The notes beneath the pieces were generated by a model. The model was not told the origin of the DNA and searched no databases. It saw only the letters and a program-made list of their open reading frames with translations. DNA of 22,898 nucleotides from a virus. The position numbers and the translations under genes are program-made. This document shows, piece after piece, positions 1 to 22,898 of this stretch. Position 1 is the first letter of the stretch; each line of letters starts with the position of its first letter. The stretch is from positions 1-22,898 of the IMG/VR virus record IMGVR_UViG_3300042887_001148, one strand, 5' to 3'.

Positions 1-459
1 ATTTGCAATCAATAGGTCTTCGGGTATAGCAACGTATTTAGATTTATGCATCAACATCATACACCCCCAACCGTATGGGCGTTGCTTCATTGATTTCAAA
101 TGTATGTTAGCATCTTTCTTTAGTTGGTAGTTTTCAAATGCCATACCGATAACACCAACGTGCTGCAATGAATCATCAAATATCGATAAGAATGCAGGAT
201 TGAAGTTAATATCATCGTTGCATATCAATATGTTATCATACTTAGCACGCTCAACTCCGTAATTCCACGCGGGGTTTACATAAATGTTTTCAGCCATTAG
301 GTGAATGTCATACTTAGCGTTAAGCGGCAAAGGTCTGTATTCAGTTGTATCGTTGTCAATTATAATTATCTCACCGACAAATTCGCAAGCGCAAAGGTCT
401 TCAACAAGCTTGATTATTCGTGGACTTCTCCACATAGTTGGAATGATTACGCTAAACAT
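1..459 (-). CDS. Glycosyltransferase family 2-like protein, C-terminus cut by window edge
   Basis: I translated 153 codons from the ATG at 459 to the left edge without a stop. The N-terminus FSVIIPTMW is the usual first strand of a GT-A nucleotide-sugar fold. It is followed by IIIIDND (31-37), NPAWNYG (62-68), the DXD-like ILICNDD (77-83), where a metal and nucleotide-sugar would bind, and GWGCMMLMHKS (130-140), typical of the acceptor side of GT2 enzymes. The ATG overlaps the end of the terminase gene by 8 bp, so the two are probably co-transcribed. The likely role is sugar transfer, either onto a virion protein or to alter the host surface; the substrate cannot be read from the sequence. 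The family call is fairly secure, the biological role is inference. Confidence 0.75.
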   Translation of the reverse strand, partial: MFSVIIPTMWRSPRIIKLVEDLCACEFVGEIIIIDNDTTEYRPLPLNAKYDIHLMAENIYVNPAWNYGVERAKYDNILICNDDINFNPAFLSIFDDSLQHVGVIGMAFENYQLKKDANIHLKSMKQRPYGWGCMMLMHKSKYVAIPEDLLIAN

Positions 460-1762
460 TGTGCAAATATATGAAATTTTTTAAATAAGTGTTACATGCA
501 TAACGAAATGTGTCTAAAGCATCCGCTTGTTGAGTCGGATCGTTTCGGTCTGTTTTTTTTATTGTCCCATCTGGCAACACCGCCACATTTTCCAAATCGA
601 ATTGCAAGCCCTTAGTAAACTGCGGGTCAAGTTCTACATTGCCACGCGCAAGAAGTGAGTTGACTAACATTCTGTTGTCCTCTAACGATGGGTTAACGCT
701 CGGAACTAACATTTGATTGTTGCTGAGGTTAAACTTCTGCCGAATGACAACATAATAGTTGAGGTTATCCTGCACCAATGCACTCGATGACTTGCCACTT
801 GCATCGCCAGTTACTTGGTATAGTGCATTGCCATACTTGCTTTTAATAACATCGCATAGTTGATAGATGTCGCTGTTGGCTAACTTAATGGTTTCCTTAA
901 CTCTTATCGTTGATGGCGGCATAACTTGCAACACCGAGCAACATATTGGATTACGGTTAAAGTCAAAGCTAAGTATGATGGGCAGTTGTTTGTTAAGTTC
1001 AACGGGCTTAAGATGTTTAGTCGAATCGTAAGCATAGGCCCATCTGTTGCCATCCATATCAAAGTTTGTCCAATCGCCACCAATAAACTGCCGCTTATAA
1101 CGCTCATCCATACGTGACCACACTTTACGTTGCTCCTCGGTTACGAATGCATTGTCATCGGGCAAAGCTAACTGATAGTAAAACTCTGGCCCTAATTCGC
1201 CTTTTAAATACGGAATATGTATCTCATCCTTAATCCAAGTTTGAGTCGGGTTAAACGTTGCTAATATCAAAGGTGTTGGCATCTTATCAATGTACCACGA
1301 GCCAACGCGTGAGCTGCCTATGTTCCATAACTTCTTACTTAACTCCTCAATTTGCTCAAAGTATATACCGTTTGTTTCAAGTCCTAAAAACGCGTTAAGT
1401 TCGGGGTCATGGCTTATGTTCTCAGCCATAAAGAATATCTTTGATTTTGTTTTGGTATTCTCTAAGAAGTAGTTTGACTTATCGCGTGACCACCTAAAGT
1501 GTGGTGAGCCATCGATAATCTTTTCAAATGTCGGTATGATTGTCTTAACTAACTTCGGAAAGTCTGACCTTATTACATGCCACTTACTATTTGGGTACAT
1601 TGAAGCCAAACGCAAACAGATCGTGGCGCAAATAAATGACTTGCCACCACGAATTGCGCCCCCGTAAAGCAAGTTGCGCTTCTCTGTTGCGCCTTGTGCC
1701 GCTGCCATTGCTTGTATGTAAAAGTCATACTGCTTTGGGTTGGCTTGTAAGTCAACGTTCAT
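452..1762 (-). CDS. terL: Terminase large subunit (packaging ATPase and nuclease)
   Basis: This 436-residue protein is the motor that pumps phage DNA into the prohead and cuts the concatemer. All main motifs are visible: Walker A GGAIRGGKS (34-42), Walker B GIYFEQIEE (132-140) with catalytic Glu, and coupling motif ATFNPT (168-173). An RNase H-like nuclease follows, with acidic residues at D267 (SFDFN), D320 (TGDAS) and D414/D417 (ADALD). The length is normal for the family, so the gene looks intact. Its ATG shares one base with the stop of the upstream small-subunit candidate (TAATG), giving tight translational coupling, and its 3' end overlaps the glycosyltransferase. This is the most certain call in the window. 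Confidence 0.96.
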   Translation of the reverse strand: MNVDLQANPKQYDFYIQAMAAAQGATEKRNLLYGGAIRGGKSFICATICLRLASMYPNSKWHVIRSDFPKLVKTIIPTFEKIIDGSPHFRWSRDKSNYFLENTKTKSKIFFMAENISHDPELNAFLGLETNGIYFEQIEELSKKLWNIGSSRVGSWYIDKMPTPLILATFNPTQTWIKDEIHIPYLKGELGPEFYYQLALPDDNAFVTEEQRKVWSRMDERYKRQFIGGDWTNFDMDGNRWAYAYDSTKHLKPVELNKQLPIILSFDFNRNPICCSVLQVMPPSTIRVKETIKLANSDIYQLCDVIKSKYGNALYQVTGDASGKSSSALVQDNLNYYVVIRQKFNLSNNQMLVPSVNPSLEDNRMLVNSLLARGNVELDPQFTKGLQFDLENVAVLPDGTIKKTDRNDPTQQADALDTFRYACNTYLKNFIYLHNV

Positions 1763-2118
1763 TAAATTTCAATCTTAGTTCCATCAGGCATCGTGACCGT
1801 TGATGGTGGTCGCGTGTCTGTGATGGTCGTTTCGGTTTTAGTTATTTGTTCCTCAATTCCGTTATTCAATGTGTCAATTGCCTTAGCATTGCCCATCTTA
1901 GCGTTGTTAAATAAACTATCGACATACTCTTCCAGGTTGTTGGCGCCAGTTAGTTTTTCGATAATCTTTTGGGTTAGTAACCTTTCGGCGCGCCTTGCCT
2001 CCCAACCTTTGCTCTTGTTTTCAGGCGGTGGTTGATTGTCTTTGCTAAACTTAACACCCTCATCGCCTTTAAATAGTTTTTGAGGTCGTTTTTTGGTCGT
2101 TTTGTCATCGGCTTTCAT
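1762..2118 (-). CDS. terS: Probable terminase small subunit
   Basis: This protein of 118 residues lies directly upstream of the large terminase and is coupled to it by TAATG. The N-terminus is very basic (KTTKKRPQK). A segment KFSKDNQPPPENKSKGWEAR (23-42) resembles the N-terminal motif of small DNA-binding packaging proteins of Bacteroidota phages. A helical stretch follows (46-90), and the C-terminus is Thr-rich and looks unstructured. Small subunits recognise packaging sites and present DNA to the large subunit. The assignment rests mainly on position, size and this motif, since small terminases diverge strongly. A different DNA-binding accessory protein cannot be excluded. Confidence 0.65.
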   Translation of the reverse strand: MKADDKTTKKRPQKLFKGDEGVKFSKDNQPPPENKSKGWEARRAERLLTQKIIEKLTGANNLEEYVDSLFNNAKMGNAKAIDTLNNGIEEQITKTETTITDTRPPSTVTMPDGTKIEI

Positions 2119-2134
2119 AGCACAAAGATAAGAA

Positions 2135-2665
2135 TTATTTTAATAAGTTAAGCAATTCACTTTGCAGTTGCTCAAACGATGTAGCTACAATGTAATTACC
2201 CCCATCTGATTCGATTGCTGCTTTGCGTTTAAGTTGTGCTTCTCCCATTTTATCCGTTGGTGATTTGACTTCAATCGCAAATAGTTTACCTCTCAATATA
2301 CATTGTATGTCTTCCATTCCTTTGTTAAGACCTGCAATGTAACCGATACCCTTTCGATATCTGCCCTCGCTGCTTATTCGCCTTGCACTATTGCAACTGT
2401 GTACTGCTTTAAGGTAGGCAATAATCAAATCGGTAAACTTATTGGTGTTAAATGCATCTTTGGTTTCTTTCGGTTGGATAACATTGTTAACGGGTAAATC
2501 CAAATGATTAGTCGTGAGCTCCGCTTTGCGCTTCTTAACGATTTTCTTTTTATTCAGGTTAAATCGTTCAATCGGTAATGTTTGCCAAAACGCTTGATTC
2601 ATGTTAGACCGTTTGTATTGATTGTGGTAATAAAGTTCGAATTCTGGGATTGTGTAAATTTTCAT
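2135..2665 (-). CDS. VRR-NUC domain nuclease
   Basis: The C-terminal half of this 176-residue protein carries the VRR-NUC (PD-(D/E)XK superfamily) pattern. GMED (116-119) is followed by a strand, then IEVKSP (131-136), Q144 and GGNYIVATS (155-163). D119, E132 and K134 would be the metal-binding and catalytic residues, with Q144 as the usual accessory. The common 'PD' is 'ED' here. The first 60 residues are lysine-rich with no domain I recognise. Stand-alone phage VRR-NUC proteins are thought to cut branched DNA, so a role in resolving replication or recombination intermediates before packaging would suit its place between helicase and terminase; this role is inferred. Confidence 0.8.
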   Translation of the reverse strand: MKIYTIPEFELYYHNQYKRSNMNQAFWQTLPIERFNLNKKKIVKKRKAELTTNHLDLPVNNVIQPKETKDAFNTNKFTDLIIAYLKAVHSCNSARRISSEGRYRKGIGYIAGLNKGMEDIQCILRGKLFAIEVKSPTDKMGEAQLKRKAAIESDGGNYIVATSFEQLQSELLNLLK

Positions 2666-2669
2666 ATTG

Positions 2670-2909
2670 ATTACTATTACTTATTAATTACTTAAAAATT
2701 ACCAAAAAATTACCAAGCGTATGCCTTACTACCATTGCTCTATATTATTATTATTATTAAAAAGTAATAAAGTAATAGAGAAATACAACATTTATACGTT
2801 TTTTGTTTTTGATATGTTTTTGCCATAGCTTTTGGATTATTACCGATATTTATTACTTTGTTGATTTTCAGCATATTAAATAGTAATTAGTAATTTTAGT
2901 AATATTACT
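2670..2909. repeat. AT-rich intergenic region with ATTACT/AGTAAT repeats; candidate origin
   Basis: The 242-bp gap between the helicase and nuclease genes has no plausible gene. On the + strand ATTACT occurs at 2670, 2676, 2687, 2852 and 2904, and AGTAAT at 2763, 2771, 2882, 2889 and 2898. Three ATTACC variants lie at 2698, 2709 and 2839. The last pair forms a perfect 12-bp palindrome (2898-2909) overlapping the helicase stop codon. A (TTA)n run lies near 2746-2758. I see no TAnnTTTG box for leftward transcription here. The density suggests binding sites for a phage protein, either a replication origin near the primase and helicase or an operator. Confidence 0.55.
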
Positions 2910-4503
2910 ACGCAAACCTTGGCATCTCTTCATTAGGGTCATCAACTGAATCGTTTTGTTTATTAACTACTTTATTTTTAATATGATACGGATTTTTAAA
3001 TAGAAAAGGAAGTCCAGTTTTGCTCACTTGTGGATAGTTCTCATTTGGAAATCCTTTATACTTTTTATTTTTTAAACATAAGATTTTCATTTCATCATTT
3101 ATAACTTTACGAATATAAGACATTGTAATTTGATTATTAGTATTAAACCATTTTTCCTTAACATCCCTCGCAGTTACTTCAATAAATTCTATGCCATCAT
3201 TATTCATAAAGAAATCCTCAAAATTCATTTCTATTTCTTTTCTCAATGTTGATTTGCTTTCCTCCATTACAGCGTGTAAAGATTCGGTTTGTATTTCATC
3301 TTTGGTAAAAACCATACGCGATTTGCTGAAGTCTATTGCAGGAAGTTGCATAAGATATTTAAGAAACTTTGGTATCTCGTTAAATAAATCGTTTTCAATG
3401 TTAGTGTTTTTTTTGCCTTTAATAAGTTTAATTTTGCGCACCCAAAAGCGAATTTCCTCTTCATCAATTCTCATAAAGTCAGATTCTTTGTTCGTGCAAA
3501 AAATAACTTTGCCAAAAAATGGCACACTATAATGACTAACAAACTTTTGTGAAACCGACATTGTTTTTGCAGTTGCTATTGATTTCAACTTTTCAATTGC
3601 GTGTTGTTTGTCAATTGTAGTTTCATCAATCATTATAATGTTCTTTGTCGCATAAGCATCATTAAAGTTACTTGTAAGGTCACTTGGGTTAATTAAGGTA
3701 GTGTTTTCTCCAAACAACATTTGAATCCAATTAAGAAAAGTTGTTTTACCCGTTTCGCGCTCGGTAGAAACAAGTGCTAATACTGGCAATATTTGGCGCG
3801 GATATTCGTATAGTATTTTCATGTATTTCAAACCAAGCTCCCATTGCTCACCAAATATGTGATTAATCAATCCCAAGGTAACAGGTATATCATTTGTGTT
3901 GACCTCATCAATAACGAATTTATGCGCAAATTTAGCGTAAAGGTTATAACAGTTGTTAAGCACTGGAGTATATTCAACATTGTCGGGATAGATAGTAAAG
4001 TCATCAAACTTATAAATCATTCCGAGTAATTGTTTGCCATGGTCTTGCTTTATTTCATCTTTTTTCCAAGGTTTAAGAAGTGTGTTTTCAGATTTGTATC
4101 TGTCTTTTTTGGCTATAACTTTAAAGTAATCAGTTCCCACCCTAATATAAGGTATATCGGATTTCATTATTTCAAAATTAACATAAGACATTGCAGCAAA
4201 TGAATCGCCTTGGAATTTAACTGCGGCTAAAACCATAAATTTAGAAACTTTGGCCCCAACACCAAGTCGGTAACTATTTTTTTTCATCACATCAATAGTG
4301 TTTAACTTATTGAGAATGAAAGTCGGTTTGTTAAGTTCCTGTGGATCTAAACTATCAGGGTTAAGTAAACACACTTCCGTTTCGGATTTTACGTTGCATT
4401 GTTTTATGCCCTCGAAAATTGAAATAAATGAGCCAAAGAAGTTGAAGTAATCCACCGCGTTTAAAAGCGGGTTTGATTCAGGTTTTTTAAATTTGTCGCT
4501 CAT
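2908..4503 (-). CDS. Replicative helicase, superfamily 3 / DUF5906-like
   Basis: The C-terminal half of this 531-residue protein is an SF3-type helicase ATPase as found in phage primase-helicases. It has a Walker A-like loop ERETGKTT (248-255, K253), Walker B NIIMIDE (288-294), a sensor strand VIFCTNKE (333-340, N338) and arginines R352/R356 that could act as finger residues. The Walker A lacks the usual first glycine (S246 sits nearby), a variation I believe is common in this family. The N-terminal 240 residues show no motif I recognise. The start overlaps the primase stop by ATGA, so helicase and primase are translationally coupled and probably work as one replication unit that unwinds and primes the phage genome. 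Confidence 0.85.
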   Translation of the reverse strand: MSDKFKKPESNPLLNAVDYFNFFGSFISIFEGIKQCNVKSETEVCLLNPDSLDPQELNKPTFILNKLNTIDVMKKNSYRLGVGAKVSKFMVLAAVKFQGDSFAAMSYVNFEIMKSDIPYIRVGTDYFKVIAKKDRYKSENTLLKPWKKDEIKQDHGKQLLGMIYKFDDFTIYPDNVEYTPVLNNCYNLYAKFAHKFVIDEVNTNDIPVTLGLINHIFGEQWELGLKYMKILYEYPRQILPVLALVSTERETGKTTFLNWIQMLFGENTTLINPSDLTSNFNDAYATKNIIMIDETTIDKQHAIEKLKSIATAKTMSVSQKFVSHYSVPFFGKVIFCTNKESDFMRIDEEEIRFWVRKIKLIKGKKNTNIENDLFNEIPKFLKYLMQLPAIDFSKSRMVFTKDEIQTESLHAVMEESKSTLRKEIEMNFEDFFMNNDGIEFIEVTARDVKEKWFNTNNQITMSYIRKVINDEMKILCLKNKKYKGFPNENYPQVSKTGLPFLFKNPYHIKNKVVNKQNDSVDDPNEEMPRFA

Positions 4504-5378
4504 GCTTTGTTTAAATAAGTTGGTTGTGTAATTCCTTTGTTAATCATTTCTTTGCTTGTTTGCTTGTATATTGATGCCTTTTGCGATAGATAACCGTTGC
4601 CATCAATCATTTTCTGCATTGCATCAATAGCATGTTGTTGGTCAATATAACCAGCACCAACATAACCACCCATTAAATAAGCTGCGGCCCTTAATTGTGG
4701 ATGACCATTGTCAACAATTACGTTTATTTTTTTTGCAATAATACGTTCTATTGTTGAAGTTTTGTCATCAATTATGTATTGTTTAGTCGCAGGCCTAACG
4801 ATTTCAATGTGTTTTGTTGACCAAGTTTGCGCATCATTTCTGTGTAGAATGTCGGCATCGTAACTTATAAACATAGGTAAAATGCAATTCTTTGGCGCTG
4901 TGTCAAAACCATTGTAACAGTTAAGGTGTCGCTCAATGCCTGCATAGTATTGTTTAAATTCATCAACCGAAGTGCAAATCGGAATCTTAACCAGTGCGCG
5001 AACACCATGCCTTGAAGCCGATAGCCACGCGGTTATTATGTATTTGTATTCATTAAATAAATACTCTTTAAATTCAACTGCGACATCGGATGCTAAATGG
5101 TCGAAATCCAAAACAAGCAATCCAGTCCAATGTTGAATATTAGAATACTTACGCGGGCCATTAACGTAAACACATGGAGTGAATGAGTATAGTTTTGACT
5201 TTAATGCTTGCTTTTTGGCCATGTCTTTATTTTCCTCCGCAATCCTTATCTCCTCAAATACATTGCGGATATCTTTTTTAGGTGTTCTAATCGCATTTAT
5301 AAGATATTCAAGCGTAACACTACCAAGTGGAGTGCTACGTTTGATATCCGCTTCGTAATAGTTAAAAATAGGATTCAT
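4500..5378 (-). CDS. Archaeo-eukaryotic-type primase, BT4734/VirE-N-like
   Basis: This 292-residue protein resembles the BT4734-like primase domain often linked to mobile DNA in Bacteroidota. The catalytic pair is LVLDFDH (88-94; D91, D93). It is followed by the nucleotide-binding stretch SASRHGVRALVKI (120-132) with H124, then FDTAPKN (158-164) and ISYDAD (171-176), in the order expected for the family. The final 100 residues look helical and include Gly-rich YLMGGYVGAGYID (about 233-245), which may contact DNA or the helicase. In many relatives primase and helicase are one polypeptide; here they are two genes joined by a 4-bp overlap. The likely job is making primers for genome replication. 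Confidence 0.82.
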   Translation of the reverse strand: MNPIFNYYEADIKRSTPLGSVTLEYLINAIRTPKKDIRNVFEEIRIAEENKDMAKKQALKSKLYSFTPCVYVNGPRKYSNIQHWTGLLVLDFDHLASDVAVEFKEYLFNEYKYIITAWLSASRHGVRALVKIPICTSVDEFKQYYAGIERHLNCYNGFDTAPKNCILPMFISYDADILHRNDAQTWSTKHIEIVRPATKQYIIDDKTSTIERIIAKKINVIVDNGHPQLRAAAYLMGGYVGAGYIDQQHAIDAMQKMIDGNGYLSQKASIYKQTSKEMINKGITQPTYLNKA

Positions 5379-5503
5379 TTGTATTGATTTGAATTATACT
5401 TAAAATCATCCTTAACTATTGCTTTTTGAATAGCGTGAAACTTTGTATCAGCGTTTAGTGTGTAAACTTTACCGCTTGGTGACTTTATAAAAAATATTTT
5501 CAT
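5375..5503 (-). CDS. Small basic protein ahead of primase, unknown function
   Basis: This is a 42-residue protein starting MKIFFIKSPSGKVY. An in-frame ATG lies further upstream (5575), but it would place 24 codons through the hairpin region, so I take the ATG at 5503. The leader before it is A/T-rich with no Shine-Dalgarno. The stop overlaps the primase start by ATGA, implying coupled translation. The sequence suggests one beta-hairpin and a helix. I do not recognise it. Its position makes it the first gene read after the attenuator-like RNA element, so it may set primase translation or interact with the replication proteins. Confidence 0.6.
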   Translation of the reverse strand: MKIFFIKSPSGKVYTLNADTKFHAIQKAIVKDDFKYNSNQYK

Positions 5504-5516
5504 AACTGTTAAAATT

Positions 5517-5603
5517 AAAAAAGCCCTTAAAGATTTGCAAGGGGTCTCACTTCCTTGCGCCTCTATAAGGGCCAATATTGTTATGTTTCTATAATGTGAG
5601 ACC
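5517..5603 (-). promoter_or_regulatory. Terminator-like RNA element with alternative pairings (candidate attenuator)
   Basis: Three perfect pairings are visible in the 117-bp gap between the exonuclease and the small gene. GCCCTTA (minus, 5572-5566) pairs with TAAGGGC (5529-5523), followed at once by six T (5522-5517), as in an intrinsic terminator. Nested inside is GCAAGG (5558-5553) with CCTTGC (5542-5537). GTGAGACC (5550-5543) sits in the loop of that inner hairpin and is exactly complementary to GGTCTCAC (5603-5596) just upstream. With no linker between the loop strand and the inner stem, the 8-bp pairing should not coexist fully with the inner hairpin, so the two may be alternative states. 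No ligand or protein partner is evident. Confidence 0.6.
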
Positions 5604-5620
5604 GAAACAACTTTGTAAAC

Positions 5621-6244
5621 TTAATGAATTTTTCCCAAAGTAGCAAGCATTTTTTTATCGTATTGCTCCAACCATTCTCGGCACTGAATCACACGTTGAA
5701 TTATCTGTTGTTCAATAGTTACATCGCGCTGCACCTGATAGGCAACCCATCTTTCGTTATCTGGTAAGTCATCATAAACAACCTCGCCATCATAGTTCGC
5801 CTCCTCTGGTGTGTTCATAAGGCCATGAAAAACTATAAACGTTGGCCTTTCATAAAGTGCCATGTAACCGCGACCTTGCCACTCGTAATCGCTATTCATT
5901 CCCTCAATAGCTTGTTGCTGCAATGTTTTACGCGACCACGCTGCCTTAACATCAACTATTAAGTGATTAGTAATTACATCGCACGTTCCAACCATCCATT
6001 CATTATGCACCGTTACTTCGTTTTTTTCGGCCATACCAAGTCCGATTTGCTCGGCCATAAAATCAATTAGGTCAATTTCAACTAAGTTACCTTTCATAAT
6101 ATACTTGGAATGGATTTGTTCTCGGTCATTTGCATACCATTCCATTAAGAATGTTTTGCACGTTGCTGACAATTCTCCTTTAGTTTTTGCGTTGCTCATT
6201 ATCTTACCGATTTGAGAGCAATGTATTTTAAAAATTTTATCCAT
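5621..6244 (-). CDS. YqaJ/RecB-like PD-(D/E)XK exonuclease
   Basis: This 207-residue protein carries the motif series of phage recombination exonucleases related to YqaJ and lambda Exo: KGNLVEIDLIDFM (51-63; E56), GTCDV (86-90; D89), LIVDVKAAW (95-103; D98, K100) and YEWQGRGYMALY (120-131; Q123, Y127). These residues form the metal-dependent active site. The family digests double-stranded ends 5'-3' so that a partner protein can anneal the exposed strands. The start overlaps the upstream conserved protein by 8 bp, and a DUF3127-like protein follows upstream, together forming a recombination cassette. No RecT/Erf-type annealing protein is recognisable, so one neighbour may fill that role. Confidence 0.82.
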   Translation of the reverse strand: MDKIFKIHCSQIGKIMSNAKTKGELSATCKTFLMEWYANDREQIHSKYIMKGNLVEIDLIDFMAEQIGLGMAEKNEVTVHNEWMVGTCDVITNHLIVDVKAAWSRKTLQQQAIEGMNSDYEWQGRGYMALYERPTFIVFHGLMNTPEEANYDGEVVYDDLPDNERWVAYQVQRDVTIEQQIIQRVIQCREWLEQYDKKMLATLGKIH

Positions 6245-6701
6245 TGGTCAATTGAGCCTCCACCTCGTTAGTAACATTATACTTTTTCTTTATTGCATCT
6301 ATTGTAACTGATCCCGCAGCGATGGCTGCTTTGGCCTTTTCGATTGCTTCACCGGTCAATGTCGGTTTAACTACTGGCTTTGTTGAAACACGAACTGCAT
6401 CGTGAATCTCACCGAATGCGCGAACTTTTTCGGTTGTTAATACTATTTGTTTGTTAGTCCAGTCTTCAATAAATGGGCTACCTAATAGCTTCGATATGCG
6501 CTTTAAGTTGGTAGCGTTAGCAACCATCGGTTTGCATTCAGCAAAATGCACTATGCAGCATTCGGATTCGCCACCTTTACCATCGTGGACCTTTTCTTTA
6601 TCCACTTTGGTAATGGTTACGGTTTTATCGGCATCTGTTAAGTCCCAACCACCGATGTAGTTTGGGTTTCTAAGAACTTTGTAATGTGTTTTTGTGTTCA
6701 T
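6237..6701 (-). CDS. Conserved phage protein of the recombination cassette, function unassigned
   Basis: This 154-residue protein is of a type I have seen beside exonuclease genes in phages of Bacteroidota and Firmicutes. It has NPNYIGGWDL near the start, a Cys pair (ECC) before a beta strand VHFAECKP, ISKLLGSPFIEDW (about 69-81), then IVLTTEKVRAFGE. After a linker, the C-terminal 40 residues (TGEAIEKAKAAIAAG...) look like a small helical domain. The mixed beta core could be an OB-like fold, but I cannot show this. It overlaps the exonuclease start, so it may be the single-strand-binding or annealing partner. The ATG is preceded by AACTAAC, a leader shared with several neighbours. Confidence 0.7.
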   Translation of the reverse strand: MNTKTHYKVLRNPNYIGGWDLTDADKTVTITKVDKEKVHDGKGGESECCIVHFAECKPMVANATNLKRISKLLGSPFIEDWTNKQIVLTTEKVRAFGEIHDAVRVSTKPVVKPTLTGEAIEKAKAAIAAGSVTIDAIKKKYNVTNEVEAQLTNG

Positions 6702-6720
6702 GTTAGTTATGTATTAAGAT

Positions 6721-7044
6721 TTAAAATAAGTTATCGTCTGAAATCGATTCAGGTGCTGCTTCGGTAAACGGATTACTATCCACTTTCCAGCATGCAATCG
6801 TATTGAATACCTTAACTTCACCTTGTGGCGATGTCCACTCACGACCACGAATGTTGATGTGCGCCTCAATGTCCTGACCAACTGAAAGCGAATCTGCTAA
6901 TGTGCAGGCTTTTTGTTGCAATTCGATAGATACCACTTGTGGGTATTGGTCTGCGGTTGTGAGGATTAGTTCTCTCTTTGAGAATTTACCATCACTAACT
7001 GATACTGTTGCGCCTATGCGCTTAATTGTTCCTTTGATTGTCAT
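6721..7044 (-). CDS. DUF3127-like ssDNA-binding protein with acidic tail
   Basis: This 107-residue protein matches the DUF3127 pattern: FSKRELILTT (21-30), YPQVVSIEL (34-42), a helix, SVGQDIEAHINIRGREW (54-70), then VKVFNTIACWKV (77-88). The repeating strand pattern is consistent with an OB fold. After the fold comes a short flexible stretch and an acidic end, SISDDNLF, which resembles the C-terminal tip by which single-strand DNA-binding proteins recruit partners. It lies upstream of the conserved partner protein and the exonuclease. I infer that it coats single-stranded DNA during replication and recombination. Family recognition is good, the SSB role is inference. Confidence 0.78.
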   Translation of the reverse strand: MTIKGTIKRIGATVSVSDGKFSKRELILTTADQYPQVVSIELQQKACTLADSLSVGQDIEAHINIRGREWTSPQGEVKVFNTIACWKVDSNPFTEAAPESISDDNLF

Positions 7045-7054
7045 AATTGTTTAT

Positions 7055-7345
7055 TTATTTGTTTTTGTGTAAGAAATCTGTTAATACCATTGATAAGAAT
7101 GAGGTGTGCGGAATATAATCGTTGAATTGCAAGTTAATTTCGTGCTTGTCGTTGCTAACTGCAAGGTCACATAATTGCATTGTCCAGAATGCATCTTTAC
7201 GGTCAATAGAAGCGGTTATTTCGTTGTCTTTATTCCACACGTAGAATGTTTCATTGTCTGATTCGTATTCAATACGCTCTTTAGAATTTTCGATTTGCCA
7301 AGTTGTTGTGGTTGATACTTTTGTGATGATGTTGATTGTGTTCAT
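7055..7345 (-). CDS. Hypothetical early protein
   Basis: A 96-residue protein with no family I recognise. The first 60 residues read as alternating beta strands (INIITKVSTTTTWQIE, ETFYVWNKDNEITASID) with many charged residues; the rest is mixed and ends in a basic helix (LTDFLHKNK). No signal peptide or membrane segment is present. The start follows AACTAAC directly, as in other genes of this block, and the gene ends 10 bp before the DUF3127-like gene, so it probably belongs to the same transcript. It may be a soluble accessory of replication or host take-over, but the sequence does not say which. Confidence 0.6.
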   Translation of the reverse strand: MNTINIITKVSTTTTWQIENSKERIEYESDNETFYVWNKDNEITASIDRKDAFWTMQLCDLAVSNDKHEINLQFNDYIPHTSFLSMVLTDFLHKNK

Positions 7346-7373
7346 GTTAGTTTGTTTTATTGGGTTTGTAAAT

Positions 7374-7390
7374 GGGGGTGTTTAGCCCCC
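7374..7390 (-). promoter_or_regulatory. Small G/C hairpin between two early genes
   Basis: In the 63-bp gap between the genes starting at 7660 and 7345, GGGGG and CCCCC form a perfect 5-bp stem with a 7-nt loop, standing out from the AT-rich surroundings. On the minus strand, the direction of the flanking genes, no run of T follows, so it is not a standard terminator there. It could stabilise the mRNA end or act as a weak pause; on the plus strand it is followed by TTGTTTGTT. Confidence 0.4.
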
Positions 7391-7408
7391 TTGTTTGTTA
7401 GTGTTAGT

Positions 7409-7660
7409 TTATCCTATTCTTTTATATTTAGGAAATGTATTAGCGTATTTGTCTTTTGGAATAGTTGTTATTATTTCGTAAGGAATTGATGTTAATTCTA
7501 TTGCATTCAAACTAACCCAAGTTTTATTATGAATATTCCAAGATACTTGCGCTTTGTTTTTTTCTAAATCAATAGCTATTACATTACCTATTCTACCTAC
7601 TGTATAATCACCTTTACTTCTTACTACTTCTTGTCCGATTTGAATGTTTAAATTTGTCAT
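7409..7660 (-). CDS. Hypothetical small beta-rich early protein
   Basis: An 83-residue protein starting MTNLNIQIGQEVVRSKGDYT. A longer reading from 7720 is possible, but that start lies next to a promoter -7 box (7700-7707) and encodes a Thr/Asn-rich unfolded stretch, so the ATG at 7660 is preferred. The sequence (GQEVVRSKG, VGRIGNVIAIDLEKNKAQVSW, WVSLNAIELTSI) follows the strand pattern of an SH3-like barrel, a fold common in small nucleic-acid-binding proteins; this is inference from pattern only. It is the first gene after the promoter and so is likely expressed early. Confidence 0.62.
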   Translation of the reverse strand: MTNLNIQIGQEVVRSKGDYTVGRIGNVIAIDLEKNKAQVSWNIHNKTWVSLNAIELTSIPYEIITTIPKDKYANTFPKYKRIG

Positions 7661-7699
7661 GTTGTTAGTGTTTTTAGTTGTTGTTGTTATTTGTTGATG

Positions 7700-7729
7700 C
7701 AAATGTACAATTAATTTCATTACCTCAAA
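7700..7729 (-). promoter_or_regulatory. Leftward promoter, Bacteroidota type
   Basis: On the minus strand TTTG (7729-7726) and TACATTTG (7707-7700) match the Bacteroidota -33 and -7 boxes with an 18-bp spacer. Transcription would start near 7693, giving a leader of about 30 nt before the ATG at 7660. It would drive the recombination genes and perhaps the replication genes. Confidence 0.6.
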
Positions 7730-7755
7730 ATAATATTTTCAACTAAAGTGTTAAT

Positions 7756-8004
7756 TTATGTTAAATATGCTTTAAGAAAATCATAAATCATAAAATGTTG
7801 TGGCTTCCACCTATCAACTTTGCCATTCATTAACCGCGCAATACCGGGCCGAGTGTAGCCAAATTGTTTAGCGGCTTCGGTTATAGGGTTGCATTTCGCT
7901 GGCCTTGATCCGTTATGCTCAACAAGTGCTAACATCTGTTTGTATTCTTGTTTTAGTTGTTCTTTGGTTGGTTTGATTCTTGGTTGTTCTGCGGTTATGT
8001 TCAT
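7756..8004 (-). CDS. Small helix-turn-helix DNA-binding protein
   Basis: An 82-residue protein. The ATG at 8004 sits one base after the stop of the methyltransferase upstream, and an earlier in-frame start would bury it inside that gene, so 8004 is taken. Residues 41-61, ITEAAKQFGYTRPGIARLMNG, read as a helix-turn-helix of the Cro/XRE kind: AAKQFGY as the first helix and turn, TRPGIARLMNG as the recognition helix. The N-terminal half is a lysine-rich helix. It could repress the nearby early promoter at 7700-7729, which lies just past its 3' end. This target is a guess from position; the DNA-binding call is moderately secure. Confidence 0.65.
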   Translation of the reverse strand: MNITAEQPRIKPTKEQLKQEYKQMLALVEHNGSRPAKCNPITEAAKQFGYTRPGIARLMNGKVDRWKPQHFMIYDFLKAYLT

Positions 8005-8005
8005 A

Positions 8006-8653
8006 TTAAAATAGTGTTGTTTGTGATTTGTATTGTTTAAATCGGTTAAGTGAGGCATCGAAGTAATCTTTATCGAGTTCAATAATGTCAAGTGAATAGT
8101 TTGTTTTGTCTAATGTGTTCGCTTTGTCAACTGCTATGGCTATTGAGCCGCTGCCACCATGTGTATCTATGATTTTATCGTTTGGCTTTGCGTATTTTGA
8201 TAGGAGCCATTCGTAAAGGGCAACGGGTTTTTGGGTGGGGTGGATTCGTTGCTCTTTGTTTTTCATATCTTGTTGAATCATACCGTTCCAAGTGTATTCA
8301 AATATTTGAACGCTTTTATGTGTTGAGCAAATTGCAATCTCTGCCTCACCAAATGCAGTTCCATTTTTTTGCCATACAATTACACCTCCACAAAGTCCTA
8401 AAAAATTACCGCCCCAAACAATTTGATTTTTACTAATTCTTTCAAGTTCTAAATAATATGTGTTATCGGGTGCAATGTTTTCAAATAAACGATAGCCTTT
8501 TCTTTTTGTCGCTTGCTTTCCTTGTTTTTTATTGTCTGTTAATCCTATTGCATCAATATTCCCATACGGCGGGTCAACAATAGCCAAATCATAATACTTG
8601 TCAGGCATCTCAGCCATAAACTGCATATTATCGCAGTTGTGAAAGTTTATCAT
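8006..8653 (-). CDS. DNA methyltransferase, beta-type order, motif I variant
   Basis: This 215-residue enzyme transfers a methyl group from S-adenosylmethionine to adenine N6 or cytosine N4. Catalytic motif IV is DPPYG (27-31), followed by the conserved HPTQKP (138-143) and the SAM-binding motif I DTHGGSGS (163-170). Motif I lying after motif IV is the beta-class order. Motif I usually reads DPFxGSG; here DTHGGSG, a variant I associate with phage enzymes. There is no room for a large target-recognition domain, so specificity must lie in the 100 residues between motifs IV and HPTQKP. No restriction nuclease lies nearby, so it is probably an orphan enzyme that shields phage DNA from host restriction. 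Confidence 0.85.
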   Translation of the reverse strand: MINFHNCDNMQFMAEMPDKYYDLAIVDPPYGNIDAIGLTDNKKQGKQATKRKGYRLFENIAPDNTYYLELERISKNQIVWGGNFLGLCGGVIVWQKNGTAFGEAEIAICSTHKSVQIFEYTWNGMIQQDMKNKEQRIHPTQKPVALYEWLLSKYAKPNDKIIDTHGGSGSIAIAVDKANTLDKTNYSLDIIELDKDYFDASLNRFKQYKSQTTLF

Positions 8654-8654
8654 G

Positions 8655-9479
8655 TTAAAATAGTGTTGGGTTTAGTTTTGACAATTCTGTTTTAGCGAAT
8701 CCGAGTTCTGCTATTTCTTTAATAGTTGTTTTTTCTTCTTCAATCCATTTTTTAGCAGCATTGTAAAAGTCTTTTTTTATTTCAAATCCGTATGATTTAC
8801 GCCCGCATCTTTCAGCAGCCACTAATGTAGAACCACTACCAGCGCAAGGGTCAATAACAACATCGCCTTTATCTGTAAAAATTTCAATTAATGTTTTTAG
8901 TAATTCAATAGGTTTTTGAGTAGGGTGTATTTTTTCGCTTACATTATCACGTGGCCAATCCATACAATTAAAAATCATTTTGCCATTGTTTCTAAATTTT
9001 GGCAATCTGTCACGATAAAAAACTAATGCATATTCACAGTTTCCTACAATTTTCATATTTGCTTTTAATACTTGGGCCGAAAAGTTTTTTCTAAATACTA
9101 AATTTATGTAATTATTTAAACCGTATCTTTTAGCAAGTTCAATTAAATACATTTGTTGGTCAAATGCGCAAAAAACAATCATACATGGGGCATCGCCTTT
9201 TTGCCTTGCTTCTCCATCAACTTTTTTTGTTTTAGTTTCAGCCTTTAACATTGTTGAACAAAAGTGCATAAATTCTGCAGGTCTAAAATCCTCATCGGTA
9301 TCAAAAAAACTTTTACCAGCTAATGCGCTTTCGCCATTTGCATTGTCTCCATCTTTATACCATGATGGATTTGAAGCATAAGCATTATTGCCTAAATTAT
9401 AAGGAATATCTGCTATAATTAATTGCGCTTTAGGTATCGCATAACCTTTGTAATTTTGAAAATGGTCTCTGTATATCAT
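8655..9479 (-). CDS. DNA methyltransferase, beta-type, DIPY motif
   Basis: A second methyltransferase of 274 residues directly upstream of the first, separated by one base. Catalytic motif IV is ADIPYN (23-28), HPTQKP lies at 185-190 and SAM-binding motif I IDPCAGSGST at 209-218. Motif IV with Ile at the second position (DIPY) is found among adenine-N6 enzymes, but cytosine N4 is not excluded. The 150 residues between the motifs probably read the target. The last residues PTLF and the stop are encoded by the same 14 bases as in the downstream methyltransferase. Its start follows a (CTAA)n leader. It probably protects phage DNA from restriction. Confidence 0.86.
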   Translation of the reverse strand: MIYRDHFQNYKGYAIPKAQLIIADIPYNLGNNAYASNPSWYKDGDNANGESALAGKSFFDTDEDFRPAEFMHFCSTMLKAETKTKKVDGEARQKGDAPCMIVFCAFDQQMYLIELAKRYGLNNYINLVFRKNFSAQVLKANMKIVGNCEYALVFYRDRLPKFRNNGKMIFNCMDWPRDNVSEKIHPTQKPIELLKTLIEIFTDKGDVVIDPCAGSGSTLVAAERCGRKSYGFEIKKDFYNAAKKWIEEEKTTIKEIAELGFAKTELSKLNPTLF

Positions 9480-9481
9480 GT

Positions 9482-9497
9482 TTAGTTAGTTAGTTAG
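9482..9497 (-). repeat. Tetranucleotide repeat (TTAG)4 in methyltransferase leader
   Basis: Four perfect copies of TTAG (CTAA in the mRNA sense) lie immediately before the ATG of the larger methyltransferase. They extend the CTAAC-type leader seen at other early genes. Short repeats here could vary by slippage and change translation. Confidence 0.6.
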
Positions 9498-9504
9498 TTT
9501 TAGT

Positions 9505-9882
9505 TTATACCTCTGACATTATTAATAAATGATTACTATTGGTTTTCTTAGCCACCTTATAAGCGGCATGTAGTTTGGCCCTTATCTTATCCCTAAATAA
9601 CTGCCCATCTATCCATACACGAAATTCTTGTGTCCATTCCTTTTCGATAATTTTCGGTTTGTATTTTAGAAGCTCCACAACCGTTGCAAGTATTTGTACA
9701 ACTTCGAACTTCTTTACGTGGAATAGCATTGCGATTTCAACTTGTGTTAGTCCTGCATTATGTTTTAGCCACATATCCCAGTGTTGTGGGTCTATTACTT
9801 CAGGTCTTATGATGTTTACGTAAGCATCACTAATGTAGCGGCTTGTCTTTCTATTGCGTGGTTTAATTGATTTTTTCGGCAT
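9505..9882 (-). CDS. Helix-turn-helix protein, unknown role
   Basis: A 125-residue basic protein. Residues 43-66 (AGLTQVEIAMLFHVKKFEVVQIL) have the layout of a helix-turn-helix, as in sigma-70 region 4-like or MarR-like domains: GLTQVEIAMLF then a turn and FEVVQILATVV. The N-terminal 15 residues are Lys/Arg-rich and could contact the DNA backbone; WTQEFRVWIDG and a basic helix follow. It lies between small early genes and the methyltransferases, so it could regulate the early block. No enzyme motif is present. The start overlaps the upstream small gene by 20 bp. Confidence 0.6.
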   Translation of the reverse strand: MPKKSIKPRNRKTSRYISDAYVNIIRPEVIDPQHWDMWLKHNAGLTQVEIAMLFHVKKFEVVQILATVVELLKYKPKIIEKEWTQEFRVWIDGQLFRDKIRAKLHAAYKVAKKTNSNHLLIMSEV

Positions 9883-10030
9883 TGCGTATATTGTATTGCA
9901 TCAACACTAATGCTGAATGTATGGCTTCAGCATTGCCACCTTTATACGTAAGTTTTGCGCCTCCTTTGGGAGTGTACGCATTGGGGTTGTTTCGGTAACC
10001 GAATAGTAGTTTTTGAATTAGTGCTTTCAT
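9863..10030 (-). CDS. Small early protein, unknown function
   Basis: A 55-residue protein read by me from ATG 10030 to TAA 9863, beginning MKALIQKLLFGYRNNPNAY. It contains GGAKLTYKGGNAEAIHSALV and ends in a short basic helix. Support comes from its place in a gap that would otherwise be empty, an AACTAAC leader directly before the ATG, a stop overlapping the next gene by 20 bp, and ordinary codon use. No family is recognised. The first 11 residues could form an amphipathic helix. Confidence 0.55.
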   Translation of the reverse strand: MKALIQKLLFGYRNNPNAYTPKGGAKLTYKGGNAEAIHSALVLMQYNIRNAEKIN

Positions 10031-10051
10031 TTTGTTAGTTGTTTTGTTAGT

Positions 10052-10255
10052 TTATATTCCTGCTTTAAGTTTAAAGTCGTTAAGTATTTCTACAAGTTCA
10101 TCAATGTTGTCAATAGCCCATCGTTGTGTTTGAAAAACTATGTATTTACAAGCTCCATTATCGTTTGTAAATATTTTAAGTGACTGCCAGTCTTGGCTTG
10201 ATTCATCACATTCTTGGGTGTATGTTATTGATATTTCTTCTATTACTGCTTTCAT
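10052..10255 (-). CDS. First gene of the leftward block, hypothetical
   Basis: A 67-residue protein starting MKAVIEEISITYTQECDESS. The ATG at 10255 is preferred to one at 10282 because AACTAACAG precedes it and the upstream one overlaps the candidate promoter box at 10280-10287. Strand-like segments (IEEISITYTQ, WQSLKIF, CKYIVFQTQ) are followed by an acidic helix (NIDELVEILNDF). Two cysteines are present but no metal motif. It would be the first protein made from the divergent promoter region, a usual place for host take-over factors, although nothing in the sequence shows this. Confidence 0.6.
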   Translation of the reverse strand: MKAVIEEISITYTQECDESSQDWQSLKIFTNDNGACKYIVFQTQRWAIDNIDELVEILNDFKLKAGI

Positions 10256-10279
10256 TCTGTTAGTTGTTAAAAGTTTCGG

Positions 10280-10287
10280 CAAACCTA
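10280..10287 (-). promoter_or_regulatory. Leftward -7 box, TAGGTTTG
   Basis: TAGGTTTG on the minus strand matches TAnnTTTG and lies 25 bp before the first leftward ATG. No clear TTG/TTTG lies 18-21 bp upstream, so the promoter is incomplete by the consensus and might need an activator. Confidence 0.4.
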
Positions 10288-10311
10288 CTAATAATATTTT
10301 TAAAAATAAAA

Positions 10312-10342
10312 TTGTTTGCTAATTATTTTATTTTTATATTTG
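10312..10342 (+). promoter_or_regulatory. Rightward promoter, Bacteroidota type
   Basis: TTG (10312-10314), a 20-bp AT-rich spacer and TATATTTG (10335-10342) match the Bacteroidota consensus well. Transcription would start near 10349, 15 nt before the first rightward ATG at 10364. Together with the leftward box it makes a divergent control region of about 108 bp. Confidence 0.65.
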
Positions 10343-10363
10343 CCAAAATTTAAAACTAATAAC

Positions 10364-10537
10364 ATGACAACAACACTAACATTAACATTGCACTTTGATT
10401 ACGAGAATGATGACCGCGAAAACAACATCACAGGCGGTTGGGTATTAACTGACATTACTAATGGTAATACACCAGTTTATTTAAGCCCGAAATTAGAACA
10501 ATTATTAAACGAAGAATTAGACCCCGAAAACTTTTAA
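10364..10537 (+). CDS. First gene of the rightward block, hypothetical
   Basis: A 57-residue acidic protein starting MTTTLTLTLHFDYENDDREN. The ATG at 10364 follows ACTAATAAC and lies just after the predicted promoter; a longer reading from 10316 would start inside the promoter. The Thr/Leu-alternating N-terminus looks like a beta strand; GGWVLTDITNG and an acidic helix (LEQLLNEELDPENF) follow. No family is recognised. It has no membrane or signal segment. Confidence 0.55.
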   Translation: MTTTLTLTLHFDYENDDRENNITGGWVLTDITNGNTPVYLSPKLEQLLNEELDPENF

Positions 10538-10540
10538 ACT

Positions 10541-10732
10541 ATGAAAACAAAACCATCACTTATCCTATGGGCATTATCAGCCCTTTTTATGTCCTTTTGG
10601 GCAGTTAAATTCGCAATGACTGGAGTTTTCTTTGGAAATTCCGAGTTACTTACCTTTACTTTATCCTTTTGCGCCTCATTAACAAGTGCGGTGTGCGGTG
10701 CAGGTTTTATGCAGCAATGGTTAAAAAAATGA
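10541..10732 (+). CDS. Small two-helix membrane protein
   Basis: This 63-residue protein has two clear hydrophobic segments (about 6-25 and 37-58) with a basic start (MKTK) and a basic end (WLKK), which favours both ends facing the cytoplasm. Size and topology are compatible with a holin, but also with many small phage membrane proteins such as superinfection-exclusion factors. A more holin-like gene lies downstream beside the spanin candidate, so I do not assign a role. The stop overlaps the next start by ATGA. Confidence 0.6.
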   Translation: MKTKPSLILWALSALFMSFWAVKFAMTGVFFGNSELLTFTLSFCASLTSAVCGAGFMQQWLKK

Positions 10733-11145
10733 AACTGCTCTACAAACCAACAAATCTATCGTGCGAATTTGTTATTTCTCATTTCGCGAAATCCGAAGGA
10801 GTGCAAAAGGTTATTGGATTTTCACGCGGTTGGCATCACTGGAATAGCATTAGGTTAGGCATCAGAAAAGAGGAGAACTATTGCGTTTTATACTTTTATG
10901 CGTATATTAAAGGGCAGCGCATTATACGACGGTTAGGCAGATACGCAATCGGTGAACTTGTTAAAGTTCGTTTGCATTGGGGTTACTACATTGAATGCAA
11001 GGCTAACGATGGATACGCATTTAGAGTAGCGCCGAAGTGTTCTTTTCCTATTGGGTATATGTTATATCCTTATGCAGAAAAAGATGGTGTAGAGGGTGTG
11101 CAAGTGCCTTTAAATATTGATATAATGAATTTAAAAATTGATTAA
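10729..11145 (+). CDS. Hypothetical protein, 138 residues
   Basis: The ATG at 10729 overlaps the preceding stop as ATGA, which decides the start over an upstream reading inside the membrane-protein gene. The protein is rich in aromatic and basic residues (GFSRGWHHWNSIRLGIRK, YFYAYIKGQRIIRRLGRY) and reads as a mainly beta protein. No catalytic motif is evident. The density of Trp, His, Arg and Tyr would suit nucleic acid or glycan binding, but I do not recognise a family. Its place two genes upstream of the endolysin gives no firm hint. Confidence 0.6.
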   Translation: MKLLYKPTNLSCEFVISHFAKSEGVQKVIGFSRGWHHWNSIRLGIRKEENYCVLYFYAYIKGQRIIRRLGRYAIGELVKVRLHWGYYIECKANDGYAFRVAPKCSFPIGYMLYPYAEKDGVEGVQVPLNIDIMNLKID

Positions 11146-11146
11146 A

Positions 11147-11380
11147 ATGGAAGCAAAAGAGAAAGCAGAAGAATTAGTAAATTCATATAGAATTATTTTA
11201 ATGAATGAAGATACTGAATGCGGCAATGAAATCCTATGCACTTCAATCGCCAAACAATGTGCATTGATAGCAGTTCAAGAAATAATTAACGCAAATCCGC
11301 ATAGCAATCCATTTACAACTGAAGTTTATTCAACTATGTTATTTTGGCAAGAAGTTAAAAACGAAATAAACAACCTATGA
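11147..11380 (+). CDS. Conserved small helical phage protein
   Basis: A 77-residue protein starting MEAKEKAEELVNSYRIIL. The ATG at 11147 lies two bases past the previous stop; an earlier TTG is less likely. The layout is a charged N-terminal helix, a Cys-containing segment AKQCALIAVQEIINA (about 36-50), a short linker and a C-terminal helix FWQEVKNEINNL. I have seen this organisation in many Bacteroidota phage proteins of unknown function. The stop overlaps the endolysin start by ATGA, so translation of the two is probably coupled. Confidence 0.65.
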   Translation: MEAKEKAEELVNSYRIILMNEDTECGNEILCTSIAKQCALIAVQEIINANPHSNPFTTEVYSTMLFWQEVKNEINNL

Positions 11381-11799
11381 AACCCAGAGATGAAACCAAG
11401 CCCTTTGAATCACGTTTGATTGAGGAACTACACCCAACACTTGCAAACGCTTACAAGAAAGCAGAAGCGCAATTTAATTCTGCTCACAATGATGTTCACG
11501 TTATCATTGTATGCACTTACCGAAACAATGCAATGCAAGAAGTTTACTATCATAAGCGCCCGAAGATTACTAATGCTCGTGCTGGGCAGTCACCGCACAA
11601 TTATTACCCATCAAGGGCATTCGATATTGCATTTGTGAAAGTTGGTAAACGTGAACTTGATTACTCTGCAAAACATTTCAAAGAGTTTTGGGAGATGTTG
11701 CAATCGGCATCTAACAAGTTGACTTGGGGTGGTAACTTTAAATCGTTCAAAGATTTACCCCACTACGAATTAACCAACTGGAAAATGACCATCGTATGA
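11377..11799 (+). CDS. Endolysin, M15-type peptidoglycan peptidase
   Basis: This 140-residue protein shows the zinc peptidase pattern of the M15 family (VanY / phage L-alanyl-D-glutamate or D-Ala-D-Ala peptidase). CTYRNNAMQ (46-54) replaces the usual CTxRTxxEQ and is followed by QSPHNYYPSRAFDIAF (71-86), where H74 and D83 are zinc ligands, and then LTWGGNFKSFKDLPHYEL (115-132), where H129 is the third ligand. Usually the acid reads 'PHFE'; here PHYE. The enzyme would cut peptide links in host peptidoglycan at the end of infection. It has no signal peptide, so it would need the holin-like protein to reach the wall. It overlaps the genes on both sides by 4 bp. Confidence 0.87.
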   Translation: MKPRDETKPFESRLIEELHPTLANAYKKAEAQFNSAHNDVHVIIVCTYRNNAMQEVYYHKRPKITNARAGQSPHNYYPSRAFDIAFVKVGKRELDYSAKHFKEFWEMLQSASNKLTWGGNFKSFKDLPHYELTNWKMTIV

Positions 11800-11981
11800 C
11801 AAGAGGAACACGCTACACGAATGGCAAGGAGGTTATAACCTTTGTCAAAATAGATTTTATTGTCATCGGAGGTCGCAAGATTGACCACGTTTATTTTCGC
11901 AGGAAAGATAAAATAGATTTGATTATGCCCTTGTTGGAATGGAATATTAAAGGTAAATTTGAATGGCAAATAATTAATTAA
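11796..11981 (+). CDS. Hypothetical small basic protein
   Basis: A 61-residue protein coupled to the endolysin stop by ATGA. Strand-like segments (KEVITFVKIDFIVIGG, KIDHVYFRRK, FEWQIIN) suggest a small beta protein. No signal or membrane segment. I do not recognise it; the strict overlap with the endolysin argues that it is a real gene of the lysis transcript. Confidence 0.55.
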   Translation: MTRGTRYTNGKEVITFVKIDFIVIGGRKIDHVYFRRKDKIDLIMPLLEWNIKGKFEWQIIN

Positions 11982-12006
11982 CGATTTGCGGTAGTACGGT
12001 TAAATT

Positions 12007-12321
12007 ATGAACTTACAAGAATTAAAATCAATCATCAATTCAGGATTGCCTGATGATGTAGTAAAATCCGAAATTATCAACTCACTTGCAAAAGATGAAA
12101 ATGTCATCCTTGTTGTAATGAAAATTTTGGAACGTGAACGACAATTTAAAAAAGAAATTCACGATGAAATGAATGTGTTATTATCAAAGGCACACATTGG
12201 ATTAGATGATAAAAAGTTTAATGATGGTAACTTTATGCAAAAGGAAATCATTGAATTTTATACAAAATATAAAGGCTATGTCGGTCATTGCTTCAAAAAT
12301 TTATTTGGAAACGAGAAGTAG
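12007..12321 (+). CDS. Hypothetical helical protein
   Basis: A 104-residue, highly charged, mainly helical protein. The segment LKSIINSGLPDDVVKSEIINSLAKDE at the start could be two helices around a DD turn, followed by a long charged helix ILERERQFKKEIHDEMNVLL (about 41-60) with coiled-coil character. No motif is recognised. It sits between the endolysin and holin-like genes with 25 and 51 bp gaps; nothing in the sequence ties it to lysis. Confidence 0.55.
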   Translation: MNLQELKSIINSGLPDDVVKSEIINSLAKDENVILVVMKILERERQFKKEIHDEMNVLLSKAHIGLDDKKFNDGNFMQKEIIEFYTKYKGYVGHCFKNLFGNEK

Positions 12322-12372
12322 CCTTACCTATAACTACCTTATACACGCTACTAATATCGCAATCAAACAACT

Positions 12373-12627
12373 ATGAATCTAAAACAAAAATACAGAAGCC
12401 CCGACAACAAGCAACTGAAGAAGATTGCAGACTATTTAATTTACGTTCTATTGCCTTTTATTCAAACATCGTTAGCACTGGCAGAAACGCAAGGATTAAT
12501 CAGTTTAAAGCAAGCATTTTGGGGTGGTTTGGCAGCTACATTTTTATTAATTAATACTAAATTCTTAACTAAATTTACAACCGAAAAACCAACCAGAACT
12601 GCGGTTATTGATGGTGATGGGTGCTAA
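12373..12627 (+). CDS. Holin-like membrane protein
   Basis: An 84-residue protein with a basic N-terminus (NLKQKYRSPDNKQLKK), two hydrophobic segments (about 19-36 and 48-61) and a charged tail. Size, topology and location between the endolysin and the spanin candidate fit a holin, which forms inner-membrane holes that release the endolysin. The pattern of an Lys-rich start, two helices and NTKFLTKFTTE resembles small holin-type proteins of Bacteroidota phages. Holins diverge too much to be certain from the sequence, and two other small membrane genes (10541 and 15701) are rivals for this role. Confidence 0.55.
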   Translation: MNLKQKYRSPDNKQLKKIADYLIYVLLPFIQTSLALAETQGLISLKQAFWGGLAATFLLINTKFLTKFTTEKPTRTAVIDGDGC

Positions 12628-12643
12628 AACAAACAATATAAAT

Positions 12644-12767
12644 AGTGAGGTGGCGGAATGGTAGACGCATGAATAAAGGTTAATAGTAAGGATAACGTGA
12701 GTAACCTCGAAAGACCCGTTAAGACTGCTCATAAGTTATCATACAAGTTCGAATCTTGTCCTCACTA
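12644..12767 (+). tRNA. tRNA-like gene with expanded 74-nt centre
   Basis: The ends form a normal tRNA top half. The 7-bp acceptor stem AGTGAGG (12644-12650) pairs with CCTCACT (12760-12766), with A as discriminator and no encoded CCA. The D-arm GCG/CGC (12653-12655/12666-12668) has GG in its loop, and the T-arm ACAAG/CTTGT (12743-12747/12755-12759) has the classic TTCGAAT loop. Between D- and T-stems are 74 nt instead of about 22-40, and no 5-bp anticodon stem with a 7-nt loop can be drawn there. CTCATAA (12728-12734) is exactly a Met/Ile2-type anticodon loop and is followed by GTTATC, which pairs with GATAAC at 12691-12696. It may be an interrupted, degenerate or novel tRNA; identity is not assigned. 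Confidence 0.55.
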
Positions 12768-12788
12768 CTAAAATTTAACAACAACAAT

Positions 12789-13355
12789 ATGAAACAACAA
12801 CACCAACTTATAACCTTTGCAGTCCTATGCCTATTATTAATTATAGGTCTTAACCATTGCGCCAAAGACAACCCAAAGCCTATTCCATTTGACTACAAAT
12901 TAGAAGCGGAAATGATAAAGAAGCAGTTTGGGATTGAGCAGGCAATATTGCTGAATCAACTGGAGAATGTCAACAAAAGACTGCAGTTTGCTATTAACGC
13001 AAAAGATTCGATTAGACAACGTGAAATATCATTAACCAACACTAACATAGCTTTGATGAAAAAACTGCGTCACACATTACCAAAAGAGTGTGACACAGTA
13101 TTCGTGTTGTGTGATGAGATAATCAATGTTAAGGATAGTAGCTATGCTGCCTTGTTTAATGCCTTTCAATTGTGTGATTCGGTATCAACTATTAAGGATA
13201 GTTTAATAGTTACTTACAAAGCGGAAAACCTAACGGATTCGTTACTGTTAAAAGTAAGTAAACAAGAAACAAAGCAGCAAAGGAGAGGTAAAATAGCAGC
13301 GTGGTGTGTTGGTGGGGCTATGTTTATGCTTTGGCTTGTTGTGGGTTTGAAATAA
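12789..13355 (+). CDS. Spanin-like protein (possible unimolecular spanin)
   Basis: This 188-residue protein starts at ATG 12789 after an A-rich leader; an upstream start would overlap the tRNA-like gene. The N-terminus MKQQHQLITFAVLCLLLIIGLNHC is a signal-like segment ending in Cys24, a candidate lipoprotein cysteine. A long charged, coiled-coil-prone region follows (about 39-100), and then a second half that ends in a transmembrane segment (168-186). A lipid-anchored N-terminus plus C-terminal membrane helix is the layout of u-spanins, which join inner and outer membranes at lysis. The lipobox LNHC is poor (His before Cys), so the N-terminus might instead be a plain membrane anchor, giving an Rz-like protein. 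Confidence 0.55.
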   Translation: MKQQHQLITFAVLCLLLIIGLNHCAKDNPKPIPFDYKLEAEMIKKQFGIEQAILLNQLENVNKRLQFAINAKDSIRQREISLTNTNIALMKKLRHTLPKECDTVFVLCDEIINVKDSSYAALFNAFQLCDSVSTIKDSLIVTYKAENLTDSLLLKVSKQETKQQRRGKIAAWCVGGAMFMLWLVVGLK

Positions 13356-13368
13356 ATTACTATCTTTG
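13339..13368 (+). promoter_or_regulatory. Rightward promoter, first copy
   Basis: TTG (13339-13341), a 19-bp spacer and TATCTTTG (13361-13368) fit the Bacteroidota consensus. The -33 box lies inside the 3' end of the spanin-like gene. The predicted start near 13375 would make a short leader with a 5-codon ORF (MLVSS, 13378-13395) running straight into the hairpin at 13394. Confidence 0.5.
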
Positions 13369-13393
13369 CGTTGTTCAATGTTAGTTAGTTCAT

Positions 13394-13420
13394 AGCCCTT
13401 GCAGAAATGTGAGGGCTTTG
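13394..13420 (+). terminator. Hairpin with GAAA tetraloop, probable terminator
   Basis: AGCCCTTGCA (13394-13403) pairs with TGTGAGGGCT (13408-13417) over 10 bp, two of them G-U, closed by a GAAA loop and followed by TTTGTTATTT. This should end transcription of the lysis genes. Because a promoter lies only 26 bp upstream, it may also attenuate that promoter. Confidence 0.65.
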
Positions 13421-13426
13421 TTATTT

Positions 13427-13486
13427 ACACCGCACATTACACCGCACATTACACCGAACATTACACCGAACATCATACCGCACAAG
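13427..13486 (+). repeat. Five tandem 12-bp repeats (ACACCGCACATT unit)
   Basis: Five head-to-tail copies of a 12-bp unit: two identical ACACCGCACATT, then ACACCGAACATT, ACACCGAACATC and a weaker ATACCGCACAAG. The GC-richer unit stands out from the AT-rich surroundings. The array lies just before the second promoter copy. The phase is in frame with no ATG, so coding is unlikely; protein-binding iterons (operator or origin) are more likely. Confidence 0.75.
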
Positions 13487-13489
13487 ATA

Positions 13490-13521
13490 TTGTTTTTTGT
13501 ATAAATAAATCACTATCTTTG
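13490..13521 (+). promoter_or_regulatory. Rightward promoter, second copy; leaderless start
   Basis: TTG (13490-13492), a 21-bp spacer and TATCTTTG (13514-13521). The stretch AATAAATCACTATCTTTGC repeats the first promoter with one change. The gene's ATG begins only 5 bp after the -7 box, so transcription would start at or next to the A of ATG and the mRNA would be leaderless. Confidence 0.6.
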
Positions 13522-13525
13522 CTCA

Positions 13526-13747
13526 ATGGAAGCAACATTGAAATTTAATCTACCTGATGACAAAGGTGACTTTGAACTGGCAGTAAAGTCAAGTGCTATG
13601 TACTGTGTTTTGTGGGATTTTAAGCAATTTATGCGTGATGAAATCAAATACAATGGCAACCTAACCGACAAAGAATATGAATTAGCAGAGAGATTCCAAG
13701 AAAAATTCTTTGAGATATTGCAGGACAATGCTATATCGTTAGATTAA
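13526..13747 (+). CDS. Conserved small acidic phage protein
   Basis: A 73-residue protein, MEATLKFNLPDDKGDFELAV at the start, then a helix-rich stretch SSAMYCVLWDFKQFMRDEIK and a C-terminal EKFFEILQDNAISLD. This pattern recurs in small proteins of Bacteroidota phages, usually of unknown function. It is likely made from a leaderless transcript off the promoter at 13490-13521 and probably co-transcribed with the metallophosphoesterase, 13 bp downstream. Confidence 0.65.
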   Translation: MEATLKFNLPDDKGDFELAVKSSAMYCVLWDFKQFMRDEIKYNGNLTDKEYELAERFQEKFFEILQDNAISLD

Positions 13748-13760
13748 CACCATAAATCCT

Positions 13761-14978
13761 ATGCCACAAGTTACATTAGAATTTTACAAATTCGATTCTG
13801 TTGTAGCTGAAATGCTCCAGCAGGGCTTGGCTTGCTCCGAAATAGTTGCTAAAATATTAAACACCAATGCAACCAGAGAGGAGGATGCAAAAGTTAGGTC
13901 ATTCAGAAAGTATATTTTTAGGCATAAAAAAAGAATACTGGACCAACACGAGGGTATTTATAATGCCACCAACAATTTAGATGTTCCAAATACCTCCACA
14001 AAGAATATGTGGATTAAAAATAAGGAAGCATCACTATTCGTTGTTAATCCTAATTACAAAAAGCCTGATGAGGTTAAGGTTGAAGAAATAGACTTTAAGA
14101 AATTATTTGGTGAAATCAAGCCATTTGAATACAAGAAAAATACATCTGCAAATGAATGCTTATTCGATAGGTTAGTATACACCGACACACACATTGCTAT
14201 GATGATTTCAGACTACTCACTTTATGGTGGTGTGTGGAATGAGGATGAACTTTTTAAAATGTGTGACAAAATGATTTCGCATACCATTGCAAACAGAAAA
14301 TCAAAAGTGTTGTACATTGATGAACTTGGAGATTTTCTTGATGGCTACGATGGGCAGACTGTTAGAAAAGGTCATCATTTGCCACAAAATATGGATAACC
14401 AAAAAGCGTTTGATGTTGGCTTAAGATTTAAGATTAAACTTGTTCAATCATTAATTCCTTATTACGATAAAATTATTTGCCACAATGTATGTGAGGACAA
14501 CCACGCTGGTAGCTTTGGCTACATTGTAAATTCTGCATTTAAGACTGCCATTGAAATGATGCTGCCTAATGTTAGTGTTATTAATTTACGAAAGTTTATT
14601 GAATTTTACAAGGTAGGCAAGTACATTTTTGTTTTAAGTCACGGTAAGGATTCTGTTAGTTTGAAGTTTGGATTTAAACCGAAATTAGATAAGATTCAAG
14701 AAAATAAAATTGATAATTACTTGGACAGAAATGGGTTAAAAGGAATCATTGAATTCAGCAAAGGAGACTCACATCAATATTTGTTTGATAATTCAACTGC
14801 GCAAAGATTTAATTACTATAACTATCCTGCATTAAGCCCATCTTCTGCTTGGGTGCAGATTAATTTTCAGCAAGGTATTAGCGGTTTTATAATGTTTAAC
14901 TATTACGAAGATAGAAAAGTAATAAATGAGTGCATTATTAATCACTCACTAACCACTAATAATGCAGATAATGGATAA
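13761..14978 (+). CDS. Metallophosphoesterase-like protein with N-terminal extension
   Basis: A 405-residue protein with the calcineurin-like phosphoesterase series: DTH (142-144), LGDFLDGYDG (189-198; D191, and D194 as possible extra ligand), EDNHAG (245-250; N247, H248) and LSHGKD (292-297; H294). These would hold two metal ions. The spacing suggests a nuclease or phosphatase of the Mre11/SbcD type, though GDxxD and GNH are slightly off the consensus. The first 60 residues (VAEMLQQGLACSEIVAKILN, then a basic FRKYIFRHKKRIL) look like a helical DNA-contacting extension. No SbcC partner is seen. It probably processes DNA or RNA ends during infection; the substrate is unknown. Confidence 0.72.
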   Translation: MPQVTLEFYKFDSVVAEMLQQGLACSEIVAKILNTNATREEDAKVRSFRKYIFRHKKRILDQHEGIYNATNNLDVPNTSTKNMWIKNKEASLFVVNPNYKKPDEVKVEEIDFKKLFGEIKPFEYKKNTSANECLFDRLVYTDTHIAMMISDYSLYGGVWNEDELFKMCDKMISHTIANRKSKVLYIDELGDFLDGYDGQTVRKGHHLPQNMDNQKAFDVGLRFKIKLVQSLIPYYDKIICHNVCEDNHAGSFGYIVNSAFKTAIEMMLPNVSVINLRKFIEFYKVGKYIFVLSHGKDSVSLKFGFKPKLDKIQENKIDNYLDRNGLKGIIEFSKGDSHQYLFDNSTAQRFNYYNYPALSPSSAWVQINFQQGISGFIMFNYYEDRKVINECIINHSLTTNNADNG

Positions 14979-15306
14979 TACATCATTCATTATAATGGAT
15001 TGCATACACCCTATTTTTGATAAAGAATTTGACAAAGATTTGTTAGATTACATTGACATTCCAACTAACGAATACAATGATGAGGTGTTTGTTTTCGATG
15101 TTAAAGAAGTGAGAATAAAGTTTTTTTATAGCACTAAAACACTTATAAAAAAAGGTAAAAAAGAAACGATGGAAAATACTACTGTTATTGTGTTTACCGA
15201 TGACAATGAGTTGTTAAGCAAGTTAGAAATAACTGAATTTATCTTTATATTTTTTAAAGATTACGCTGAAAAATTAAAACAATATTTTCCCGAAAACAAA
15301 GAGTAA
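14971..15306 (+). CDS. Hypothetical protein after the phosphoesterase
   Basis: A 111-residue protein starting MDNTSFIIMDCIHPIFDKEF. An in-frame ATG at 14962 would add three residues; the choice is uncertain because both overlap the phosphoesterase end. It is acidic at first, with a basic patch STKTLIKKGKKETMENTT in the middle and strand-like segments (VFVFDVKEVRIKFFYS, TTVIVFTDD, FIFIFFKDY). No family recognised. Overlap with the upstream gene suggests coupled translation and perhaps a shared function. Confidence 0.55.
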   Translation: MDNTSFIIMDCIHPIFDKEFDKDLLDYIDIPTNEYNDEVFVFDVKEVRIKFFYSTKTLIKKGKKETMENTTVIVFTDDNELLSKLEITEFIFIFFKDYAEKLKQYFPENKE

Positions 15307-15308
15307 TT

Positions 15309-15527
15309 ATGAGCATTGCAGAAAGAGTCAACAACTACAAAACCAAGTATGAATATGGTTTTATCAAAGCAGAAATAGAAGATTTGCTAAAAGAATATCC
15401 TATTGATAAAGATAGGTTTGAATATGCTATGATGGGGCATACTTGTATGTTAATTGATAATGAAACAATCTGGTATCATTGCGACATTATCAAGGCAATT
15501 AAGTATAGTGTTAGGATGTATAAGTAA
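15309..15527 (+). CDS. Last gene of the rightward block, hypothetical
   Basis: A 72-residue protein, helix-rich (IAERVNNYKTKYEYGFIKAEIEDLL), with a Cys- and Met-containing middle (YAMMGHTCMLIDNETIWYHC). Its stop at 15525-15527 lies one base from the stop of the convergent leftward gene, with no hairpin visible between. No family recognised. Confidence 0.55.
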   Translation: MSIAERVNNYKTKYEYGFIKAEIEDLLKEYPIDKDRFEYAMMGHTCMLIDNETIWYHCDIIKAIKYSVRMYK

Positions 15528-15528
15528 A

Positions 15529-15708
15529 CTATTTTTGCTCATCAATGATGCCAAGCATTACCAACAACGCAACAACACCGCCTTTAAAAAATCTACCTAC
15601 ATTCTTGGCTATTGCTCGGTATTGGTAAAGCATCGCAATTAGGTAAAAAAACAAAACGAATAAAACTAATATCAAAGGCTTTAATGCTACAATTTCTTGA
15701 TTAGTCAT
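15529..15708 (-). CDS. Small membrane protein at the end of the virion block
   Basis: A 59-residue protein read from ATG 15708 to TAG 15529, MTNQEIVALKPLILVLFVLF at the start. A strong hydrophobic segment (about 11-29) is followed by a basic loop (QYRAIAKNVGRFFKG) and a second hydrophobic stretch (GGVVALLVMLGII). The start overlaps the end of the next upstream membrane gene by 8 bp, so the two appear to be a pair. Such pairs can be holin and antiholin, but nothing sequence-specific shows this. Confidence 0.6.
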   Translation of the reverse strand: MTNQEIVALKPLILVLFVLFFYLIAMLYQYRAIAKNVGRFFKGGVVALLVMLGIIDEQK

Positions 15709-15907
15709 TCTTGTTTTTCTTGGCTACACGATAAGAAGCCCACATTGAAACTACTAATGCACCAAGTTTAGCGAAGTCATATATCGTGTCATAAATACCA
15801 GTTAAATTCATATTGCCAAACCAATCTGATGTCCACACTCCTGCTTGAATTATAATGCTTGTAATGATGACTAAAATACTATTGTCGGGATGTTGGGAGT
15901 GTATCAT
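15701..15907 (-). CDS. Small two-helix membrane protein (holin candidate)
   Basis: A 68-residue protein with hydrophobic segments at about 10-24 and 44-58 and a strongly basic tail (YRVAKKNKND), which should face the cytoplasm. The layout suits a small holin or a virion-associated membrane protein. It overlaps the following membrane gene and lies 3 bp after the gene for the 81-residue protein. As the endolysin lies in the opposite transcript, a lysis role would need coordinated late expression. Confidence 0.6.
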   Translation of the reverse strand: MIHSQHPDNSILVIITSIIIQAGVWTSDWFGNMNLTGIYDTIYDFAKLGALVVSMWASYRVAKKNKND

Positions 15908-15910
15908 AAT

Positions 15911-16156
15911 TTAAATTTCGTTATATTGTTTTGGAGTATAAGGTATCAAAGGTAATTCTTTTACCCAAATAAATTTAAGTGTTATTGTTTGCTCAATTTC
16001 TTCAACCGAAATTATATAATTATCGTTTAAATCTTGAATAGGATTATAATAAGAATCGGGAGCATATAACTGCCCTACTAATTGGTTTTTTTGCAACTCC
16101 GTAAGTAATCCTACGTAGGTTAACTTTTCTTCTTCTGTTAGTTCTGTTAGCTTCAT
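15911..16156 (-). CDS. Small acidic protein downstream of tail genes
   Basis: An 81-residue protein: a charged helix MKLTELTEEEKLTYVGLLTE, a middle with YYNPIQDLNDNYIISVEEI, then a strand-like TITLKFIWVKELPLIPYTP. No membrane or signal segment. The ATG overlaps the preceding tail-protein stop by ATGA. In my experience such small acidic proteins often follow tail fibre genes in Bacteroidota phages, perhaps as chaperones or baseplate parts; this role is unproven. Confidence 0.6.
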   Translation of the reverse strand: MKLTELTEEEKLTYVGLLTELQKNQLVGQLYAPDSYYNPIQDLNDNYIISVEEIEQTITLKFIWVKELPLIPYTPKQYNEI

Positions 16157-16947
16157 ACTGCTCTTGATAAACTTGTTTGCATTGCTTGTACTAATGTATA
16201 AAATGTATTTGCCTCTGCATCGCTAAATCCAGTTCCGATACTTGCAAAAGCACATTGTCTATTTGTAAAACCCAGAGCAGTTCCATTTGCATTTCTTGAT
16301 CCAATATATATATTTTGTGATGGAAAATTATTTACCGAATTTAATAAGTTTGACTCCGTTTTAGTTGTTCTTCTAAATAATTTTGTATTTGTTGAAGTCG
16401 TTCTTGTTGCTATTCCAAGCGCAAGTGTATCTGTAAATGCAGCCTCGCTTAAAAAACTTGTTGATAGTGCATTAACAACTGCTATCCCCACCGATGCAGA
16501 CCTAAGAGATAAATATGTAAAATCTTGCAATGCACCACCAGTTGCTCCCATGTCAATTGCGTTTGTTGTATTGCTTGTTCTTGAATAGTAAGATATATGG
16601 GTGTCGTTTTGCGATAGTAAATTTATATTGTAACCAGTATTTGCATATCCATTTGTTCCATTTGGTAATGCCCCATTTGCTGAATGTGTCCAACCTCCGT
16701 TAAATGAAAGATTATACAACGATGTATTCATAAAATTGTAAGAGTGCTTTGTTGATGTGCCTCCTACAAATGGATATAAAGCATTAAACTTTCCAGTCAA
16801 ACTATTAGCAATCAATCCTGCTTCAAATGTGTTTAAAGCATTTAAAATAGTTGTATCGGTTTCGCCAGTTGCTGCTATCCATGCCTTTGTTAAAGGTAGG
16901 TAACCGCCTTTTCCCATTATTGGCAATATAAATGATGGTAGTCCCAT
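16153..16947 (-). CDS. Lectin-like tail protein, probable receptor-binding
   Basis: A 264-residue protein starting MGLPSFILPIMGKGGY. The ATG at 16947 shares a base with the fibre stop (TAATG), so this start is preferred to one 45 bp upstream. The body is Ser/Thr/Asn/Gly-rich with strand-and-turn pattern (SLYNLSFNGGWTHSANGALP, HISYYSRTSNTTNAI, NIYIGSRNANGT), typical of concanavalin A/LamG-like jelly rolls in phage adhesins. It follows the tail fibre in the same transcript. I infer that it recognises a host surface glycan or protein; the fold has not been demonstrated. Confidence 0.6.
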   Translation of the reverse strand: MGLPSFILPIMGKGGYLPLTKAWIAATGETDTTILNALNTFEAGLIANSLTGKFNALYPFVGGTSTKHSYNFMNTSLYNLSFNGGWTHSANGALPNGTNGYANTGYNINLLSQNDTHISYYSRTSNTTNAIDMGATGGALQDFTYLSLRSASVGIAVVNALSTSFLSEAAFTDTLALGIATRTTSTNTKLFRRTTKTESNLLNSVNNFPSQNIYIGSRNANGTALGFTNRQCAFASIGTGFSDAEANTFYTLVQAMQTSLSRAV

Positions 16948-18803
16948 TATGCTACACCCACGCACCTCCACTTGCTTGTTACTGCGTTCCAAATAAATGC
17001 CACATCTAACCTTGCCGTAGTTACCGTTGTTGTAGGTAATGCAATAGTTGAAGCTTCAAAACTTGCACCCCAAGTTATTGCCCTTGCCGCAGTTCCCGTA
17101 ATTGCAATCCACAATGTTTGCCCCTCTGTTGGTGTTCCGCTTAAGTTAGTTGTAAATGATGTTATGTCAACTGTTTGTGCGGTTAATGAATAAAAGTCAA
17201 CATTGTCTGTGTTAATTGTTGGTGTTGCCGAACTTGTTGTTGTGCCAGTTCTTGCAGTTATGCGCTTGTTTGTTAATGTGTTTGTGTCTGTTGTTCCTAC
17301 AACTTGACTACCTACACCTTTAACCCTTGATAATTCTGTTAAACTTGGATAGGTTGCAGTATCTAACGATGCTATTACTTGACCACTTGTAAAGTAAGCT
17401 ATTTGATTAGCAGTTCCAACACCCGTAATTGCATCAACTGGAATTCCATCTAAATTAATAACCCACGAAGCGAAAGTTCCACTACCAGTATGATGATTAA
17501 CATCAACAACAAGCGTTGTGCCTGAATAACTTGTAACCTCTGCGTGCATGTGGTTTGATGGGTCATAAACTATCAATACCTCTTGCAAAGGAATGTAAGC
17601 TAAATCGGCATCAACTGTGAATGTTTTAGCACCGTTGCTAATAGTATTACTTGTTACCGATGAGGTTGAATATCTATCGGCTAATGAATTTATAATAGGG
17701 TTTGCAGGATCGGTATTATCAACGCTTATATTTGTTCCAGAACTAACTGATGCAACAAGGCTTGTAACATCACTCAACATTGCAAAGGTTTCTGTGCCTG
17801 CGGGTTTGTCTGGCAGTTCAAAGGTAACATTTTCATCTAATGTTGGTGAACTAATAACTGCTACACCGCCTAATGGGTTTAAAATCTGCACGTAATAATC
17901 CGCAATTGTAACTTCATTACCTGCTCCATCTTCTATCCTCAATCCCGTTGTCGATACATTCCCCGCATCTAACACTTGTTGGATTGTTGGTATGCCACCG
18001 ATTGCCCACACCGCAGCTCCCGTAGTTGCATCGCTGCAAACATAAACAGTTCCATCATCCAATGTCCACAATGAGCCAACTGAATATCCTAATGTGTCAT
18101 CATCGGTAACCGTTGGAGTTGTGGTCAAATTATACAAAGATTGTCTAATGGTGTTTCCCGAACTGCCCATCACATACAACCTCCCATTCTCCCACTTTAA
18201 CTCATAACCAGCACCACATATTTGAGCAATTCCTTTTAATCCTCCAAGCCCCGCATCAATTGTGCCCTCTCTTAACCTTGATGCGTTGTCAAATAACAAA
18301 CCTTGTGTAGCATCGAACTCAATATCGTTTGCGCCCGAAGTGTTGCCTAATATTAAAGTATCTGATAATGTTTGTGCGCTACTAACGATTGGCGAAAACA
18401 CATCGGTTGTGATGTCGTATGTGCCTATTTCGCCCGTTGTGGCATCGATGCCAAATGGATATAAATTTATATTGCTTTCGGCAGTAACCAACAATGTTAT
18501 AGTTGTTCCAACTGCATCATTTATTCTGTAAAACTTTCCACCAACCGCTAAGTTAGCAGTCAAGTCACTAATTAAATCAGCTCTTGAAATCTCCTCATCG
18601 TAATAGCTTGAAAACATTTCATTGTTTGCATCGGTTGACACATAGCCATTTGCTTGACTTGCATCACTTAATATATTTGGGCTGCTATCGAGCAAGTTTA
18701 CAAACCTATCTTGCGCGTTTTGCCCCGTTATAAAGTTTATTAAATTGTTGTAGATATTACTTACAATATCTGTGAGCATGTTTGCCCTATTCTTTTGTGC
18801 CAT
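16947..18803 (-). CDS. Tail fibre-like virion protein
   Basis: A 618-residue protein rich in Thr, Ser, Asp and Gly, as in trimeric beta-structured fibres. The N-terminus (AQKNRANMLTDIVSNIYNNL) is helical and would anchor to the tail. Fibre-like segments include SLWTLDDGTVYVCSD and the recurrent fibre motif LTNKRITART (from about 510). From there the C-terminal 110 residues form a domain (TPTINTDNVDF, GTPTEGQTLWIAITG, ITWGASFEAS, FIWNAVTSKWRCVGVA) that I have often seen at the end of Bacteroidota phage fibres. It could make the shaft and tip that contact the host. No enzymatic (depolymerase) motif is evident. Confidence 0.78.
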   Translation of the reverse strand: MAQKNRANMLTDIVSNIYNNLINFITGQNAQDRFVNLLDSSPNILSDASQANGYVSTDANNEMFSSYYDEEISRADLISDLTANLAVGGKFYRINDAVGTTITLLVTAESNINLYPFGIDATTGEIGTYDITTDVFSPIVSSAQTLSDTLILGNTSGANDIEFDATQGLLFDNASRLREGTIDAGLGGLKGIAQICGAGYELKWENGRLYVMGSSGNTIRQSLYNLTTTPTVTDDDTLGYSVGSLWTLDDGTVYVCSDATTGAAVWAIGGIPTIQQVLDAGNVSTTGLRIEDGAGNEVTIADYYVQILNPLGGVAVISSPTLDENVTFELPDKPAGTETFAMLSDVTSLVASVSSGTNISVDNTDPANPIINSLADRYSTSSVTSNTISNGAKTFTVDADLAYIPLQEVLIVYDPSNHMHAEVTSYSGTTLVVDVNHHTGSGTFASWVINLDGIPVDAITGVGTANQIAYFTSGQVIASLDTATYPSLTELSRVKGVGSQVVGTTDTNTLTNKRITARTGTTTSSATPTINTDNVDFYSLTAQTVDITSFTTNLSGTPTEGQTLWIAITGTAARAITWGASFEASTIALPTTTVTTARLDVAFIWNAVTSKWRCVGVA

Positions 18804-18805
18804 GT

Positions 18806-19420
18806 CTAAGGTATATCAAATGATTCATCAAAACTATTATCGAAACTTGCACCATAAACAACCGATGGAGCGCAAACAAATACGCCATCTGGAATGCTAA
18901 ACTCCAATGGCATCTTATCGTGTATCCACTTGTAATTCAATACAAAGTTTACCTCATCCTTTAATGAATTTGCAACGGGATTACTTGCAATCAATGTGCC
19001 TGGTCTTTGTGATATTCTCATCAATGTTTCTGAGCAAAATGCTAAGTAAAAGTTTCGGCTTCCCGTAATCGAATTGTAATGTGGTAAGTTAGAAACGTAA
19101 TCGGGGTCTTTATAATTTACTTCAAAGTTATAGGCAATCAATGTTTCATCTGACCACCCAAAGCCACGCCCAACGATAGGACTACCACCATTATACTCGC
19201 CATGTGTTTGTGGCAACACGATAATCATTCCGGCAGTGATGCCCGTTTGCCAAATCAAACTCGATTCGGGGTCAGTCATTAACTGTTGGTAAAATGTTTT
19301 GTGAATCAATGCTACCGAACGAACGCGTGCAAGCTCGATGCTTGTGCATTCACCGCTTCCGCTTAAGCCGCAAGCAAAATGACTTTCAATAGTATTGCAA
19401 TTAGATGGATAGAATGCCAT
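18806..19420 (-). CDS. Virion protein, paralog of the 19471 gene (second copy)
   Basis: A 204-residue protein clearly related to its upstream neighbour: both start MA(F/Y)YPS.C, have ELxRVRxxA, GIxxGxIIV, a GxGxGxxxE stretch, KDPxYVxNxxHYNSxxGSRNF and NPxANxLKxE, and end near FxC. This copy has a longer C-terminus rich in Phe, Asp and Ser (YGASFDNSFDESFDIP). I take them as products of a tandem duplication. Their place between connector genes and the fibre is that of major tail or tail-tube proteins, which is inference. The stop lies just before the fibre start. Confidence 0.65.
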   Translation of the reverse strand: MAFYPSNCNTIESHFACGLSGSGECTSIELARVRSVALIHKTFYQQLMTDPESSLIWQTGITAGMIIVLPQTHGEYNGGSPIVGRGFGWSDETLIAYNFEVNYKDPDYVSNLPHYNSITGSRNFYLAFCSETLMRISQRPGTLIASNPVANSLKDEVNFVLNYKWIHDKMPLEFSIPDGVFVCAPSVVYGASFDNSFDESFDIP

Positions 19421-19437
19421 TATTTTAAAGTATTAAA

Positions 19438-19465
19438 GGCGGCCACCTTACGGGGTGTTACCGCC
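19438..19465 (-). terminator. Hairpin between the two paralogous virion genes
   Basis: GGCGG (19438-19442) pairs with CCGCC (19461-19465), enclosing CACC/GGTG (19444-19447/19454-19457). On the minus strand it is followed by TTTAATACTTT. With a 50-bp gap and no gene here, it may be a partial terminator or mRNA-end stabiliser that sets a higher dose of the upstream paralog. Confidence 0.5.
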
Positions 19466-19470
19466 AATGA

Positions 19471-20013
19471 TTAAACTACGTAACAAGTAAACAAGTTAGC
19501 AGGAATAGCTGACTCTTCAGGGAAGTTGTCAGATGTCCATTTAACTTCTACATCCCAAGTGCGCTCAACTTTTAAGTCGTTAGCAATTGGATTCTTTGGT
19601 ACGATTGTGCAAGGCTCATCACTAATGGCAAGCACTGTTTCACTTCTGAAAGCTACGTGAAAATTACGTGAGCCCTTAACGCTATTGTAATGATTACGGT
19701 TGCCTACATAGTTAGGGTCTTTGAATGACAATAAGAAAGTGTAAGAATTTAAACTCTCTTCTGTATCGCCATAACCTTGGCCCATGTTAGGTGTTCCACC
19801 ATCAAATTCGCCTTGTGTTTCAGGGTAAACAATGATTGCGCCTGATGCTATGCCCGCATTCCACAACGCTTCATCTTCGAAGTCAGTAGATAATGTTGGG
19901 TAATAGCTTTTATTTATAAATGCAGTTCCTCTTACGCGCGATAACTCAACGCCACAAGTTCCACAAGTGTGGGCGGTAATGTTTTCATCACAACCCGATG
20001 GATAATATGCCAT
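19471..20013 (-). CDS. Virion protein, possible major tail protein (first copy)
   Basis: A 180-residue protein that shares motifs with the 18806-19420 gene along its full length. Cys residues at C8 and CGTC near 17-20 are conserved in type with the paralog. IIVYPETQGEFDGG and GSRNFHVAFRSE suggest a beta-sandwich virion subunit. It is the gene nearest the connector genes and comes before a hairpin that could leave its mRNA more abundant, as expected for a main tail protein. No tail sheath or tape-measure gene follows. The virion call is fairly safe from context; the exact role is inference. Confidence 0.62.
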   Translation of the reverse strand: MAYYPSGCDENITAHTCGTCGVELSRVRGTAFINKSYYPTLSTDFEDEALWNAGIASGAIIVYPETQGEFDGGTPNMGQGYGDTEESLNSYTFLLSFKDPNYVGNRNHYNSVKGSRNFHVAFRSETVLAISDEPCTIVPKNPIANDLKVERTWDVEVKWTSDNFPEESAIPANLFTCYVV

Positions 20014-20025
20014 GATTATTTGTTT

Positions 20026-20577
20026 TTAGCATTCACAGATGACTGTGCAGCCTCTGCGATATGTTTGTTTGATTTCGTATCGAACTGCAAGCAGTCCATG
20101 GTTTAGACCGACTCTCACATCGGGGATTGAACATTCCTCGCGAAACACTAAAGTTGAATTCATTTCGGTTTCCGTTAACTCGAATGTGCAATCAAATACG
20201 TTAATGCTCTCACACACTAATTTACTTAACACACTGGGAATAGCCGAAACAAATATATCCTTAATTGTTTGCGATGTTAATGTTTTATTTGCATAAATGA
20301 CAAGCGTAACTGGTGTTGTTTCCTCTACCTTATCCATCTTGTCACCAAAATTATTTTCAATTACTGTTAGTCGTGATGACTCCGAACGATGATACCAACT
20401 AATTGCGTATTGATCCTGCAATAAACAGTTAGTTACTTCGCCATTAATGTTAATGCCAGGATAACGCTTCTCGCCATCGTAATAAAATTCAGCAAGCCCA
20501 AACGCCTTGTTAGGTGTTAATGGTAACGCTGCGATAATAGCGTTGTCAATTTCGGTTATTACTTGCTTTAAATTCAT
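20026..20577 (-). CDS. Head-tail connector or tail-completion candidate
   Basis: A 183-residue protein starting MNLKQVITEIDNAI, with FYYDGEKRYPGININGE, a middle TPVTLVIYANKTLTSQTIKD and a C-terminal half with VFREECSIPDVRV and IKQTYRRGCTVICEC. Size, mixed helix-strand pattern and place after the neck protein agree with the tail-terminator class. The start overlaps the neck-protein stop by ATGA. Four Cys in the last 35 residues are unusual. No family-level match can be claimed from sequence alone. Confidence 0.5.
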   Translation of the reverse strand: MNLKQVITEIDNAIIAALPLTPNKAFGLAEFYYDGEKRYPGININGEVTNCLLQDQYAISWYHRSESSRLTVIENNFGDKMDKVEETTPVTLVIYANKTLTSQTIKDIFVSAIPSVLSKLVCESINVFDCTFELTETEMNSTLVFREECSIPDVRVGLNHGLLAVRYEIKQTYRRGCTVICEC

Positions 20578-21014
20578 TTGTTCATTATTAATAAAGCGGT
20601 TTCTTGCGCAACGATTTGAGTCATCTCAAGCTCACGTTCTGTTAGCTGCCAAATGTCGCCATACTTTTCAGTTAAGTGACCGATTATCTCTTCGTTGTCG
20701 GGCGATGTGTTGCCTATTGTGTAACCTTTCTCGGTAGCTTTTACTGTGTACCCATTTTCAAGTTGGCGCTTTAACGATATGATTACCTTAGTGCTTGTTC
20801 CTCTATTCTCACGCTCACGAATCTTTAAATAACTATTGCTATAAGTTCCGATTGCACCACCGTTTGAATTCTTGCCATCTACGTGAATGCGATAACGCAA
20901 TTCAGGCAGCACCGCAATAGCCGCAGCCCTTGAAACCGTTTCTGGGTTTCCAAGTTCTCGAAACTTTGCAAGTATATTGCCAATCACAAATGGTATGTTA
21001 GAGGTTATATCCAT
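20574..21014 (-). CDS. Neck / virion morphogenesis protein candidate
   Basis: A 146-residue basic protein with the segments VSRAAAIAVLPELRYRIHVDG (27-47), GAIGTYSNSYLKIRERENRG and TKVIISLKRQLENGYTV, a pattern I know from phage neck or tail-completion proteins (HK97-gp10/virion-morphogenesis-like). These join the portal to the tail. GTYS followed by YLKIR is typical. It overlaps genes on both sides by 1-4 bp. The call is good for 'head-tail joining', less certain for the exact family. Confidence 0.65.
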   Translation of the reverse strand: MDITSNIPFVIGNILAKFRELGNPETVSRAAAIAVLPELRYRIHVDGKNSNGGAIGTYSNSYLKIRERENRGTSTKVIISLKRQLENGYTVKATEKGYTIGNTSPDNEEIIGHLTEKYGDIWQLTERELEMTQIVAQETALLIMNK

Positions 21015-22036
21015 TAAGGTAGCTGAGTAAACACTTGTATTTGACTGTTACATTCTAAACATGCATCACATTCTAATTTGATGCCGCCTAATGCGTTCTT
21101 AATTGCTTCCTCATAACGTGTGGTATAAAGTGCTAATAACTCGTTAGCCTCCTCACGTTTAACCGTTGTATAAAAGTTTGTGCGCTCAGAATATAAACGC
21201 TCAGTCATAAACTCGATGCCTAATGCATACCAATACGCCTCAGCAAACAGCAATCTATTTGAGCACACCGCAGAATCGTAACTGCATCCAAGCGTTAATA
21301 GTACTTGTAATGAGTCAGCAATAGTGTTGTATGTTAATGTTCCGTTTGCGCTTGAATTTGATGACACAAAGCCATTGATTTGACCGCATGTTCCGCAATC
21401 ATAATAAGCGCTAAAACAACTTGCAAAAAACGTATCTGAATCGGTAGTTGAATAAGTAACACCGTTAATGTTTGTGTCTAAAAATCCGATGGCCAAAATA
21501 GCGCAATCGAATTGTTTTAGTATAGAGAATTCATTCCAACCATTAGCCATATTTGCTACGGTTAAGGTCTTAGTGAATAGTACTTCCTTAGATAAGTAAT
21601 TAAAAAACTTTACATCAATTGTCGTTGCAGTTGTGGTTGCCGACTTGTAAAATCTTATTTTGTCAACCGTTGTTGTTTGCAATGGGCTAATCTTCCAATT
21701 GTCAACAAGTGTGTAAGCCGAATTTATAACGATGCCCTTGAATAAATCGTTACTTGTTGAGGGTAATTCATCATCTCCAAACACATCGACTGTCCTACGC
21801 ACTCTTTTAATATCGTAACGGGTTGACATGTACGATATAATTTGATTCTTCATTCGCGCCTCAGCACGTTCATTGATAGCATTCCATACGCCAATGTAGT
21901 TTTGTTGCTCACTATTGGCTACTTGCTCAAATGATTTTAATGAAATGCCTGGCAGGCTGTTTAAAGAATAAACAGCCTGCGGCACCTCTGTAATTGAGCA
22001 ACCGTTGAGTTTTACGATTCCGTCAAAACAACTCAT
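21014..22036 (-). CDS. Conserved virion structural protein, Cys-rich C-terminus
   Basis: A 340-residue protein starting MSCFDGIVKLNGCSITEVPQ. An N-terminal helical region (about 45-80) resembles an adaptor arm; the middle is a beta-rich domain (VDKIRFYKSATTTATTIDVKFF). The C-terminal third has a helix-rich stretch NRLLFAEAYWYALGIEFMTE and ends with CDACLECNSQ. This overall layout is common next to capsid genes of Bacteroidota phages. It probably sits in the head-to-tail interface; the function is not proven. The start lies 4 bp past the capsid gene stop. Confidence 0.55.
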   Translation of the reverse strand: MSCFDGIVKLNGCSITEVPQAVYSLNSLPGISLKSFEQVANSEQQNYIGVWNAINERAEARMKNQIISYMSTRYDIKRVRRTVDVFGDDELPSTSNDLFKGIVINSAYTLVDNWKISPLQTTTVDKIRFYKSATTTATTIDVKFFNYLSKEVLFTKTLTVANMANGWNEFSILKQFDCAILAIGFLDTNINGVTYSTTDSDTFFASCFSAYYDCGTCGQINGFVSSNSSANGTLTYNTIADSLQVLLTLGCSYDSAVCSNRLLFAEAYWYALGIEFMTERLYSERTNFYTTVKREEANELLALYTTRYEEAIKNALGGIKLECDACLECNSQIQVFTQLP

Positions 22037-22039
22037 TTA

Positions 22040-22898
22040 TTAAGAGTTAGTTGCGGTGTAACGTAATGAACCATTGTTGCCAGTTAATCTGTCAGATGCT
22101 AAGTAAGCATCACTTGGCACTTGCCATAATGCAAATCTCTTAGACATAATCAAAGAATATCCTGCTCCAAGTGTTGCAGATTCGTAACCAACTGTGGTTT
22201 CAGTAGGGCAGTCAATCTCTCTTAATTGAAAATCGATGTTTAACATACCTAAAGTACCCTCACTTCCTGGCATTTCAAATGGCATTGCCATGTTCCAGAA
22301 TGTAGATAAACCAAGTTGTTGAGCTCTGAATCCTTTGTAACGGTCTAATTCAACAATACCAAAAGTTCCAGGCATCAATACTGCAAATTGATTTGATCCC
22401 CAAGATGTACCTGAATAGATATCGTGGTAGTAATCAATGTTACTTGCAGCAGCCGCGTTGTTTAACGTAGCGTATTGAGTCATTGCAGGATTCAAAGATT
22501 GAATGTATGCAGAGTCAACTAAACCACTACCAACAACGATTGGTCTACCTTGACCCTCATTGCTTCTGTAATCAGTTAATACTTTTGTCCAACCCTCAGA
22601 GAAGTTGTTTACAGTAGAGTCATCATTAAAGTTAACGGTTACCGCAGTGTTTGCGCCCGTAACGACATTTGTACCCCAAGTAACTTGACCTAACAATGTT
22701 TGGTCAATCTTACCAACGAAACCATTCATAGCAGCCATTAAGCCTGCTAAGTGCTCTTGCATAAATGGAGTTGGTGCACCACCTATTGACACAGTTGCAG
22801 AAGCCTCATCGCAGTAACGTGCGATAGTTGCTTGGTCAAAGTGTAATCCGAATTTTACGATTGAAGTTGTATCAATAGTAATTTCATCATACGCTTGT
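22040..22898 (-). CDS. Major capsid protein candidate, N-terminus beyond window
   Basis: The reading frame is open to the right edge: 285 residues are visible and no start is required at 22792, where only a GTG occurs. The body has FGIVELDRYKGFRAQQLGL, MLNIDFQLREIDCP and a C-terminal YSLIMSKRFALWQVPSDAYL, a pattern I associate with capsid proteins of this phage group (HK97-type P-domain). Its position before connector genes agrees. A different virion protein remains possible since the N-terminal part, which would hold the capsid arm or scaffold domain, is missing. Confidence 0.62.
   Translation of the reverse strand, partial: QAYDEITIDTTSIVKFGLHFDQATIARYCDEASATVSIGGAPTPFMQEHLAGLMAAMNGFVGKIDQTLLGQVTWGTNVVTGANTAVTVNFNDDSTVNNFSEGWTKVLTDYRSNEGQGRPIVVGSGLVDSAYIQSLNPAMTQYATLNNAAAASNIDYYHDIYSGTSWGSNQFAVLMPGTFGIVELDRYKGFRAQQLGLSTFWNMAMPFEMPGSEGTLGMLNIDFQLREIDCPTETTVGYESATLGAGYSLIMSKRFALWQVPSDAYLASDRLTGNNGSLRYTATNS

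Follow-up and report, generated by a model that had tools for sequence, protein, structure and literature searches.

Attenuation in plasmid pT181 controls the replication gene repC. In the leaders of the ColIb-P9 and IncB plasmids, a pseudoknot controls repZ; the output there is translation, and the partner of the leader loop lies downstream. Cobalamin, preQ1 and other riboswitches also use kissing loops or pseudoknots. In P4-type RNA immunity, the CI RNA is encoded upstream of the alpha primase-helicase, is processed, and acts in trans in lysogens. In the pT181-type attenuators, loop-loop kissing governs the leader hairpin and the terminator (PMC3753616).

The leader described here lies on the minus strand (5517-5608) of a 22,898-nt stretch (positions 1-22,898) of an IMG/VR virus record, called the window below. 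It resembles the pT181-type antisense attenuators in having a leader hairpin and a terminator before a replication gene, and in loop-loop kissing. However, pT181 uses an antisense RNA in trans, whereas the partner loop of the phage leader is in the same RNA. As in ColIb-P9 and IncB, a leader loop pairs in cis with a stretch of the leader ahead of a replication gene, but in the phage leader the partner is upstream and the loop is part of a terminator-like hairpin. The leader shares with kissing-loop and pseudoknot riboswitches a 5' location, a tertiary loop pairing and a terminator. In contrast to these, the phage leaders had no Rfam match in the scanned sequences and no obvious core common to the classes, and their pairing and terminator look compatible. 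P4-type immunity is similar in that a structured leader RNA precedes a primase-helicase operon. Among the phages studied here, none of 21 records matched the integrase family PF00589, and seven records held no further copies of the pairing 8-mers of class A, the sequence class of the window leader. The nearest mechanisms in print act by kissing in trans or have a different output, and we found no such leader described in the literature.

Gene order and anatomy of the leader

The minus-strand gene order in the window is recombination exonuclease, leader, 42-aa ORF, BT4734-like primase and DUF5906 protein (Table 1). The 42-aa ORF had no match in Pfam or PHROGs. Variants of it (42-50 aa) directly follow many class A leaders and overlap the next gene. 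The phage group carrying the leader is uncultured, and its hosts are probably Bacteroidota bacteria. Elsewhere in the window, a terminator-like repeat, GGGGGTGTTTAGCCCCC, lies on the plus strand at 7374-7391, in a gap between ORFs of the other strand.

The leader RNA is about 95 nt long and runs from the exonuclease to the 42-aa ORF as hairpin P1 (GUUUC-GGUCUCAC-AUUAUA-GAAAC), an A-rich linker, a two-part terminator hairpin and U6. The 8-mer GGTCTCAC in the P1 loop (5596-5603) is exactly complementary to GTGAGACC (5543-5550) in the apical loop of the terminator. The apical loop is made up of AA, 8 nt and 0 nt, with the partner strand filling it. The hairpin has the sequence features of an intrinsic terminator, with a GC-containing stem followed directly by the U tract, and both parts of the stem covary. 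The predicted fold of a 116-nt stretch was 3.2 sd below dinucleotide shuffles, and 1 of 200 shuffles was equally stable. Upstream of P1, a promoter-like box at 5616-5646 overlaps the stop codon of the exonuclease gene; its last base, A, deviates from the Bacteroidota promoter consensus TAnnTTTG.

The original prediction for this region had described a terminator stem with U6, an inner hairpin, and an 8-nt loop sequence complementary to a strand just upstream. The stem and inner hairpin were found again on the minus strand at 5517-5572, as was the 8-nt match. The upstream strand had been seen correctly, but its hairpin had been missed: P1 (GUUUC/GAAAC) encloses the 8-mer in its loop.

Table 1. 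Positions of the leader elements and neighbouring genes in the window
Feature	Position	Strand	Details
Recombination exonuclease	5621-6244	minus	phrog_5715; upstream of leader
Putative Bacteroidota-type promoter	5616-5646	minus	TTG 5644-5646, 20 nt, TAAGTTTA 5616-5623
Hairpin P1	5585-5608	minus	5 bp, GUUUC 5604-5608 / GAAAC 5585-5589; predicted fold and alignment
Kissing strand a, GGUCUCAC	5596-5603	minus	in P1 loop; exact complement of 5543-5550
A-rich linker, P1 to terminator hairpin	5573-5584	minus	alignment
Terminator hairpin	5523-5572	minus	outer stem b 5562-5572/5523-5533; inner stem c 5553-5558/5537-5542
Apical loop a', GUGAGACC	5543-5550	minus	AA (5551-5552) before; 0 nt before inner stem
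U6 tract	5517-5522	minus	sequence
42-aa ORF	5375-5503	minus	first gene past leader; overlaps primase start
BT4734-like primase	4500-5378	minus	PF08800, phrog_23402
DUF5906 / primase-helicase type protein	2908-4503	minus	PF19263, phrog_1156

Covariation in class A homologues

A primase query led to 40 loci, several of which carried the element with other letters on both pairing strands. A pattern built on the P1 side then collected further homologues, together with unrelated matches. This pattern fixed three of the eight bases of the upstream strand and none of the partner strand, and the complementarity, which was not asked for, was exact in all 32 distinct class A sequences. In the kissing helix, 256 of 256 alignment cells were paired. 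Double-sided changes occurred in four of its eight pairs (47 cells); the other four were invariant, three of them being fixed by the pattern on one side. P1 was paired in 98.1% of cells, with one compensatory pair, GUUUC/GAAAC to GUUAC/GUAAC, in 3 of 32 rows. Both-sided changes were present in 6 of 10 pairs of the outer stem and in 5 of 6 pairs of the inner stem. Over all 29 class A pairs, 98.6% of cells were paired, against 82.9% in column shuffles, and only 27-46% paired when the partners were slid by 1-3 columns; because the sequences are related, the cells cannot be counted as independent. Pair types were no more numerous than in the control (33 vs 33.0).

Because its relatives keep the pairing exactly while the letters change, the kissing-loop leader is a real element, and apparently an undescribed one. 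The intrinsic-terminator shape would also suit an ordinary terminator that happens to carry a complementary 8-mer, the chance match for which the original prediction had left room. This reading is practically ruled out by the 32 of 32 homologues with double-sided changes, and by a strict scan for the layout that returned 25 matches against 3 in 20 shuffles (see below). The original prediction had also staked its case on compensatory changes in the 5543-5550 and 5596-5603 strands, and the homologues carry them. The broader part of its reading is also supported: a conserved RNA that looks regulatory and includes a terminator precedes the primase-helicase operon.

Compatibility of the loop pairing with the terminator

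Loop-loop complexes can pair whole loops while the stem stays closed. We compared 16 representative elements, among which those of the same class do not count as independent. Room for a further pair beyond the complementary stretch was present at only 1 of 32 edges. The apical loops consisted of 0-2 nt, the partner strand and 0 nt, so the 3' spacer was 0 nt throughout. As the pairing stops at the loop edges and the 3' spacer has 0 nt, the modelled terminator hairpin and the kissing pairing can probably coexist. In the minimum-energy folds, both pairing strands were wholly unpaired in 9 of 16 elements, and one or both were partly paired in the other 7. Relative to the hairpins, a nested fold on the a:a' helix alone cost 7.0-16.6 kcal/mol in 15 of 16 elements and 1.0 kcal/mol in the element D1; these energies compare nested folds, and the kissing state cannot be scored by them.

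Since the pairing is confined to the loop and the exclusive folds cost more, a mutually exclusive terminator/antiterminator switch is unlikely according to these models. The original prediction had proposed such a pair of alternative folds, arguing that the missing linker made coexistence unlikely. Instead, the 0-nt 3' spacer suits pairing of the whole loop above a stem that remains closed. A ligand or factor might nevertheless decide whether the terminator forms or the 8-bp helix by itself acts as an antiterminator, as this helix is real and could form before the terminator closes. We consider this very unlikely. The complementarity stays out of the stem at 31 of 32 edges, the exclusive fold carries the energy cost given above in 15 of 16 elements, and the classes lack both an obvious common core of the kind that an aptamer needs and an Rfam match. 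No ligand, trigger or antiterminator was found for the leader.

Rfam gave no match on the leader at the gathering score, nor at E up to 0.5 in ten loci. The Rfam matches seen lie elsewhere: L050 has a tRNA stretch, and L184 a SCARNA7 match below threshold. Comparison of the classes by eye revealed no shared aptamer core. These two results, and the lack of support for exclusive folds, speak against a ligand riboswitch. A type III toxin-antitoxin RNA, with tandem pseudoknot repeats and a ToxN-like gene behind them, does not fit either: no tandem repeat was found in 5300-5800, and the genes after the window leader are the 42-aa ORF and the primase.

The same layout in other sequence classes

Using the exonuclease and Gam/Gp157-like proteins as anchors, we read the sequence after the stop codon at 143 places. 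By pattern, 50 of these belonged to class A and 7 to class C. The remaining 86 were sorted by eye into 6 class A leaders with GUUAC, 33 further class C leaders (two cut short), 9 class D leaders, 17 plain hairpin terminators, and 21 places with neither a leader nor a plain hairpin. A separate class E leader followed further on, before the primase gene, at 16 of the 17 plain-terminator places; the 17th locus ends too soon to show one.

Every locus, with redundancy retained, was then scanned for the layout. With a promoter box, a 0-nt 3' spacer and an ATG no more than 22 nt away required, there were 232 matches, against 1 in one shuffle. The strict scan covered 17 phage contigs and the window (650 kb) and gave 25 matches, against 3 in 20 shuffled copies together. 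At least one convincing match was present in 16 of the 17 contigs, which were mostly chosen for an already known element, and none in G018. One strict-scan match, L307 (31-aa ORF), is probably due to chance. Looser scans were noisy (893 real vs 547 shuffled; 61 vs 34 and 31).

The upstream strands of the classes differ in sequence: GGUCUCAC, GAUUCCAC, GGUUCGAC and GAUCUCAC in class A; GAUUGAC, GAUUCAC and CUCUAAC in B; ACC(C)GCCAA in C; GUUGCGG and GUUGCGC in D; GAUACAG and GAUGCAG in E; GUAGAAG in F; GUAGGAG in K; and GGUCUCA in M. In classes A, D, E and K, this strand lies inside a predicted hairpin loop, giving loop-loop kissing. In classes B and C it is predicted to be single-stranded, with no clear hairpin loop, giving loop-linear pairing. 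Loop-loop kissing is therefore a feature of some classes only. Among the 17 sequences of class C, pairing was kept in 84 of 85 kissing cells, with no double changes among the counted pairs, and 2 of 6 inner-stem pairs were doubly changed, no excess over shuffles (2 vs 1.3). The covariation evidence is thus weaker in class C than in class A.

Some features were particular to single classes. Class B leaders open with an extra hairpin, CGGAGUnACnAACCG, directly past the promoter box (L326 7898; L016 4893-5012); each of the 7 distinct sequences of this class has it, as the collecting pattern required. The 39.6-kb contig G015 carries two class C leaders, L330 and L331, each ahead of a similar primase start, which reflects either a duplication or an assembly effect. 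UUGGCG occurs in the apical loop of class C leaders, for example around 3833 in L033, and these 6 nt are also found in the kissing loop of plasmid pMU720 (PMC3753616). This is probably a coincidence.

Promoter motif, start codon and downstream genes

A two-box Bacteroidota-type promoter motif stood in front of 111 of 120 contexts, compared with 92 of 5400 windows of background, although for classes E and K the box belonged to the discovery filter. Class A alone had the motif in 49 of 52 contexts, against the same background. Of the 51 class A contexts that have a -7 box, 50 show a spacing of 7 nt from the end of the box to P1. On the opposite strand within 150 nt, a motif search found a two-box promoter-like motif in 1 of 51 contexts of class A, 8 of 15 of B, 2 of 28 of C, 0 of 6 of D, 0 of 13 of E and 0 of 5 of K.

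In the tabulated classes, an ATG lies about 9-20 nt past the terminator stem, although the genes differ. The U content before this ATG averaged 59% in 14 representative leaders; the corresponding value for 461 ORFs from the same phages was 29% (sd 12%). Classes C, D and E have interruptions in their U tracts, so termination there may be weak. The leaders mostly stand ahead of replication modules or DNA methylases. The first genes after them include the 42-aa ORF and a 57-aa ORF, a primase with PF08800 (classes D and E), a DUF5906 protein or a 61-aa ORF (class B), a C5 methylase (class K) and an N6/N4 methylase (class M). Some class A loci lead into DUF6291 and DnaB modules, and a helicase is also among the genes behind leaders. 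At L118 the next gene encodes an HNH endonuclease and is not a replication gene. An origin or primer-RNA reading was set aside because the layout also precedes methylases.

The distance to the ATG bears on another reading, in which read-through is normal and the knot protects the mRNA at its 5' end or sets ribosome access at the ATG. The constant spacing, the structure at the very 5' end and the interrupted U tracts of some classes would all suit such a shield or translation element. The U-rich stretch past the stem, however, differs from other start regions and fits a terminator, and we regard this reading as unlikely.

Alleles and specificity

Among 25 distinct class A elements sharing the same upstream exonuclease, pairs with the same kissing allele (116) had hairpins that were on average 96.5% identical, compared with 63.0% for pairs with different alleles (184). 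The identity of the 300-nt flanks was 89.7% and 89.8%, respectively. By this comparison, the class A leader occurs as discrete types that are swapped independently of the upstream flank. The pattern would fit a specificity determinant, but would also fit recombination between modules.

Discrete alleles, together with an own promoter-like box and terminator, are also what a stand-alone small RNA gene might show. Its product, a knotted RNA of about 95 nt, would act elsewhere on host or phage RNA or protein. Against this, the classes have the following ATG, on the same strand, close by and at an almost fixed spacing, an argument that compact genomes weaken, and seven records held no further class A 8-mer copy. 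We give this small RNA a low but appreciable probability.

The leaders might also form an RNA specificity code, in which the terminated leader of one phage, or of a copy that arrived earlier, closes the terminators of nascent leaders of the same type in trans and thereby shuts the replication genes. Such a code would account for alleles that are discrete and freely exchanged at a single site, but we consider it distinctly unlikely. No further copies of the pairing 8-mers were found in 9 of 10 records checked (7 of class A, 1 of C and 1 of E are among those lacking them), and the class D record G011 held two, against about four expected by chance. None of the 21 records, which may be incomplete, matched the PF00589 integrase. 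Neither lysogeny-based immunity nor an encoded trans partner is supported by these searches.

Occurrence in named phages and bacterial genomes

Among named phages, blastn with the class A query returned 6 records (E 0.1-0.4, at most 23% covered) and with the class C query 11 records (E 0.05-0.6, at most 17% covered); the class E query had no match. The class K query matched 53 records, and among the matches listed all lay at query positions 104-171, the methylase start, with the leader (about 28-108) outside the matched stretch. At seven Bacteroides phage loci around the methylase start, another gene is annotated shortly upstream, where it either ends or continues. Inspection by eye with simple folding revealed no such knot in the primase-region gaps between genes of Cellulophaga phi18:1 and phi17:1 or of Flavobacterium lotta8-1 and FPSV-S8. 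The strict scan gave no match in six whole named records (phi18:1, lotta8-1, FPSV-S8, BT16, P2559Y and FPSV-S1) or in two partial ones (OP947161 and Gundel_1).

The class A model R1 had no match in 198 Bacteroidota genomes under stricter filters. Under laxer filters, it matched in the MAG holding L143, and not in the Chitinophaga genome. L143 (CANMBF010000074.1) was the only real class A leader among the genome-contig matches; its 4.6-kb contig, from a Bacteroidetes MAG, carries these phage genes as well and probably belongs to a phage that was binned with the MAG.

Proposed function and implications

We lean, with moderate confidence, towards a leader that acts in cis as a 5' transcription attenuator of early phage operons, here of the replication operon. 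The polymerase would start at or just before P1. P1 would fold first, and its loop would capture the terminator loop as the terminator emerges, so that P1, the kissing helix and the terminator would be locked into one rod. This rod would set how often the polymerase stops at the U tract rather than reading through into the primase-helicase genes. Polymerase speed, an elongation or RNA-binding factor, or a competing RNA are candidates for shifting the balance.

Attenuation is favoured because the kissing is kept with double-sided changes, the layout recurs, and a promoter box, a short distance to the ATG and a U-rich stretch accompany it. It is also favoured because a plain terminator ends the upstream operon at 17 of the 143 places and the class E leader then follows in 16 of these. 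We counted against it the lack of a clear loop in classes B and C, the partly paired strands in 7 of 16 folds, the interrupted U tracts, the HNH endonuclease at L118, and the 21 of 143 places with neither leader nor hairpin.

The element would represent a class of leader RNA in which the 5' end of the transcript holds the loop of the terminator; in these phages it stands before replication and methylase genes and keeps its geometry while the sequence is swapped. Should the element control termination, it would give these phages an easily re-coded timing of early genes, and would provide a natural set of distinct kissing attenuators. The discrete alleles raise a directly testable question of specificity. 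If the specificity code were true, it would amount to an RNA-only incompatibility or superinfection system, with the loops of each allele defining its type.

What the first reader, a model, noticed from the sequence alone, without database searches (positions are those of the whole stretch)
12644..12767. tRNA-like gene whose anticodon region is replaced by a 74-nt insert
Seen: perfect 7-bp acceptor stem, D-arm and T-arm with TTCGAAT, but 74 nt between D- and T-stems. No standard anticodon arm exists, yet a Met/Ile2-type loop sequence CTCATAA sits near the 3' side, and GATAAC/GTTATC can form a 6-bp stem across it. Known: bacterial tRNA introns are group I (hundreds of nt), and bulge-helix-bulge introns need an archaeal/eukaryal endonuclease. 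Neither fits a gap this small. Inference: an interrupted or repurposed tRNA, perhaps a decoy, a tiny self-spliced form, or a degrading copy.
Basis: partly seen in the sequence, partly recalled or inferred. Interest (0 to 1): 0.75.

Follow-up and report, generated by a model that had tools for sequence, protein, structure and literature searches.

The report
Phage tRNA frames carrying exchangeable RNA
The odd tRNA gene in this phage belongs to a large, apparently undescribed class of phage RNAs in which the outer two thirds of a tRNA are kept but the part that reads the genetic code is replaced by one of many different, swappable, folded RNA pieces.

Summary
Window 12644-12767 is a strong tRNA-type RNA (Rfam tRNA 38.7 bits, cut-off 29) with acceptor stem, Leu-type D-arm and T-arm, but positions 26-48 are replaced by 74 nt and there is no anticodon arm. 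It is neither a decaying copy nor unique. The same insert, almost letter for letter, occurs in 47 viral contigs (4-271 kb), in an intact tRNA frame in nearly all of them, once in a frame of different sequence.

The frame belongs to a class: 237 distinct elements were collected (scans capped), with 224 inserts of 20-201 nt in about 179 sequence clusters, often several per contig and inside phage tRNA arrays. Acceptor stems covary, U48 of the A15-U48 elbow pair is kept (184/189), and gene borders equal those of 609 ordinary tRNAs nearby. A canonical anticodon stem is no commoner than in shuffles. Inserts are structured, several being pseudoknots with compensatory changes; the window's insert is modelled as one. 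Inserts are exchanged within one frame at one locus. The class was not found in 396 Bacteroidota genomes or 50,697 phage records.

Best reading: a natural tRNA scaffold giving phages stable, processed, trans-acting RNAs. The payload function, perhaps counter-defence, is inferred and untested.

The parts
12644..12650 (+). acceptor stem, 5' strand AGTGAGG (relatives mostly AGTCAGG)
   Evidence: pairs covary, C-G in 18, G-C in 5 and A-U in 1 homologs at position 4
12653..12668 (+). D-arm, Leu-type, G18G19 and A14 A15 kept
12669..12742 (+). 74-nt insert replacing tRNA positions 26-48, the putative payload
   Evidence: near-invariant in 47 viral contigs; last base is the kept U48
12677..12682 (+). 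helix A 5' strand AGGTTA
   Evidence: pairs with 12702-12707 in 26/26 homologs, one G-U change
12702..12707 (+). helix A 3' strand TAACCT, inside the loop of helix B/C (pseudoknot)
12691..12696 (+). helix B 5' strand GATAAC
   Evidence: pairs with 12735-12740 in 26/26 homologs, wobble changes at both ends
12735..12740 (+). helix B 3' strand GTTATC
12699..12701 (+). helix C 5' strand GAG
   Evidence: pairs with 12728-12730 in 26/26 homologs (invariant)
12743..12759 (+). T-arm ACAAG TTCGAAT CTTGT
   Evidence: A-U in place of G-C in 6 of 26 homologs, a compensatory change
12760..12766 (+). acceptor stem, 3' strand CCTCACT
12767..12768 (+). discriminator A73 and encoded C74, no CCA encoded; same border as ordinary tRNAs of related phages
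12373..12627 (+). upstream small gene, holin-like by eye (endolysin gene at 11377-11799 further upstream)
   Evidence: endolysin PHROG match; holin is an inference, no PHROG match
12789..13355 (+). downstream gene, spanin-like lipoprotein by eye; in sister phages it follows the upstream gene directly (empty site)
   Evidence: function inferred, no PHROG match

Best explanation
The element is a tRNA-scaffolded noncoding RNA. It is co-transcribed with phage genes (here a lysis-gene operon), cut out by the host's tRNA-processing enzymes (RNase P at the 5' end, 3' trimming and CCA completion) and stabilised by the tRNA elbow (acceptor, D- and T-arms, A15-U48). The anticodon domain has been replaced by an independent folded RNA, here a 74-nt pseudoknot, which is the working part; it acts in trans and cannot decode codons. 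The same frame carries many other payloads in other phages, and payloads are swapped between frames, probably by recombination through the roughly 25-nt conserved halves. The most likely purpose of such a multi-copy, modular, horizontally shared set is to bind and block host factors, for example defence proteins. Status: architecture, conservation and swapping are shown; processing and stability are inferred from borders and fold; the counter-defence purpose is a guess (about 0.35).
For: Rfam tRNA hit above cut-off. Same insert in 47 viral contigs of 4-271 kb, nearly always in an intact tRNA frame, once in a frame of different sequence but the same fold (L469) and once with a different acceptor pair (L492). 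Frame covaries: in an unbiased set of 138 elements the acceptor is 7/7 paired in 112; 40 different acceptors pair 5.92/7 on average against 3.54 when re-dealt (max 4.20 of 500). U48 kept in 184/189. No anticodon stem beyond chance. Borders equal those of 609 ordinary tRNAs in the same loci: -1 U, encoded C74, no CCA. Two element-bearing contigs also carry an RNase P-like RNA in the tRNA cluster. Inserts are structured: 133 cluster representatives, MFE rank p=4e-12 and pseudoknot rank p=8e-4 against shuffles; compensatory changes in crossing helices in several families, e.g. L366/L383, L111/L118, L027/L120. Payload swap: L122/L123 have the same site, 5' flank and AGTGAGG acceptor as the window but an unrelated insert plus a second element; 21 sister contigs have a short empty site. 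Of 133 elements with both neighbours called, 102 have both on the same strand and 2 have neither; 10/191 lie inside an ORF.
Against: No transcript data. In the window family most insert pairs never vary, so the pseudoknot there rests on consistency, not covariation, and single-sequence folding is weak. No target was found: no antisense match beyond chance in the same locus, no relative in 396 Bacteroidota genomes beyond weak partial hits, and type III toxins, whose antitoxins are pseudoknots, are essentially absent there.
Confidence: 0.6

Rival explanations
1. The tRNA body is the working part: an anticodon-less decoy for host enzymes that grip the tRNA elbow or attack tRNAs (anticodon nucleases, RNases), and the insert only prevents use in translation.
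For: Frame is tRNA-like in every tested detail while lacking the part such nucleases cut; elements sit in tRNA arrays.
Against: The insert of the window family is near-invariant in 47 contigs, and other families conserve insert structure through compensatory changes; a filler would drift.
Confidence: 0.15
2. The element is a DNA-level cassette: the conserved frame halves are recombination or mobilisation sites and RNA function is secondary.
For: Same insert in unrelated flanks; same flanks with other inserts; clean empty sites with a short flank duplication.
Against: Acceptor and T-stems covary as RNA, strand bias with neighbours, tRNA-type borders. No recombinase tied to the elements was seen, though this was not searched systematically.
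Confidence: 0.1
3. An interrupted tRNA: a very small intron, or a trans-spliced or permuted tRNA, that matures into a decoding tRNA.
For: The insert lies where tRNA introns lie; the total length excess is small.
Against: Canonical anticodon stem at chance level in 180 elements; inserts down to 20-23 nt cannot hold an anticodon arm plus variable region; no group I or II intron match in Rfam; more than 170 unrelated insert clusters.
Confidence: 0.05
4. A leucine-accepting RNA for a non-ribosomal use of Leu-tRNA, since LeuRS does not need the anticodon.
For: Leu-type D-arm, A73 in 105/138. That LeuRS ignores the anticodon is general knowledge, not tested here.
Against: G73 in 15/138; ordinary tRNAs of several identities in these phages share the AGTCAGG acceptor; it does not explain the diverse structured inserts.
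Confidence: 0.06
5. A decaying tRNA pseudogene.
For: Looks broken to tRNA finders.
Against: Conserved in 47 contigs with paired stems.
Confidence: 0.02

Closest known systems
Phage T4 RNA C (species 1 RNA, rnaC)
   Same: Small RNA of unknown role encoded in a phage tRNA cluster, with a T-arm (CCGGGTTCGAATCCCGG) near its 3' end (PMC3014915 and PMC9697503 state that the role is unknown).
   Different: No Rfam tRNA match (best tRNA-Sec 17.5 bits, below cut-off), no GTGGCGGAAT-type D-arm, one conserved RNA in T4-like phages (714 records), not a frame with exchangeable inserts.
tmRNA (SsrA)
   Same: tRNA acceptor and T-arm with other RNA, including pseudoknots, in place of the anticodon domain (general knowledge).
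   Different: No tmRNA match by ARAGORN or Rfam in the window; most inserts are far too short for a tag reading frame plus pseudoknots; Leu-type, not Ala-type, body.
Engineered tRNA scaffold for recombinant RNA (Ponchon and Dardel; see PMC3753655)
   Same: RNA of interest placed where the anticodon stem was, so that the cell processes and protects it as a tRNA.
   Different: Man-made; the finding would be a natural counterpart.
RNA anti-CRISPRs (Racrs, PMC10651486)
   Same: Phage-encoded small noncoding RNAs used against host defence: a precedent for the proposed purpose.
   Different: Racrs mimic CRISPR repeats and have no tRNA frame. Resemblance of our inserts to CRISPR repeats was not tested.
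freshwater-1 RNA (Rfam RF02979)
   Same: Orphan RNA found here beside the elements in phage tRNA arrays (L389, L280, L063).
   Different: Not inside a tRNA frame where inspected.

Membership tests
tRNA (RF00005) | acceptor, D- and T-arms with tertiary elbow residues | tested here: met
tRNA (RF00005) | anticodon arm of 5 bp and 7-nt loop | tested here: not met
   chance level in 180 elements, absent in the window family
tRNA with group I or group II intron | intron core structure recognised by Rfam, exons forming an anticodon arm | tested here: not met
   (no intron family)
tRNA with bulge-helix-bulge intron | two 3-nt bulges around a 4-bp helix at the exon borders and a splicing endonuclease | not tested
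   no exon anticodon stem to anchor it; the endonuclease was not searched for
tmRNA | tag reading frame and tmRNA covariance-model match | tested here: not met
   none
T4 RNA C | sequence homology to rnaC | tested here: inconclusive
   the rnaC relatives listed are enterobacterial T4-like phages; rnaC does not match the tRNA model; no direct alignment was made
Type III antitoxin (ToxI) mimic | cognate ToxN-type toxin in likely hosts | tested here: not met
   0 of 396 Bacteroidota genomes above cut-off; CptN and TenpN types not tested
RNA anti-CRISPR (Racr) | similarity to a CRISPR repeat | not tested
   no CRISPR repeat collection on hand
tRNA-scaffolded trans-acting RNA (proposed) | discrete processed RNA with tRNA ends | not testable with these tools
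   only sequence borders available

The most novel reading that the evidence does not exclude
Uncultivated phages, probably of Bacteroidota, carry a modular arsenal of anti-host RNAs displayed on a common tRNA frame: hundreds of exchangeable folded payloads, often several per genome, each aimed at a host factor such as a defence protein and matured by the tRNA-processing pathway. This would be a natural tRNA-scaffold system and an RNA analogue of anti-defence gene islands.
Probability: 0.33. Interest if true: 0.95.

Novelty: categorically new. Interest (0 to 1): 0.8.

Why it matters
tRNA finders either miss these genes or give them false anticodons, so a widespread class of phage RNA may have been hidden among 'odd tRNAs'. 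If the inserts act in trans, nature invented the tRNA scaffold that biotechnology uses, and phages hold a library of conserved, compact, folded RNAs with unknown targets. It also offers a frame for the old puzzle of stable non-tRNA RNAs in phage tRNA clusters (T4 RNA C and D). The literature check covered open-access PubMed Central papers only, so prior description elsewhere is not excluded.

Tried and rejected
(1) Ribosomal RNA mimicry: GAAAGACCC looked like 23S domain V, but the longest shared or complementary run with a Sphingobacterium 23S locus is 9 nt; dropped.
(2) Antisense control of phage genes: longest complementary runs equal shuffles (9.34 against 9.45).
(3) Type III antitoxin mimic: ToxN-type toxins absent above cut-off from 396 Bacteroidota genomes.
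(4) Host origin of the insert: only two weak partial hits in 396 genomes, not in a tRNA frame.
(5) Intron: see rivals.
(6) Closing stem AUGA/UCAU at the insert ends: broken in L020 and L494 and in competition with helix B; rejected.
(7) An 'N'-linked frame query against INPHARED found only ordinary tRNA-Leu.
(8) Literature searches for an existing description found none.

Full report
CHECK OF THE OBSERVATION. ARAGORN finds nothing and Rfam at default speed finds nothing, but cmscan with permissive filters aligns 12644-12767 to the tRNA model from end to end with 38.7 bits against a curated cut-off of 29. The D-arm GGTGGCGGAATGGTAGACGC is the Leu type; 22 identical bases occur in an annotated tRNA-Leu of Caulobacter phage CcrBL9. 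The insert occupies tRNA positions 26-48. The window is a 22.9-kb IMG/VR record with endolysin, terminase and primase genes.

SAME INSERT, MANY PHAGES. A pattern for the insert alone finds 44 viral contigs, a looser one three more, from 4 to 271 kb. In the distinct contexts the tRNA frame is there: intact in nearly all, with a degraded 5' half in L485, with an extra D-loop hairpin in L490, and in L469 with a frame of different sequence but the same fold. Alignment A2 of 26 distinct elements has 99.2% of cells paired for acceptor, D-, T- and insert helices, against 29-41% when partners are slid, and compensatory changes in acceptor and T-stem. The insert pairs A (12677-12682/12702-12707), B (12691-12696/12735-12740) and C (12699-12701/12728-12730) are never broken; A crosses B/C, so the insert is modelled as a pseudoknot. 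Because it hardly varies, this rests on consistency. The variable part is the stretch after ACCC.

THE CLASS. With further scans I collected 237 distinct elements with 224 distinct inserts of 20-201 nt, most of them below 120 nt; the 201-nt (L414) and 158-nt (L440) ones contain a second T-arm and are probably tandem or fused. They fall into about 179 sequence clusters. 175 of 237 use acceptor AGTCAGG. Several elements occur within a few kb on one strand (L389 holds four in 900 bp), often among ordinary tRNAs.

THE FRAME IS MAINTAINED AS RNA. In 138 elements chosen without any pairing requirement, the acceptor is fully paired in 112 and the T-stem in 125; among 40 different acceptors mean pairing is 5.92 of 7 against 3.54 after re-dealing. 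Position 48 is U in 184 of 189 elements from scans that did not ask for it; it is the partner of A15 in the tRNA elbow (established tRNA structure). The base before the RNA is U in 75%, A73 and an encoded C74 follow and CCA is mostly not encoded; 609 ordinary tRNAs in the same loci look the same. A canonical anticodon stem is present in 3.3% of 180 elements against 2.4% of shuffles. ARAGORN calls many short-insert elements tRNAs of assorted identity.

THE INSERTS ARE FOLDED. 133 cluster representatives fold better than dinucleotide shuffles, nested (p=4e-12) and as simple pseudoknots (p=8e-4). Pairs of relatives show compensatory changes. In L366/L383 both stems of an H-type pseudoknot change while the linkers GGACACC and GTTAGAAA stay; L111/L118, L027/L120, L365/L388 and L115/L410 also have crossing helices with changes.

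SWAPPING. In the window's own phage group the element sits between the same two genes in 8 sister contigs; 21 contigs have a 6-nt gap there instead, and L122/L123 have the same 5' flank and AGTGAGG acceptor with an unrelated insert, then a second element with a short insert. Among 133 elements with both neighbours called, both are co-directional in 102 and neither in 2.

MECHANISM. Shown: architecture, conservation, structure, exchange. Inferred from borders and fold: co-transcription, RNase P and 3' processing, stability. Two element-bearing contigs carry RNase P-like RNA. Guess: payloads bind host factors. Tests for rRNA mimicry, antisense action, ToxN mimicry and host origin were negative.

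COMPARISON. The nearest natural relatives in kind are T4 RNA C, in a tRNA cluster and with a T-arm (role unknown according to PMC3014915 and PMC9697503, read), and tmRNA; neither membership holds. The nearest artificial relative is the tRNA scaffold (PMC3753655). The frame's 3' half is absent from 396 Bacteroidota genomes, and INPHARED gave only ordinary tRNA-Leu matches to the frame.

LIMITS. Scans were capped and pattern-based, so counts are lower bounds and biased to the AGTCAGG frame. The viral contigs are metagenomic; hosts are inferred (one Sphingobacterium element, A-rich start-codon contexts). The holin and spanin labels in the parts list are by eye. No expression data exist here.

Noticed in passing
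L055:1366-1600 (-); L394:5774-6004 (+): RNase P-like RNA inside phage tRNA arrays (RNaseP_bact_a 49.7 bits, E 1.5e-14; RNaseP_arch 48 bits, E 2e-10; both below Rfam cut-offs, compact).
   Followed up: partly
L389:1006-1067 (+); L280:4124-4186 (+); L063:8501-8562 (-): The orphan Rfam family freshwater-1 (RF02979) lies beside tRNA arrays and tRNA-frame elements in these viral contigs, which suggests that it is a phage RNA.
   Followed up: no
L299, L329, L350, L490: Some frames have a second, hairpin-like insert in the D-loop in addition to the one replacing the anticodon domain.
   Followed up: no
L351, L410, L463, L030: Inserts that contain T-arm-like hairpins, as if a tRNA piece lay inside the tRNA frame.
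   Followed up: no
L034, L107: tRNA-like genes with acceptor TCTGGGG that do keep a 6-bp anticodon stem (loop CTGTTTA) with compensatory changes but carry a very long variable arm.
   Followed up: no
L292, L415, L316, L044 and others: Apparently ordinary tRNAs of several identities share the AGTCAGG acceptor and ACAGG T-stem of the frame.
   Followed up: partly
L511:2909-3047 (-), phage T4: T4 RNA C ends in a T-arm near the 3' end and folds far better than shuffles (z -4.8); it is found in 714 phage records and mostly left unannotated.
   Followed up: partly
L265:7254 and 7942 (reverse strand): Two copies of the same 5' frame half and insert start on one contig, a possible trace of frame-mediated recombination.
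   Followed up: no
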